A stretch of DNA of 57,929 nt. Source: Oscillospiraceae bacterium (GTDB lineage Bacteria; Bacillota; Clostridia; Oscillospirales; Acutalibacteraceae). The position numbers and the translations under genes are program-made. Below, piece after piece: positions 1 to 57,929 of this stretch (positions are counted from its first letter, which is position 1; the number at the start of each line of letters is the position of its first letter). Location: NCBI GenBank assembly GCA_015065645.1, contig SVPW01000011.1, forward strand, positions 1 through 57,929. Direction: 5' to 3'. Under the pieces are notes generated by a model that worked only from the letters and a program-made list of their open reading frames with translations, ran no database searches and was not told the origin of the DNA.

Positions 1-2
1 GT

Positions 3-500
3 ATTACTGCGGCACTTGCGGTAGCTATTATGCTCACCTCATATTTTCCGTGGCTTACCTATGCAATCCCGGCTCTTGCGGGACTTTGTATGATGATGCC
101 GGTAATAGAAAGCGGATGTATATGGGGCTTTGGCGCATATATGGCATCTGTTTTGCCTGTGTTTTTGTTTGCTGAAGCAGAAGCTAAGCTTTTATATATT
201 GCATTATTTGGGTATTACCCCGTTTTAAAGGCTGTAATTGACCGTAGTTGTCAAAAGGCATTGGGCTGGGTAATAAAGCTCATTGTTTTTAATTCGGCAG
301 CATTACTTGTTTATTTGGTTTTTGTTCCGCTTATGGGTATTAATGTTGATGATTTTGGTGAATTTGGCAAATACGGCTTATATGCTTTTTGGGCAGCGGC
401 AAATGTTGTATTTGTGTTTTATGACCTTGCCGTATCGCAAGCGGCTTCCTTTTATATGGTGCGCTTGCACCCAAAGGTGAAAAAATATTTCAGAAAATAA
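3..500 (+). CDS. integral membrane protein, 5' end outside window
   Basis: The reading frame is open from the first complete codon at position 3, so the true start lies upstream of the window; the ATG at 30 is only the first internal Met. About 165 residues are visible. They contain four or five hydrophobic segments and end in a basic tail (HPKVKKYFRK), which suggests a cytoplasmic C-terminus. I do not recognise a functional family; it looks like the small multi-spanning proteins of unknown function that are common in Clostridia. It is followed at once by a strong bidirectional terminator shared with the converging beta-propeller gene. Confidence 0.75.
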   Translation: MTAALAVAIMLTSYFPWLTYAIPALAGLCMMMPVIESGCIWGFGAYMASVLPVFLFAEAEAKLLYIALFGYYPVLKAVIDRSCQKALGWVIKLIVFNSAALLVYLVFVPLMGINVDDFGEFGKYGLYAFWAAANVVFVFYDLAVSQAASFYMVRLHPKVKKYFRK

Positions 501-520
501 ATTTATATGGGTTTTATAAA

Positions 521-557
521 AAATATACCGCAGTCAGTAGACTGCGGTATATTTTTT
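521..557. terminator. bidirectional rho-independent terminator
   Basis: A perfect 15-bp stem (521-535 with 540-554, loop AGTA) has a T-run on the plus side and an A-run on the other. It separates the converging membrane-protein gene and the beta-propeller gene. Confidence 0.9.
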
Positions 558-2560
558 TAGAATGTAGTATCTGAAATAACCGAAAAATCTTCAAGTGAAT
601 AACCTGTTACTATATTATAGGTCAAAAGATAGAAGTAATCTCCTATAAATAATCCTCGTATATTTTCATAATTTCCTTTTATTTTAATCGGTATTTCGTA
701 AAGCTTGTTAAAGCCTTCATCCGTAAAGTTAAATATCATATAGTTCAAACTTGCATTTGGATAAGAATATCCGTCTGCAAAGAAGCCTATCAGGTTTTTA
801 TCAGAATCAATAAGACTTGCTTTGTGATTGTAAAGTGCGGGGGAGTATTGTGCGTTTTCAAGAATGAGCTTGTTGTTTTCGGTAACATTAGCGGGGTCAG
901 AAATATCAAACATTGAAAGCTTTAAGAATGTTGTTCTGCCTGTTTTTTCGTTTGCATCCATTCCAAGTCCCAAAAGCTTTCCGTCACCATAGGGGAACAG
1001 ATAGTTTGAAAAGCCCGGGATTTTAAGTGCACTTAGTATTTTAGGAGCTGTGGGGTCTGAAATATCCACACTGAAAAGTGGGTCGGTTTGACGGAATGTT
1101 ACAAAATAGGCTATATCTCCCATAAATCTTACGGAATATACCTTTTCATTCTTTGAAACATTTTCAAGTGCTCCTATTTGCTCTAAATTCTCATCAAGCA
1201 CATAAAGACATGCAGTGGGAGCTGATTCTGTAACCGAATAATCGCCGTTTTCATAATAGGTGGTTGAGAGCTTTTGTACCGTTGTAACAAAACGGAAATT
1301 GCCTTTGTGTTCATCCATAGAAAACTGATTTAAAAGTGTTCCTTCAACCTTACCGCTTGTTTTATAGCTCACATTTCCGTCTTTGATTCCAAAGCAGGAT
1401 ATAACGGTATAAGCTCCATCATCTTCGTAGTATGCAAGGGTGGTTAAAAGGTTGTTTTGATTACAATAAACTGTACTGCTTCCACCTAAAAGTGATTGAA
1501 CGGATAGCATATTTCCGTTTGTAATATCATATCCTCCAACTACGGTGTATATGGGGTTGAAATTATTTGTTTCGCAAATGCGTATACAACTTGCCGGAAC
1601 GGTGGTGCTTTGGTTATCCTGTGTTACATAAGGTACATAGCTTTGCGGATTTTCAATATCCGAAACGCTGTTTACTATTCGATGCTCTGAAATTAAATAT
1701 AAATGCTTTCCAATAAGCCTTGAATCGGTATAAGCACCGCTTTGCTTGGTTTCTGTAACCTTTTTAGGTTCGGCAGGGTTGGTAATATCTATTATAATTA
1801 TCCTTGCGTAGCTATCGGCGATTTCGGGTTTGCCCTCAGAATTATATGAGTAGTAGTAATAAAGGTTTCTGCTTTGTGCTATTGCAACTATATAATCGTC
1901 CGTAAGGTAAAAATCATTGCAATATTCGGTATCGGTTATTTGTAGATTAATGGTGCTAACGGTTTCTAAATTGCCCTTATCGGCTGAAATAATGCCGATT
2001 TTACCGTTAGACATGGCATATATATACTTGCCGTCAGTGCGGACAATATCTGATTCTTCAACACCCTCTACCTGAATATTGGTTTCGGAAAAATCTTCTT
2101 TTGAGGAAGCTTCCGTTTTGTTGGAATAGAGTGTGGCGGTATTGGATGCAGCAGAGCCTGTATTTGAGTTAGTAGCTCCTTCTTGCGGTGCGCCTGCATC
2201 CATAAAGTCTATAAGCGCCATATCGTCACTGCTGTGTCGGTAATAAAGCTCATACTTATTTTCATCCTGATATTTGGTTATCATATTAAAAATTTCGTTA
2301 TAGCTTGAAGCAGTGGTGTTTACGGCTGTATTTATAACGGTGGAGCCCCCGCCTGATTTTGGAATAAACATCACCGAAAGCACTATTGCCAAAGCAGCAC
2401 AGGCTGCAAAGCCTATACGCCAAATATTTCTTGAATTAATTTGCTTTTTCTTTCTTTCCATATTTTCTCCTCCTGCATTAAGTTCGGAAAATATTTCAGC
2501 TTTAAGCTGTTCGTCAAGCTTTATATGCTCCATTTCTTTCGTGTAATCATCTTTAAACAT
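557..2560 (-). CDS. membrane-anchored beta-propeller protein, probable anti-sigma factor/sensor
   Basis: 667 residues. Residues 1-45 are charged and cytoplasmic-looking, about 46-66 form one transmembrane helix, and the rest is an exported domain of the secreted beta-propeller family (Beta_propel, PF09826 from memory), with repeats such as GIISADKGNLETVS, IIIDITNPAEPKKV, FSVDISDPTAPKIL and LSMFDISDPANVTE. The Ser/Thr/Asn-rich stretch at about 120-165 looks like a linker. The gene starts inside the stop codon of the ECF sigma gene (TAATG overlap), so the two are translationally coupled. I infer that the short N-terminal part binds the sigma factor and that the propeller senses an extracytoplasmic ligand; the N-terminus is not a recognised zinc anti-sigma (ZAS) domain because it lacks the HxxxCxxC motif. 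Confidence 0.85.
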   Translation of the reverse strand: MFKDDYTKEMEHIKLDEQLKAEIFSELNAGGENMERKKKQINSRNIWRIGFAACAALAIVLSVMFIPKSGGGSTVINTAVNTTASSYNEIFNMITKYQDENKYELYYRHSSDDMALIDFMDAGAPQEGATNSNTGSAASNTATLYSNKTEASSKEDFSETNIQVEGVEESDIVRTDGKYIYAMSNGKIGIISADKGNLETVSTINLQITDTEYCNDFYLTDDYIVAIAQSRNLYYYYSYNSEGKPEIADSYARIIIIDITNPAEPKKVTETKQSGAYTDSRLIGKHLYLISEHRIVNSVSDIENPQSYVPYVTQDNQSTTVPASCIRICETNNFNPIYTVVGGYDITNGNMLSVQSLLGGSSTVYCNQNNLLTTLAYYEDDGAYTVISCFGIKDGNVSYKTSGKVEGTLLNQFSMDEHKGNFRFVTTVQKLSTTYYENGDYSVTESAPTACLYVLDENLEQIGALENVSKNEKVYSVRFMGDIAYFVTFRQTDPLFSVDISDPTAPKILSALKIPGFSNYLFPYGDGKLLGLGMDANEKTGRTTFLKLSMFDISDPANVTENNKLILENAQYSPALYNHKASLIDSDKNLIGFFADGYSYPNASLNYMIFNFTDEGFNKLYEIPIKIKGNYENIRGLFIGDYFYLLTYNIVTGYSLEDFSVISDTTF

Positions 2561-3027
2561 TAAAATTCAACTCCTTCAAGTTCTTCTTTCAAAAGCTTTC
2601 TTGCCCTGAATAGGTGTGATTTAACGGTTGAAGCCTTGGTGCTTGTTATTTCGGCAATTTCTTCAATACCAAAACCGCAGTAATAATGCAGATGTACTGC
2701 TGTACGGTATTTAACAGGTAATTTAAGCACGGCTTCAAGCGTTTTAAAAGAGGTATTTTCAGGTGCGGGAATGGTTTCATAAAGCTCTTCTGTTTTAAGG
2801 CGGTTAAGCCTTTTGAATAAGCTTTTTGTACAGTTGATTGTAATTCTTATAAGCAAAGCCTTTTCATGCTCAGCATCAGTTGCTTCGCCGTTTTTTAAGT
2901 ATCTTAGAAAAACTTCCTGCAATATGTCGTCCGCATCACTTTTATTTTTAACCCTTGCAAAGGCAAGGCGATACACCATATCGGAATGTTTTTCAAATGC
3001 CTTTGCGGCAAAATTTTCCGTTACCAT
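2560..3027 (-). CDS. ECF-type RNA polymerase sigma factor
   Basis: 155 residues, normal for a minimal group-4 sigma factor. Region 2 is seen at about 30-46 (SDADDILQEVFLRYLKN, with the DILQEVF signature). Region 4 lies at about 105-150 and has a helix-turn-helix (FGIEEIAEITSTKASTVKSH followed by LFRARKLLKEEL). The ATG is preceded by GAAGGAGG. The gene is coupled to the downstream beta-propeller/anti-sigma gene by a one-base overlap. An ECF-style promoter lies 18 bp upstream, so autoregulation is likely. Confidence 0.93.
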   Translation of the reverse strand: MVTENFAAKAFEKHSDMVYRLAFARVKNKSDADDILQEVFLRYLKNGEATDAEHEKALLIRITINCTKSLFKRLNRLKTEELYETIPAPENTSFKTLEAVLKLPVKYRTAVHLHYYCGFGIEEIAEITSTKASTVKSHLFRARKLLKEELEGVEF

Positions 3028-3044
3028 AAAATCCCTCCTTCACT

Positions 3045-3076
3045 AATAATACCTTTGAAATACTTAAAAGGTTGCA
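3045..3076 (-). promoter_or_regulatory. candidate autoregulated ECF promoter of the sigma/anti-sigma operon
   Basis: On the minus strand TGCAACCTTTT (around 3076-3066) is followed after about 17 bases by GTATTATT (3052-3045). This resembles the ECF pattern (AAC in the -35, GT-containing -10) rather than the TTGACA/TATAAT pattern used by neighbouring genes. Confidence 0.5.
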
Positions 3077-3081
3077 AAAAA

Positions 3082-3119
3082 ATTTAAAAACAGGCGACCG
3101 CATTTTCTTGTGGTCGCCT
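3082..3119 (-). terminator. terminator of glnN
   Basis: Minus-strand reading: an 8-bp G/C-rich stem (AGGCGACC/GGTCGCCT) extended by three further pairs, followed by GTTTTTAAATTTTTTT. It lies beyond the hairpin array, so the array should be part of the glnN 3' UTR. Confidence 0.75.
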
Positions 3120-3120
3120 A

Positions 3121-3335
3121 TTATAATGATTATAGAATGTAGAAACGCTGAAAGGCGTTTCTACAAGCCGATTTTATCGGCTTTAGCATAATTAAATTCA
3201 ATGAAATTTAATTATGCACTTTATTCATTGAAATGGGTATAGTCAAATTTTCATCGAAAATTTGTTTCCAAATCATAGATTTGGTGTCGAAATAGTGCTG
3301 AATTGCACTATTTCGACTCACTATAACCATTATAA
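3121..3335. repeat. hairpin array in terminal inverted repeats, MITE-like or 3' UTR element
   Basis: Six consecutive hairpins fill this 215-bp non-coding stretch: 3139-3164 (10-bp stem), 3165-3183 (8 bp), 3186-3217 (13 bp), 3244-3264 (9 bp), 3268-3284 (7 bp) and 3287-3316 (12 bp). The block is enclosed by terminal inverted repeats 3121-3135 and 3321-3335 that match at 14 of 15 positions. No ORF of note lies inside. It sits between the glnN stop codon and the glnN terminator. I infer either a non-autonomous palindromic mobile element or a structured 3' UTR; no flanking target-site duplication is obvious. Confidence 0.75.
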
Positions 3336-3341
3336 TAATGA

Positions 3342-5432
3342 TTATATATTAAATAACAGCTTATCGTATCCGGGGTATGGCCAGTAGTTTCTGTCAACAA
3401 GCTCTTCGGCACTATCGGCTGCGTGGCGAATATTCTCCATAAGCCAAAGCACTTCGCTGTGATAAGCGTCTGCACGGCGGTCAATATGGGCAATAGCTTC
3501 AGCCTTTTTAACAGCATCCACAAGACGGTTTGTAAGCGTGAAAATTTGCGCATTAAGCTCAGAAAGCTGTTTAATTAGTGTGGTTTCCACAGTGAGGTCA
3601 ATGCCTTCAATAACGCTTTTTTTGTTTGCCGCTGCAATACAAAGCTTATCGGTATAGCGTGTTATTGCCGGAGTTACATCACGCCTAATCATATCAATAA
3701 GTGTTAATGCTTCAATATGAATGGTTTTGCAGTAGTTTTCATAAGCAATATCCGCACGGCACTGAAGCTCAATTCTGTCAAGCACGCCATGGCGTTCAAA
3801 TAAAGCCACATTTTCGCTTTTGTTAAGATGGCCTATTGCCTCAACGGTACTGCGTAAATTAAGCAGACCTCTCTTTGCGGCTTCACGGCACCATTCATCA
3901 GAATAACCGTCACCATCAAAAATAATTCTTTCGTGCTGTTTTATGGTTTCGCTTATAACGGCACGAACCTCTGCTTCAAAATCTTCTGCTTTTTCAAGTC
4001 TGTCTGCAAACTCACTGAAAACATCCGCCACCATTGTGTTAAGCATAACATTTGAATCGGAAATGGATGCTTCTGAGCCTAACATTCTGAATTCAAACTT
4101 ATTTCCCGTAAATGCAAACGGGGAAGTGCGGTTGCGGTCGGTGTTGTCACGGCGAATATAAGGAATAACCTGTGCACCAACCGTCATTTTTATTCGTTTT
4201 GCATCATCGTGGTGAACACCTTTTGCAATATCCTGCAAAATAGAGGTGAGCTCATCACCCAAAAACATTGAAATAATAGCAGGAGGTGCTTCATGTCCAC
4301 CCAAACGGTGATCGTTTCCTGCCGATGCCACAGAAATTCTAAGTAAATCCTGATGCTCATCAACAGCCTTTATAACGGCTACAAGGGTCAATAAAAACAG
4401 CAGGTTATCACTTGGGTTTTTACCGGGGGAAAGGAAGTTGATTCCGGTATCTGTTGTTATGGACCAGTTATTGTGCTTACCGCTTCCGTTTACTCCATGG
4501 AAAGGTTTTTCGTGGAGCAGACAAACAAGCCCGTGCTTTAATGCTGTTTTTTTCATCAGCTCCATAGTGAGCTGATTGTGGTCAGCGGCTATGTTTACGG
4601 TTGTAAATATCGGAGCAAGCTCATGCTGTGCGGGTGCGGCTTCATTATGTTCGGTTTTTGCAAGCACACCTAATTTCCAAAGCTCTTCATCAAGCTCATG
4701 CATAAATGCAGCAACACGAGGTTTGATTACACCAAAATAATGGTCACTCATTTCCTGTCCCTTTGGGGGTTTTGTTCCCAAAAGTGTACGGCCTGTAAAA
4801 ATAAGGTCAGGGCGAAGGTCATAAAGCTTTTTATCAACCAAAAAATATTCCTGCTCAGGTCCCACGGTAACATTAACTCTTTTTACATCCTCAAGCCCAA
4901 AAAGCTTTACAATACGCATAGCCTGCGTATTGATAGCGTCCATTGAACGGAGCAAAGGTGTCTTTTTATCCATTGCGTGTCCCGTATAAGAACAAAATGC
5001 CGTTGGGATACAAAGCGTATGGTCTTTAACAAATGCAAAGGAGCTTGGGTCCCAAGCGGTATATCCCCTTGCTTCAAAGGTTGCACGCAGTCCGCCTGAA
5101 GGGAAAGATGAAGCATCAGGCTCACCCTTAATAAGCTCTTTTCCCGAAAACTCCATTATTATATGTCCGTCATCTGTGGGAGCAATAAAGCTGTCGTGTT
5201 TTTCGGCGGTAATTCCTGTCATAGGCTGGAACCAATGTGAAAAATGGGTAGCTCCCATTTCAATAGCCCATTCCTTCATTGCGTTTGCAACGGTATCGGC
5301 AATGCTGCGGTCTATAGTTTTTCCTTCTTTAACCGATGTTTTAAGTGAATTAAAAATTTCTTCGGGTAAACGCTCTGCCATTACCGAATCATTAAACACA
5401 TTACATCCGAAAAATTTATTAATGTCTTTCAA
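3342..5432 (-). CDS. glnN: glutamine synthetase type III
   Basis: 696 residues, the usual length for GSIII, the large glutamine synthetase found in Bacteroides, cyanobacteria and Clostridia. It makes glutamine from glutamate, ammonia and ATP in the cytoplasm. Visible motifs: FPSGGLR at 110-116, metal-site GPEQEYFLV at 191-199, [12 protein letters not shown] at 263-274 and the ATP-loop [10 protein letters not shown] at 315-324. The start is a TTG at 5432 with GGAGGT seven bases upstream; no better ATG is in frame. It has its own consensus promoter. The glutamine made here would supply AsnB and GlmS encoded in the same window. Confidence 0.97.
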
Positions 5433-5469
5433 AATTTTTACCTCCGAGGCAGTGGATTAAATATATAAT

Positions 5470-5498
5470 AGTATATCGAGAAAGAATATGTTTGTCAA
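5470..5498 (-). promoter_or_regulatory. sigma-A promoter of glnN
   Basis: TTGACA (5498-5493), 17-base spacer, TATACT (5475-5470) on the minus strand. The predicted transcript start leaves a leader of only about 30 nt, so no large riboswitch fits. The rest of the gap 5499-5607 is AT-rich and I see nothing further in it. Confidence 0.85.
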
Positions 5499-5607
5499 TT
5501 TTAAACAGAAAGTGCGTAAAAACTAAACATATTAAAGTTTTTGATTAATAAAATAAAGCAAAACACTAAAAATACATTATAAAATCAATTAAAAGTATAT
5601 AGAACTC

Positions 5608-6870
5608 TCACCAATAAAATGTTACGGTGTTTTTTACAATGGAAATATTTGTTATCGTTGCTCTTGATGATGAACGGTTAAGCATTTTTTGAATTTTGGT
5701 TACATAGCTTTGGTATTTCTTCTCAAAGTCCGCCCAAATATTATTATCGGTAAATCTGAATGTGAGCTCTTTTAAACCGGTTTTATCGGCTTCATAAATT
5801 CTTGCTGAAACAACCGTTTCATAGCTTGAATCAAAATAAAGCCCCTCATAAATAAAAAAGTTATAATTGTTTTTTATACATTCATCGGTGATAAGGTTGT
5901 AATTTCCCTCAGCTTTTTCACCTGCGGAAAGCTCTAAAATATTGGGCGCTATTGTGCGGTCATTTAAAATTTCTTCGGTTGTAAGATTAAAATAAAGCCT
6001 GTAGGGTTGGTTTGTTTCATCATTGTCATCCCATGTAACATCTAAATGATACCAGCCGTCACCTGGGTCTATCAAATTCCAAAGATGCCCCGTTCCTTCA
6101 CATTCTCCCGAAATCAGTGTGCAGGGAATACCAACCTTTTGGCATAGCAACTGCATTGCCCGTGAATAACCCTCACAAACAGCCCTTCCGTTTATTAAAG
6201 CACCGTATGCTGTATAAACAAGATCTTCGGGATCGCCTGTGGTATAAGTTGTTGTATAGCATATTTCATCATGAAAATAAAGCTCAGCTTCATAGCGTGA
6301 AAGACCGCTTGCATTTGAAACCAATTCATTAACTGTATCATTCAGTACGGTGGTCATATATTCTTTTTCGGATTTATTTATCAGCCAACTGCAGGAGTGC
6401 TTGTTTCCGGTGTATGATAAAGCAATCATAGCTCTTGGCTTTGTTTTACTTCCTTTATTGTTAATAAGGTAGGAATAAGGCATCCAAAACAGCTCTGGAT
6501 GATCGTTAGATACAGCCTGATAAGCAATGGAAATATCGGTGTTATAGGTTTGTTTACAGCTTCCAAGGTCTATAAAACCATCGGTCATTTGCTGAACAGC
6601 GGTAAGAATTAAACGGTATAACCTTTTTTGTTCGCTGTTTAGCTTGCGAAAACAAAAATAGCTTGAGCTTGTATCGGTTGGAATAGCCGCAGGCTCAACC
6701 TTAACACTTTCCTCAATTACAAATTCAACCGTTTCACCGTATATTCCCGAAATTTCGGCTAAATCATTTACGGCATCGTTTATTTCTTTTTCAATTTTTT
6801 CAAAATTACAGCCCGAAAGGGTTGTGAATATTAGAATTAATATCGCAAAAACCGAAATCGTCTTTTTCAA
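5608..6870 (-). CDS. transglutaminase-like domain lipoprotein
   Basis: 420 residues. The N-terminus is a lipoprotein signal with lipobox LSGC (Cys21). The transglutaminase/protease-like core has its triad in order: Cys232 (RAVCEGYSRA), His262 (GHLWN) and Asp277 (HLDVTWDD). In bacteria such surface proteins usually act as cysteine peptidases or amidases rather than cross-linkers; the substrate here is unknown. The start is TTG at 6870 with AAGGAG eight bases upstream. It lies 18 bp behind the LCP-like gene and is the last gene of the long cell-envelope run. No clear terminator follows it. Confidence 0.85.
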   Translation of the reverse strand: MKKTISVFAILILIFTTLSGCNFEKIEKEINDAVNDLAEISGIYGETVEFVIEESVKVEPAAIPTDTSSSYFCFRKLNSEQKRLYRLILTAVQQMTDGFIDLGSCKQTYNTDISIAYQAVSNDHPELFWMPYSYLINNKGSKTKPRAMIALSYTGNKHSCSWLINKSEKEYMTTVLNDTVNELVSNASGLSRYEAELYFHDEICYTTTYTTGDPEDLVYTAYGALINGRAVCEGYSRAMQLLCQKVGIPCTLISGECEGTGHLWNLIDPGDGWYHLDVTWDDNDETNQPYRLYFNLTTEEILNDRTIAPNILELSAGEKAEGNYNLITDECIKNNYNFFIYEGLYFDSSYETVVSARIYEADKTGLKELTFRFTDNNIWADFEKKYQSYVTKIQKMLNRSSSRATITNISIVKNTVTFYW

Positions 6871-6888
6871 TGCCGTTTCTCCTTTGAT

Positions 6889-7473
6889 TTATTTTATTAT
6901 TGTGACATAGCAGCACATATTTTTAAGCCATTCCGGCCAAGAAAAGCAGTCCACCACAGAAAGGTCTGTGTGGCAATGCTCTAAAAGATAGGTGAGCTGT
7001 GGGCGTGTAATACCATCTGATGCTATTTTTGCAAAAACCGCATTAACTGTTTTTGATTTTTCCACATATCCGTCAGCAGATAGTCTTACAGCCTGTAAAC
7101 CTGTGTAACGAAAAACGGTGTTATCGTAAAATATTTCTATCCCGCCCAAGCGGTCAATAAACCCCGATAAAGCTTCTTCGTTTGTTTTAATAGTGTAATC
7201 GGAAGCGGTGTAATCATCGGTAAAATCTGCCGTAATGGAAACATCCGCAAAATCAAGGGTTAAAAGCATATTGCTGTTATCAGGGAAAATAACACGCAAT
7301 TTAACCGTGGATGGAATATTGCTGTAAGGTATGTGTGACTGTGTGGCATCTGCACTTTGGTGTGAGGAGGTGCTGTTTAAATAAATATAGGCATAAGCAC
7401 ATCCTATAAATGCGCTTATAGACAGTGTGATAACCGCCATAAGCGCAATAATTTGTTTATACTTATTTTTCAA
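6889..7473 (-). CDS. membrane-anchored protein with weak LCP-like segment
   Basis: 194 residues: a short basic N-terminus, one hydrophobic segment (about 8-31) containing a lipobox-like FIGC, then an exported domain. The stretch GFIDRLGGIEIFYDN, followed by GLQAVRLSADGY, recalls the LytR-CpsA-Psr signature (a GG-V/I-E element, then a G-x-QAL-x-R element), but the catalytic arginines and most of the domain are missing, so this is at best a truncated or diverged relative. Start is TTG at 7473 behind GGGGTGA. The ribosome site is partly inside a small hairpin (7484-7499). I cannot assign a function. Confidence 0.65.
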   Translation of the reverse strand: MKNKYKQIIALMAVITLSISAFIGCAYAYIYLNSTSSHQSADATQSHIPYSNIPSTVKLRVIFPDNSNMLLTLDFADVSITADFTDDYTASDYTIKTNEEALSGFIDRLGGIEIFYDNTVFRYTGLQAVRLSADGYVEKSKTVNAVFAKIASDGITRPQLTYLLEHCHTDLSVVDCFSWPEWLKNMCCYVTIIK

Positions 7474-7483
7474 AAAATATCAC

Positions 7484-7507
7484 CCCGAATATTATCGGGA
7501 TTTTTTA
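7484..7507. other. small hairpin covering a ribosome-binding site
   Basis: CCCGA (7484-7488) pairs with TCGGG (7495-7499). On the plus strand a T-run follows, like a terminator, but no plus-strand gene needs one. On the minus strand the GGG of the ribosome site of the 6889-7473 gene is in the stem, so translation of that gene could be damped. Confidence 0.4.
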
Positions 7508-7524
7508 AAAAAAATATGCTGTAT

Positions 7525-7830
7525 TTATAAAATAAAAAACTCAATTATAAAAACTACCAAGCATGAGCAAACCGCAACCTTAAAAAGGGAAGCCGTAAAC
7601 CATGCAAGAATAATTCCCACCACCAATGCCGCAAGTCCCGACCACTGACTGCCGGTTGCATCAAGAATGGCAGGGAAGGTCATAACGCTGAGTGTTACAT
7701 AAGGCAGGTAATATAAAAACGAACGAATAGTTACATTCTTAATTTCCTTGCGTATAAGCGTAAGCGGTAAAACACGGATAAGGTATGTAACGGCAGCCAT
7801 TATAAGAATATATATGTATTTATTGTGCAT
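7525..7830 (-). CDS. azlD: AzlD-family branched-chain amino acid export subunit
   Basis: 101 residues with three to four membrane segments. It has the small AzlD architecture: MHNKYIYILIMAAVTYLIRV, LPLTLIRKEIKNV, then FLYYLPYVTLSVMTFPAIL with the family's YLPY element. AzlD is the small partner of AzlC in a two-subunit exporter of branched-chain amino acids and analogues. The ATG at 7830 is preceded by AAGGAGG and overlaps the end of azlC by 11 bp, which fits a fixed pair. Confidence 0.9.
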   Translation of the reverse strand: MHNKYIYILIMAAVTYLIRVLPLTLIRKEIKNVTIRSFLYYLPYVTLSVMTFPAILDATGSQWSGLAALVVGIILAWFTASLFKVAVCSCLVVFIIEFFIL

Positions 7831-8554
7831 GGGTTTCCTCCTTTTCTTCCTTTAGCTCTTTAACAGGGAAAAGGATAGCCGCCACAAGCGAAATTACCAC
7901 TGTAAGTATTATTATCTTTATACCCGAATCAATTCCGCTGAATATTTCAAGCTTTGTAAAAATAAAGCTTGCCGCCATTGAAATAATAACAAGACCTGCA
8001 ATAATGCGGTTTTTTCTTGCGGGAGGAATAATAATGGCAATGAACATACCGTAAAGTCCCACACCTAAAGCACTAACCACATTATCGGGTAAAATATCAC
8101 CCATCAAAACACCCAAAGCTGTACCGCCTGCCCAACCCGGGATTGCAACGGTCATGGCACCGTAATTGTAAAAGGGATTAAGCTTTCCTTTAACCGCTAC
8201 AGAAATGGCAAAGATTTCATCGGTAACATCAAATGCCACAAGCATACGGTGAATAAGTGGTGTTTCGGGCGCTAATTTTTGGCTTAATGCACATGACATT
8301 AAAAGATACCTTGCATTTGCAACCAAAACAAAAAGAGCCGCAATAAAATAGGGGGCATCTTCTCCTATTTGGGTAAAGCCTGCATGTTCACCTGCAGAAG
8401 CATTTAATAAAAAGCTTGCAAGGGTTGCCTGTATAACATTTAATTTTGCAGTGCTTTTTGCCGCTATACCAAGTGCAAATGCAACCGCAAAATAACCTAA
8501 GGCTATGGGTATACCGTCACGCAACCCCTGACGGTACCAAATTTTATTTTGCAT
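7820..8554 (-). CDS. azlC: AzlC-family branched-chain amino acid permease
   Basis: 244 residues, normal for AzlC (YgaZ). The N-terminal half carries the family pattern GLRDGIPIALGYFAVAFALG and LNASAGEHAGFTQIGE, and several membrane helices follow. It forms the large subunit of an inner-membrane exporter with AzlD, encoded by the overlapping next gene. It lies 15 bp after the flippase gene in the same direction and is probably co-transcribed with the upstream cell-wall genes. Whether the link to wall synthesis is functional is unclear. Confidence 0.92.
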   Translation of the reverse strand: MQNKIWYRQGLRDGIPIALGYFAVAFALGIAAKSTAKLNVIQATLASFLLNASAGEHAGFTQIGEDAPYFIAALFVLVANARYLLMSCALSQKLAPETPLIHRMLVAFDVTDEIFAISVAVKGKLNPFYNYGAMTVAIPGWAGGTALGVLMGDILPDNVVSALGVGLYGMFIAIIIPPARKNRIIAGLVIISMAASFIFTKLEIFSGIDSGIKIIILTVVISLVAAILFPVKELKEEKEETHAQ

Positions 8555-8569
8555 GAAAAGGACCTCTGT

Positions 8570-10186
8570 TTATGCTAAGTGTAATTTTTTAAGGATTTTA
8601 GGAGGTAGTATTGTTTTAAGTGTTTTAAAGTTTAAAACGAGATAAACACCCGCACATAAAACACCCGAAACCGCAATGTTGATTATTTGAATGGCTGTAG
8701 ATGTGCTTTCAATCGGCAAAAATTGCCTGCAACCAATGCCAACAAGTATCATAACAGCAATGGAAATTACGGCTCTTGGTAAGGATTTAAGCGTTTCTTT
8801 GAAGCTTAGCGACATATTTTTTCTTAAATAAATAAGACTCATTGTATTTGAAACCAAGAATCCGCAAAGGGTAGCAACCACAGCGCCGTAATAAGCTGGG
8901 AGTGATAGATAATCAAATAAATACATAAACGGTATATCTAAAATAAGGTTGATACCAAGACCTGAAATAACGCTGTAATAGATTATATGCTTTTTATTGA
9001 GACTTTGCATAAGCGAATTAAGCACCATATAAAGGCAATCTAATATAGTTACAATAATAGTAAGCCTTATAAGGCTTGAACCTATTTTGTTGTAGCCGTA
9101 AAAAACTGTCCAAAAGCTGTCTGCCATAACGCTTATAAAGCAGGAAAGCGGTGTGATAATAAGCAGTATTATTTTAAGGCATTTGTTAAAGTTTTCGTTA
9201 ACATCCTTGTGGTTTCCTTTAGTATGATCTGAAACTATATGAGGAATAAGGCTTACAATAAGACCGGTTGAAACAGCGGTAATTATTGCGTTAAACTTTG
9301 TTCCCCATGTGGTCATAACACTGCTCACAAACTCTGTTTCCTTGCCGCTAAAGCCTAATTTTGGTAAGGTTCTCAGCACAAGCACCATATCGGTTGATGT
9401 GTAAAGCGTGTTTGCAATATTGATAATAATAAACGGTATTGCACAAACAATTATTTCCTTAATTATCTGTTTATCCTGTGTTCTATCGGAAACGCAACGC
9501 TTGCTAAGCCCTAATTCATCACGGTTGTTTCTTACAACAAATGATAAATAAAAGTATGCAATAAGTCCGCCCAAGCCTGCCGCTAAAACCGAAATACCGA
9601 CACCCATTTTAACCGAATCGAAAATTTTAACAAACACATAGCTTCCTGCAAGAATTATAACTATTCTTGCAAGTTGTTCAACCACCTGACTTAATGACGG
9701 TTGACTAATGTATTTGTGTCCTTGCAGATAACCTCTTTTTATGGAAAGCATAGGCACAATAAGAAGTGTAAAGGAAATACAGCGGATAACGAAAACAACA
9801 TCTTCAATTGTATTCCCTTCCTTAATTTCACCTAAAATCAAACCTGCAATGGGCTTTGCAAAAATAAAGCAAACTAAAAATGAAATAACCGAAAATACCA
9901 ATACCGCAATAGTGGCAAGACGGTACATTCTTATTTTTTTATCTTCTTGACCCAAAGCGGAATATTCACTTGTGAGCTTGCAAATAGCAAACGGAATACC
10001 CACACTTGAAATCATGAGGAAAAGATTGTAAATATTATATGCATAGCCATATAATGCACCGCCCTGCTGACCGATAATTCGGTAAAAAGGAATAACATAA
10101 AGTATACCAAGTATTTTGCTTAAAAATATGCAAGCGGTTGCAATATAAGCTCCCTCCAAAAAGGAGGATTTTTTAAGTTTACCCAT
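8570..10186 (-). CDS. MurJ/SpoVB/YtgP-type lipid-linked sugar flippase
   Basis: 538 residues with about 14 hydrophobic segments, the size of the MOP-superfamily flippases (SpoVB, YtgP/MurJ, Wzx). The start GAYIATACIFLSKILGILYV, followed by PFYRIIGQQGGALYGYAYNIYN, and the later KRGYLQGHKYISQPSLSQVV, are typical of the Firmicute SpoVB/YtgP branch, which moves lipid II or related undecaprenyl precursors across the membrane. The ATG follows the asnB stop codon with no gap (TAAATG), so the two are coupled. Position right after ligase and amidotransferase genes suggests it exports modified lipid II. It could instead be a sporulation flippase. Confidence 0.88.
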   Translation of the reverse strand: MGKLKKSSFLEGAYIATACIFLSKILGILYVIPFYRIIGQQGGALYGYAYNIYNLFLMISSVGIPFAICKLTSEYSALGQEDKKIRMYRLATIAVLVFSVISFLVCFIFAKPIAGLILGEIKEGNTIEDVVFVIRCISFTLLIVPMLSIKRGYLQGHKYISQPSLSQVVEQLARIVIILAGSYVFVKIFDSVKMGVGISVLAAGLGGLIAYFYLSFVVRNNRDELGLSKRCVSDRTQDKQIIKEIIVCAIPFIIINIANTLYTSTDMVLVLRTLPKLGFSGKETEFVSSVMTTWGTKFNAIITAVSTGLIVSLIPHIVSDHTKGNHKDVNENFNKCLKIILLIITPLSCFISVMADSFWTVFYGYNKIGSSLIRLTIIVTILDCLYMVLNSLMQSLNKKHIIYYSVISGLGINLILDIPFMYLFDYLSLPAYYGAVVATLCGFLVSNTMSLIYLRKNMSLSFKETLKSLPRAVISIAVMILVGIGCRQFLPIESTSTAIQIINIAVSGVLCAGVYLVLNFKTLKTILPPKILKKLHLA

Positions 10187-12025
10187 TTATAGCTCCTCAA
10201 CAAAATAAACCTTATACCAAATCAGGAAACAGTAAATATTATAAATTTTTCTGCCGTTATTCTGTTTTCCGCTGTAATGGTCTTCAAGAAGCTTGTTTAT
10301 AACATCACGGTCAAAAAACTGAACAACATAATCGGCAGAAAATGCTTCCTTTAACATTTTGTAATACTCTTCCTCTCGTATCCATTTTGAGAAGGGAACA
10401 GGGAAGCCTAATTTTCTTCTGTTAGACCAATCCTCAGGCATTTTCTCATCCGCAATATCACGGAAAATTGCCTTTGTTCTGCCGTTTTTAACAAGATATT
10501 CTGTGGGAACCTTTGATGCCGCTTCCCAAACAACACGGTCAAGGAAAGGAACACGCAGCTCTATAGAGTTTGCCATGGTCATTTTATCGGCTTTGAGCAA
10601 AATATCCTGCGGTAGCCAGAAATGCATATCAATGTACATCTTCTGTAATACCTCATCGCAGTCCTTAACCTTTTCGTAATAAGGCTTTAGAACATCGGTG
10701 GTTGTCATATTATCTTTAAGCTCATCACAAAGAATACGGTTGGCTTCTTTTTCATCCATTATCTGTGCATGACCTAAATATCTTTCACAAAACGGCTTGC
10801 TGTATTTGATAATTGTATTTTTACCGGGGAAATGCGGCAATTTTGAAGCAACTGCCGCCATAGCACGGCGTAAAAATACAGGAAGCTTCATATAGGCTCT
10901 AACACCCTTGGTTTCGTAGTATTCATTATAACCGCCAAACATTTCATCAGAGCCCTCTCCCGAAAGCACAACCTTTACCTGCTTTCTTGCAAGCTCGGAA
11001 AGAAATAACAGCGGTACTGCCGAAAGATTGGCTTCCGGTTCATCTGTATGATACTGAACACGGGGAAGCGCTTTGAAAAATTCTTCTTTTGGGATATAAC
11101 GGCTATAGTTATTTATACCGCAAAGCTTTGAAAAATCAGCCGCCATTTTGGTTTCGTCAAAGCCTTGAACATCAAAGCCCACCGTAAAGGTTTTATCCGG
11201 CTTTGCAACACTTACCACATAGGAAGAATCCACTCCTCCCGAAAGATAAGACCCCACCTCAACATCGGCGGTTATCTGATGATAGTGTACCGAATTTTCA
11301 AGTGCTTTGGTAATTTCTGCTTTGTGGGCTTCGTATCCCAAATCCATCTTTTTGTAATCAACCTCAAAATAAGGCTTGGTTTCAAGCATTTTGCCGTCAT
11401 ACTTAAAGTAATGTCCGGGACGAAGCTTATAAACATTTTTAAAGAATGTTTCATCAAACACCGAATATTGGAACAAAAGGAACATTTTAAGCGCTGAACG
11501 GTTTACCGCCTTTTCAAAATTGGGGTGGTCAAGCATACCCTTAATTTCAGAAGAAAACATAAAATGCCCATTCTTATTGTAGTAATAAAACGGCTTTATT
11601 CCAAACGGGTCACGTGCTCCCACAAGTGCATGGGTGTTAAGATCATAAATTACAAATGCAAACATTCCTCTCAGTTTCGGAAAAAGCTCACAACCGTATT
11701 CCTCGTAACCGTGAAGAATAGCCTCTGTATCGGCATTTGTTTTAAAAATATGACCCTTTTCTTCAAGCTCAGCTCTCAGTTCTTTATGATTATATATTTC
11801 GCCGTTAAAAACAATTACCTTGCTTTTATCCTCATTGAAAATAGGCTGGTCTCCACCTGCAAGGTCAACAATGCTCAATCTGCGAAAACCAAGTGCTACA
11901 TAAGAATCGGTAAAATAACCATCGCTGTCAGGACCACGGTGTATAATGCGATCGGCCATTTTTTTAATTATAATATTTTTTTCTTCGGCATTAATGCAGT
12001 CAGCAAAGCCTGTAAATCCGCACAT
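10187..12025 (-). CDS. asnB: glutamine-dependent asparagine synthase-type amidotransferase
   Basis: 612 residues, full length. The N-terminal class II glutaminase domain starts with the nucleophile Cys2 (MCGFTGFAD) and has RRLSIVDLAGGDQPI and NGEIYNH. The synthase domain has the PP-loop SGGVDSSYVVS and, near the end, RRKLGFPVPFSKWI. By family it converts aspartate to asparagine with glutamine and ATP. However, AsnB paralogues in Bacillus and Lactobacillus amidate meso-diaminopimelate in peptidoglycan, and the neighbours here (alr, ATP-grasp ligase, flippase) fit such a role. It starts 3 bp after the ligase gene. Confidence 0.93.
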   Translation of the reverse strand: MCGFTGFADCINAEEKNIIIKKMADRIIHRGPDSDGYFTDSYVALGFRRLSIVDLAGGDQPIFNEDKSKVIVFNGEIYNHKELRAELEEKGHIFKTNADTEAILHGYEEYGCELFPKLRGMFAFVIYDLNTHALVGARDPFGIKPFYYYNKNGHFMFSSEIKGMLDHPNFEKAVNRSALKMFLLFQYSVFDETFFKNVYKLRPGHYFKYDGKMLETKPYFEVDYKKMDLGYEAHKAEITKALENSVHYHQITADVEVGSYLSGGVDSSYVVSVAKPDKTFTVGFDVQGFDETKMAADFSKLCGINNYSRYIPKEEFFKALPRVQYHTDEPEANLSAVPLLFLSELARKQVKVVLSGEGSDEMFGGYNEYYETKGVRAYMKLPVFLRRAMAAVASKLPHFPGKNTIIKYSKPFCERYLGHAQIMDEKEANRILCDELKDNMTTTDVLKPYYEKVKDCDEVLQKMYIDMHFWLPQDILLKADKMTMANSIELRVPFLDRVVWEAASKVPTEYLVKNGRTKAIFRDIADEKMPEDWSNRRKLGFPVPFSKWIREEEYYKMLKEAFSADYVVQFFDRDVINKLLEDHYSGKQNNGRKIYNIYCFLIWYKVYFVEEL

Positions 12026-12028
12026 CTT

Positions 12029-13249
12029 TTAATCAACCTTCCAATAACCGTTTTTGTAATCCTTATAATAACGCATTTTGCGTTTAATAAAGTAAAGCTT
12101 ACGCTTTAAATTTTTATCTTTTTTATAATCAAGCGGATTTGCATGTCCGCTTTTCCATAGGGTAAGAGCTTTTTTGCGGTATTCGTCATTTGTAATGTAT
12201 TTTTTTATTATGCCCTTAGGCACAAATGAAAGTAATAATTCATCTTTGAGCAGTCCGTAATCCTTAACATCGCCGTAAATAAGGTCATCAATAAGCATCT
12301 TCACGGGATTGCATCCCAAAGGACATATATAATAACTGCTTCTGCCTTGCCTTGCGTTTATTTCCAATACCTTGAATTTGCCGTCACGCTTGTCATATTT
12401 AAGGTCAAACTCCGCAAAACCGCAATAGCCGATTCCTTCTAAAAATTCACCAAGCCTTTTGCAAATTTCTTGCGTATTTCCAAATTGGTTATAGCCGTTT
12501 ATCAGCACTGCCGCATTTCCTACCATTGAACGGCTGTGCTCCTGCAAACCAATTTGTGCAAATGAAAGCATTTTAAGATTGCTGCTTTTATCGCAGTAGG
12601 CAACAGCATCAAAAAGATAACTATCGTCACCCGGGATAAAATCCTGCAAAATAAGGCAGTCATCATATCCGCCGTTGATTATTCTTTTAACGGTTGCTTC
12701 AAGCTCACTTTGACTTTCAACCTTGTATATTTTATTCTTTCCCTCAAAATTAAGGTGGTTGTAAATTATAACATTACTTGGTTTTACAATTACAGGGAAT
12801 GTAAAATCGGTTGGTATCTCACCACATTCCTTGCAATCGTAGTAAACCGTTTTTGGCAGGTCTATAATGCTGTTTTCGTATGTTTTGTAAAAGCTTTCCT
12901 TATACATCAGCGTATCAATTATCTGCTTTTCGGGATAATTAAATACAAAGCCGTCATCCAAAAGCTTTTTACGATTGTTTGCAATAAAGCCTGCGTATGT
13001 TTCGTTTGAGCTGATAAGAAGTGTTTTTTTACCGCCAAAACGCTCTTTCATTTTGTAAACTGCGGCTAAAAAACCATCTTCCTCCCAAATTTTTTCATCG
13101 TATGTTATGTTAAGTATATCGGAAAAGGCGGTATATGGCAGGGGAGATTTTCCAAGTAATTGTGCCTTTTTCCCGTATAATTCATGATAACACCGTGCCA
13201 TATAATAGGCATTGGCATCGGTGCCTATAATTAAAACTTCAAAATCCAT
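12029..13249 (-). CDS. ATP-grasp carboxylate-amine ligase, D-aspartate-ligase-like
   Basis: 406 residues. The ATP-grasp fold shows in the order: N-terminal Rossmann-like part (FEVLIIGTDANAYYMARCYH), ATP-binding PVIVKPSNVI, and the metal site FAEFDLKYD followed by KVLEINARQGRSSYY. The N-terminal IGTDANAY...MAR...YGKK pattern resembles the Aslfm group of D-aspartate ligases (COG3919-type), which attach D-Asp to the stem-peptide side chain. The ATG abuts the alr stop codon (TAAATG) and asnB follows 3 bp later. I infer addition of an amino acid to a peptidoglycan precursor; the substrate cannot be read from sequence. Confidence 0.8.
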   Translation of the reverse strand: MDFEVLIIGTDANAYYMARCYHELYGKKAQLLGKSPLPYTAFSDILNITYDEKIWEEDGFLAAVYKMKERFGGKKTLLISSNETYAGFIANNRKKLLDDGFVFNYPEKQIIDTLMYKESFYKTYENSIIDLPKTVYYDCKECGEIPTDFTFPVIVKPSNVIIYNHLNFEGKNKIYKVESQSELEATVKRIINGGYDDCLILQDFIPGDDSYLFDAVAYCDKSSNLKMLSFAQIGLQEHSRSMVGNAAVLINGYNQFGNTQEICKRLGEFLEGIGYCGFAEFDLKYDKRDGKFKVLEINARQGRSSYYICPLGCNPVKMLIDDLIYGDVKDYGLLKDELLLSFVPKGIIKKYITNDEYRKKALTLWKSGHANPLDYKKDKNLKRKLYFIKRKMRYYKDYKNGYWKVD

Positions 13250-14407
13250 TTAAAGCTCAAATTCCTTTCCGTTCATAATACGCGGAACCCTTGCGGAAAT
13301 ACCTGTAAGCAGGTGATAAGCACTTATACCGCTTCTTCTTGTAAGTGCGTGAATGGTTAAGTTTTCACCAAAAATCTCAACCTTGTCACCGCATTTTATG
13401 TTGTCAGATACCTTTACGGATGTCATATCCATACATATTTTGCCGAGTATAGGGCATTTTTCACCCTTGCAGAAAACATTACCAAAATTTTCTTTTACAC
13501 CGTCATAATAGCCTATTGCAACGGTTGCAACATTCATATCGGTTTCTGCAATATATGCGGCACCATAGCCCACAAATTCACCCTTTTTAACACGCTTTAC
13601 ATCAATGATTTCGCTGTAAAGCTTTATTGCGGTTTTAAGTTTCAGGCTGTTTTCAAAAATCGGCTCACTTATCGGGTTTTTTCGCAGTTTCAATGCACGC
13701 TTGATTTTTGCAAGTCCCGTAGGTGCGGGAATACTCTGTGCAAAACCGTACATACAAATGCCAAGTCTCATTCCATTTACAAAATCCACTTTTTTATGGT
13801 GAACAAGCGTGAGTGAACGGTCAATGTGAACTATCGGTATTTTTGTAAGGTCAATATCCGATGTGATTGCTTTAAAGCTTTCAATTTGCCTATCATACCA
13901 AGCATCATTAAGCCCGCTTGTTGCAAGATGGGTGTAAATACCCTCAAGCATTAAATTTTCACATTCGTTTATCATTTTTATCGCTTTTGTTAAATCATCC
14001 TTGGATTTAAAGCCTAAGCGGTTCATACCGCTGTCTACCTTTAAATGGATTTTTAAACCGTCCACACGGCTTTGTATAGCACCCTCAAGATAATCTAAGC
14101 GATGTATAGTTATTGTAACATCATTTTCTTTAGCAATGCTTAAATATTCTATATCAATAGGCTCTAAGCATAAAATGGGTATTTCACGGTTGTGAATTCT
14201 TACCTTTAAGGCTTCCTCTAAAGTTGCCACCGCTAAATAATTAACCCCTCCCGCTATCAGTGCATTTACAGCCTGCATTCCATGACCGTAGGCGTTGCCC
14301 TTTACAACACCAAAGCAGTACTCATATTCGGGGTAATATGCCCTTATTTTGCTTATATTTTCCTTTAAAGCACAATCATCAATTTCTGCATAGGTTTTTC
14401 TGTACAT
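13250..14407 (-). CDS. alr: alanine racemase
   Basis: 385 residues counted from the ATG at 14407, which has AAGGTG six bases upstream; a TTG nine codons earlier is in frame but has no ribosome site and lies inside the previous gene. Fold type III PLP racemase: Lys36 in VVKGNAYGHG binds PLP (most relatives have KAN, here KGN), the catalytic tyrosine is in FVGYGAAY, and CMDMTSVKV is typical. It supplies D-alanine for peptidoglycan. Position with a D-Asp-ligase-like gene leaves open another amino acid as substrate. The gene starts 4 bp after the Zn-peptidase stop. Confidence 0.95.
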   Translation of the reverse strand: MYRKTYAEIDDCALKENISKIRAYYPEYEYCFGVVKGNAYGHGMQAVNALIAGGVNYLAVATLEEALKVRIHNREIPILCLEPIDIEYLSIAKENDVTITIHRLDYLEGAIQSRVDGLKIHLKVDSGMNRLGFKSKDDLTKAIKMINECENLMLEGIYTHLATSGLNDAWYDRQIESFKAITSDIDLTKIPIVHIDRSLTLVHHKKVDFVNGMRLGICMYGFAQSIPAPTGLAKIKRALKLRKNPISEPIFENSLKLKTAIKLYSEIIDVKRVKKGEFVGYGAAYIAETDMNVATVAIGYYDGVKENFGNVFCKGEKCPILGKICMDMTSVKVSDNIKCGDKVEIFGENLTIHALTRRSGISAYHLLTGISARVPRIMNGKEFEL

Positions 14408-14411
14408 TATT

Positions 14412-15101
14412 TCACCTTCGGTTTCTGTTTGCAAGACTTATTAGTCTGAGCAACTGCAAAATAGCTGTAATTACAGCCGCAATGTATGTCATAGCGGCGG
14501 CTCTTAAAACCTTTTTTGCGCCCTTGATATCTTCTTCGCTTGTTAATAAATGGGTTTCTCTTATAGCTGTAACAGCTCTTTTTGAAGCATTAAGCTCAAC
14601 AGGAAGTGTAACCAACTGAAAAAGCAATACCGCACAGAAAAAGATTATTCCCAAATCAATAAGAATGGGAAAACTGAAAACAATTCCCAAAAGCACAAGC
14701 GGCATCGAAAGCTGTGAACCAATATTACATATCGGAAGTATGGATGCTCTTATGTGAATTGGTTTATAGGCCTTTGCATACTGAACGGCATGTCCCGCTT
14801 CGTGTGCTGCAACACCAACAGCAGAAATTGTTCGGCTGTCATAAACCGAATCTGAAAGCCTTATTGTATTTGTACGGGGATCAAAATGGTCGGTAAGATT
14901 GCCTGCAACACGGGTGATCGTAACACCGGTAACACCGTTTGCCCTTAATACTGCCTGTGCAGCTTCTGCACCGCTGTGACCGCAAAGCACCCTTGAATAT
15001 TTTGAAAAGGAGCTTTTAACGGCAATTTGTGCTATAAGGGAAATAAGCATTGCGGGAACAACAAAAATCAGATAACCGTAATAATCATAGAAAAAAGGCA
15101 T
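14412..15101 (-). CDS. YugP-like membrane zinc metallopeptidase
   Basis: 229 residues. One N-terminal membrane helix (LIFVVPAMLISLIAQIAV), then a soluble part ending in the zinc motif AAHEAGHAVQYA (HExxH), then two further helices and a basic tail. This is the Zn_peptidase_2 (YugP, DUF2268-unrelated) layout. Substrate unknown for the family. ATG at 15101 has GGAGG seven bases upstream. It lies between ychF (26 bp) and alr (4 bp) and so belongs to the same run. Confidence 0.9.
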   Translation of the reverse strand: MPFFYDYYGYLIFVVPAMLISLIAQIAVKSSFSKYSRVLCGHSGAEAAQAVLRANGVTGVTITRVAGNLTDHFDPRTNTIRLSDSVYDSRTISAVGVAAHEAGHAVQYAKAYKPIHIRASILPICNIGSQLSMPLVLLGIVFSFPILIDLGIIFFCAVLLFQLVTLPVELNASKRAVTAIRETHLLTSEEDIKGAKKVLRAAAMTYIAAVITAILQLLRLISLANRNRR

Positions 15102-15127
15102 ATTGATTCCTCCGTAAAATTTATGTA

Positions 15128-16228
15128 TTAAACATTAAATCTGAAAAGAACTATATCTCCGTCATTCATTACATATTCCTTGCCTTCACTTCTTACAAGG
15201 CCTTTTTCCTTGGCGGCGGTCATGCTTCCTCCGCAAGCAATGAAATCATCATAAGCAATAACCTCAGCTCTGATAAAACCACGCTCAAAATCGGTATGGA
15301 TTTTTCCTGCCGCTTGAGGTGCTTTGGTGCCTGCGGTTATTGTCCAAGCTCTAACTTCAGGTTTTCCTGCTGTAAGATATGATATGAGTCCCAAAAGGTG
15401 GTAACACTTTTGAATCATACGGTCAAGTCCCGAACGCTCAAGCCCCAACTCTTCCAAAAACATTATTTTTTCATCATCATCCAAAGAGGAAATTTCGGCT
15501 TCAATAGCAGCGCATATAGGCAAAATTTCTGCCTTTTCACGCTCTGCAATTTCTTTAACAGTATTGTAATGAGCATTGTCATCAAGCCCTGCGGTAAAAT
15601 CTTCTTCACTCATATTGCAGGCATAAATTACCGGCTTTAAGGATAAAAGGGGTGTATCAAAAAGAATAGCCTCCTGTGAATCATCGGTTATTTCAACCGA
15701 ACGGGCAGGTTGTCCGTTTTCAAGATGTGCAATAAGCCTTTCTAAAAAATCAACCTCTGCCTGAAGTGATTTATCACCCTTAACTGCCTTTTTTGCACGG
15801 TCAAGACGGCGCTGTGCAATTTCAATATCCGAAAGAATAAGCTCCAAATTAATGGTTTCAATATCACGGGCAGGGTCAATAGAACCCTCAACATGAATAA
15901 TATCCGTTCCCTCAAAGCAACGCACAACATGAACTATTGCGTCAACTTCACGGATATTGCTTAAAAACTTGTTTCCAAGTCCTTCGCCCTTTGAAGCACC
16001 CTTTACAAGACCTGCAATATCAACAAATTCAATTACAGCAGGGGTAAATTTATCGGGCTGATAAATTTCAGCAAGCTTTTCAAGGCGTTCATCGGGAACG
16101 CTTACCATTCCAATATTTGGTTCTATTGTGCAAAACGGATAGTTTGCCGATTGTGCACCTGCATTTGTAATAGCGTTAAATAAAGTGGATTTACCAACAT
16201 TCGGCAGTCCAACCATACCTAATTTCAT
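15128..16228 (-). CDS. ychF: redox-regulated ATPase YchF (Obg-like)
   Basis: 366 residues, the usual size. G1 is [14 protein letters not shown] (from residue 7), G3 is [19 protein letters not shown], and the position of G4 has NMSE instead of NKxD, which is the feature that makes YchF prefer ATP. A coiled region follows, and the C-terminal TGS domain ends in the conserved [18 protein letters not shown]. Ribosome-associated, linked to stress and translation. It is the first gene of the long minus-strand run and has a good promoter. Confidence 0.97.
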
Positions 16229-16283
16229 TTTAAAAGACCTCCAAAATTGTGTTTTAAAATTTAATCAAAATAAACCATATTAT

Positions 16284-16312
16284 ATTATATAATTATTTCT
16301 TATTATTATCAA
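16284..16312 (-). promoter_or_regulatory. sigma-A promoter for ychF and the downstream run
   Basis: TTGATA (16312-16307), 17-base spacer, TATAAT (16289-16284) on the minus strand, about 55 bp ahead of the ychF start. Confidence 0.8.
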
Positions 16313-16405
16313 GGGTAAAAGTAAAAAATATAATAATTTTTTTATATTTATATTACATAAAATTGCTATTATTGAATTACTCTTTTAAAGAAAGCTTTCT
16401 CTTGG

Positions 16406-16434
16406 TTGACAAAGCTTTTTTGTGTGCTTATAAT
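16406..16434 (+). promoter_or_regulatory. perfect sigma-A consensus promoter for the radical SAM pair
   Basis: TTGACA (16406-16411), 17-base spacer, TATAAT (16429-16434). Both hexamers are exact consensus, so strong expression is expected. The predicted leader is about 70 nt and contains a GAAAGGAGG-type site at about 16467 that is too far from the ATG at 16514 to serve it. Confidence 0.85.
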
Positions 16435-16513
16435 TGTGATAGATGATTTGATTTTTTTGAAGGTTGAAAGGAGGCGAAAAAGTCATAAGCTGTATGGTAT
16501 TGTGACTTAATTT

Positions 16514-17416
16514 ATGAAGCTTTCATCCTTTTTGTATTTTGCCTCATTTGGTATAAAAACTGTTCTTTTTAGGAAAAAATCACCCATTTTGGGTACCGTT
16601 ATTATAACTGATAAATGCAATCTTAAATGTAAACATTGCTCGGTGAATAACATAACCGCCGTAATTCATCCTTATAATCAAATTATGGCAGAAATGCGTA
16701 CCCTTTATGATATGGGTGTTAGAATTTTGTTTTTCTGCGGAGGAGAAACTTTTTTATGGCAGGATGGTGAAAAAACACTTCGTGACCTTGTTTTGGAAGC
16801 CAAGGCTATGGGATTTTTAATCGTTAATGTTGTCACAAACGGAACATATAAAATCAATCTTCCCGAAGCTGACCTTATTCTTTTAAGCCTTGATGGTGAT
16901 AAATCTCATCACAATATTATTCGTGGGGACACCTATGATACCATTATGGAAAACATAAATAATGCAACAAGTAATAATATATGCCTTTATATGGCTATAA
17001 ACCAAATCAATAAGTCTTGTATTGAGCATGTGTGTGAGGTAGCTGAAAATATGCCAAATGTGCGTGCGGTATCTTTTAATTTTCACACCCCTTATCCTGA
17101 TACAAAGCAATTAGCTTTATCAAAAGAAGAAAAGGCACAATGCTGTAAATGTATTACCGATATGATGAAAAAGGGTGCACCGGTTTTTAATTTAAAGGGT
17201 GCTTTTAAGCATTTGGTAAATAATGATTTTCCAACCCCGTGTCATCAGTGCGTTGTTATTGAAAATGGTAAAATAAGCACTTGCGGACGCTGTATAGATG
17301 TTCCTCATTTGTGTAAAAAATGCGGTTATTTTTTTGTTGCGGAATATACACTGTTATTTAAAGGCAATATTAAAATAATCTTTGAAATGCTTAAAACATA
17401 TTTAAAGTACATATAG
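16514..17416 (+). CDS. radical SAM protein with Cys-rich C-terminus
   Basis: 300 residues. The [4Fe-4S] SAM motif is CNLKCKHC (CxxxCxxC) near residue 36, followed by the GGE element FFCGGETFLW. The C-terminal part has CHQC, CGRC and CKKC (about 247-280), a possible auxiliary-cluster site related to SPASM domains. The N-terminus is hydrophobic/amphipathic, so the enzyme may touch the membrane. Substrate unknown. A second radical SAM gene follows after 7 bp. The ATG at 16514 lacks a good close ribosome site, so expression may depend on the strong promoter. Confidence 0.85.
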   Translation: MKLSSFLYFASFGIKTVLFRKKSPILGTVIITDKCNLKCKHCSVNNITAVIHPYNQIMAEMRTLYDMGVRILFFCGGETFLWQDGEKTLRDLVLEAKAMGFLIVNVVTNGTYKINLPEADLILLSLDGDKSHHNIIRGDTYDTIMENINNATSNNICLYMAINQINKSCIEHVCEVAENMPNVRAVSFNFHTPYPDTKQLALSKEEKAQCCKCITDMMKKGAPVFNLKGAFKHLVNNDFPTPCHQCVVIENGKISTCGRCIDVPHLCKKCGYFFVAEYTLLFKGNIKIIFEMLKTYLKYI

Positions 17417-17423
17417 GTGAAAT

Positions 17424-18677
17424 ATGAGTATTATTACAAAGCTTACCGCTATGTGGCTTACCCGTTCTATAAAGCCGTTTACCTTTAAAAGCGAATATGA
17501 AGAGAGGTTGCTTTTTTCGGAGTGCAAAAATTTAGGCCTTTATGTGCATATCCCTTTTTGTAAAAGCATTTGTGATTTTTGCCCATATTGTAAGGAGATT
17601 TATGCTAAAGAAAAATGTGACCGCTATATAGATGCTCTTATCAAAGAAATTCACCTTGTAGGAGGAAAAACGCCTTATAAAAAGGAGGTAACAAGCCTTT
17701 ATTTCGGTGGAGGAACACCTGCACTTGCCGCAGAAAGAATTAAGGATATAATTAATGCTCTTGAGCAGTATTTTATTATTACCGATGGTATTGGTATTGA
17801 GCTTCATCCCGAAAATGTAACGGTTGAAACCTTGCGGTTGTTAAAGGATGCAGGCATTTCCAAAATAAGCATTGGCATACAGTCATTTGATAGTAAATAT
17901 CAATCTGTTTTGGGCAGAAAAACACTTTCTCCCGCAAAGATAAAAACTGTATTATCAAGGTTTAATTTTGAAACCGTTTCCATGGATTTTATCTTTGCTT
18001 TACCAAATCAAACCTTTGAGGATTTGCAAGCGGATATTGATACTGCCTTTGCAATCGGTGCAAATCATATTGCAATGTATCCATTTATAGATTTTAACTT
18101 TACTGCAAGTAAGGTAAATGCAATGCCTAAAAACCAAAAGCGTGCTTTGCTTGACAGTATTACAAATTACTGCATTGATAAGGGCTATAAACGCAATTCT
18201 ATATGGACCTTTTCATCACAAAACAATGCCAATTATTCCTCAATGACAAGGGATAATTTTTTAGGCTTTGGCTGTTCTGCAACAACCCTTTTATATGATA
18301 GTTTTAAGATTAATACCTTTTCGGTGGAGGAGTATTGTAAGAGGATAGAGGATTGTAAATTGCCAACATCGCTTACAATCAAATTTACAAAACGCCAAAG
18401 GATGATTTATTATCTTTTTTGGACTGCCTACAGCACAAAAATCAGTAAAAAGGATTTTGAGGATTTTTTCGGTGTTCCGCTTAAAAAGATGTATGGTAAG
18501 GAGTTTTTTATAGCCGAAAAGTTAGGCTTTATAAATTGTGAAAACGGCGTTTATACAATGACTCTAAAGGGCGCTTTTTATTATCATTATTATGAGAATT
18601 TTTATACATTGTCATATATTGATAAAATGTGGGGTATTATGCGAAAAAATGCTTTCCCAAAAGAAATTAAGCTTTAA
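17424..18677 (+). CDS. HemN/HemW-like radical SAM protein
   Basis: 417 residues. Typical of the coproporphyrinogen-oxidase-like group: LGLYVHIPFCKSICDFC, YFGGGTP, ISIGIQSFDS and a C-terminal winged-helix-like part. The cluster motif continues as CxxxCxxCxxC (CKSICDFCPYC), whereas true HemN/HemW have CxxxCxxCxC, so heme synthesis should not be assumed; no heme genes are nearby. The family includes methyltransferases, heme chaperones and cyclopropane-forming enzymes. It is co-transcribed with the preceding radical SAM gene and ends in a strong terminator. Confidence 0.85.
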   Translation: MSIITKLTAMWLTRSIKPFTFKSEYEERLLFSECKNLGLYVHIPFCKSICDFCPYCKEIYAKEKCDRYIDALIKEIHLVGGKTPYKKEVTSLYFGGGTPALAAERIKDIINALEQYFIITDGIGIELHPENVTVETLRLLKDAGISKISIGIQSFDSKYQSVLGRKTLSPAKIKTVLSRFNFETVSMDFIFALPNQTFEDLQADIDTAFAIGANHIAMYPFIDFNFTASKVNAMPKNQKRALLDSITNYCIDKGYKRNSIWTFSSQNNANYSSMTRDNFLGFGCSATTLLYDSFKINTFSVEEYCKRIEDCKLPTSLTIKFTKRQRMIYYLFWTAYSTKISKKDFEDFFGVPLKKMYGKEFFIAEKLGFINCENGVYTMTLKGAFYYHYYENFYTLSYIDKMWGIMRKNAFPKEIKL

Positions 18678-18680
18678 AAA

Positions 18681-18716
18681 ACAGGTATTCACCTTTTTCG
18701 GTGAATACCTGTTTTT
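18681..18716. terminator. bidirectional terminator between radical SAM and PAP2 genes
   Basis: Perfect 13-bp stem (18681-18693 with 18700-18712), loop TTTTTC, with T-run on the plus side and A-run on the other. Confidence 0.9.
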
Positions 18717-18720
18717 GAAT

Positions 18721-19392
18721 TTATGCTGTTTTTAATTTTCTAAACGGCTTAAAATGAAAAATGAACGGATAAAGTATAAAGCACATTATAAGTGCGGCAA
18801 ATGTATCTATTATAGAATGTTGTTTTAAAAATACCGTGGAAATACTAATAAGCACCGTTAAAATAATAAACAAAAACTTAGAAAGTGTTGTGCTATATCG
18901 TTTTGAATGCCAAGCGGTAAATAAAACCGCCATTGAACCCGTTACATGAAGCGATGGACAAACATTTTTGGGGTTATCTATTGTGTTATGCAGGTGATAT
19001 ACCATATCCTTAAAAATGTTTTCACCCTGTGAAAGTACGGGGCGCAAATTCTGTTCTGTTGGGAAGAAGAAATAAATGATACAGGTAATAGTGTAACTTG
19101 CTATGATGAATGCCATATATTTTTTAAATGAATCAATATCATAAAAGAATGTGTAAACAAGCATCCACACAAGGTATAAAAACCAAAAATAATACGGTAT
19201 TATAAAGTATTCGCAAAAGGGAATAGATTTATCAAAGCCTATCTCAACCTGTATCCAATCAATATTTTTTCGTTGTTCCAAAAGGTTAAAGGCTAAGTAA
19301 AATAACGGCCAATAAACTAAAAGCCAAATATGTGTAAATTTTTTTTCTGTCAGCTTTTTAAAGCTGAAATCCTTATAATAATCAAAAATCAT
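18721..19392 (-). CDS. PAP2-family membrane phosphatase
   Basis: 223 residues with about six membrane segments. The PAP2 signature is seen as CPSLHVTGSMA (motif 2, PSxH) and STVFLKQHSIIDTFAA (motif 3, S-x6-H-x3-D), with the motif 1 lysine/arginine region before them around NLRPVL. It resembles the branch annotated as phosphatase or inositolphosphotransferase (PAP2_3). The likely substrate is a lipid phosphate or a phosphorylated sugar-lipid. It follows a GT4 glycosyltransferase gene after 24 bp, which suggests a glycolipid pathway. Confidence 0.85.
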   Translation of the reverse strand: MIFDYYKDFSFKKLTEKKFTHIWLLVYWPLFYLAFNLLEQRKNIDWIQVEIGFDKSIPFCEYFIIPYYFWFLYLVWMLVYTFFYDIDSFKKYMAFIIASYTITCIIYFFFPTEQNLRPVLSQGENIFKDMVYHLHNTIDNPKNVCPSLHVTGSMAVLFTAWHSKRYSTTLSKFLFIILTVLISISTVFLKQHSIIDTFAALIMCFILYPFIFHFKPFRKLKTA

Positions 19393-19416
19393 ACATCTTT
19401 TCCTTTGAAAAAACTT

Positions 19417-20589
19417 TTATGGTCTTTTATTTTTATTTTCTATTAAATATTCGTATCTTTTAAATGCTCTTCCAACCGAATCTTCCCAAGATAAATAAAT
19501 TTCTTCGGCGGCACCTTGGCCTATTTTTTTGAGCAACTGCCTGTCTTTAAGCACTAATGAAAGCTTTGCGGCAAAATCCTCAGCATTTTCTTCGCATAAA
19601 ATGCCGGAATGCATATCTGTAACATCTTCGGCCGCACAACTTCCTTTGGTTAAAATTGTGGGGCAATAGCAGGAAGCCGCTTCTTTTACCACTAAACCTG
19701 AGGTATCGTATGTAGAGGGGAACATAAAAAGGTCAGCACGGGAAAAGAATGCCTTTACCTTATCACGGTCATAAATAGCACCGGTGAAAATTGAACGGTC
19801 ATAAACACCGATATTTTTTGCATACTGCTCAATAGCAGGTCTGTCAGGTCCGTCACCAACAAAAATAGATTTAAAGGCAATGCCTGCATCCGCCACCTTT
19901 TTCATTGCATCAAGAATGATTTTAACATTTTTATACCACATCATTCTTCCGCAAAAAAGCAATACCGGAATATCAGGCTCAATAAGATACATACGGTCAA
20001 TTTCCGCAAGCATTTTTGGCTCTGCAAGCCCTTTAACAAAATCGGTTCCGTTGGGCATAACGATAACATCGCCCCTATAGCCCAAAGCTCTTAAACTTTC
20101 AATAGAACCCTTTGAAACACACCATACCTCATCAGCGTATGAAATTCCCTTTAAAACCAATTTTTTGCCTAAATAATTTATAGGGCGGTTGCGTACAAAA
20201 TTATCAATATCAATATCAAATTTGGTGTGATATGTAAATACCGTTGGCGGAGCATTTTTATCAAGCAGTGTTATTTCATGTGCCAAAAGCGCCGAACAAA
20301 ACGGGCAATGTACATGCAATAGGTCAAAATTTTCCTGCCGTAATTTCCTCACCATAAGCGGTGAAAAGGGATTTCCCACACGATACGGCATTTTGGAAGT
20401 AAGCTTAGCCGAAAGGTATCTTTTAACCTCATAAGGGTAATCATCTGTAACATTGGGATATTTAGGTGTTACAACAACAGCTTTACCGTGCTTTTCGGTG
20501 ATGATATCGGCATAATTTTTAACGGCATTTGCCACACCATCTATGGTAGGGGGGAAGGAATCGTTAAAAAGACCAATTTTATAACTCAC
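19417..20589 (-). CDS. family 4 glycosyltransferase
   Basis: 390 residues. GT-B fold with N-terminal GLFNDSFPPTIDGVANAV (glycine-rich acceptor loop), LLHVHCPFCSALLAHEITL, donor-site LLFCGRMMWYKN, and the EX7E-type element FPSTYDTSGLVVKEAAS. This pattern is close to diacylglycerol glucosyl/mannosyltransferases of Firmicutes that make glycolipid anchors. Start is GTG at 20589 with GGAGATGATATT upstream. It is paired with the PAP2 phosphatase gene. Confidence 0.9.
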   Translation of the reverse strand: MSYKIGLFNDSFPPTIDGVANAVKNYADIITEKHGKAVVVTPKYPNVTDDYPYEVKRYLSAKLTSKMPYRVGNPFSPLMVRKLRQENFDLLHVHCPFCSALLAHEITLLDKNAPPTVFTYHTKFDIDIDNFVRNRPINYLGKKLVLKGISYADEVWCVSKGSIESLRALGYRGDVIVMPNGTDFVKGLAEPKMLAEIDRMYLIEPDIPVLLFCGRMMWYKNVKIILDAMKKVADAGIAFKSIFVGDGPDRPAIEQYAKNIGVYDRSIFTGAIYDRDKVKAFFSRADLFMFPSTYDTSGLVVKEAASCYCPTILTKGSCAAEDVTDMHSGILCEENAEDFAAKLSLVLKDRQLLKKIGQGAAEEIYLSWEDSVGRAFKRYEYLIENKNKRP

Positions 20590-20637
20590 AATATCATCTC
20601 CGTAAATTTATGATAATAAAAATCCATTTTCTATGGT

Positions 20638-20666
20638 ATTATATCACATTTTAATATGACAGGCAA
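20638..20666 (-). promoter_or_regulatory. sigma-A promoter for the glycosyltransferase/PAP2 pair
   Basis: TTGCCT (20666-20661), 17-base spacer, TATAAT (20643-20638) on the minus strand. Confidence 0.65.
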
Positions 20667-20748
20667 TAAAAATTATTTTAATATTTTTTTATCAAATGCA
20701 GAAGATAATATTAAGATTTTTGCCCAAAATTATTAAGGGAGAAATGAA

Positions 20749-21597
20749 ATGAGTGTAAAAATATTAGTTGATTCCGGAAGTGACATTTTACCCCAAGAAG
20801 AAAAACAACTTGATATAGAGGTTTTGCCGCTTAAAACCCGTTTTGGTGAAGAGGAATTTCTTGACGGTGTAACCCTTACAAGTCATCAGTTTTATGAAAA
20901 GTTGGTTGAAAGTGATGAGCTTCCTCAAACCAGCCAAATAACCCCTGCGGAATATGAGGCTGTTTTTGAAAAGATTAAGCAAAACGGTGATAGTGCAGTT
21001 TGCATAACCATCTCTTCAAAGTTTTCAGGATGCTTTCAAAGTGCACGCATAGCCGCAGATGATTGTGAAAATATTTATGTTGTTGATAGTGAAAATGTAT
21101 GTATCGGTCAGCGTATTTTGGTTGAATATGCAGTTAAACTGCGTGATAGCGGTGCCAGTGCAAATCAGATAGCCAAGGCGCTTGATACAGAAAAGAAAAG
21201 GGTTCGTTTAATTGCTTTGCTTGATACACTTGAATATCTTAAAAAGGGCGGGAGAATATCCTCTGCGGTGGCTATTGCAGGAACACTTTTATCAATAAAA
21301 CCTGTTATTAGTGTTGATAACGGAGAGGTTTCTATGCTTGGAAAGGCACGTGGCTCCAAAAACGGTAATAATATGCTAATAGAGCAGATTGGTAAAGCAA
21401 ACGGCATTTGCTTTGATATGCCCTTAGCCCTTGCTTATAGCGGACTTTCCGATGAGCTTTTGAAAAAATATATTTCTGATAGTGCACATCTTTATGATGG
21501 AAAAACGGATTCTTTGCCCATTTATCATATCGGCAGTACAATAGGTACCCATGTGGGACCGGGTGCTGTTGCAATAGCATTTTTTGCTAATAATTAA
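20749..21597 (+). CDS. DegV-family fatty-acid-binding protein
   Basis: 282 residues. DegV/FakB fold: VKILVDSGSDILPQ at the start, DGVTLTSHQFYEKL, TSQITPAEYEAVFE, ISSKFSGCFQSAR and the C-terminal GSTIGTHVGPGAVAIAF. Proteins of this family bind a fatty acid and present it to the kinase FakA for phospholipid synthesis; no fakA lies in the window. ATG at 20749 with GGGAG upstream. Single gene with no clear consensus promoter in the AT-rich gap before it. Confidence 0.93.
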   Translation: MSVKILVDSGSDILPQEEKQLDIEVLPLKTRFGEEEFLDGVTLTSHQFYEKLVESDELPQTSQITPAEYEAVFEKIKQNGDSAVCITISSKFSGCFQSARIAADDCENIYVVDSENVCIGQRILVEYAVKLRDSGASANQIAKALDTEKKRVRLIALLDTLEYLKKGGRISSAVAIAGTLLSIKPVISVDNGEVSMLGKARGSKNGNNMLIEQIGKANGICFDMPLALAYSGLSDELLKKYISDSAHLYDGKTDSLPIYHIGSTIGTHVGPGAVAIAFFANN

Positions 21598-21612
21598 ATT
21601 GAAAAAAAGAAA

Positions 21613-21648
21613 AATGATGTATTGCAAAGTGGCAATACATCATTGTTC
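21613..21648 (+). terminator. weak terminator-like hairpin after degV
   Basis: A 13-bp stem (21613-21625 with 21632-21644) lies just after the degV stop, but the following run is GTTCC rather than T-rich, so termination may be inefficient. Confidence 0.5.
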
Positions 21649-21744
21649 CATAAAAAACACCTCTTTTTTTATATTATAACATACAAACAATCATCTTCAA
21701 TTAAATGTAATGACAGCTTAAAAAAATTATTGTCATATTTTTGA

Positions 21745-21788
21745 ACAAAAAGAGCTGTATCACAATTTATTACGATACAGCTCTTTTA
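21745..21788 (-). terminator. terminator of the M20 peptidase operon
   Basis: 14-bp stem (21749-21762 with 21775-21788) directly after the peptidase stop, followed on the minus strand by TTTTTG. Confidence 0.85.
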
Positions 21789-21790
21789 AA

Positions 21791-23227
21791 TTAACATTGT
21801 TTCATAAGTCTTATATAAAATTCAACTGCCGATTTTGCGGTTTCAACCCTGATACGCTCGTTATTTCCGTGTATTGTTGCTCGTTCTTCGCTTGTAAGGT
21901 CCATAGCCGAAAAACGGTATACCTTATCGCTTATACGGCCGTAATGGCGTGAATCTGAGCATTGAACCATAAGATACGGGGAAACAATACAGCCTTTCCA
22001 TGTGGAAGCAACTGCTAATGCTACCTTATCCCATTCGGGGCAGTCTGTAACCGAAATACGGCTTGGGTTCATTCCGTGTAAAATGTTTATTTCAACATTT
22101 TCGTTTTTAACCGTCTTCTTTATGTAGCTAAGCGCCTTATCCATATTGTCCTGAGGATTAAGCCTTATATTTGAAACCATTTTAGCTTCGGGAGGAATAA
22201 CATTTGAAGCTTTGCTGCCTGCACTTTGTGTAAAGGCAACCGTTGTACGCATAAGGGCATTAAGCTCTCCGCCTGACTTTTTACATATCATATCAAGCAC
22301 GGGGGAAAACAGCCAAAGATTTGCAAAAATCATTCTGAAAACAAAGGTTGAATGACGTCCTAAGGTATCAAACATTTTTGCAACAGGTGCTGTAAGATGA
22401 GCTTTAAATGGATGAGCTTCCAAATTACAGCAGGCTTTTGAAAGTGTTGGTATGGGGGAATGGGGCTTTGGTGCAGAAGCATGACCGCCCGGGGATTTTA
22501 CTTTATATTCAACATCCATCATACCTTTTTCTGCAATGCCTATAAGTCCGCAAGCGGCTTTAACACCGGGGAATACATTTTTAACCACCGCACCGCCTTC
22601 ATCAACTACAAATGAAAGCGTGATGTTGTTCTGAAGAAAATAATCAACTATTCTTTCTGCTCCCTTGCCGTTAACCTCTTCTCCTCCTGAAAAGGCAAAG
22701 TAAATATCTTCTTTTGGAGTGAAGCCTTTTTCAATAAGGTGTTCTGCAGCCGAAAGCACACCGTTAAATGTAACCTTGGTATCAAGCGTGCCTCGTCCCC
22801 AAATAACACCGTTTTCAAGTATCGCTTCAAAGGGCGGCTTGTCCCAATTTTCTTCGTTTACCGGAACAACATCATAATGCGCCATCATAACAGCAGCCTT
22901 TTCGTGACTTTCACCCTCCCATTTAAAAAGGAGTGCACGGTCGGGAAGAGGGGTGAAACTGCATTTCTCAAATACATTAGGGTAAAGGGATGGCAGGCTT
23001 TTAATAAAGCCGTCAAATTCACTGTCATCCTCAAGAGTGTGGTCTTTATAAGAAACGGTTTTAAAACGCACAAGTGTGCGCAGTCTTTCAATTATTTTAT
23101 CACCGTCAAAATCAACCGTTGAATTATCGGCTGTAACATTTGCACGAGGGGTAAATAAAAGTGTTCTTATAATTATAATCCCCAAAAATACTAATAAGGC
23201 GGCTAAAATACACCAAAGGTAAATCAT
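21791..23227 (-). CDS. M20-family metallopeptidase with N-terminal membrane anchor
   Basis: 478 residues. One N-terminal helix (LWCILAALLVFLGIIIIRTL), then an M20 catalytic domain with MAHYDVVPVNEENWDKPPF, the metal-bridging WGRGTLDTK and FSGGEEVNG, a dimerisation lid (SPGGHASAP) and a late histidine (ATIHGNNERI). The pattern is that of PM20D1/carboxypeptidase-S-like enzymes that split or form N-acyl amino acids, or dipeptides. The ATG overlaps the stop of the preceding membrane-protein gene (ATGA), so the three genes form a unit. Confidence 0.92.
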   Translation of the reverse strand: MIYLWCILAALLVFLGIIIIRTLLFTPRANVTADNSTVDFDGDKIIERLRTLVRFKTVSYKDHTLEDDSEFDGFIKSLPSLYPNVFEKCSFTPLPDRALLFKWEGESHEKAAVMMAHYDVVPVNEENWDKPPFEAILENGVIWGRGTLDTKVTFNGVLSAAEHLIEKGFTPKEDIYFAFSGGEEVNGKGAERIVDYFLQNNITLSFVVDEGGAVVKNVFPGVKAACGLIGIAEKGMMDVEYKVKSPGGHASAPKPHSPIPTLSKACCNLEAHPFKAHLTAPVAKMFDTLGRHSTFVFRMIFANLWLFSPVLDMICKKSGGELNALMRTTVAFTQSAGSKASNVIPPEAKMVSNIRLNPQDNMDKALSYIKKTVKNENVEINILHGMNPSRISVTDCPEWDKVALAVASTWKGCIVSPYLMVQCSDSRHYGRISDKVYRFSAMDLTSEERATIHGNNERIRVETAKSAVEFYIRLMKQC

Positions 23228-23901
23228 TTGTCAAGCCAGCCTTTCTTGTACATAATTCTTGCAACAACAAGTGTGAATACAACACCCACCGGCACCATAA
23301 TTCCCACCTCGTTTTTGGTGAGTGCATCAATGCCGATAAAGAGTGAAAGCATAAGAACTATAGGTGCTATTGAAAGCTTAACATTCTTTGAAATAAACAC
23401 AACAGCCAATCCTCCAAAAAGGGCAGGGAGTATATTTTCAAAGGCGGGCTTTAAAATTTCGGAATCAAGAATGGGGGAAAGGGGAATGAGGAAAATAACA
23501 CCGATAATTATAATAATAGTTGTAACAATACTTGAAACGGCTATTGAAATGGTAGAGATGATTTCTCCCTCTTCGGAAGAAGCCTTAACACCTGCTCTTT
23601 CCATTGCGTCAACTGCACAGGGAAGCTTTAGGTTTGAAATATTTCCTGTTACGAATGAAAGATAGGTGCCACCTGCTCCAAGCATTGGAACATAGGTGAA
23701 AATTTCAATAAACCCAACCGCCCAATACATAGGAAGTGTTGCAAGAAGACCTTGCGCTAATGGCTGCCATTTCGGGAAAACACCGAAAATCAGGCAAACG
23801 ATAATGGGGAAAATAAGAATTGCACAGCATAAAATAATGCCCCAAATCCGTCCGTCACGGTGAACACTTTCAAGATAACTTAATTCTTTTTTGTTACTCA
23901 T
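23224..23901 (-). CDS. membrane protein, partner of DUF5058 protein
   Basis: 225 residues with six or seven hydrophobic segments and a charged N-terminus (MSNKKELSYLESVHRDGRIW). The middle has an exposed loop rich in Glu and Ser (ERAGVKASSEEGEIISTI). I do not know a functional name; it is the kind of protein found beside DUF5058 genes. It starts 13 bp after the DUF5058 gene and its stop overlaps the M20 start. I infer that it is one half of a two-protein transporter or channel that serves the peptidase. Confidence 0.8.
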   Translation of the reverse strand: MSNKKELSYLESVHRDGRIWGIILCCAILIFPIIVCLIFGVFPKWQPLAQGLLATLPMYWAVGFIEIFTYVPMLGAGGTYLSFVTGNISNLKLPCAVDAMERAGVKASSEEGEIISTISIAVSSIVTTIIIIIGVIFLIPLSPILDSEILKPAFENILPALFGGLAVVFISKNVKLSIAPIVLMLSLFIGIDALTKNEVGIMVPVGVVFTLVVARIMYKKGWLDK

Positions 23902-23914
23902 GATTTTCCCCTCC

Positions 23915-24649
23915 TTAACCTAACCAGCTTGTTACGGGAATTGCAATTCCCATGCCTGAAATAAGGCTTATAGGTAACGCATAATCGGTAAGCCAACGCA
24001 TTTTAAGCTTGGTTGCAAGCAAACCGCAAATTGCCATAATAACGGCAGAAGCAAGCATAACGAAAACAGGAATAAGGCCCTCATACTCACCATTGAAAGC
24101 ACTTTTCACATCACTGAAAACATAACCTAAAAATGCCGAAATCATACCAAGAAACATAGCGTTATTGAATATTTCGCTCCATTTCTTGTCCTTCAAACCC
24201 ATTTTGGTCATACCGCCTTGAATTTTTTTAGTGAGAAACGGTACAAGTATAAGACCCAAAGCAATACTTAAAGTCATAACCCACAGCACTGTTACATAAT
24301 CTGCGGCATTGCTTATTGTAGAGCCTTTGTCAAGACCCAAAGCCTGTATCGTATTGCTTGAGGCAATGGTTTCGTATGAAAGTGAACCGATTATGGAAAG
24401 CCTTAACCACGGCAGTGCAATACCCAGTGTTTTTGAAAGTGCAACAACACCCACAAGCACCGCAATGGCGGGAGCTATTGTAAAAACCGCAGATGAAATA
24501 ATGGTTGATTTAATTGTTTCTGTTTTAATGCCGATAACCTTTGCACGCTTTAAAGCACGCACTAAAAAGTATATTGATTGTCCCAATACGGCACTTATTA
24601 AAATACCGATTAGTACAAACAGAATCCAACTGTTTACTGAAAAATCCAT
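23915..24649 (-). CDS. DUF5058-family membrane protein
   Basis: 244 residues with about seven hydrophobic segments. The opening VNSWILFVLIGILISAVLGQ, followed by SIYFLVRALKRAKVIGI, matches my memory of DUF5058. The part FTIAPAIAVLVGVVALS and IGSLSYETIASSNTIQALG may be re-entrant or substrate-facing helices. Function is unknown. ATG at 24649 with GGAGG upstream. It is the first gene of a three-gene operon with a second membrane protein and an M20 peptidase, which points to uptake of the peptidase substrate or product. Confidence 0.8.
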   Translation of the reverse strand: MDFSVNSWILFVLIGILISAVLGQSIYFLVRALKRAKVIGIKTETIKSTIISSAVFTIAPAIAVLVGVVALSKTLGIALPWLRLSIIGSLSYETIASSNTIQALGLDKGSTISNAADYVTVLWVMTLSIALGLILVPFLTKKIQGGMTKMGLKDKKWSEIFNNAMFLGMISAFLGYVFSDVKSAFNGEYEGLIPVFVMLASAVIMAICGLLATKLKMRWLTDYALPISLISGMGIAIPVTSWLG

Positions 24650-24677
24650 AATATCCTCCTAAAAAATGTTTTATTAT

Positions 24678-24706
24678 AAAATAACATACTTTCATACCTT
24701 TTTCAA
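24678..24706 (-). promoter_or_regulatory. candidate promoter of the DUF5058/M20 operon
   Basis: TTGAAA (24706-24701), 17-base spacer, TATTTT (24683-24678) on the minus strand. Confidence 0.5.
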
Positions 24707-24741
24707 CAAAAATAATATTTATATAACCATAAAAAATATAC

Positions 24742-24770
24742 TTGAATTTTTAGAACAAAAAATATATAAT
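24742..24770 (+). promoter_or_regulatory. sigma-A promoter for rodA/ftsW-like gene
   Basis: TTGAAT (24742-24747), 17-base spacer, TATAAT (24765-24770); it diverges from the DUF5058 operon promoter. Confidence 0.75.
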
Positions 24771-24802
24771 GTGAATGTATTTTGATTGAAAAGGAGCAGG
24801 GA

Positions 24803-25933
24803 ATGGGAAGATTATTTGCTCGTATTGCCGATTTTATTCGTGAAACCGATAAGCTTTTGCTTATTCTTTGCACATTTGCTGCTTCTTATGGCTGTATTGC
24901 CGTTTTTTCTGCAACACGGCATGACGGTACCTACCGTGCAACAATCGTTCAGGCAGGTCTTATGCTTGCAGGTATTGTTGCGGCGCTGATTATTTCTGCT
25001 TTTGATTACAGCACTCTAATAAAGCGATGGTATCTTTCGGCACCGGTGGGCCTTATTTTGGTAATACTTACATTTTTTATAGGCTTTGCCCCCGGTGAAA
25101 CGGATGATAAGGCTTGGCTTAACTTGGGATTTACCACCTTTCAGCCTTCTGAGCTTTTGAAAATTTGCTTTATTTTAAGCTATTCTGCACATTTAAGTGC
25201 GGTTAAATCTAAAATTAATAAGCCGTTGCATTTGTTTTTGGCGGTAGCACATGGTGCTTTTCCTGTTTTGCTCATTCATTTTCAGGGAGATGACGGTACA
25301 GCCCTTGTTTTTGCCGTCATGATGGTTTGTATGCTGTGGGCGGCGGGTGTTTCGTGGAAATATTTTTTAAGTGCGTTTGTTTCTCTTGCCGCTTTGGCGC
25401 CTGTTGTTTATTTCCTTATAATGAACGATGAACAGCGTGCCCGTATTGCAAATATGTTTGATATTAATGCCGATATAAAGGGTGTTGGTTATCAGCAGTA
25501 TCAGGGAAGAATTGCCCTTGCAAACGGCGGATGGACAGGTCAGGGCTATTTAAACGGTGACCTTACATCAAAGGGTATAGTACCTGAGGGTCATAATGAC
25601 TTTATTTTTGTAAGCATTGGTGAAGAACTTGGCTTTTTGGGTTGTTTGGTAGTGGTTATATTGCTTGCGGCAATATGCCTCAGAACTGTTCATATTGCCC
25701 GTGTTTGCCGTAAAGATAGCGGTAAATTTATTTGCATAGGATTTTTTGCAATGCTTTTGGCACAGATTATAATAAATATAGGTATGTGCTTATCACTTCT
25801 TCCCGTAATCGGCGTTACATTGCCGTTTTTCAGTGCGGGCGGAACTTCACTTTTATGTTTATTTTTGGGTGTTGGTCTTGTGCTTGGTGTTTATAAGCAC
25901 CGAAATTCAAGAACTATATATCTTCATGATTAA
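24803..25933 (+). CDS. rodA: FtsW/RodA/SpoVE-family peptidoglycan polymerase
   Basis: 376 residues from the ATG at 24803, chosen because AAGGAG lies five bases upstream; a TTG at 24782 is in frame but would put the ribosome site inside the gene. About ten membrane helices. SEDS signatures: FAPGETDDKAWLNLGFTTFQ with PSELLK, VGYQQYQGRIALANGG with GQGYLNGD, VPEGHNDFIFVSIGEELGFL, and LPVIGVTLPFFSAGGTSLL. The enzyme polymerises lipid II glycan strands with a class B PBP. No PBP gene is adjacent, so RodA versus FtsW cannot be settled. Confidence 0.93.
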   Translation: MGRLFARIADFIRETDKLLLILCTFAASYGCIAVFSATRHDGTYRATIVQAGLMLAGIVAALIISAFDYSTLIKRWYLSAPVGLILVILTFFIGFAPGETDDKAWLNLGFTTFQPSELLKICFILSYSAHLSAVKSKINKPLHLFLAVAHGAFPVLLIHFQGDDGTALVFAVMMVCMLWAAGVSWKYFLSAFVSLAALAPVVYFLIMNDEQRARIANMFDINADIKGVGYQQYQGRIALANGGWTGQGYLNGDLTSKGIVPEGHNDFIFVSIGEELGFLGCLVVVILLAAICLRTVHIARVCRKDSGKFICIGFFAMLLAQIIINIGMCLSLLPVIGVTLPFFSAGGTSLLCLFLGVGLVLGVYKHRNSRTIYLHD

Positions 25934-25981
25934 AAAACCTGTTTATGGGTTAAAATAACAATATATTAAGGAGGAAATATT

Positions 25982-26524
25982 ATGAAAGATTTAAAGGGAA
26001 CAAAAACTGAGCAGAATTTGCGTGAGGCTTTTGCAGGGGAGAGTATGGCTACAAATAAGTACACATACTATGCTTCCAAAGCTAAAAAAGATGGTTATCA
26101 GCAAATAGCCGCTATTTTTGAAGAAACTGCAAAAAATGAGCGTGAGCATGCAAAAATTTGGTTTAAGCTTTTGCATGACGGTGCTGTGCCTAATACCGAT
26201 ATAAACCTTGCTGATGCGGCTGAAGGCGAAAATTATGAATGGACCGATATGTATGACCGTATGGCAAAGGAAGCCGCAGAAGAGGGCTTTACTGAAATTG
26301 CTGCACTTTTCCGTGGTGTTGCTGCTGTAGAGAAGGAGCATGAGGAGCGTTACGGAAAGCTTCTCTCGAATGTTAATGAAGGTATTGTATTCTCCCGTGA
26401 TAATGACCAAATTTGGCAGTGCTCAAACTGCGGTCATATCGTTATAGGAAAGAATGCTCCGCAGCTTTGTCCTGTATGTGCTCATCCAAGAGCATATTTC
26501 CAAATCAAGGCTGAAAATTACTAA
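25982..26524 (+). CDS. rbr: rubrerythrin
   Basis: 180 residues. N-terminal diiron four-helix bundle with [28 protein letters not shown] and [14 protein letters not shown] (Glu and His ligands), then a rubredoxin-like domain with CSNCG and [11 protein letters not shown]. It reduces peroxide in anaerobes. ATG at 25982 with GGAGG. Short 48-bp gap after rodA; a strong terminator follows. Confidence 0.97.
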
Positions 26525-26532
26525 TAAATTTT

Positions 26533-26570
26533 AAAAGGCTGTTTCGAAATTGCGAAACAGCCTTTTTTGT
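26533..26570 (+). terminator. terminator of rubrerythrin gene
   Basis: 14-bp stem (26533-26546 with 26553-26566), 6-base loop, then a T-run. Confidence 0.92.
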
Positions 26571-26600
26571 GAACATTATGTAAAATAATTTTGGAATAGA

Positions 26601-26630
26601 TTGACAAATAATTAATGGCGGAATTATAAT
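26601..26630 (+). promoter_or_regulatory. sigma-A promoter of the ABC transporter gene
   Basis: TTGACA (26601-26606), 18-base spacer, TATAAT (26625-26630). Confidence 0.8.
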
Positions 26631-26663
26631 GATTGTATCATATAAAAAATAGAGGTATATTGA

Positions 26664-29600
26664 ATGTTAGAATTAAAAAACATTAAAAAAGATTACCCCG
26701 CAGGTGACGGTGTGGTTGAAGCCCTTAAAGGGATTAATCTCACATTCCGCAAGAGTGAGTTTGTTTCTATTTTAGGTCCTTCAGGCTGTGGTAAAACCAC
26801 CATGCTTAATATTATAGGCGGTCTTGACCAGTATACTGAGGGTGACCTTGTTATAAACAACCGTTCCACCAAGGATTTTAAGGATAGGGATTGGGATAGT
26901 TATCGTAACCATTCAATAGGTTTTGTTTTCCAAAGCTATAATCTTATTCCGCATCAAACGGTTTTGCAAAATGTTGAGTTAGCACTTACGCTTTCGGGTG
27001 TTTCAAAGGCAGAGCGCCGTAAAAGGGCAAGGCAGGCTTTAGAGCAGGTAGGCCTTTCAACTCAGCTTAATAAAAAGCCAAGTGAAATGTCGGGCGGTCA
27101 GATGCAGCGTGTTGCCATTGCAAGAGCTATTGTTAATAATCCCGATATTATTCTTGCCGATGAACCCACCGGTGCTCTTGATACCGAAACCAGTGTTCAG
27201 GTAATGGATATATTAAAGGAAATTTCAAAAGACCGTCTTGTTATAATGGTTACCCATAACCCTGAAATTGCCGAAAGGTATTCAACCCGTATTATCCGTA
27301 TGCTTGATGGTGTTATTACAGATGACTCTGCTCCCGTATCAGAACAAGAAATTGCTTTGGCTGCGTCAGAAAAAACTGAGGAAAGCAATAAAAAAACGGG
27401 CAAAAAACCGTCTATGTCTTTATTTACCGCTTTCGGTTTGTCGCTTAAAAATCTTTTCACTAAAAAGGGAAGAACAATGCTTACATCCTTTGCGGGAAGT
27501 ATTGGTATTATTGGTATTGCGCTTATATATGCCGTTTCAAACGGTATGACCGCTTATATTGATAAGGTTCAGGAGGATACCCTTTCATCATACCCCATAA
27601 CCTTAGAAGCCAAGCATATGGATGTAAGTGAATTAATGGCAACCTTTATGGGGGCAGCTCAAAATAAGGGAAACCACGGTGATGATGCTGTTTATACAAA
27701 TGAAGTGGTCTATAATATGCTTAATGCCCTTAATAATATGGAAACAAATGAAAATGACCTTAAATCCTTTAATGCTTATCTTATGGAAAAGCTTGAGGAT
27801 AAGGAATCGGAGCTTTCTGAGGCTGTAAGCGGTGTACAGTATACCTATGATACCGAACTTTTGGTTTATACCAAAACGGTAGATGGTAATGTAATTCGCT
27901 CTGATACACAGCGGCTTTTGCAGGAAATTCTTACCGAATATTTTGGTATGGATATGAATGCTATGATGCAGATGGGTGAAAATTACGGAATGACCCAAAG
28001 CTCACCTATGATGTCAATGGGCAATAACGCTGTTCTATGGCAGGAAATGCTTACCGGTGATAATGGTGACCTTATAAATCCCGTTATCAAAAAGCAGTAT
28101 GATTTGGTTTATGGTAGCTGGCCTAATTCCTATAACGAAATAATCTTGGTTCTTGATAAAAATAATGAGCTTGAGGATATGACTTTATATGCTTTGGGTC
28201 TCAAATCCAAGGCTGATATTGATGCTATAATGCAAGCGGCAATGAATAAGACTGAGGTTGAGGGTAAAAGCCAGTCATGGAGCTATGAAGAAATATGTGA
28301 TATGGAATTTAAGGCGGTTCTTAATTCCAATAGCTTCGTTTTGGATGAAAAAACAGGGCTTTATAATGATTTAAGTGCCACCGAAACCGGTAGACAGTAT
28401 CTTTATGATAACGGTATAACCCTTAAAGTAACCGGTATTATCCGTCCAAATGAGGATGCTGTAGGCGGAATGTTAAGAGGTTCTATCGGTTATACAAAGC
28501 TTCTTACCGAATATATTATAAATGAATCGGGTAAATCATCTGCTGTTAAGGCACAGCTTGATAATCCTTATATTGATATTTTTACAGGTCTTCCATTTAA
28601 GGATAGCTCTTCAGATTTAGATGTATCACAAAAGGCGGCAGAATTTAAAGAGCATATTACCCAGCTTGATGATAGGGGAAAGGCTGAGTCTTATATCAAG
28701 ATAATGAGTATTCCCGAAGATTCACAGGTAAAGCTTTATGTTGAGCAGATGTTAGGCTCTATGACTCGTGAAAAAATGGAGGCCACGCTTTCACAGGTTC
28801 TATCCAATGAAATGAATATGAATGCTGAAGATGTGAAATCTTATGTTGAATCTATGAGTGATGAAGATATGAAAAAAATGTTTTCAACAATGATTTCCGA
28901 ACAGTACAAAAAGCAGTACGCTGAGGGTGTTAAGGCTCAGCTTTCGGCATACTCCACAGCCCAGCTTTCGGCAATGCTTCAGCAAGCATTCCCATCATAT
29001 ACCGAAGAAATGTGCGCTAAGTATTATGATGAGGTTCTTGTTTTCTCCGAATCTGATTATGAAACCAATATGTCAAAGCTCGGTAATGTTGACCTTGATA
29101 ACCCCTCAACAATAAATCTTTTTGCATCAACCTTTGACAGTAAGGATGTTATTGAGGCTGCTATTGCCGATTATAATAAGGATGTAGAGGAAATGTCACG
29201 CATAACCTATACCGATTATATTGGTATAATGCTTTCGTTTGTCACAACCGTTATTGATGCAATTACCTATGTTCTTATTGCCTTTGTTTCAATATCTCTT
29301 GTTGTTTCGTCAATTATGATAGGTGTTATAACCCTTATTTCTGTTCAGGAAAGAACAAAGGAAATAGGTATACTTCGTGCAATAGGTGCTTCAAAGCGCA
29401 ATGTTTCAAGTATGTTTAATGCCGAAACGGTGATAATAGGATTTTCTTCGGGTGCATTGGGTGTGATAATAACCTATTTACTGTGTATACCAATCAATAT
29501 AATCCTTCACGCAGTAACGGGAATAAGTGCTTTAAATGCTCAGCTTCCCATTCTTGTAGGATTATTGCTTGTGGGAATAAGCATTTTGCTTAACCTATTC

Positions 29601-29666
29601 TCAGGAATTATTCCCTCAAGAAGTGCCGCTAAAAAAGACCCCGTTGTAGCGCTTAGAACCGAATAA
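26664..29666 (+). CDS. fused ABC transporter, ATPase plus FtsX/MacB-type permease
   Basis: 1000 residues. ATPase domain about 1-225: Walker A GPSGCGKTTML, Q-loop FVFQSYN, signature MSGGQMQRVAIARA, Walker B IILADEPTGALD, H-loop VTHN. A linker leads to a first membrane helix at about 270-290 (LTSFAGSIGIIGIALIYAVS), a large extracytoplasmic domain (about 300-855) rich in Met and Glu, and three C-terminal FtsX helices (about 860-985), ending with GIIPSRSAAKKDPVVALRTE. This is the LolD-MacB type VII mechanotransmission layout, used for export of peptides, lipoproteins or antibiotics. The fusion makes a homodimer likely. Substrate unknown. Confidence 0.93.
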   Translation: MLELKNIKKDYPAGDGVVEALKGINLTFRKSEFVSILGPSGCGKTTMLNIIGGLDQYTEGDLVINNRSTKDFKDRDWDSYRNHSIGFVFQSYNLIPHQTVLQNVELALTLSGVSKAERRKRARQALEQVGLSTQLNKKPSEMSGGQMQRVAIARAIVNNPDIILADEPTGALDTETSVQVMDILKEISKDRLVIMVTHNPEIAERYSTRIIRMLDGVITDDSAPVSEQEIALAASEKTEESNKKTGKKPSMSLFTAFGLSLKNLFTKKGRTMLTSFAGSIGIIGIALIYAVSNGMTAYIDKVQEDTLSSYPITLEAKHMDVSELMATFMGAAQNKGNHGDDAVYTNEVVYNMLNALNNMETNENDLKSFNAYLMEKLEDKESELSEAVSGVQYTYDTELLVYTKTVDGNVIRSDTQRLLQEILTEYFGMDMNAMMQMGENYGMTQSSPMMSMGNNAVLWQEMLTGDNGDLINPVIKKQYDLVYGSWPNSYNEIILVLDKNNELEDMTLYALGLKSKADIDAIMQAAMNKTEVEGKSQSWSYEEICDMEFKAVLNSNSFVLDEKTGLYNDLSATETGRQYLYDNGITLKVTGIIRPNEDAVGGMLRGSIGYTKLLTEYIINESGKSSAVKAQLDNPYIDIFTGLPFKDSSSDLDVSQKAAEFKEHITQLDDRGKAESYIKIMSIPEDSQVKLYVEQMLGSMTREKMEATLSQVLSNEMNMNAEDVKSYVESMSDEDMKKMFSTMISEQYKKQYAEGVKAQLSAYSTAQLSAMLQQAFPSYTEEMCAKYYDEVLVFSESDYETNMSKLGNVDLDNPSTINLFASTFDSKDVIEAAIADYNKDVEEMSRITYTDYIGIMLSFVTTVIDAITYVLIAFVSISLVVSSIMIGVITLISVQERTKEIGILRAIGASKRNVSSMFNAETVIIGFSSGALGVIITYLLCIPINIILHAVTGISALNAQLPILVGLLLVGISILLNLFSGIIPSRSAAKKDPVVALRTE

Positions 29667-29704
29667 TTTAATTTATATTTGTTTAACTGAATAAAAATAA
29701 CTCA

Positions 29705-29735
29705 AAACGGCTCATTATAATTAATGGGCCGTTTA
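29705..29735 (+). terminator. terminator-like hairpin after ABC transporter
   Basis: Imperfect stem AAACGGCTCATTA paired with TAATGGGCCGTTT around 29705-29734, with only a short T-rich tail. Confidence 0.6.
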
Positions 29736-29738
29736 TAC

Positions 29739-29767
29739 TTGATTTGTTCATATATTTCTATTAAAAT
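29739..29767 (+). promoter_or_regulatory. candidate promoter of the metallophosphoesterase gene
   Basis: TTGATT (29739-29744), 17-base spacer, TAAAAT (29762-29767). Confidence 0.5.
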
Positions 29768-29806
29768 TTTATTTGTTAATACTTAACTGTAAAGGAAGAT
29801 TTTTTT

Positions 29807-30937
29807 ATGTGGTGGATAGTATTGGCTTTTGCCGCAGTTTTGCTTGGTATTGCACTGTATTTATATACATTTATTAAAAGAAGCTTTGTCACCTTCGGGG
29901 CTCCCACGGATAAAAAATGGGTTAAAATAATAATGCTTCTTGCCACCTTTGCACTCAGTGCTTGGTGTGTTAATTTTGGCGGTATAGGTGTTATATTTGT
30001 ATTTTATGTCATAATGCTTGCCTTGATTTTACAGCTTGTAAATTTTATTCTGAAAAAATCATTTAAACAAAGGTTTAAAAACGGTTTTTCGCTTTGGAAA
30101 AAGATATATGGCAGTGGGCTTGTGCCTGTTTTTGTAACAGTGCTTGTTTTGATAATGGGATATTTTAATCTCCATAATGTTGTTGAAACAAAATATACCG
30201 TTTATACACAAAAGGATATACGGGATGAGGGGTATCGTGTAGCCCTTATTGCCGATGTTCATTTTGGCGTTTCCCTTAATTATGATGAAATGCTTGAAAA
30301 ATGTGAGGAAATCAGCAGTAAGGATTTGGATATGGTGATACTTTGCGGTGATATTGTTGATAATTCCACCTCAACCGAACAAACCAAGCAGGTATTTAAA
30401 GCTCTTTCTACCATTAAATCCGAATACGGTGTATTTTATACTTACGGTAATCACGATCGCCCAATGTCTTTGCTTAAAAGTGAATTTACCGAAAATGAGC
30501 TTATCCGTATTATAGAGCGAGACGGCATAACCATTTTAAAGGATGAAATTTTTGAGATTGGTGATGATTTTGTTCTTGTCGGTAGGGATGACCGTAGTGT
30601 TGATAGGGGAGAAAAACCTCGTCTTTCCATTGATGAGCTTATGAAAAAGGTTGATAAAAGCAATTTTATTTTAACACTTGACCATCAGCCTAATCAGTAT
30701 GCCGAAAACGGTAAAGCAGGAACCGATCTGATCATTTCGGGTCATACACACGGCGGTCAGATATTCCCAATAAATATTGTGCAGGAATTAATTAAATTTA
30801 ATGACGGTGTTTATGGCAGATACCAAATTGATAACGATACTGAGGCAATAGTAACATCAGGCTTTGCAGGATGGAGCTATCCCGTTAAGACGGCATCGCC
30901 TGCAGAATATGTGATAATAGATATAAAGCACAAATAA
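29807..30937 (+). CDS. membrane-bound calcineurin-like metallophosphoesterase
   Basis: 376 residues. About four N-terminal hydrophobic segments (to residue 125) carry a catalytic domain with the full metal-site series: IADVHFGV (D, H), LCGDIVDN (D), YGNHDRP (N, H), DHQPNQY and SGHTHGGQIFP (GHTH). This is the YkuE/YaeI-like branch, where some members act on UDP-diacylglucosamine or other membrane phosphoesters. Substrate unknown here. ATG at 29807 with AAGGAAG upstream. Single gene. Confidence 0.9.
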   Translation: MWWIVLAFAAVLLGIALYLYTFIKRSFVTFGAPTDKKWVKIIMLLATFALSAWCVNFGGIGVIFVFYVIMLALILQLVNFILKKSFKQRFKNGFSLWKKIYGSGLVPVFVTVLVLIMGYFNLHNVVETKYTVYTQKDIRDEGYRVALIADVHFGVSLNYDEMLEKCEEISSKDLDMVILCGDIVDNSTSTEQTKQVFKALSTIKSEYGVFYTYGNHDRPMSLLKSEFTENELIRIIERDGITILKDEIFEIGDDFVLVGRDDRSVDRGEKPRLSIDELMKKVDKSNFILTLDHQPNQYAENGKAGTDLIISGHTHGGQIFPINIVQELIKFNDGVYGRYQIDNDTEAIVTSGFAGWSYPVKTASPAEYVIIDIKHK

Positions 30938-30966
30938 ACTTTAAACAGAAAAATGTAAAAATTATA

Positions 30967-30994
30967 TTGATAAACGAAAGAAATTTTATATAAA
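30967..30994 (+). promoter_or_regulatory. candidate promoter of the dockerin protein gene
   Basis: TTGATA (30967-30972), 16-base spacer, TATAAA (30989-30994). The leader then has a stem TAGCCTAA/TTGGGCTA (around 31019-31036) just ahead of the CGGAGG ribosome site, which could modulate translation. Confidence 0.6.
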
Positions 30995-31058
30995 CTGCCT
31001 TATACTTATTAAGTATCATAGCCTAAGATTGGGCTAAAAAATAAACGGAGGTTAGTTT

Positions 31059-34000
31059 ATGAAAAAATTTTTATCGGTCATTCTGGCGATTACTATGGTG
31101 TTTTCTCTTTTTGCAGGATTAAATGTTTTTGCGGAGGAAACTGATTTGAGTAACACAGTAATGACAGCAGAGCGTAAGCGCTCAGCTTATGCTGAAAGCA
31201 GCAATATTTTGGGAACTGCTGTTCATTCAAGTATTGCAAACAGCTCAGGAACAGATATGCCAAAGGCAGGTTTTGTGTATGATGTACCGGCAGAGCCGGA
31301 TACCCACAACCTTTCTATGCGCCTTAGCTCTCCTAAGGTTACAGGTATAGGTGTTACGGGTGTTCGTGAATACTTTACATTCACACCTTATGCAAAGATT
31401 CTTGGCGGCGTAGATGCGTTTATGGTGTATATGGAATTGCCTGAGTACAATAAGTACGGTGAGCAGTGGTCAATGCGTTCGCTTTCGTTCCAGATGTATG
31501 ATGAGGGTGTAACTGCTCAGTGGAAGACTCCTTGCAATATGACCATTAAGTATCTTGAAAATGACGCTACTGCCTGGGTTACCACTACGGTAGGTGCAAA
31601 CGGTGAGTATTATCTCCCAAGCGGCTTTAAGGGATACATAAAGATGTATTTTAATACCGCAACAAACGGTAATTCCAGCGAAAATCTTTATGATTTTCTT
31701 AACAGCAAGGGAATTACTACCGATGATGAATTTATTATCGGTTGTATGCAGTTTGAAGTCAACTATATCGGCGGAGCATACGGTGATGTAGTTATCGGTG
31801 GTATGTATAACGTTATTTCTGATGGTGATGCTCTTACCGCTAATCTTTCGGATGATGGCGGCACTGCACATAAAAAGGTTGCAAAGCTCACAGGAACCAA
31901 TCGCCATGTAGGAGAAGGTGTTACCGAATTTTGGAACCAGAGAGGTAACTATGAGGTAAATGTAGGCGATGATATAACCTACGGCGTATTGGCATTTGAT
32001 AATTTTGGAACTGCTGTACGCACATGGGCTTCTCCCGCTATCGGTGCAAAGCACCCTGAAATGAAGATTTCTTCTGAAACAGCAACAGGTAATGCTTACG
32101 GTGTTACAGGTAGATTTTCTTCTGAAATGTGGACACCTATTGACCCGGAAATCGGTGCATTCGGTATGTATCTTGAATTACCCAAATATGCTGATGGCGA
32201 TCAGTGGATAATTATGAATAAGTCTTTCGCATTTAGCGATGGAACTGTTACAAAATATATGTCGCCAAATAATATGAAGATTTCTTACCTTGCAATAGAT
32301 GGTAAGGAATGGGTAGATTCTGTTACAAGTTCTTCGGGTCATTTTTATCTTCCCAGCGGCTTTAAGGGATATGTTAAGTGCTACCTTAAAACTGCAACCG
32401 ACGGTAATACAACCACAAGTTTCTTTGATGCTTTAAAGGCTAACGGAATTAACTATGAAACCAAATTGCAGATAAACGCATATCAGTTTGATGTTAAGCG
32501 TGTAGGCGGAGAGTATGGCGACCTTATTATAGGCGGTCCTTACGGCTTAAAGGCAGACGGTAATTCCTTGGAAGCTAATATTACTGACTGGAAATATAAA
32601 AACAACGTTTCTAAAATCACAACCTATGAACCCACCCTTACTGCAACCCGTAAGAATTATGCTTATTTTGACGGCAATACATATTATGAGGGTGCGGCTG
32701 TTAATAAGAGTGTAGCACAAATTTGGGATCTTAAGTGGTATACAGATAGCGGTGCATCTCAGGCAGCTCTTTCTTGGACAGCTCCTGTAGAGCCTGATAC
32801 AAACAACGCCGCTGTTCGTGCTCATTCGGATATCGCAGAAGGTCAGGGTATACCGGTAGGCCCTGCTAATATGATTATTCACCCCAATACTGAGATTGAC
32901 CCTGAAATAAATGCTCTTATGCTTTATGTTGAACTCCCGTTCCAGGGTACACCTATGGTAGACGGTAATTATCAGTATGCGGCTTATACAATAAAGACCA
33001 ATGCAGGTACATTCTATCAGCACAGATCAAGTGCAAAGTTCGGCAGAATGTATAATATGGCAGTAAGCTATCTTGAGCGTGACGGTAAAGAGTGGAAAAC
33101 GGTTGAAAATTCTGCTGATAATGAGTATGTTTTACTTCCTAACGGATTTAAAGGCTATATTAAGCTTCATCTTGATACTGCCGTTACGGATACAGCAACA
33201 GGTAAAACATTATATGAGCATCTTGAAAGTCAAAGCCTTGATACTACAAAGCCTTTCCGTGTTACTGATATAAATATTGTATTTGGTTGGCTTGGCGGTA
33301 AGTTTGGAGATTTCGTTGTAGGCGGTATGTATGAGATTACCGAAGACGGCAACGGAATCTATGCAAATCTTTCCGACTCTGACGGTTCAAATGCTAAGTA
33401 TGCCTGTCTTACTACCTTCAAGAGCGATAACGAAGCTCGTATAGATGCTATAGAAGATGTTGTAAACAATAAGGCTAACCCCACTATTGCAGACGGTGAA
33501 GCTATTCACAATGCTATTGATGCTTACAATAATATAGCTGATGAATATGCAGACAATATAACCGCAGAAACACTTAACGCACTCTATGATATTGAGGAGG
33601 CTCATAATGTATATCGTCCTCAGTTTGTAGGTTCTACCGTTAAGAATGCTCCTTTTGATGATGACCAGGCTCTTCGTATTGATATGACCATTGATACCAC
33701 AGCAGCTTCAGCTGCAGGCTACACCGTTTCCGAATACGGTATAGTAGTTCTCAAGGATCAGCTTTGGAGCAACAGTGCAAGATTTGATGAAACCGCTGAA
33801 AACGGCACCGTTTATAAGCAGACCGATATTGCTGATGATGCTGTTATAAATTACAGCTTCCTTATTGAAACCAATGATGCGGATGTAATTCAGCTTGACC
33901 ACTATGTGCGTTCTTATGTTGTTTATACAAATGGCGCAGAATCTGTTACCGTTTGGAATGCAAGATATGCAAGAGATGCCTACACAACAGTTGGCGGCGG

Positions 34001-35261
34001 TACGGTTGAAGGTACGGTTGCCGCTACAAATGAGTTCTATTACAGAACTTCAATTATCGAAACCTCAAGCTATCTTGATATTGCTGTTATGGCAGGCGCT
34101 CAATACGGCGATGTTGATATGAACGGCTTTGTTGAGACCGATGACCTTGTATCTCTCAGAAAGCATTTGATTGGTATAAACAAAAATGTTTATGAATTCA
34201 TTTCTGATGTAAATGATGATGAGAAGGTAAACGTTAAAGACCTTGTTCGTTTCAAGAAATACTTTGCCGATACCGAAAATGTAAAGATCGGCGCTGATAC
34301 CTATACCACATATTCATATATTGAAACTCCTGTAAGCGAAGTAGTTGAGTCTGCGGCTATGTCCCTTTATAATGCTGCAGCTGCTACCGAAGCTGATACC
34401 GACATTACCGTTACCTCCTTTAATGTAGGTCACTTCTATTTGGGCACACAGGACGGTATTAACCCCGGTGCTTACGGTGCTGATAATGCCCAGGCTGCAC
34501 TTAACGGTTGGGAGGCTTTATTTGCAAAGGCTGCCGAAAAGAGCGATATTTATGCCTTCCAAGAGTTTGGACAAAAGTATTACTGGGATGATACTACAAC
34601 TATTCTTCCCGATGAAGTAATGCTTGGTGAGGGTAAGCCCTTTAAACAGCTTGAAAGATTCTTCGGTTATACTCAGGGTCAAATGGAAATGGGAATGGCA
34701 TTCGGTGCTACTTCGGGAAGCGAATATGATGTACATAACATTTCCTATGGTTATGTTGGCGGTAAAGATACCTATTATCGTCGTGCATACATTAAAGGCT
34801 ATATTACCATTAAGGGTGTAGAGGTTGCTATTATTTCCATCCATCCGGGCGGCTATGGCAGTGCTAAAGGTAACTCTTGGGATAATGGCTCATTTATGTG
34901 GAAAGACTGCTTTGATGAGCTTGTAGCTTTGATGAATGAAGAAGAATATTGTATCGTTTTAGGTGATACCAATACCAATACCTGCGGTGCTTATATGCAG
35001 TCAAGAGGTATGAATATTGCTAACTGCGGTAAATTTGGTGACTTAAATACCAATATGTATCATACAGATACCTATATTGACAATGTATTTACAACACCTA
35101 ATATAGATATTGTTACTGTTGAGGTTGTTGCCGAAGATCGTGGTGGTTCCGACCATTATCCGATCACTGCAGGACTTTTCGTTAATACCAAAATGGGAAG
35201 CACAAAGGGAATGTTTAATATTTCTGTGGATTCATTAGGATTTGCTACAGGAAGATATTAA
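31059..35261 (+). CDS. secreted three-repeat, dockerin and EEP-domain protein
   Basis: 1400 residues with a signal peptide (MKKFLSVILAITMVFSLFAG, AxA-type cut near FAE). Three related units follow at about 105-265, 340-512 and 615-775, each with an LP[SN]GFKGY[IV]K core and a closing GG-x-[YF]GD-[VFL]-[VI]-[IV]GG element. A helical linker (about 790-850) and a beta-rich part (850-1010) come before a type I dockerin at about 1014-1075 with two calcium loops (DVDMNGFVETDDLVSL and DVNDDEKVNVKDLVRF). The C-terminus (about 1115-1375) is an endonuclease/exonuclease/phosphatase domain with SFNVGHF, QEFG, SIHPGG, LGDTNTN and GGSDHYPI. A dockerin before, not after, the catalytic domain is unusual. It presumably docks to a cohesin on the cell surface; the substrate (nucleic acid or phosphoester) is unknown. 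Confidence 0.9.
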   Translation: MKKFLSVILAITMVFSLFAGLNVFAEETDLSNTVMTAERKRSAYAESSNILGTAVHSSIANSSGTDMPKAGFVYDVPAEPDTHNLSMRLSSPKVTGIGVTGVREYFTFTPYAKILGGVDAFMVYMELPEYNKYGEQWSMRSLSFQMYDEGVTAQWKTPCNMTIKYLENDATAWVTTTVGANGEYYLPSGFKGYIKMYFNTATNGNSSENLYDFLNSKGITTDDEFIIGCMQFEVNYIGGAYGDVVIGGMYNVISDGDALTANLSDDGGTAHKKVAKLTGTNRHVGEGVTEFWNQRGNYEVNVGDDITYGVLAFDNFGTAVRTWASPAIGAKHPEMKISSETATGNAYGVTGRFSSEMWTPIDPEIGAFGMYLELPKYADGDQWIIMNKSFAFSDGTVTKYMSPNNMKISYLAIDGKEWVDSVTSSSGHFYLPSGFKGYVKCYLKTATDGNTTTSFFDALKANGINYETKLQINAYQFDVKRVGGEYGDLIIGGPYGLKADGNSLEANITDWKYKNNVSKITTYEPTLTATRKNYAYFDGNTYYEGAAVNKSVAQIWDLKWYTDSGASQAALSWTAPVEPDTNNAAVRAHSDIAEGQGIPVGPANMIIHPNTEIDPEINALMLYVELPFQGTPMVDGNYQYAAYTIKTNAGTFYQHRSSAKFGRMYNMAVSYLERDGKEWKTVENSADNEYVLLPNGFKGYIKLHLDTAVTDTATGKTLYEHLESQSLDTTKPFRVTDINIVFGWLGGKFGDFVVGGMYEITEDGNGIYANLSDSDGSNAKYACLTTFKSDNEARIDAIEDVVNNKANPTIADGEAIHNAIDAYNNIADEYADNITAETLNALYDIEEAHNVYRPQFVGSTVKNAPFDDDQALRIDMTIDTTAASAAGYTVSEYGIVVLKDQLWSNSARFDETAENGTVYKQTDIADDAVINYSFLIETNDADVIQLDHYVRSYVVYTNGAESVTVWNARYARDAYTTVGGGTVEGTVAATNEFYYRTSIIETSSYLDIAVMAGAQYGDVDMNGFVETDDLVSLRKHLIGINKNVYEFISDVNDDEKVNVKDLVRFKKYFADTENVKIGADTYTTYSYIETPVSEVVESAAMSLYNAAAATEADTDITVTSFNVGHFYLGTQDGINPGAYGADNAQAALNGWEALFAKAAEKSDIYAFQEFGQKYYWDDTTTILPDEVMLGEGKPFKQLERFFGYTQGQMEMGMAFGATSGSEYDVHNISYGYVGGKDTYYRRAYIKGYITIKGVEVAIISIHPGGYGSAKGNSWDNGSFMWKDCFDELVALMNEEEYCIVLGDTNTNTCGAYMQSRGMNIANCGKFGDLNTNMYHTDTYIDNVFTTPNIDIVTVEVVAEDRGGSDHYPITAGLFVNTKMGSTKGMFNISVDSLGFATGRY

Positions 35262-35285
35262 TTATTAATATTTATTTTTAAACTT

Positions 35286-35324
35286 AAACACCGTCTCGCT
35301 GAGTTTTCAGCGGGGCGGTGTTTT
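35286..35324 (+). terminator. terminator of the dockerin protein gene
   Basis: Stem AAACACCG..CGCTGA paired with TCAGCG..CGGTGTTT (with G-T pairs), followed by TTTTG. Confidence 0.85.
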
Positions 35325-35358
35325 GTAATTTGAAATTATAAAAAACAAATTTTAAAGG

Positions 35359-35387
35359 TTTACTTTTTAAAGTATTTCGTGTAAAAT
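35359..35387 (+). promoter_or_regulatory. candidate promoter for the flavoprotein-cmk-ispH run
   Basis: TTTACT (35359-35364), 17-base spacer, TAAAAT (35382-35387). Confidence 0.5.
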
Positions 35388-35416
35388 ATAATTACTGTTT
35401 AAAATGGGGTGATTTG

Positions 35417-36676
35417 TTGAAACGGTTGGTTATTATCGGCGGTGGTGCGGCCGGAACAATGGCGGCAATCAGTGCGGCTTCACAGCTTGAAAATACAGCC
35501 TGTGATATTACAATAATTGAAAAAAACAGCCGCCTTGCCAGAAAGGTTATGATAACAGGTAGGGGCAGATGTAATGTTACTAATAATTGTGACCTTGAAA
35601 CCCTTATTGCAAATACCCCTAAAAACGGCAAATTTTTATACTCTGCATTTTCGGCTTTTTCCGCATCTGATGTTATGAGTTTTTTTGAGAATCATAAAGT
35701 GCCGCTTAAAACTGAACGTGGTAACCGTGTTTTTCCTGTTTCGGATAAAGCGGTAGATATTGTTGATGCCCTTGCAAAAGCCGTTAAATCAAATGGCGTT
35801 TCGGTTGTTGAGGGAGCAGTGGCAGAAATTATTACCGAAGAAAATGCCGTAAAGGGTGTTTTGCTTGATGATGGAAGAACCTTTGGGGCAGATGCCGTAA
35901 TTCTTTCAACAGGTGGTGCATCCTATCCTCTCACAGGGTCTACGGGGGATGGTTATATAATTGCTCAAAAATTAGGTCATACCATAACACCTATTACAGC
36001 CTCCCTTATTCCGCTTGAATGTCATGAGGGTTTTTGCTCACGGCTTTCGGGGTTATCCCTTAAAAATGTAACCCTTTCTGTTTATGAAGAGGGTAAACGC
36101 CGTCCTGTATTTTCTGAAATGGGAGAAATGCTTTTTACCCACTTTGGCATTTCCGGTCCATTGGTGTTAAGTGCATCTGCACATCTTCGTGATATAGAAA
36201 AACGCAATTATACTGCGGTTATTGACCTTAAACCTGCACTATCCGCAGAACAGCTTGATAAACGTATTCTGCGTGATTTTGAAGAAACACTTAATCGTGA
36301 TTTTATAAATTCGTTGGATAAATTGCTTCCTAAAAGCCTTATACCCGTGGTTGTGTCTCTTACGGGAATTGCTCCCGATACAAAGGTGAACAGTATTAGC
36401 CGTGCTGAGCGTCAGCGCCTTTGTGATGTTATTAAGAGCTTAACACTTCATATTACCCGTTCACGTCCTGTTGAGGAAGCAATTATAACCCGTGGCGGAA
36501 TTTCCGTTAAAGAAATAGTGCCGGGTAGTATGTCCTCAAAAATTATAGAAAATCTTTATTTCGCAGGTGAAATAATAGATGTTGATGCTTATACAGGCGG
36601 CTTTAATCTGCAGATTGCCTTTTCAACAGGCTTCTTGGCAGGAAAAAGCGCCGTGCAAAATATGTTAGGAGAATAG
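35417..36676 (+). CDS. BaiN/HI0933-family FAD-dependent oxidoreductase
   Basis: 419 residues. N-terminal dinucleotide fold KRLVIIGGGAAGTMAA, family signature ARKVMITGRGRCNVTNNC, then STGGASYPLTGSTGDGY and the C-terminal TRGGISVKEI, with FAGEIIDVDAYTGGFNLQ. The family (YhiN, RdsA/BaiN) has flavin-dependent reductase activity of uncertain physiological role. Two adjacent TTG codons could start it (35414, 35417); 35417 has the better five-base spacing from GGGGTG. It ends 2 bp before the cmk ATG, so they are coupled. Confidence 0.92.
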   Translation: MKRLVIIGGGAAGTMAAISAASQLENTACDITIIEKNSRLARKVMITGRGRCNVTNNCDLETLIANTPKNGKFLYSAFSAFSASDVMSFFENHKVPLKTERGNRVFPVSDKAVDIVDALAKAVKSNGVSVVEGAVAEIITEENAVKGVLLDDGRTFGADAVILSTGGASYPLTGSTGDGYIIAQKLGHTITPITASLIPLECHEGFCSRLSGLSLKNVTLSVYEEGKRRPVFSEMGEMLFTHFGISGPLVLSASAHLRDIEKRNYTAVIDLKPALSAEQLDKRILRDFEETLNRDFINSLDKLLPKSLIPVVVSLTGIAPDTKVNSISRAERQRLCDVIKSLTLHITRSRPVEEAIITRGGISVKEIVPGSMSSKIIENLYFAGEIIDVDAYTGGFNLQIAFSTGFLAGKSAVQNMLGE

Positions 36677-36678
36677 TT

Positions 36679-37350
36679 ATGATTTCTGTTGCTATTGATG
36701 GTCCTGCCGGTGCGGGAAAAAGCAGTCTTGCAAGGGCTGCCGCAAAGGAACTTGGGTTTATATATGTAGATACGGGTGCTCTTTACCGCACTTTGGGTTT
36801 GAAATTAATCAGAACAAATACATCTGTTGAGGATATTTTGCTTGTTGAACAACTGCTTAAAACAACCAAGGTTGAAATAAGGTTTGTTCAAGATGAACAG
36901 CATGTTTTTTTGGATGGTGAGGATGTTACTTCTCTTATCCGTACACCTGAAGTTTCAATGACAGCTTCAAAGGTTTCGGCAATACCTGCCGTTCGTGCAT
37001 ATCTTCTTGAGATGCAACGCTCTTTGGCAAAAAGTAATAATGTTTTAATGGATGGCCGTGATATAGGTACTGTGGTTCTCCCAAATGCTACGGTTAAAAT
37101 TTTCTTAACCGCATCCGTTGAGGAACGAGCAAAAAGAAGATATAAGGAGCTTGTGGAGAAGGGGAGCAATGTTACCTTTGATGAGGTTTATGCCGATATT
37201 GAAAAACGTGATTATGCAGATAGCCATCGTGAAATAGCCCCATTAAAGCCTGCGGATGATTCCAAAATTGTAGATACCACAGGGCTTTCTATTGAGGAAT
37301 CACTCAATCTTTTGCTTAAAACCGTAAATGAAGGAATTGAAGAAAAATGA
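36679..37350 (+). CDS. cmk: cytidylate kinase
   Basis: 223 residues, normal for CMP/dCMP kinase. P-loop IDGPAGAGKSSLARA (about 5-19), IYVDTGALYRTLGL, NMP-binding part and the LMDGRDIGTVVLPNA motif, C-terminal DYADSHREIAPLKPADDSKI. Makes CDP from CMP. Its last bases overlap the ispH start (ATGA), a classic clostridial cmk-ispH-S1 arrangement. Confidence 0.97.
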   Translation: MISVAIDGPAGAGKSSLARAAAKELGFIYVDTGALYRTLGLKLIRTNTSVEDILLVEQLLKTTKVEIRFVQDEQHVFLDGEDVTSLIRTPEVSMTASKVSAIPAVRAYLLEMQRSLAKSNNVLMDGRDIGTVVLPNATVKIFLTASVEERAKRRYKELVEKGSNVTFDEVYADIEKRDYADSHREIAPLKPADDSKIVDTTGLSIEESLNLLLKTVNEGIEEK

Positions 37351-39431
37351 ATATAACACTTGCAAAAACTGCAGGGTTTTGCTTTGGGGTAGATCGTGCC
37401 GTTCAAATGGTTTATGATCTTTTGGATAGTGGCGCAAAGGTTTGTACTTTAGGGCCTATAATCCATAATCCTCAGCTTGTGGAGGAGCTTTCTCAGCGTG
37501 GAGTCAGAATAGTTGAAAGTGTCGATGAGGTGCGTGAGGGAGAATCGCTTGTTATCCGTTCTCACGGTGTGGGTAAATCGGTGTATGAGCAAGCGGCAAA
37601 GCTTAATGTGGTAGTGGCAGATGCCACCTGTCCTTTTGTTGCAAAAATTCATAAAATTGTAGAGCAATATAGCAGTGAAGGATATACTGTTTTGATAGCG
37701 GGTGACCGTGATCATCAAGAGGTAAAGGGTATATGTGGTCATTGTAAAGGTGAATATTTTGTCTTTGCAGATAGTACGGAACTTGAAAATTTATTAAAAA
37801 ATGATCAAAATCTTAAAGAAAAACAGCTATGTGTAGTGGCTCAAACCACTTTTTACGCAAAAAAATGGAATTTTGCTAAAGAAATTTTAAAAAAAGTATG
37901 TACAAATGCAAAAATATTTGATACAATATGTAATGCGACTTCAATGCGCCAACAAGAGGCGGGTGAACTTTCGTCTGTGTGCGATGTAATGGTTGTCATC
38001 GGTGGCAGGCATAGTTCAAACACGGCAAAGCTTTTTGCAGTGTGCTCGTCAAACTGTGGTAGAGTTTATTCTGTGGAAACTGCGGCGGAGCTTCCGCTTA
38101 AAAGTTTATATGGATATAACTCTATTGGGGTTGTCGCCGGTGCTTCTACGCCGGCGGGTATTATAAAGGAGGTTATTAAAACCATGTCGGAAAATTTACA
38201 ACCGGTAGATGAACAGATGGAGGGAAATGAAACTGTTCAAAAAAGCTTCGAGGAAATGACGGATGAGGAAGCATTTGAGGCTTCGCTCCAAAACCTGACA
38301 GGAGATCAGAAGGTAAGCGGTATCGTATTGGCCGTTAACAATTCTGAGGTCCAGGTGGACATCGGCAGAGGCCTTGCAGGCTACATAACAGCTGCTGAAT
38401 ATTCTCTCGATCCCGATGTCAAGTTGACGGAGGAAGTTAAGGTCGGCGACACGCTCAACCTTATTATTATGAAGGTCAATGACCAGGAAGGAACTGTAAT
38501 GCTTTCCAAGCGCCGCTATGATGCTATAGCCGGTTGGGATAAGATCGTTACCGCAAAGGAATCTCAAGAGATCCTTACGGGAGTTGTCCGTGATGTTGTC
38601 AAGGGCGGCGTTGTTGTTTATTCTGATAACGTTCGTATCTTTATCCCCGCTTCTCAGGCAACCGCTTCTCGTAACGATTCTTTGGATGACCTTAAAGGTC
38701 AAGAGGTTTCTTTCCGTATTATTGAAATCGGCAGAGGCCGTAAGGCTGTCGGTTCTATTCGCAGCGTACTTCGTGAACAGCGTAAGGCTGCAGAAGAGAA
38801 GGTTTGGGCTTCTTTAGCTGTTGGTGACCGTTTCACAGGTACAGTTAAGTCTCTCACAAGCTATGGTGCATTTGTTGACATTGGCGGCGTTGACGGAATG
38901 GTTCATATTTCTGAGCTTTCCTGGCAGCGTATTAAAAACCCGTCTGAGGTTGTTGCTGTTGGCGATGTAATCGAAGTTTATGTTAAGGCTATTGATACTG
39001 AGAAGAAGAAGATTTCTCTCGGTTATAAGAAGGCAGAGGATAACCCTTGGGCTATCTTCCAGAGCAACTATAATGTTGGTGATGTTGCTACCGTTAAGGT
39101 TGTAAGCATTACAAGCTATGGTGCTTTTGCTCGCATTATACCCGGAATTGACGGTCTTATTCACATTTCTCAGATTGCTAACAAGCACATTGAAAAGCCA
39201 CAGGATGAATTGACCGTTGGTCAAGAGGTTGAGGCTAAGATCATTGCTGTTGATCTTGAGAAAAAGCGTGTAAGCCTTTCTATCCGTGCTTTGCTTGAGC
39301 CTGCTGCTCCCGCAGTAGAAGAGGAAGCTGCTGATGTAACTGCTGCTGACGAAACCGTTGCAGTTATCGCATCCGCAGAAGATGCAGCAGCTGCTGCTGA
39401 ATCGGTTGCAGAAGAAGCAACAGAAGAATAA
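37347..39431 (+). CDS. ispH: fusion of HMBPP reductase (IspH) and ribosomal protein S1
   Basis: 694 residues. Residues 1-279 are IspH, the last enzyme of the MEP isoprenoid pathway: its [4Fe-4S] cysteines are Cys12 (GFCFGVDRA), Cys95 (DATCPF) and Cys195 (ICNATSMRQ). Four S1 RNA-binding domains follow at about 321-388, 405-470, 487-557 and 572-643, then an Ala/Glu-rich acidic tail. The fusion is widespread in Clostridia. An internal ATG at 38184 (Met280), exactly at the domain junction and behind AAAGGAGG, may start a free S1 protein. Codons in the S1 half (from about 38290) use more C-ending triplets, as expected for a highly expressed ribosomal protein. Confidence 0.96.
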   Translation: MNITLAKTAGFCFGVDRAVQMVYDLLDSGAKVCTLGPIIHNPQLVEELSQRGVRIVESVDEVREGESLVIRSHGVGKSVYEQAAKLNVVVADATCPFVAKIHKIVEQYSSEGYTVLIAGDRDHQEVKGICGHCKGEYFVFADSTELENLLKNDQNLKEKQLCVVAQTTFYAKKWNFAKEILKKVCTNAKIFDTICNATSMRQQEAGELSSVCDVMVVIGGRHSSNTAKLFAVCSSNCGRVYSVETAAELPLKSLYGYNSIGVVAGASTPAGIIKEVIKTMSENLQPVDEQMEGNETVQKSFEEMTDEEAFEASLQNLTGDQKVSGIVLAVNNSEVQVDIGRGLAGYITAAEYSLDPDVKLTEEVKVGDTLNLIIMKVNDQEGTVMLSKRRYDAIAGWDKIVTAKESQEILTGVVRDVVKGGVVVYSDNVRIFIPASQATASRNDSLDDLKGQEVSFRIIEIGRGRKAVGSIRSVLREQRKAAEEKVWASLAVGDRFTGTVKSLTSYGAFVDIGGVDGMVHISELSWQRIKNPSEVVAVGDVIEVYVKAIDTEKKKISLGYKKAEDNPWAIFQSNYNVGDVATVKVVSITSYGAFARIIPGIDGLIHISQIANKHIEKPQDELTVGQEVEAKIIAVDLEKKRVSLSIRALLEPAAPAVEEEAADVTAADETVAVIASAEDAAAAAESVAEEATEE
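38166..38186 (+). promoter_or_regulatory. possible internal ribosome-binding site and start for free S1
   Basis: AAGGAGG (38167-38172) is followed after 11 bases by an in-frame ATG at 38184, codon 280 of the fusion. Part of the match comes from the conserved KEV codons of IspH, so chance is possible. Confidence 0.45.
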
Positions 39432-39440
39432 TCCAATTTA

Positions 39441-39472
39441 AACGGCCTTGTGTTTCACAAGGTCGTTTTTTG
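39441..39472 (+). terminator. terminator of the cmk-ispH run
   Basis: 12-bp stem (39441-39452 with 39456-39467, one G-T pair) followed by a T-run. Confidence 0.9.
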
Positions 39473-39567
39473 TGTGTCAAATTTACTATATCTTTTCGTT
39501 TGATTTAGGTGAATATTGCCAATATTGCCGAAAAATAAAAAAATTGTTAATTTATAAACATAATATC

Positions 39568-39596
39568 TTGCAAAAAAGGGAAAAATCGGTTAAAAT
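39568..39596 (+). promoter_or_regulatory. promoter of gapA
   Basis: TTGCAA (39568-39573), 17-base spacer, TAAAAT (39591-39596). Confidence 0.65.
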
Positions 39597-39626
39597 ATAA
39601 ACAGAAAATTTTAGGAGGTAATTCCA

Positions 39627-40658
39627 ATGGTTAAAGTTGCTATCAATGGTTTTGGCCGTATTGGCCGTCTCGCATTCCGTCAGATGTTTGGTGCTGAAGG
39701 CTACGATGTAGTAGCTATCAATGACCTTACAAAACCCTCTATGCTTGCTAATCTTTTAAAGTATGATACAGCACAGGGTGGTTACTGCGGATACATCGGT
39801 GAGGATCGTCACACTGTTTCTGCTGATGATGAAGCAGGTACTATCACAGTTGACGGTAAAACCCTCAAGATCTATGCTGAGAAGGACGCTAAGGATCTTC
39901 CTTGGGGTGAGCTCGGTGTAGATGTAGTTCTTGAGTGCACCGGTTTCTACTGCTCTAAAGAAAAGTCTCAGGCTCATATCGATGCAGGTGCTAAGAAGGT
40001 TGTTATTTCTGCTCCCGCAGGCAATGATCTTCCCACTATCGTTTACAGCGTTAATGAGAATACCCTTACTAAGGATGATACTATCATTTCTGCTGCTTCC
40101 TGCACAACTAACTGTCTTGCTCCTATGGCTAAGGCTCTTAACGATTATGCAGCTATCCAGAGCGGTATCATGAGCACAATTCATGCTTACACCGGCGATC
40201 AGATGATTCTTGATGGTCCCCACAGAAAGGGTGACCTCCGTCGTGCACGTGCAGGTGCTGCTAACATTGTTCCTAACTCTACAGGTGCTGCAAAGGCTAT
40301 CGGCCTTGTAATTCCTGAGCTCAATGGTAAGCTTATCGGTTCTGCACAGCGTGTTCCTGTTCCTACTGGTTCTACCACCATCCTTACCGCTGTTGTTAAA
40401 GGTACAGATGTAACTAAGGAAGGCATCAACGCTGCTATGAAGGCTGCTGCAAGCGATTCCTTTGGTTATAACGAGGATCAGATCGTTTCTTCCGATGTTA
40501 TCGGTATGCGTTACGGTTCTCTCTTTGATGCTACTCAGACAATGGTATCCAAGGTTGCTGATGATCTTTATGAGGTACAGGTTGTTTCTTGGTATGATAA
40601 CGAGAACAGCTATACAAGCCAGATGGTTCGTACTATTAAGTACTTTGCTGAGATCTAA
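39627..40658 (+). CDS. gapA: glyceraldehyde-3-phosphate dehydrogenase
   Basis: 343 residues, type I NAD-dependent GAPDH of glycolysis. N-terminal [18 protein letters not shown], catalytic cysteine in [12 protein letters not shown] (about residue 155), [20 protein letters not shown], and C-terminal [21 protein letters not shown] is eight bases before the ATG. The codon choice (many C- and CTC/ATC-type codons) differs from neighbours and fits very high expression. Single gene between two terminators. Confidence 0.98.
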
Positions 40659-40672
40659 TTCCATTTAATTTT

Positions 40673-40708
40673 AAAACCGTCCTTCAAAACGAAGGACGGT
40701 TTTTTTTA
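40673..40708. terminator. terminator shared by gapA and the FliB-like gene
   Basis: Perfect 13-bp stem (40673-40685 with 40691-40703), loop AAAAC, T-run on both strands. Confidence 0.92.
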
Positions 40709-41632
40709 TATACCTAATTCATCAAGTAAAATATATAAATTTTCGTCTGAATATTCAATTTCTGCTGAAAAAAGCCGTATAATTTCAATCATGTCATCAA
40801 AATTAAAGCTTTGTGTTTTGCTCCAAATTACCGCACCTATTGAGCGAATAAGTAAAACGGTAAACGCTGTAAATCTGGCTTTTTCAATTATGCTTTGTTC
40901 ATCAAAAGCATTTGAAAAATGGCGGTAAAGCATATAAACAGCTAACTGTTCGTATTCTGTTTGACGCATTTCCATAAAGCAGTCAAATCCGTCAAAATCC
41001 GCATTTTTAAAGCCCAATTTAAGTGTTGTAAGCGTTTTTGTCCATTCTTCATCAAGCCGTTCTAATGAAAGCAAAATATCGAAAAAAATATAAATCGAGT
41101 CAAAATCAAAATCAGTATTGCAAATGTAAAGCATTTCCTTTAAACGCTCTAAAACGTTTTTATTTCTGTCTTGCAAAACCTTTAATATTTTGTCACGCAG
41201 TAAAATTATAGTGTCGGTTGTTTCTATGTTGCCTATGAGTATCATGGGCGTTTTTTTGCCGATAATAAGCCTTGCCGCAGCTTCACAGCTTAAACCAAGA
41301 CCAATTTCGGTGCGGTCGGGAAGCTGATTGCGGAATCTTGGATGGTCGGCGCAAATTTCGCATAAATGCTCTTCTCCCAATTCGATTATTATATCACATA
41401 AATTTTTTTTATTTAAAAACGGACAGCGCTCTTTTTCACCTAAAATAAAGTGTGGCTGTTCTTTAAAAGCTATGTTATTTTTTAATTTTTCGCCAAAATC
41501 ACCCGAAACAGTTTTGTAAAATTCAAGTGTGTTGTCATCAATATCAATTTCCCATCCGATGCAGCAGTTGTGACGGCATTCGCCCTTTATGCAGTTGAAA
41601 TCCTTGTAGTAATCGGGATAAATATAGTTCAT
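40706..41632 (-). CDS. FliB-family (flagellin lysine-N-methylase-like) protein
   Basis: 308 residues. Cysteine-rich N-terminus: FNCIKGECRHNCCIGWEI, then CPFLNKKNLCDI and HLCEICADHPRF, likely ligands for an iron-sulfur or metal centre. This is the family annotated as FliB, known from Salmonella for methylating flagellin lysines. No flagellar gene lies in the window, so the substrate may be another surface protein. ATG at 41632 with GGAGG. Confidence 0.85.
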   Translation of the reverse strand: MNYIYPDYYKDFNCIKGECRHNCCIGWEIDIDDNTLEFYKTVSGDFGEKLKNNIAFKEQPHFILGEKERCPFLNKKNLCDIIIELGEEHLCEICADHPRFRNQLPDRTEIGLGLSCEAAARLIIGKKTPMILIGNIETTDTIILLRDKILKVLQDRNKNVLERLKEMLYICNTDFDFDSIYIFFDILLSLERLDEEWTKTLTTLKLGFKNADFDGFDCFMEMRQTEYEQLAVYMLYRHFSNAFDEQSIIEKARFTAFTVLLIRSIGAVIWSKTQSFNFDDMIEIIRLFSAEIEYSDENLYILLDELGI

Positions 41633-41694
41633 AAATAAACTCCTCCGTATATATACGCATTAAATATAACATTTTTATTTGCTTTTTACAAGAT

Positions 41695-41723
41695 GAATAA
41701 TCGTTATTTCAAAACAAATTATA
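41695..41723 (+). promoter_or_regulatory. candidate forespore (sigma-G/F) promoter of spoVAD
   Basis: GAATA (41695-41699), 17-base spacer, AATTATA (41717-41723), close to the GAATA/CATAnTA pattern of forespore sigma factors; the only gene of the window with such a site. Confidence 0.4.
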
Positions 41724-41755
41724 ATATTGTATGATTAACTTTTTGGAGGATAAAA

Positions 41756-42772
41756 ATGGCAAAAAGAGTAGGGAACAGAACTATAATTTTACAAAACCAT
41801 CCTCATATAACAGGCTATGGTTCTGTAGTTGGTAAAAAGGAGCATGAAGGACCTCTTGGGAAAGAATTTGATTCTTTCAGCGTTGATAGCCGTTTTGGAG
41901 AAAAAACTTTTGAGAAGGCGGAAAGCCGTTTGCAAATGCTGGCTGCTCAAAAAGCTATAGAGCGTGCAGATGTGAGAAAAAATGAGATAGATTTGATTTT
42001 TGCAGGCGATTTGCTCAATCAATGTATAGGCAGTTCTTTCGGTCTTCGTGAATTGGGAGTTCCGTTTTTGGGGCTTTACGGTGCGTGCTCAACTATGGCT
42101 TTGGGTACAGCACTTGCTTCGATAATGGTTGATTGCGGTGCGGCAAAAATTGCCGCAGCAGTAACATCCTCGCATTTTTGTTCTGCTGAGCGTCAGTATC
42201 GCTTTCCTCTTGAATATGGTTCTCAGCGTACACCAACCTCACAATGGACTGTGACCGGTTCCGGAGCATTGGTTATACAGATTGATGAAAATGGTTCGTC
42301 GCCGTATATCGAAAAGGTAACCTTTGGTGAAATAACCGACCTCGGCGTCACAGACTCCAATAATATGGGTGCGGCAATGGCACCGTCTGCTGCTTCTACT
42401 CTAAAACATTTCTTTCACGATACTTCAACCGGTCCTGAGGATTATGATGTGATTTATACGGGGGATTTGGGAAGTGTGGGCACACAGCTTTTGTATGAGC
42501 TTATGGATGATGAGGGGTATAATCTTCGTTGTCATCACAGTGATTGTGGGCTGATGATGTTTGATATGAAAAAACAAAATGTGGGAGCAGGTGGTTCGGG
42601 CTGTGGATGCAGTGCTTCTATTTTAGCCTCTTTTATAATGCATCGCTTTATGGAAGGGGATTTTCATAATATTTTGTTTATGTCCACGGGAGCTTTGCTT
42701 TCGCCTACATCAACCCAGCAGGGTGAAAGTATACCCGGTGTTAGCCATCTTATAAACATCAAAAAAGATTGA
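41756..42772 (+). CDS. spoVAD: stage V sporulation protein AD
   Basis: 338 residues, thiolase-like fold. Typical SpoVAD sequence: MAKRVGNRTIILQNHPHITG, GPLGKEFD, the GLYGACSTMALGTALAS element at the thiolase-cysteine position, TSSHFCSAERQYRFPLEYG, and HHSDCGLMMFD. It binds dipicolinic acid and helps to load it into the spore core. It is usually encoded between spoVAC and spoVAE; here neither is adjacent, so they must lie elsewhere. It shows that the host is a spore former or a recent descendant. The last codons overlap the mgtE promoter. Confidence 0.95.
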   Translation: MAKRVGNRTIILQNHPHITGYGSVVGKKEHEGPLGKEFDSFSVDSRFGEKTFEKAESRLQMLAAQKAIERADVRKNEIDLIFAGDLLNQCIGSSFGLRELGVPFLGLYGACSTMALGTALASIMVDCGAAKIAAAVTSSHFCSAERQYRFPLEYGSQRTPTSQWTVTGSGALVIQIDENGSSPYIEKVTFGEITDLGVTDSNNMGAAMAPSAASTLKHFFHDTSTGPEDYDVIYTGDLGSVGTQLLYELMDDEGYNLRCHHSDCGLMMFDMKKQNVGAGGSGCGCSASILASFIMHRFMEGDFHNILFMSTGALLSPTSTQQGESIPGVSHLINIKKD

Positions 42773-42797
42773 CAAAACGCTGTGTAAAAAGTATAAT
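42769..42797 (+). promoter_or_regulatory. perfect sigma-A promoter of mgtE
   Basis: TTGACA (42769-42774) overlaps the spoVAD stop codon; 17-base spacer; TATAAT (42792-42797). Exact consensus in both boxes. Confidence 0.85.
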
Positions 42798-42819
42798 TTA
42801 ATTGATGTGTAAGGCAATT

Positions 42820-42850
42820 AAACCCTGTCACAAAACGGCAGGGTTTTGTT
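42820..42850 (+). terminator. terminator-like hairpin in the mgtE leader
   Basis: AAACCCTG (42820-42827) pairs with CAGGGTTT (42839-42846), followed by TGTTT. It lies between the mgtE promoter and ribosome site, so it may end spoVAD transcripts or act as an attenuator for mgtE. Confidence 0.55.
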
Positions 42851-42875
42851 TATGATAATAAAGGGAGGGATAGTT

Positions 42876-44237
42876 TTGGAGGAAAAGATATTAGAGCTTA
42901 TTAAAAATAAAAAATACGGACTTCTCAAAACAACCCTTTCGGAAATGAACCCTGCTGATATAGCGTTGATTTTTGATGTTATTGAACCGGGAGAGCTTAC
43001 GCTTATTTTTCGTATTCTTCCTAAGGAATTAGCGGCTGAGGTATTTGTTGAAATGGATAGTGATATGCAACAAATACTGATTGAAAGCTTTAGTGATGCT
43101 GAGCTTCGTGCCGTTATGGATGAGCTTTTCATGGATGATACGGTTGATATTATTGAGGAAATGCCTGCAAACGTTGCCAAAAGAATTTTGCATCAAACCG
43201 ATGCTAATACACGCTGTATGATAAATCAGCTGCTTGCTTATCCCGATGTTAGTGCAGGTAGCATTATGACTACCGAGTATGTTGATTTAAAGCGTGATAT
43301 GACGGTTGAACAGGCATTTGACCGCATAAGAAAAATAGGTGTTGATACTGAGATTATATATACCTGCTATGTAATGGATAAGGGCAGGCGTTTGCAGGGT
43401 ATTGTTTCGGTAAAAGATCTTCTTCTCAATGATAAAAACTGCATAATAGGTGACATAATGGATGAAAATATCATCTATGCCACCACCCTTGATGATAAAG
43501 AGGAAGTAGCAGGTCTTTTTGAAAAGTACGATATGATAGCACTTCCTGTTGTTGATAAAGAGGGAAGACTTGTTGGAATAATCACCGTTGACGATGCTAT
43601 TGATGTTTTGCAGGAAGAAGCAAGCGAAGATATTGAAAAAATGGCGGCTATTTTGCCAAGCGAGAAAACCTATTTGAAAACAGGTGTTTTTGAAACATTT
43701 AAAGCGCGTATTCCGTGGCTTTTGTTCCTTATGATTTCCGCAACATTTACGGGTGCTATTATTTCGGCATTTGAGTCGAAGCTCACTATTTTCCCTGCAC
43801 TTATTGCATTTATTCCTATGCTTATGGGTACGGGCGGTAATTCGGGTAGCCAATCCTCCGTAACAATTATTCGTGCATTATCACTTGGGGATATTGAGTT
43901 TGGTGATATTTTGCGTGTTATATGGAAAGAGTTGAGAGTAGGTCTTTTTTGCGGAGCTGTACTTTGTATTGTGAATTTTATTAAGCTGTATTTGGTGGAT
44001 TTCCTTTTAATGGACAGCTTTGATTTAAAACACGAAATTTCTGAAATGATTACGGTTTGTATCACCTTGTTTTTTGTTGTAATTGTAGCCAAATTCATAG
44101 GCAGCACGCTTCCTATACTTGCTAAAAAGCTTGGGTTTGACCCTGCTGTTATGGCAAGTCCTTTGGTAACAACTATACTTGATGCAATATCCTTGTTTAT
44201 CTATTTCACAATAGCAGGGGTGCTTCTTGGAATATGA
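42876..44237 (+). CDS. mgtE: MgtE magnesium channel
   Basis: 453 residues from the TTG at 42876, which has GGGAGGG six bases upstream; an in-frame ATG at 42846 lies in the leader hairpin and lacks a site. Domain order: MgtE N domain (about 1-130, with LPKELAAEVFVEMDSD), two CBS domains (about 130-260, sensors of Mg2+ and ATP), and five C-terminal helices with PMLMGTGGNSGSQSS, the selectivity region. Cytoplasmic domains close the channel when Mg2+ is high. The stop overlaps the next start (ATGA). Confidence 0.96.
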   Translation: MEEKILELIKNKKYGLLKTTLSEMNPADIALIFDVIEPGELTLIFRILPKELAAEVFVEMDSDMQQILIESFSDAELRAVMDELFMDDTVDIIEEMPANVAKRILHQTDANTRCMINQLLAYPDVSAGSIMTTEYVDLKRDMTVEQAFDRIRKIGVDTEIIYTCYVMDKGRRLQGIVSVKDLLLNDKNCIIGDIMDENIIYATTLDDKEEVAGLFEKYDMIALPVVDKEGRLVGIITVDDAIDVLQEEASEDIEKMAAILPSEKTYLKTGVFETFKARIPWLLFLMISATFTGAIISAFESKLTIFPALIAFIPMLMGTGGNSGSQSSVTIIRALSLGDIEFGDILRVIWKELRVGLFCGAVLCIVNFIKLYLVDFLLMDSFDLKHEISEMITVCITLFFVVIVAKFIGSTLPILAKKLGFDPAVMASPLVTTILDAISLFIYFTIAGVLLGI

Positions 44238-44845
44238 ATATATTATTTGAAGATGACCAAATAATTGTTTGTGAAAAGCCTTACGGTATGCTTTCGCAAG
44301 CGGATTCTGCAGGGAATGAAAGTGCTGTATCTTATCTTGAAAAGCATACAGGTTCAAGTATTTATCCGGTGCATCGTCTTGATAAAACCACAAAAGGAAT
44401 AATGGTTTTTGCAAAAAATTCCGTTGCTGCCGCATCTTTATCAAAACAAATAACCGCTAATGTATTTGTGAAGGAATATAAGGCAACCGTACATGGTGAG
44501 CCAAAACTACCAAGCGGTACTTTTGAGGATTTGCTTTTTTATGATCGCCGTAAGGGTAAATCTTATGTTGTTAAGCGTGAGCGTGCAGGTGTTAAAAAAG
44601 CGGTACTTCATTATAAAGTTTTAGAAAAAAACGAAAATAGGGGAGGTGTTGTTTCTTTGGTGCATATCCGTCTTGAAACGGGAAGAACGCATCAAATCCG
44701 TGTTCAGTTTGCAAGCCGTGGATTTCCTCTTTTGGGAGACCGCCGTTATGGTGCTTCAGATAAGGAAAAGGAAATTGCACTTTGTGCCTATAGGCTTTCT
44801 TTTAAACATCCGTTATCGGGTGAATTAATGGATTTTTCAATCTGA
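44234..44845 (+). CDS. RluA-family pseudouridine synthase (single domain)
   Basis: 203 residues, shorter than RluC/RluD because the N-terminal S4 domain is absent. Catalytic motif VHRLDKTTKGIMVFAKN with the essential Asp, then RLETGRTHQIRVQFASRG and the end LSGELMDFSI. Modifies uridine in rRNA or tRNA. Coupled to mgtE by a four-base overlap. Confidence 0.92.
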   Translation: MNILFEDDQIIVCEKPYGMLSQADSAGNESAVSYLEKHTGSSIYPVHRLDKTTKGIMVFAKNSVAAASLSKQITANVFVKEYKATVHGEPKLPSGTFEDLLFYDRRKGKSYVVKRERAGVKKAVLHYKVLEKNENRGGVVSLVHIRLETGRTHQIRVQFASRGFPLLGDRRYGASDKEKEIALCAYRLSFKHPLSGELMDFSI

Positions 44846-44873
44846 CTGATTTTTATATTACAGGGGGATTGTT

Positions 44874-45998
44874 ATGAAAATAGAATGGAAAAGCTGTTTT
44901 AAGGTTGGGGTCAGCATATTTTTGTTGTATCTTTGCATTCATTATTGGAAATTGGTATCAACCTTTTTTTCAGGAACCCTTGGTGCATTGATTCCGCTTG
45001 TTATAGGCGGTGCGGTTGCTTATATAGTTAATATTCCAATGGGCGCCTATGAAAAATGTTATTTTCCAAAAACCAATAAAAAATGGCTTATTAAAAGTCG
45101 CCGTCCGGTGTGCCTTGTTGCGGCTTATTTGTCAATAGTTGCAATTATAAGTGTTGTTATAATGCTTGTTGTTCCACAGCTTATTTCCTGCGTCAGCCTT
45201 TTAATAGATGAAGTTCCCGGTATAATGAAGGGCTTTGTTAAATGGACCGAAAATATTGATTACATACCTAAGGATTGGGTGAATTCAATCAAAAAAATCG
45301 ATTGGGAATCCTGGATAGGTAATATGGCAGGAATTTTATCATCGGGTGTTGGTAATGTTATGGGAACCGTTATAAACACCGTTTCGGTTGTTTTTTCGGG
45401 TGTTTTCTCAGGTTTTATTGGTTTGGTTCTTTCGGTTTATATTCTTGCCGAAAAAGAAAAGATTTTAATGCTTTTTGAAAAGCTTAAAAAACGCTTTTTG
45501 CCTGAAAAGATTTATAAAAAAATTGATTATGTGTCTTCTGTGATAAATAGAAGCTTTCGCCATTACATAATAGGTCAATGTACAGAAGCGGTTATTTTGG
45601 GTGTTCTTTGTATGTTGGGTATGCTTGTATTAGGCCTGCCTTATGAATCAATGATAGGCGCTTTGATTGCTTTCTGTGCGTTAATACCTGTTGTTGGCGC
45701 TTTTATTGGTGCAGGAATCGGAGCTTTTATGATTCTTACCGTTGACCCGATTAAAGCGGTAATTTTCCTCATATTTATTATTGTGCTTCAGCAGCTTGAG
45801 GGTAATATTATTTATCCAAAGGTAGTGGGCTCCAAATTGGGACTTCCTGCAATTTTAGTTTTGGCTGCGGTATCGGTTGGTGGCGGAATAATGGGAGTGT
45901 TCGGCATGCTGTTGGCAGTGCCGTTAACCTCTGCATTGTGGCACATCCTTAAAGATAAGCTGAATGAGGAACACAAAATTAAAGATAAGCAAAGTTAG
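44874..45998 (+). CDS. AI-2E/PerM-family transporter
   Basis: 374 residues with eight hydrophobic segments in the PerM layout: two N-terminal helices, a long amphipathic middle with a cytoplasmic loop, and the C-terminal block IGALIAFCALIPVVGAFIGA, then QLEGNIIYPKVVGSKLGLP. Members export small molecules, act as Na+/H+ antiporters or have unknown roles; substrate cannot be told. The ATG has GGGGG upstream. Confidence 0.9.
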   Translation: MKIEWKSCFKVGVSIFLLYLCIHYWKLVSTFFSGTLGALIPLVIGGAVAYIVNIPMGAYEKCYFPKTNKKWLIKSRRPVCLVAAYLSIVAIISVVIMLVVPQLISCVSLLIDEVPGIMKGFVKWTENIDYIPKDWVNSIKKIDWESWIGNMAGILSSGVGNVMGTVINTVSVVFSGVFSGFIGLVLSVYILAEKEKILMLFEKLKKRFLPEKIYKKIDYVSSVINRSFRHYIIGQCTEAVILGVLCMLGMLVLGLPYESMIGALIAFCALIPVVGAFIGAGIGAFMILTVDPIKAVIFLIFIIVLQQLEGNIIYPKVVGSKLGLPAILVLAAVSVGGGIMGVFGMLLAVPLTSALWHILKDKLNEEHKIKDKQS

Positions 45999-46013
45999 GT
46001 TTGGTATATAAAA

Positions 46014-46070
46014 AACCCTCCTTAGAGTGATACTGATTTTAAAGTATCTGTCTAAGGAGGGGTTAATTTT
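46014..46070. terminator. bidirectional terminator between PerM and guaB genes
   Basis: Outer stem 46014-46026 with 46051-46064 and inner GATACT/AGTATC pairing; T-rich on both sides. Confidence 0.88.
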
Positions 46071-46071
46071 T

Positions 46072-47580
46072 TTATTTACTTGTTCCTAAGGAGGTTTCCT
46101 TTTGGATTACATCGTGTGCTCCGCCTTCAATAATACTTGTTGCAGAAACGAGTGTGAGCTTTGCTTTTTGCTGGAATTCTGAGATGTTGAGTGCACCGCA
46201 GTTGCACATAGTGGATTTAACCTTGCTTAAAGATAAAGCAACATTATCCTTTAAAGAACCTGCATAAGGAACATAGGAGTCAACACCTTCTTCAAAAGAA
46301 AGCTTCTTATCACCGCCAAGGTCATAACGCTGCCAGTTTCTTGCTCTGTTAGAGCCTTCGCCCCAATATTCTTTGTAATAGGTTCCGCCAATGTTTACCT
46401 TGTTGGTCGGGCTTTCATCAAAACGGGCAAAATAACGACCAAGCATCATAAAGTCAGCACCCATGGCAAGAGCTAAGGTCATATGATGATCGTGAACAAT
46501 ACCACCGTCAGAACATACAGGAACATAAATACCTGTTTTCTCAAAATATTCGTCACGAGCTTCACAAACCTCAATCAAAGCGGTAGCCTGTCCTCTACCA
46601 ATACCCTTGGTTTCACGGGTGATACAGATTGAACCGCCGCCAATACCAACCTTTATAAAGTCAGCTCCGGCTTCTGCTAAGAAAAGGAAACCGTCACGGT
46701 CAACAACATTTCCTGCACCCACCTTTACAGTATCGCCGTAATGCTCTCTTATCCAGTCGATAGTGAGCTTTTGCCATTCGGAGAAACCTTCAGAAGAGTC
46801 AATACAAAGAACATCTGCGCCTGCCTCAACCAAAGCGGGAACACGCTGTGCATAGTCACGTGTATTAATACCTGCTCCAACAACATAACGCTTTTGTTCG
46901 TCAAGCAATTCATTGGGGTTAGACTTATGAGAATCGTAGTCCTTGCGGAATACAAAATATTTTAAATTACCGTTTGCGTCAACTATCGGAAGTGAGTTGA
47001 GCTTATTATCCCAAATAATATCATTTGCCTGCTTTAAGGTTGTTGATTCATCTGCAGTAACAAGCTTTTGAAGCGGAGTCATAAATTCCTTAACCTTTGT
47101 TGCAGGGTCCATTCTGCTTACTCTGTAATCACGGCTGGTAACAATACCTAAAAGCTTACCGTTTTCACTGCCGTCCTCAGTAACGGCAACTGTGGAATAG
47201 CCGTTCTTTTCTTTAAGGGCAATAATATCTGCCAATGTTCCTTCGGGAGTGATATTTGAGCCGCTTACAACAAAGCCTGCTTTATAAGCCTTTGCACGTG
47301 CAACCATTGCAGCTTCATCTTCTATACTTTGTGAACCATATATAAAGGAAACGCCGCCTTCACGAGCAAGCGCTACAGCCAAGCGGTCGCCCGAAACCGA
47401 TTGCATTATTGCCGAAGTCATCGGGATGTTCATTGATATAGCGGGTTCCTCACCTTTTTTGAATTTAACAAGCGGGGTTTTAAGGCTGACATTTGCCGGA
47501 ACACATTCCGAAGAGGAATATCCCGGAACAAGCAGATACTCGTTAAAAGTGTGGGAGGTTTCTTTGAAATAATAAGCCAT
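46072..47580 (-). CDS. guaB: IMP dehydrogenase
   Basis: 502 residues. TIM barrel with two inserted CBS domains (about 100-225; [18 protein letters not shown]). NAD/IMP site: [25 protein letters not shown] and the cysteine loop [20 protein letters not shown], flap region AGSLKDNV. The loop reads [10 protein letters not shown] instead of the common GPGSICTTR, which is the subtype also known from Tritrichomonas foetus and some anaerobic bacteria. It catalyses the first step from IMP to GMP. ATG at 47580 with AAAGGAG. No purine riboswitch fits in the short leader. Confidence 0.97.
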
Positions 47581-47615
47581 TTCTCATACTCCTTTATGTT
47601 TTATATATTAAGATT

Positions 47616-47644
47616 ATTATACCTTTTGAGACGATACTTGTCAA
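47616..47644 (-). promoter_or_regulatory. perfect sigma-A promoter of guaB
   Basis: TTGACA (47644-47639), 17-base spacer, TATAAT (47621-47616) on the minus strand; leader of about 30 nt. Confidence 0.88.
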
Positions 47645-47785
47645 CAAATTTTAAAAAACTGTTAAAACATATAAATTTTTTAAAATCTTTGCAAAAAAAG
47701 AGGTGAAATATCTTTAAAAAATGAATAAAAGTTTTCATTATTTGTATTAAAGTCAAGGCTTTTTGATGAAATTGCAGTGTAGTTA

Positions 47786-47814
47786 TTGAAATAGAAATAT
47801 TACTGTGATATAAT
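47786..47814 (+). promoter_or_regulatory. sigma-A promoter of the SulP gene
   Basis: TTGAAA (47786-47791), 17-base spacer, TATAAT (47809-47814). Confidence 0.75.
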
Positions 47815-47851
47815 CCAAAAGCTTAAATTATATTAAAGGAAGCGAAATGTT

Positions 47852-49132
47852 TTGCAAAAGTTTTATTTAACTCCAAAATTTTTCACATTGATATGTCATT
47901 ATAAAAAGGAATGGCTTTTAAAAGATTTAACTGCGGGTATTATTGTTGCTATTATTGCTTTGCCGCTTTCTATTGCCTTGGCATTAGCATCAGGTGTGGA
48001 GCCGGCGTGTGGTATTTATACAGCTATTGCAGCAGGATTTTTTGTATCTGTCTTGGGAGGAAGCCGTGTTCAGATAGCGGGTCCCACAGCAGCGTTTGCA
48101 ACGGTTGTTGCCTCAATTGTTGCAACACAGGGAATGGACGGGCTGTTTATCGCAACAATTCTTGCAGGTATATTGCTTGTTATTATGGGTGTTTTAAAAT
48201 TGGGTACGCTTATAAAGTATATTCCTTATACCGTTACAACAGGCTTTACATTTGGAATTGCGGTAACAATTCTTGCGGGTCAGATAAAGGATTTTTTAGG
48301 TCTTACATACGCATCGGATGTTAAAGCTGTTGAAACTATTGAAAAAATTGAGGCTAATATTAATGCTGCTGATACTTTTAGTTGGCAAGCATTGTTAGTT
48401 GGTGTTGTAAGCCTTGCGATACTTATTATTTATCCCAAGGTAGAAAAAAGAATCCCACCCTCTTTAATAGCCGTTATTGTGAGTGCTTTAATGGTTAAGT
48501 TTATTCCTGCTTTAGATAAAAATGTTTATACAATAGGTGAGCTTTATACCATTCCGGCAGGTCTTCCAAGTGTTGATTTTGCAGGCATTGAAATTAATAT
48601 GGATAAGGTTTTGGCTCTTTTGCCTAATGCCTTCACCATTGCCTTGCTTGCAGGAATTGAGTCACTTCTTTCCTGCGTTGTGGCAGATGGAATGATTAAC
48701 GATAAGCATTATCCAAACGCAGAGCTTGTAGCACAGGGTACAGCAAATATTGCCTCTGTACTGTTCGGTGGTATTCCTGCAACAGGAGCCATCGCAAGAA
48801 CAGCCGCAAATATAAAAAACGGCGGTAAAACACCTCTTGCAGGTATTGTTCATGCGGCAATTCTTGTTTTGGTTTTGCTGTTCCTTATGCCCTATGCGGG
48901 TCTTATTCCAATGCCCGCCATTGCCGCAATTTTGTTTGTGGTAGCTTATAATATGAGTGAGTGGCGAAAGGTTGTTAAAACCGTAAAAACTGCTCCTTGG
49001 AAAGAAACCTTGGTTATGCTTGTAACTCTTGTTTTAACGGTTGTTTTTGACCTTGTTGTTGCAATAATTGTAGGTATGTCGTTAGTAATAATTTTTGCTC
49101 TTGCAAATAAGCTTTTCAAAAAGAAAGCTTGA
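47852..49132 (+). CDS. SulP-family anion transporter lacking STAS domain
   Basis: 426 residues. SulP/SLC26 membrane domain: DLTAGIIVAIIALPLSIALA, GIYTAIAAGFFVSVLGGSRV, QIAGPTAAFATVVASIVA, GIESLLSCVVADGM and GGIPATGAIARTAANIKNGG. Members carry sulfate, bicarbonate or dicarboxylates. The protein ends in the last helix plus KLFKKKA, so the cytoplasmic STAS domain of most family members is missing. Start is TTG at 47852 with AAAGGAAG upstream. Confidence 0.93.
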   Translation: MQKFYLTPKFFTLICHYKKEWLLKDLTAGIIVAIIALPLSIALALASGVEPACGIYTAIAAGFFVSVLGGSRVQIAGPTAAFATVVASIVATQGMDGLFIATILAGILLVIMGVLKLGTLIKYIPYTVTTGFTFGIAVTILAGQIKDFLGLTYASDVKAVETIEKIEANINAADTFSWQALLVGVVSLAILIIYPKVEKRIPPSLIAVIVSALMVKFIPALDKNVYTIGELYTIPAGLPSVDFAGIEINMDKVLALLPNAFTIALLAGIESLLSCVVADGMINDKHYPNAELVAQGTANIASVLFGGIPATGAIARTAANIKNGGKTPLAGIVHAAILVLVLLFLMPYAGLIPMPAIAAILFVVAYNMSEWRKVVKTVKTAPWKETLVMLVTLVLTVVFDLVVAIIVGMSLVIIFALANKLFKKKA

Positions 49133-49159
49133 TCTTTGGTTTTAGTTTTTGCCGATAAT

Positions 49160-49449
49160 CTTTACCGCCCTTTAAAAAAGGGCGGTAAAGCCTGTCGAAA
49201 AACCTAAATTTTATTTTTTATGCGGCTTGTAGCCGCATTTTTGTTTTTTCAGCGACAGGTGCGGTGAAAAAATACATCATAAGCGAAAATCCGCTTATGA
49301 TGCGGATTTTCAAGGGCACAGGGGTGGTATTGGCGGGGATAGAGTGCAGTCAAAAAAATTTTATTTTTTTGCGAACGGCATCCCCGTCCAAGAGAGTGGA
49401 GACTTTGTCGACACTCTCTACCGCCCTTTAAAAAAGGGCGGTCTTTTTT
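49160..49449 (+). repeat. multi-hairpin element between two copies of one palindrome
   Basis: The 23-bp palindrome at 49164-49186 is repeated exactly at 49420-49442, where a T-run follows. Between them lie: a closed domain CCTGTCG/CGACAGG (49191-49197 with 49253-49259) enclosing hairpin 49220-49238; two mutually exclusive hairpins (49275-49302 or 49286-49310); a GGCGGGGAT/ATCCCCGTC pairing (49332-49340 with 49380-49388); and hairpin 49391-49419. Two short overlapping ORFs on opposite strands look spurious. It may be a structured RNA with its own terminator or a palindrome-flanked repeat. No Rfam family was recognised by eye. Confidence 0.65.
49420..49449 (+). terminator. rho-independent terminator at the end of the structured element
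   Basis: Ten-bp G/C-rich stem with A-rich loop followed by seven T residues. Confidence 0.85.
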
Positions 49450-49529
49450 TGCAAAAAAATGCATATAATAAATGTGAGCAAAAAAATTATGCAACTGCAA
49501 TATACAATCTTTTTATTCTTAAAAACGGC

Positions 49530-49557
49530 TTTGTTAAGCGTTTTTTTAAACTATAAT
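49530..49557 (+). promoter_or_regulatory. candidate promoter of the HTH-GlmM/glmS operon
   Basis: TTTGTT (49530-49535), 16-base spacer, TATAAT (49552-49557). The -10 is perfect, the -35 weak, as would suit a regulated promoter. Confidence 0.55.
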
Positions 49558-49565
49558 CGCTTTGT

Positions 49566-49604
49566 GCAACCATCAGTTGCGGTTAAATAGACAAGTGTGG
49601 TTGC
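49566..49604 (+). promoter_or_regulatory. alternative hairpins in the glmM leader
   Basis: GCAAC (49566-49570) can pair with GTTGC (49576-49580), or, extended to GCAACCA, with TGGTTGC (49598-49604). The two pairings exclude each other and begin near the predicted transcript start, so this could be a switch or an operator for the HTH domain of the encoded protein. Confidence 0.35.
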
Positions 49605-49663
49605 TTGACTTATCGTTAATCGGTGTTTAAAATTGTTTTAAAACAAAAAACGGAGGAAAAATT

Positions 49664-51310
49664 ATGACTATCGGTCAAAAAATCGCAATTCTTCGTACTG
49701 CTATGCAGCTTTCTCAGGAACAACTCGCCGAAAAGCTTTCGGTTTCAAGACAATCGGTTTCAAAATGGGAATCGGATTCTGCTTTGCCTGAGGTGGGTAA
49801 GGTTTTGCAGTTGGCTTCACTTTTTAATATAACCACAGATGACCTTTTACGTGATGAAATACCTCTTGAACCAACCTATACCGAAGCCCTTTTCAGACCA
49901 AAGGAGGCTATTGCCTTTAATGGGAAATATTTTGGAACAGATGGTTTCAGAGGGGAGGCTAATGTTGACCTTGATGCAATGCATGCTTTTAAAATAGGCA
50001 GATTTTTAGGTTGGTATTACTCAACCAAACGCTCAAATAATCGCAGTATGGCTAAAAGGGCAAAAATAGCGGTTGGAAAGGATACCCGCCGTTCAAGCTA
50101 TATGCTTGAATACGCTATTGTTGCAGGTATAACTTCTTCGGGTGCGGATGCCTGTATGCTTCATGTTACCACAACCCCAAGCGTTGCTTATGTAGTTTGT
50201 CAGGAGCATTTTGATTGCGGTGTTATGATTTCGGCTTCGCATAATCCTTATTACGATAATGGTATAAAAATATTAGGCGGCGGGGGAGAAAAGCTTGATG
50301 ATGCAACACTCGCCTTAATTGAAAGCTATTTGGATGGCGATCTTTCTTCTTTTGATATAGAGGGTGAGGATCTCCCCTTGGCAAAGCGTGATAAATTGGG
50401 ATGCATAATAGATTATGTTGCGGGAAGAAACCGTTATTTAGGCTTTCTTATTTCGGTTGCGGCAAATTCTTACAGGGGGCGCAATATAGCACTTGACTGT
50501 GCAAACGGTTCATCATGGATGATTGCAAAATCCGTTTTTGATGCATTGGGTGCCACCACCTATGTAATAAATGCGAATCCTGATGGTTTAAATATTAATG
50601 AGCAGGCAGGTTCTACTCATATCGGTAACCTTCGTAAATATGTAAGGGATAATCATCTTGATGCAGGCTTTGCTTTTGATGGGGATGCCGACCGTTGTAT
50701 AGCTGTTGATGAAAACGGAAATATTATAAATGGTGACCATATAATTTATATTTTGGCAGAAAGACTTCGTTCAAGAGGTCTTCTTCCCGGCAATAAGGTT
50801 GTAACAACCGTTATGTCAAATATGGGGCTTTATAAGGCATTGGAAAAGACGGGTATTGGATACCACCAAACCATTGTGGGTGATCGTTATGTTCATGAAG
50901 CAATGCTTCAAAACGATTATTATTTGGGCGGTGAGCAATCAGGTCATATAATCGTGCGTAAATATGCTACAACAGGTGACGGAATTTTAACCGCAATACT
51001 GCTTATGGAGGAAATGATAGACCGCAAAACCACCCTTTCAAAGCTTGCTTCTCCCGTTACAATGTATCCTCAGTCAATAGTTAATATTGCTGTTACAAAT
51101 AAGTCACAGGTTTCATCGGATGAAAGGGTGAAGAAATGTGTTGAGGAAATTGCAATACAGCTTGGGTCTGATGGAAGAATAATTTTAAGGGAAAGCGGAA
51201 CAGAGCCGGTAATCAGAGTGATGGTGGAGTGTGGTAATGAAAAGCTTTGTGAAAGCTGTACAGCCCGTGTGGCAGAGCTTATAAAACAGTTGGGTTATGC
51301 TAAAAAATAA
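49664..51310 (+). CDS. glmM: XRE-type HTH fused to phosphoglucosamine mutase
   Basis: 548 residues, about 90 more than GlmM. Residues 1-65 are a Cro/C1-type helix-turn-helix (SQEQLAEKLSVSRQSVSKWE at 17-36). Residues 85-548 are a phosphohexomutase: GTDGFRGE at 91-98, phosphoserine loop ISASHNPYYDNG with Ser192, metal site DGDADR at 339-344, sugar-binding GGEQSGH at 422-428, phosphate site RESGTEPVIRVM at 509-520. All active-site parts are present. It converts glucosamine-6-P to glucosamine-1-P. glmS follows 18 bp later, so enzyme and DNA-binding domain lie in one operon; autoregulation by sugar phosphate is an inference. There is no internal stop or frameshift at the junction and the ATG has GGAGG. 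Confidence 0.93.
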   Translation: MTIGQKIAILRTAMQLSQEQLAEKLSVSRQSVSKWESDSALPEVGKVLQLASLFNITTDDLLRDEIPLEPTYTEALFRPKEAIAFNGKYFGTDGFRGEANVDLDAMHAFKIGRFLGWYYSTKRSNNRSMAKRAKIAVGKDTRRSSYMLEYAIVAGITSSGADACMLHVTTTPSVAYVVCQEHFDCGVMISASHNPYYDNGIKILGGGGEKLDDATLALIESYLDGDLSSFDIEGEDLPLAKRDKLGCIIDYVAGRNRYLGFLISVAANSYRGRNIALDCANGSSWMIAKSVFDALGATTYVINANPDGLNINEQAGSTHIGNLRKYVRDNHLDAGFAFDGDADRCIAVDENGNIINGDHIIYILAERLRSRGLLPGNKVVTTVMSNMGLYKALEKTGIGYHQTIVGDRYVHEAMLQNDYYLGGEQSGHIIVRKYATTGDGILTAILLMEEMIDRKTTLSKLASPVTMYPQSIVNIAVTNKSQVSSDERVKKCVEEIAIQLGSDGRIILRESGTEPVIRVMVECGNEKLCESCTARVAELIKQLGYAKK

Positions 51311-51328
51311 ATAAAAAGAGGTTGGCTT

Positions 51329-53152
51329 ATGTGTGGAATTATAGGTATGGTAGGGGTTAAAAATGCCATTCCTTATCTTATGGAAGGCTTGAGCCGTTTA
51401 GAGTATAGAGGTTATGATTCGGCAGGTATTGCTTTTTTGAATGGTAATCAACTTGCCTGCAAAAAAGCACTCGGTAAGCTTGAAAATCTGCGTAAAACCA
51501 TTCAAAATGATGCCCGAAACACAAATATAGGAATAGGTCATACCCGTTGGGCAACCCACGGTAAACCCTCTTTTGATAATGCACATCCGCATATAAGTCC
51601 AAATGCTAAATTTGCCGTTGTTCATAACGGAATTATAGAAAATGCAGATTCTCTAAAAAATGAGCATTTTCCAAATACCTCCTTTGCCTCACAAACCGAT
51701 ACCGAGGTAATAGTGCATCTTTTGCAAAAGTATTATAACGGAAATATGGTGCAAACCGTTTCCTGTGTACAAAAGCTTCTTTTAGGCTCTTATGCACTTG
51801 GCATTATTTCAACAGAATATCCAAACACACTTTTTTGTACCGCAAAGGGAAGTCCTTTAATTGCGGCGGTGGGTGAAGTGGGGAATTTTATAGCTTCCGA
51901 TGTAAGTGCTGTTTTCGGTTATGCAAGCGGATATTATAACCTTTCAAACGGTGAAATATGTGCTGTGCAGGAGAATGATATTAAGTTCTTTAATAATGAT
52001 GCCGTATGTATTGAAAAGCAAATTGAGCCAATAATTGCCGATGCTTTAATAAACGATAAGCAGAGCTTTGAGCATTATATGATGCTTGAAATGATGCAAC
52101 AGCCTGATGCTGTAAGAAACACACTTGAACCTTTGTTTATAAATGGTGAAATGTGCCTGGATTCCTTTGTTCCCGATTCTCATTTTTTAAAAAATTCACT
52201 TTCAAAAATTGTTATTGTGGCTTGTGGCTCAGCATATCATGCAGGACTTGTGGGTGAAAGACTTTTTGAGGATTTGGCAAGGGTTGAAACCAAAGCCCAA
52301 ATTGCCTCGGAGTTTCGTTATTCAAATCCTATTATTAACCAAAACACCCTTGCAATTTTTATAAGCCAAAGCGGTGAAACAGCTGATACCCTTGCCGCAT
52401 TGCGTCTTGCAAAGCTAAAAAATGCTAAGGTGCTTTCAATAGTTAATGTGCGCTCCAGCGCAATAGCAAATGAAAGTGATTATGTTATTTATACAAAGGC
52501 AGGCCGTGAGGTTGCCGTTGCAACAACAAAAGCATATAGCTCACAGCTTGCAGTATTGTATGCTCTTTCGCTTTATATCAGCAAAATAAGGCAAAGTGTT
52601 GAGGGCGAAATGTATGACGGTTTAATTAAACAACTGCTTTGCCTGCCTCAAAAAATTTCCGAAACGATTATAAATACGCAATCGTTGGTTAAATGCTTAG
52701 CACAGCATTTTTATACCCAAAATGATATGTACTTTATTGGCAGACAGCTTGATTTTGCCGTTTCTATGGAGGGTTCGCTGAAGTGTAAGGAAATAAGCTA
52801 TATTCATTCTGAATCCTATGCCGCAGGCGAGCTTAAACACGGTACAATTTCCTTGATAGAACAGGGAACACCTGTTATTGCCGTTGCAACGGATGAAACG
52901 GTTATAGGTAAAACGGTAAGCAATATGCGTGAGGTGGAGGCAAGAGGTGCCAAAACCGTGCTTGTAACCTTTGAAAAATATAAAGATTGCACCGATAAAT
53001 CAGAAGTTATTGTAATTCCCGAAACTGCTTCGCAGTTTTCTGCATCACTTTCGGTAATACCGTTACAGTTTTTAAGCTATTATATGGCTAAACTGCGTGG
53101 CTGTGATATTGATAAACCTAAAAATCTTGCTAAAAGTGTTACTGTTGAATAA
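51329..53152 (+). CDS. glmS: glutamine-fructose-6-phosphate aminotransferase
   Basis: 607 residues, full length. Class II glutaminase domain with Cys2 (MCGIIGMVGVKNAI), RLEYRGYDSAGIAF, HTRWATHGKPS and the histidine-rich HPHISPN; two SIS isomerase domains with ACGSAYHAGLVGERL, SQSGETADTLAALRLAK and the C-terminal DKPKNLAKSVTVE. Makes glucosamine-6-P from fructose-6-P and glutamine for cell-wall precursors. No glmS ribozyme can fit in the 18-bp gap to glmM. Confidence 0.98.
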   Translation: MCGIIGMVGVKNAIPYLMEGLSRLEYRGYDSAGIAFLNGNQLACKKALGKLENLRKTIQNDARNTNIGIGHTRWATHGKPSFDNAHPHISPNAKFAVVHNGIIENADSLKNEHFPNTSFASQTDTEVIVHLLQKYYNGNMVQTVSCVQKLLLGSYALGIISTEYPNTLFCTAKGSPLIAAVGEVGNFIASDVSAVFGYASGYYNLSNGEICAVQENDIKFFNNDAVCIEKQIEPIIADALINDKQSFEHYMMLEMMQQPDAVRNTLEPLFINGEMCLDSFVPDSHFLKNSLSKIVIVACGSAYHAGLVGERLFEDLARVETKAQIASEFRYSNPIINQNTLAIFISQSGETADTLAALRLAKLKNAKVLSIVNVRSSAIANESDYVIYTKAGREVAVATTKAYSSQLAVLYALSLYISKIRQSVEGEMYDGLIKQLLCLPQKISETIINTQSLVKCLAQHFYTQNDMYFIGRQLDFAVSMEGSLKCKEISYIHSESYAAGELKHGTISLIEQGTPVIAVATDETVIGKTVSNMREVEARGAKTVLVTFEKYKDCTDKSEVIVIPETASQFSASLSVIPLQFLSYYMAKLRGCDIDKPKNLAKSVTVE

Positions 53153-53210
53153 AAGGGACAGCTTTAATAAAGTTAATAAAGGGGCTGTAAAAATATATTG
53201 GAACTTATAA

Positions 53211-53354
53211 GCCTTCCCCTTTGACGGGGAAGGCCGACCAACGAAGTTGGCGGATGAGGTGATAAAAAAGTTTGCAGAATCTTTATTTATGCCGATTTAC
53301 GGCATTTCACCTCATCAGTCGCCTACGGCTCCGGCTTCCCCATCAAGGGGAAGC
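53211..53354. repeat. MITE-like element with about 47-bp imperfect terminal inverted repeats
   Basis: The left end (53211-53261) and right end (53308-53354) are imperfect inverted copies, each starting with its own CTTCCCC..GGGGAAG hairpin and ending in GATGAGGTG at the inner border. A small hairpin ATGCCG/CGGCAT fills the centre. From memory, repeats with this sequence are common in Ruminococcaceae-type genomes. No transposase is present. Confidence 0.8.
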
Positions 53355-53407
53355 TTTTTCTGTTCAAATTTGTTTTTTATATATCAAATCAGCCTGAAAA
53401 AATTAAA

Positions 53408-53447
53408 AATGCGGAAGAAGTTTAATTTTTTTTACTTCTTCCGCATT
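53408..53447. terminator. strong hairpin terminator downstream of the glmM-glmS operon
   Basis: Perfect 14-bp stem (53408-53421 with 53434-53447), T-rich loop. It may terminate glmS transcripts that pass through the MITE-like element. Confidence 0.65.
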
Positions 53448-53555
53448 CATTTTTAACTGTTTTCCTAATTTTATGAGCTTTTGAGATGATTGTGTTTTTT
53501 TACAGTCCCTTTGTTCAATAACTAAATAAATATATTGTATTGTCAGGCGTTTACG

Positions 53556-53660
53556 ACCGACCGTTTCAAAAAGACAAATCGTAACACAACGGACGGGGGA
53601 AAGGGGACAGAAAATCACCTTAAACACAACAGAACCGCACTCTGTGTTGTCTGTGTTCAG
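53556..53660. repeat. diverged GGGGACGG-type palindromic repeat, copy A
   Basis: Shares the 18-base string GGACGGGGGAAAGGGGAC (53591-53608) with copy B at 57118-57135, followed in both by an AACAGAACCG/ATAGAACCG segment. Clostridial genomes often carry such REP-like units. No coding capacity. Confidence 0.6.
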
Positions 53661-54119
53661 CTATCTGTCTCTATCCAATAATTTTAAAAAATCTTCTATA
53701 TTTTGAATTGATAAAAAAAGTTCACTTTTCTTTTTATATAACGGATCATTATACAAAATACAAATGGTGTTTTCAATGTTTCCGTATGCCGGTTGAGCAC
53801 GTGGTATAGGTTCATTAACATAAACCATTCTTATAGAAATAATATCATTTATGTTTATTTTACGATTAATAAATGCAAATCCGTAATTAATAATTAAACA
53901 CGAATTATTGATTTTTACACTGCCAAAAATAGCACGACATATCATAATTATTAATAACACTATTACAAGCAAAGGAAAAACGAAAGCAATATATAAGTCT
54001 GGATATAAGAATATTACAAATAAAAAGTAGAAAAATACGATTCCTAACATTATAGGTATAATTTTATATATAAAGTTATATTTTTGGCTGAAATCAAGCT
54101 TGAATTTTTTGTAAGTCAT
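53661..54119 (-). CDS. two-helix membrane protein with PH-like C-terminal part
   Basis: 152 residues from the ATG at 54119, preferred because AGGTAGGTG lies six bases upstream; the GTG at 54128 directly follows the preceding stop codon. Two hydrophobic segments (about 20-62) precede a soluble part with INNSCLIINYGFAFINRKIN, then INDIISIRM, the kind of strand pattern seen in bacterial PH domains (bPH), where a protein checks its own surface environment. Function unknown; could be an immunity protein. It lies immediately behind the next gene upstream. Confidence 0.65.
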   Translation of the reverse strand: MTYKKFKLDFSQKYNFIYKIIPIMLGIVFFYFLFVIFLYPDLYIAFVFPLLVIVLLIIMICRAIFGSVKINNSCLIINYGFAFINRKININDIISIRMVYVNEPIPRAQPAYGNIENTICILYNDPLYKKKSELFLSIQNIEDFLKLLDRDR

Positions 54120-54128
54120 AAAATGCAC

Positions 54129-54440
54129 CTACCTTATTAACCAAAAAATTGTATTTGTAATAGAAATAATACTTAAAGCGATTCCTAAAATAAACAATTT
54201 AATATTACCGTTGTATCCGTATTTTTTTGTAAGAAGAAAATAGTTTATTATATAATAAATCAAATTAACAAAACAAAATGCTAATAAAAACAATAATACA
54301 TTGATTCTTTTGGTAGGAGCTAACAAATTAACAAATACGCCAAGAAATATACACAGAATAAAAATGGTATAAGAACCTGAAAATAAATCCCTGTGATTTT
54401 CAGCCCAAAAAGAAAACTTTTTTCTTGGATTATTAGACAT
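54129..54440 (-). CDS. small membrane protein
   Basis: 103 residues with a basic N-terminus (MSNNPRKKFSFWAEN) and three hydrophobic segments. No family recognised. ATG at 54440 with AAGGGA. It is followed directly by the PH-like gene and preceded after 21 bp by a two-helix membrane protein gene, so three genes form a compact unit. Confidence 0.6.
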   Translation of the reverse strand: MSNNPRKKFSFWAENHRDLFSGSYTIFILCIFLGVFVNLLAPTKRINVLLFLLAFCFVNLIYYIINYFLLTKKYGYNGNIKLFILGIALSIISITNTIFWLIR

Positions 54441-54461
54441 TAAAAACCATTCCCTTATGTT

Positions 54462-54962
54462 TTATTTTTTGTTTTTAAAGAATAAAAACAGCGATATTAA
54501 TAAAAAGAGTGAAGCCATTGCGATACTTGCTATCCTTGCCGGATATGCAGAATCGTGAATATATTTATTATATTCCTCTAAAGAAAAAATATCTTTTGTA
54601 TCTGTTTTTAATGAAATTAAGTTTATAAATTCCACCTTGTTCATTTGGTTTGCTTTTATGTTTTCAACTCTAAAGGATATTGTTTGTCCGCTTTTTAAAT
54701 TGCTTATATCATCCAACTTGATTTTTTTGCATATATTAGTAGATATTAGTAAAGAAGTGTCATATTCCTCGGTATGGATTTCGGCAGAGATGTTTTTTTC
54801 GGTATCAGTAATCTCTATACGACTTACAGTAGCGGTATATAATGTTGTTGTCTCTTTAGTTTGTTTATCAATATTGTTCATTGATATTATAATTCCTATT
54901 GTCGCAACAAATAGAAATAAGAAAACAAATATTAAAAATATGTTGATTTTTGATTTGTTCAT
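54462..54962 (-). CDS. membrane protein with exported middle domain
   Basis: 166 residues: helix at about 8-28, a Thr/Ile-rich exported region of about 110 residues (LYTATVSRIEITDTEKNISA), and a second helix at about 142-162 followed by KNKK. The topology is in-out-in. No family recognised. ATG at 54962 with TAGGAG. First gene of the three-gene membrane unit. Confidence 0.65.
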   Translation of the reverse strand: MNKSKINIFLIFVFLFLFVATIGIIISMNNIDKQTKETTTLYTATVSRIEITDTEKNISAEIHTEEYDTSLLISTNICKKIKLDDISNLKSGQTISFRVENIKANQMNKVEFINLISLKTDTKDIFSLEEYNKYIHDSAYPARIASIAMASLFLLISLFLFFKNKK

Positions 54963-55067
54963 AATATGTTACTCCTAATTTATATGTTGTAACACTACTT
55001 AGTTGTTAATAGAAAACAAATGGGACAGGGATTTAGCTTAATAAAACATAATCGTATCAGTGCTGTT

Positions 55068-55421
55068 TTATACAAATAATTTAATTGTACATAACAAAGA
55101 GAAAGAAATTGCGGTAATTCCAAGTATCAGACCAGAAACAGCGGTATTGTTTGATTTGTTTCTTTTTAATGAAAGCAATGAGAAAGTTGTTGAAAGACTG
55201 CTAAAAAGCATAACATAGATCATAGGACCCGATAAGATAATAGATCCCTCTAAAACAACGATACAATATCCCACAGTAAAAATACAGGCAAAAATACCTA
55301 ATATTAGACTAACTACTCCAAATCCTTTGCCATTCTTTTTTAAAACATACCCGCAATGCGGACAAAACATTGCTTGATCCGAAACGGCTTTTCCACATTC
55401 TACACAGTTTTTTAATGCCAC
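55068..55421 (-). CDS. zinc-ribbon membrane protein
   Basis: 117 residues from the GTG at 55421, which has GGAG eight bases upstream; a GTG three codons earlier would sit directly on that site. N-terminal zinc ribbon CVECGKAVSDQAMFCPHCGY, then three hydrophobic segments resembling DUF4190-type proteins (VVSLILGIFACIFTVGYCIV, AVSGLILGITAISFS). Function unknown. Confidence 0.7.
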   Translation of the reverse strand: MALKNCVECGKAVSDQAMFCPHCGYVLKKNGKGFGVVSLILGIFACIFTVGYCIVVLEGSIILSGPMIYVMLFSSLSTTFSLLSLKRNKSNNTAVSGLILGITAISFSLLCTIKLFV

Positions 55422-55436
55422 TTTACTCACTCCAAA

Positions 55437-55511
55437 CTTCTATAGGAAGACAGGACGGCTCTCTGTCTTTCCATTTACCCTGTCTTTCAGTTTCCAAAAC
55501 ATTCCCCTGCG
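55437..55511. repeat. diverged repeat of the GGGGACGG type, with hairpin
   Basis: AAGACAG/CTGTCTT hairpin (55448-55470) around GGACGGC, followed by a second CTGTCTTTC and ATTCCCCTGCG. It resembles the arms of copies A and B but is degraded. Confidence 0.35.
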
Positions 55512-55832
55512 TTACCTTGAATACCACTCGTCAGATTTGAATTCCACAGGGATTTTTTCAAAATCTTCTAAAGGCGACTCAAAGCCTAAATGCTCCAAAC
55601 GATCAAACCATTCATCACGGCGACTCTCAGGCAGTCTCTTTCCACACCATGGGCAATACTGTATCAAAATATAAGAAGTTGCTTTTCTGTTTTCTCCATC
55701 ATGTATCGGAATTCCGTATTCATTAAATTTTGATGAATAAAATACAAATTTATCACTTTCCAAATCAACATTATTGCTTTGGTCTATGTAAGCTATATTA
55801 TTAAACATATCTTCGCAACAAAAATTCACCAT
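55512..55832 (-). CDS. DUF6980-like small cysteine-rich protein
   Basis: 106 residues. Contains FCCEDMFNNI at the start, FNEYGIPIHDG, and YCPWCGKRLPESRRDEWFDR with LEHLGF; this set matches my memory of DUF6980, a family of small soluble proteins with two cysteine pairs (CC and CPWC) that probably bind zinc. Function unproven; such genes are often found in toxin-immunity neighbourhoods. ATG at 55832 with AAGGAAG. Confidence 0.75.
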   Translation of the reverse strand: MVNFCCEDMFNNIAYIDQSNNVDLESDKFVFYSSKFNEYGIPIHDGENRKATSYILIQYCPWCGKRLPESRRDEWFDRLEHLGFESPLEDFEKIPVEFKSDEWYSR

Positions 55833-55924
55833 AATATTCTTCCTTTCACAGCATCTTTATACATTTTACCTGTGTTTTAGATATACTGCTTGTTCTGCCA
55901 AAGGTATCATAAGCCAAGTTATAT

Positions 55925-55940
55925 ACCGTCCCCTGTGTTC
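55925..55940. repeat. half-site of the GGGGACGG repeat
   Basis: ACCGTCCCCTGTGTTC, a near copy of the right arm of copy B at 57157-57171, alone in the gap between the RCC1-like and DUF6980-like genes. Confidence 0.4.
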
Positions 55941-55955
55941 TTTGTTACCTTGTTT

Positions 55956-57041
55956 TTAAGATTTATTCCAAGTATATGGAGCTCTATTGATACCTACACA
56001 AAAATCTTGTGTGGAATTTCCATAGAAAGAATGATTATTTCCATAATAATAAATTTGCGAATTTCCATTTGTATCAATATAGCCTATACCTGAATCTATT
56101 GCAAAAACCTTTTTGGCATTTTGAGTTAAATTTTTTGCGGCGTAATATTCAAATTGTGGAGTAGTGGTATTTTTAGAATTATTTGAAATGCATCTGCCCC
56201 AAATTAACACATTTCCCTGTTGATCCAAAGCGGCGATTGTCCTCCAAGAGCAAGAAAAGTCTGTAATATTTTCCTTTAGTATAAAAAGTGAACGAGAGTG
56301 TGAATCGTTTCCGGTAATTAAATTAGAATAGTCTCCGTAATACCATAATTTATTATCGCAAATCATAACAACCGAATCATCGACTAATTCAATTTTTTTG
56401 ACAGACTTTCCCAAAAATTGACTGTTTAAATGTTTTAGTAATTCGGCATCCACTTCTCCGTAACAGTGAAATTCACCACTATCATCTGCCCAAATAATCT
56501 TGCCGTCATTTGCGGTTACGCAGGTTACATTCTTTCCTAAAAGCTTTGGATGATTTATATCATAAATTTCGTTATTGAATTCCCCAACCAAATATAAAAT
56601 ATTATTTTCATCCAAATAAACCATATAATATAAATCAAAATCTGCAAAAATAACATTATCTAAAATTTTGTAATGAATCTTTTCTTTTTTGTAGTTAAAT
56701 AAAGGTTGCTCATATTGATTCCAAATGTAAAGAGAATTGTTGTTGTCAATATAAAAACCTCCAGATACCATTTCTCCAAATTTTTTCACATTGTTAGCAA
56801 CTATTCCTTTTTCCGGATTTTGATATAAAACATAGTGTGAAGCATTGGGATCTGCTCCCGGACTATACAGTGTACCTGTTTTGCTCAGATAATAGGCAGA
56901 TGAAGATGTAACGCACATATCAACAAGCTTGACATTATATAAATTAATATGAGCGGTATTGAAATTTTCGTTACAGGAAATCGAAAACATCATTAAAAAG
57001 ATAATGAATGATAAAAAGCAATATTTTTTGATTATTCCCAT
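55956..57041 (-). CDS. RCC1-like beta-propeller lipoprotein
   Basis: 361 residues from the ATG at 57041 (GGAGGATATTTTGGA upstream); an ATG-less extension to 57086 would read through the ribosome site. Lipobox FSISC gives acylated Cys near residue 22. The rest repeats a pattern of about 45 residues with YLSKTGTLYSPG, YIDNNNSLYIWNQ, YLDENNILYLVGE, WADDSGEFHCYGE, ICDNKLWYYGDYS and ALDQQGNVLIWGR, typical of RCC1 blades, ending in a short tail. Such surface propellers bind proteins or ligands. It may be an exported decoy or adhesin; function unknown. Confidence 0.75.
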   Translation of the reverse strand: MGIIKKYCFLSFIIFLMMFSISCNENFNTAHINLYNVKLVDMCVTSSSAYYLSKTGTLYSPGADPNASHYVLYQNPEKGIVANNVKKFGEMVSGGFYIDNNNSLYIWNQYEQPLFNYKKEKIHYKILDNVIFADFDLYYMVYLDENNILYLVGEFNNEIYDINHPKLLGKNVTCVTANDGKIIWADDSGEFHCYGEVDAELLKHLNSQFLGKSVKKIELVDDSVVMICDNKLWYYGDYSNLITGNDSHSRSLFILKENITDFSCSWRTIAALDQQGNVLIWGRCISNNSKNTTTPQFEYYAAKNLTQNAKKVFAIDSGIGYIDTNGNSQIYYYGNNHSFYGNSTQDFCVGINRAPYTWNKS

Positions 57042-57079
57042 TCCAAAATATCCTCCATAAAATTGAATATTGGTATGAA

Positions 57080-57190
57080 GACACAAGGGGACGGTTCCAT
57101 GCCTTTACAAGCGGTCGGGACGGGGGAAAGGGGACGTGGATTTAACCTAAGACATAGAACCGTCCCCTGTCTTTACCCTTGTGTTCCTAC
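57080..57190. repeat. GGGGACGG-type palindromic repeat, copy B
   Basis: Perfect 11-bp inverted repeat GGGGACGGTTC (57087-57097) with GAACCGTCCCC (57157-57167), and outer ACACAAGGGG/CCCTTGTGT similarity. The 18-base inner string at 57118-57135 is identical to that in copy A at 53591-53608. Confidence 0.7.
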
Positions 57191-57199
57191 TGTTCTGTG

Positions 57200-57805
57200 C
57201 TATCTCCACGGATATACATTTGTTCCGTTTACAGTGATTTTATAATCTTTATTAGGATTAAAAATATTAGCATAATATGTTATGAATGTATCGTTAAGAT
57301 ATGAGTTATTTTTTTCTAAAGACAAAAAATCGGAACTGTGATCATCTGATATTTCACAACTTCCTCCTTCTGTGTTTAAAATAGTAATGAAATATTCATT
57401 TGTATCTTTATATTGATATATGTCTATAGCAATATTATCAATGATTTGCTGATAAATCAATTTAGTATACGATTCCAATCCTATTTCCCAACCTCTTTTA
57501 TTTTTAGGTATTATTAAATATTCTTCAATATCATTTTTATTGCCAACTACTAAATCACAATTTTTCCCTTTTACAACAAGACTAATTGTTGAATTGCTAG
57601 TATATTCATAAGCAGATTCAACAGAGTGAAAGGTAATAAAAACATTTTCAAACGGAATAAAGAATAATGCTGTTGATAAAAATAAAGCAACAAAACACGA
57701 AACTATATACGCTATACGTTTGTAATTTATATTGCTTTTTCTTATCAAGAATATCAATATAGATAACAAAAATAAGCATATTACTAATCTAATAATTAAG
57801 AACAT
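57200..57805 (-). CDS. membrane protein with exported C-terminal domain
   Basis: 201 residues. Two N-terminal hydrophobic segments (about 3-21 and 30-50), then an exported domain of about 145 residues with ILNTEGGSCEISDDHSSDF and the closing YKITVNGTNVYPWR. No family recognised. ATG at 57805 with TGGAGATG. The CDS at the window edge ends only 21 bp upstream in the same direction, so it is probably co-transcribed with it and could encode an immunity protein for that product. Confidence 0.65.
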   Translation of the reverse strand: MFLIIRLVICLFLLSILIFLIRKSNINYKRIAYIVSCFVALFLSTALFFIPFENVFITFHSVESAYEYTSNSTISLVVKGKNCDLVVGNKNDIEEYLIIPKNKRGWEIGLESYTKLIYQQIIDNIAIDIYQYKDTNEYFITILNTEGGSCEISDDHSSDFLSLEKNNSYLNDTFITYYANIFNPNKDYKITVNGTNVYPWR

Positions 57806-57826
57806 TATATCATCTCCATTTTTGTT

Positions 57827-57929
57827 TTAATATACCATTGATGGTGAGGAAACATATTGTCCCGTTGAAAACAATATGTATCCAGCTGCAATAAACCATC
57901 CACTGAAACTTGCGTTTGTATATGTTTCC
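57827..57929 (-). CDS. C-terminal end of a CDS cut by the window edge
   Basis: On the minus strand an open frame from 57928 gives the last 33 residues of a protein (ending STGQYVSSPSMVY) and a TAA at 57829-57827. It is too short to identify; it contains a hydrophobic stretch FSGWFIAAGYILF. Its position ahead of a run of small unrelated genes would fit the C-terminus of a polymorphic toxin, but this cannot be shown from the window. Confidence 0.5.
   Translation of the reverse strand, partial: ETYTNASFSGWFIAAGYILFSTGQYVSSPSMVY

Follow-up and report, generated by a model that had tools for sequence, protein, structure and literature searches.

The window analysed here is the stretch of contig SVPW01000011.1 from an Oscillospiraceae bacterium, positions 1 to 57,929. 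A stop-free open reading frame on its forward strand (49664-51310) encodes one intact protein of 548 aa, in which profile searches placed an XRE-type helix-turn-helix (HTH), then a linker, then a complete GlmM. The HTH domain (residues 1-65; 49664-49858, forward strand) was recognised as Pfam HTH_3 (PF01381) over residues 8-61 with 46.9 bits against a cut-off of 23, and its five helices (residues 3-13, 18-24, 29-36, 44-54 and 58-62) were modelled with high pLDDT. The linker (residues 66-87; 49859-49924, forward strand) is predicted to be disordered, with pLDDT below 50 at residues 70-85 of the structure model. The GlmM part (residues 88-548 plus the stop codon; 49925-51310, forward strand) matched PGM_PMM_I to IV over residues 88-538, each above its Pfam cut-off. 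The fused protein scored 504.1 bits with the TIGR01455 glmM profile, for which the curated equivalog cut-off is 447.55, and was the only protein in the assembly above that cut-off. Four stretches were invariant among 28 aligned sequences, namely A191-S192-H193-N194-P195, D339-G340-D341-x-D343-R344, G423-E424-x-S426-G427-H428 and R509-x-S511-G512-T513-E514, which we take to be the catalytic serine, metal, sugar and phosphate loops of the family. These Pfam, TIGR01455 and alignment results bear out the initial annotation of an XRE HTH (residues 1-65) joined in frame to a GlmM with all motifs, and HTH-GlmM is a real, intact protein. The window's linker contains no in-frame ATG, GTG or TTG, which makes an independently translated GlmM unlikely; one of 40 fused genes has an in-frame start there, behind a weak Shine-Dalgarno-like stretch.

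The fused gene is followed by glmS (51329-53152, forward strand; TIGR01135, 697.1 bits against a cut-off of 418.05) after a gap of 18 bp (51311-51328), as had been annotated. Upstream, the promoter scan and reading of the sequence placed a candidate operator, O1, with the palindrome GCAAC-CATCA-GTTGC (49566-49580), a weaker candidate site, O2, with the sequence GACAAGTGTGGTTGC (49590-49604), which ends beside a -35 box TTGACT (49605-49610, forward strand; the best promoter after O1), a -10 box TAAAAT 17 bp past it (49628-49633, forward strand) and a Shine-Dalgarno sequence GGAGG (49652-49656, forward strand). Another palindrome, TTGTTTTAAAACAA at 49633-49646, was rejected as an operator, being absent from the 17 other upstream regions compared.

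Conservation of the fusion

The same in-frame join was present at 46 loci or more, 40 of them distinct below 95% identity, in gut Clostridia and in MAGs labelled Erysipelotrichaceae or Bacillales. Part of the loci set was drawn from the best matches among those listed. At 95% identity, the 46 fused and 93 unfused loci were reduced to 40 and 89, with L026, L028, L044, L053 and L054 counted as unfused, though their match began at residue 3, because glmM forms a frame of its own there and, where neighbours were compared, the XRE belongs to a different gene. The occurrence of this join, with a conserved HTH, at no fewer than 46 loci rules out a frameshift, a sequencing error or a misassembly; nothing was found in favour of two genes having been joined by such an error, and the chance of it is negligible. 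Mean pairwise identity among the fused proteins was 0.67 for the HTH, 0.85 for its recognition region, 0.22 for the linker and 0.72 for GlmM. Judged at the level of sequence, the HTH of the fused proteins is constrained.

A palindrome accompanies the fused HTH

In an unbiased dyad count, GCAAC-N5-GTTGC ranked first, occurring within 300 bp upstream of 32/40 fused genes and in 0/88 unfused glmM promoters, where one of the 89 loci had less than 100 bp upstream and the stretch taken for seven others (L034, L051, L053, L058, L114, L125 and L162) was not the true promoter because a wrong start or short frame had been chosen. These seven had no exact O1 in whole-locus or 400-bp scans either. Exact O1 lay within 400 bp upstream of 33 of the 40 distinct fused loci; it was found at 13/14 fused and 0/14 unfused loci of a fresh set, and at 13/17 and 0/63, respectively, in a whole-locus scan. 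The Fisher tests that were run ignore kinship between loci. Five of the 40 distinct fused loci (L009, L017, L018, L019 and L099) had no O1 match within one mismatch in the 400 bp upstream. The same arms with other spacers of 0-15 bases were found at 0/40 fused loci; the 5-base spacer is fixed in length, and its letters vary. This constant spacer with variable letters argues against the palindrome being an RNA hairpin or terminator, for which long arms beside A/T runs in a few loci (L005, L006 and L052) would speak. The site is also upstream of the presumed promoter in most fused loci and absent at unfused glmM, and the window has no Rfam match, leaving the hairpin reading highly improbable.

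The site and the fused HTH may also be lost together. Nine HTH-less glmM genes are nested within the 46-row fused clade, and the tree and scan showed O1 to be absent in all nine. The tree was built from proteins from which X letters had been removed, without the seven loci whose frame was wrong or short. A phylogenetic test of joint loss was underpowered, with four supported pairs, of which about three went the same way and none the opposite way (median p 0.25).

The assembly contains one exact match to GCAACN5GTTGC, at the HTH-GlmM gene, and 46 places with one mismatch, a stringency at which the window shows no excess (2 seen, 1.62 expected, which is chance level). On this basis, the idea of a large regulon was set aside. 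Control of a single target is only tentatively suggested, since across the 29 fused genomes this loose pattern had one to seven exact matches per genome. A tighter pattern, GCAACYNNNRGTTGC, derived from the glmM sites themselves, was matched in 14 of 15 fused genomes compared to 8 of 23 unfused genomes. In the fused genomes, 13 of the 15 matches were at HTH-glmM, and the other two were in G005 and G027. Unlinked glmS genes in G186, G365, G077 and G101 had no exact O1, a point against the trigger-enzyme reading discussed below.

Unfused genomes had ten GCAACYNNNRGTTGC matches: four stand before XRE genes (one each in G011 and G031, two in G023), one precedes glmS in G028, and some others lie inside genes. 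The matches before other XRE genes fit the idea that the palindrome is bound in trans by some other XRE regulator, with the GlmM HTH serving another role or target. This is very unlikely, as the site and the fused HTH travel together (0/88 unfused promoters and 0/9 nested HTH-less genes have it) and the sole exact match in its own genome is at the fused gene. The HTH domain very probably binds O1, the candidate operator, and the fusion probably exerts direct control over its own operon.

Operator position relative to the promoter

In most fused promoters, GTTG recurs 17-19 bp past O1, and O2 usually abuts the -35 box. The -35 box was 21-24 bp downstream of O1 in 27/32 fused promoters, an offset fixed only after the first promoter scan and then reused. 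The -35/-10 spacer was 17 in 28/32, in a scan that allowed spacers of 16-18 only and penalised those other than 17. The two boxes matched at least 8 of 12 letters in 30/32 fused promoters. In four loci (L012-L015), a distance of 28-29 bp separates O1 from the ATG, which puts the site past the presumed -10 box; in L099, a variant of O1 overlaps TTGACA. Both placements favour repression. In L016, O1 stands at the head of the operon, and a glmS remnant lies upstream of the fused gene.

An operator adjoining a -35 box can serve an activator too, and lambda repressor activates at PRM by recruiting RNA polymerase. HTH-GlmM might likewise recruit the polymerase from beside the -35 box and boost expression of its operon at times of abundant substrate, which fits the arrangement in most fused promoters, where O2 ends at that box and O1 is one or two turns farther upstream. 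However, both promoter boxes are good unaided (at least 8/12 letters in 30/32), and the palindrome follows the presumed -10 box in L012-L015 and sits on the -35 box in L099, so that activation is improbable. Judging from operator position, the net effect of HTH-GlmM on its own operon is likely to be repression.

Downstream genes and the glmS ribozyme

The gene directly downstream of the fused gene encodes a GlmU-like acetyltransferase in at least 33 of the 40 distinct fused loci; NagB is found downstream in at least 18 and glmS in at least 4, these counts being lower bounds since flanks were often only ~1.5 kb. The glmM-glmS operon proposed in the initial annotation thus stands for the window but finds no support as a general rule. 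No glmS above the family cut-off was found in 19/29 fused genomes. As 10 of these 19 are at least 95% complete and NagB is present in all 19, NagB may, on gene content, make GlcN6P in fused genomes without a recognised glmS.

No Rfam family matched the window at gathering threshold, and the glmS ribozyme (RF00234) was not found in the assembly (85.7% complete), while a B. subtilis control was positive. The locus is therefore without a detected ribozyme, in agreement with the initial annotation. Its further suggestion, a link between the fusion and ribozyme loss, fits the absence of the ribozyme from all 29 fused genomes compared to its presence in 16/51 unfused genomes, but part of that absence is absence of glmS, which was below cut-off or missing in 19 of the 29.

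Discussion

HTH-GlmM has two features of a trigger enzyme: catalytic and DNA-binding domains lie in one protein (Pfam, TIGR01455), and the promoter of its operon carries a conserved site. Our open-access search, with most subscription papers outside its reach, found no literature report of the HTH-GlmM architecture. NadR of enteric bacteria also carries an N-terminal HTH on an enzyme whose pathway it controls. NadR and HTH-GlmM share this plan, but the substrates of the NadR enzymes are NMN and nicotinamide riboside, whereas HTH-GlmM contains GlmM and has a different proposed operator and pathway; Pfam at E 0.001 gave only PGM_PMM and HTH families, and neither the NMN adenylyltransferase nor the ribosylnicotinamide kinase domain of NadR. 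BirA and PutA likewise combine catalysis and DNA binding in one polypeptide and control their own pathway; the principle is the same as in HTH-GlmM, with other enzyme families, DNA-binding folds or operators. GlmM proteins of Bacillus and Staphylococcus (PDB 7ojr, 3pdk and 6gyz) have the same domains and motifs over the 460-residue catalytic part, but their matches begin at query residue 85-87 and the matched stretch has no DNA-binding domain. GlmM of this kind is itself known to regulate through protein contact, by inhibiting the c-di-AMP cyclase CdaA (PMC8573169). The HTH matches the Xre repressor of ICEBs1 (PDB 7t8i) over residues 1-62, but that small repressor serves a mobile element, stands alone and carries no enzyme. 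The glmS ribozyme RF00234 also controls amino-sugar synthesis in Firmicutes, acting at glmS, but is RNA-based.

We propose that HTH-GlmM would act as a bifunctional trigger enzyme. In GlmM dimers, the subunits meet through their domains 1 (PMC8573169); since domain 1 carries the HTH, a GlmM dimer would bring two HTHs together. The dimer would bind O1 and O2, cover the -35 box and repress its own amino-sugar operon. In the least certain step, DNA binding would change according to whether GlcN6P, GlcN1P or the bisphosphate sits in the active site, and flux through GlcN1P would thereby set expression. HTH-GlmM would fill the role played in relatives by the glmS ribozyme.

The same HTH and operator evidence would fit an autorepressor in which feedback from protein concentration holds GlmM and the operon at a fixed level, with sugar phosphates having no effect on DNA binding. 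The variable, predicted-disordered linker also leaves coupling between active site and HTH unexplained. Such feedback gives no reason for the HTH to stay fused to a catalytic subunit with all its motifs kept, though other reasons are conceivable, and we consider it rather unlikely. We lean slightly towards the GlmM part exerting ligand control. The initial annotation of a trigger enzyme repressing its own operon is now better supported as to autoregulation, by the conserved fusion, the constrained HTH, O1 and the ribozyme counts, while repression is inferred from operator position. On balance, we favour HTH-GlmM being a trigger enzyme that auto-controls its amino-sugar operon, most likely by repression.

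More tentatively, and with slightly less than even confidence, HTH-GlmM could represent a protein-based switch that provides feedback on peptidoglycan amino-sugar synthesis in several gut Firmicutes families. GlmM would be sensor and, through its fused HTH, repressor, replacing the glmS ribozyme and controlling the operon's GlcN6P-making enzyme, which would be GlmS or NagB working in the synthetic direction. The HTH and operator would have been gained as one unit and lost together. With the exact DNA site, the protein and a short list of ligands now in hand, a direct in vitro test is possible. If the proposal is true, an enzyme of peptidoglycan-precursor synthesis would read its own metabolic state and set its own transcription, and would do so in gut bacteria lacking any recognisable glmS ribozyme.

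A conserved fusion of a helix-turn-helix to GlmM

The fused gene occupies positions 49664-51310 of the forward strand as a single open frame of 548 codons. Its product matches Pfam HTH_3 at residues 8-61, carries the full set of four PGM_PMM domains between residues 88 and 538, and scores 504.1 bits against the GlmM equivalog profile TIGR01455 (cut-off 447.55), so the initial annotation of an in-frame helix-turn-helix (HTH) and complete GlmM was accurate. It is the sole protein above that cut-off in its own assembly (1.86 Mb, 85.7% complete). Its catalytic-type motifs did not vary across 28 aligned sequences. AlphaFold2 modelled the single chain with a mean pLDDT of 85.9; the HTH and GlmM were confident, and the linker fell below 50 at residues 70-85.

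A scan of genome contigs, of which the best 80 loci were retained, gave a one-frame match from residue 1 at 17 loci, in MAGs labelled Clostridia, Lachnospiraceae, Erysipelotrichaceae and Bacillales. HTH-GlmM was found in 15 of 60 genomes of a relatives set and in at least 15 of 391 genomes sampled over the class (own genome included in each). Among the matches listed, the latter belonged to families f1, f29, f33, f34, f42, f43 and f75; the relatives set added f17. Together these sets yielded 46 fused loci in several families (40 once near-copies at 95% identity were dropped). Mean pairwise identity in the fused proteins was 0.67 for the HTH, 0.85 for residues 26-37, 0.22 for the linker and 0.72 for GlmM. 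Judged from these sequences, the fusion is a conserved architecture.

Operon neighbours and the glmS ribozyme

In the window sequence, glmS follows the fused gene after 18 bp, as first described, but a glmM-glmS operon did not hold as the general pattern. The immediate downstream gene was a relative of the acetyltransferase half of GlmU in 33 of 40 distinct fused loci, with NagB downstream in at least 18 and glmS in at least four; neighbour counts are lower bounds, and flank length differs by locus. At L151, glmS is located farther downstream. At L004, NagB exceeds the TIGR00502 cut-off and the acetyltransferase resembles the C-terminal half of archaeal-type GlmU, below cut-off. Across the 29 fused genomes, glmS was over cut-off in 10 and not in 19, and NagB was over cut-off in 28, the single exception carrying glmS. 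All 19 genomes without a glmS over cut-off carry NagB, some directly in the HTH-glmM operon, and there the enzyme may catalyse its reaction in the synthetic direction.

The claimed absence of the glmS ribozyme (RF00234) held up: Rfam gave no match across the window at the gathering threshold, and a search of the assembly (85.7% complete) did not turn up a glmS ribozyme either. The suggested link between fusion and ribozyme loss was also supported, with matches in 0/29 fused versus 16/51 unfused genomes (15 of the 16 above its cut-off; Fisher p 0.0003, kinship ignored). Part of this link is the absence of glmS itself; the fused genomes that have glmS, a small number, gave 0/10.

A candidate operator accompanies the HTH

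The palindrome GCAAC-N5-GTTGC (O1, a candidate operator) was first spotted by reading 18 upstream regions. When all pairs of 5-mers with spacers of 0-15 were counted over 300 bp upstream, it was the top-ranked dyad, present at 32/40 fused genes versus 0/88 unfused glmM, and its arms occurred at other spacers in 0/40 fused upstream regions. A whole-locus scan of 80 loci (900,896 bases) found O1 13 times, as a single copy in each of 13/17 fused and in 0/63 unfused loci. With the motif fixed beforehand, a fresh set gave 13/14 fused versus 0/14 unfused within 400 bp upstream, the fused sites lying at -90 to -123 relative to the ATG. In the relatives set, exact O1 preceded 13/15 fused genes (own included) and occurred in 0/15 unfused loci. 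The window copy, at 49566-49580, is the only exact match in its assembly. One mismatch was seen at L098 and L154, and more than one at L009, L017, L018, L019 and L099. A recognisable O1 is absent from L017, L018 and L019, fused loci of Erysipelotrichaceae or Bacillales MAGs; GTAAA...TTTAC inverted repeats lie upstream of the fused gene in its place in L017 and L018.

A quick tree built from 122 GlmM domains places the fused rows in two supported (starred) clades, one of three rows including the window and one of 46, the latter comprising 37 fused and nine HTH-less genes (L112, L113, L115-L118, L163, L166 and L023). A further 68 unfused rows form a separate starred clade, and the tree leaves the order of the two fused-bearing clades unsettled. 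Gain or loss of the HTH requires at least six changes, four of them forced by starred branches. O1 was found upstream of 0/9 of the HTH-less genes in the 46-row clade, the closest match having 3 or 4 mismatches. An independent-pairs test, underpowered with four supported pairs, gave about three in the same direction and none opposite (median p 0.25). These results suggest that the HTH and O1 go together.

Promoter geometry points to probable repression

In the 32 fused promoters that carry exact O1 and have sufficient sequence beyond it, the best -35 box lay 21-24 bp past O1 in 27, and the -35/-10 spacer was 17 in 28 (the search favoured 17). Eight or more of 12 promoter letters were present at the 21-24 bp offset in 30/32 versus 6.4% of shuffles, this offset having been picked after the promoter search on the same promoters. 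Immediately upstream of the -35 box there is usually a second site, with GTTGC or GTTGG at its end; in the window this weaker candidate, O2 (GACAAGTGTGGTTGC, 49590-49604), is followed by TTGACT-N17-TAAAAT. In L012-L015, O1 lies 28-29 bp ahead of the ATG, past TATTAT or similar, read as a -10 box. The O1 variant TCAACTCATAGTTGA of L099 overlaps TTGACA, and in L016 O1 precedes a glmS remnant and then the fused gene. These positions favour repression, short of proof, over the rival reading of HTH-GlmM as an activator.

The L016 remnant (5636-5990) leaves ~250 bp of glmS between palindrome and fused glmM, with its start and end present and its middle gone, or reflects assembly collapse. Between the -10 box and Shine-Dalgarno of the window lies a perfect 14-bp palindrome, TTGTTTTAAAACAA (49633-49646), seen in none of the other upstream regions of the 18 read. 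The 531-bp gap upstream of the fused gene holds a near-identical hairpin pair, ACCGCCCTTTAAAAAAGGGCGGT (49163-49188 and 49420-49442), either terminator-like or a dispersed repeat.

Collectively, the comparison supports an intact HTH, an intact enzyme, conservation of a site where the operon begins, and co-occurrence of HTH and site. HTH-GlmM would bind DNA as a dimer, because GlmM dimers touch via domains 1, where the HTH attaches (PMC8573169), and the bound dimer would cover the -35 box, blocking it. Control by GlcN6P, GlcN1P or the bisphosphate is the least certain step, the rival here being a plain autorepressor. Fusions of a DNA-binding domain to an enzyme are already known in NadR, BirA and PutA. 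No report of HTH-GlmM was found in the literature searched.

The palindrome at other genes

At L182 of genome G028 (930-944, reverse strand), an exact palindrome lies immediately upstream of the TTGACA of a stand-alone glmS, with an imperfect second copy farther upstream; a GlmM close to the query was not found in G028. Two degenerate copies lie ahead of an unlinked glmS in G002, and 0/4 of the unlinked glmS genes of G186, G365, G077 and G101 had the exact palindrome. Other XRE genes, two in G023 and one each in G011 and G031, also have the palindrome upstream, a distribution to be set beside the rival explanation that a different XRE protein binds O1 in trans. As GCAACYNNNRGTTGC, it lies ~90-100 bp ahead of other XRE-type genes at L144, L145 and L131 (1501-1515 in each) and at G023:C10:4186-4200, accompanied in L144 by a similar second site and promoter. 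The palindrome may be the signature of a broader set of XRE proteins that regulate themselves, and we read it as the probable operator of a wider XRE group that was the source of the fused HTH.
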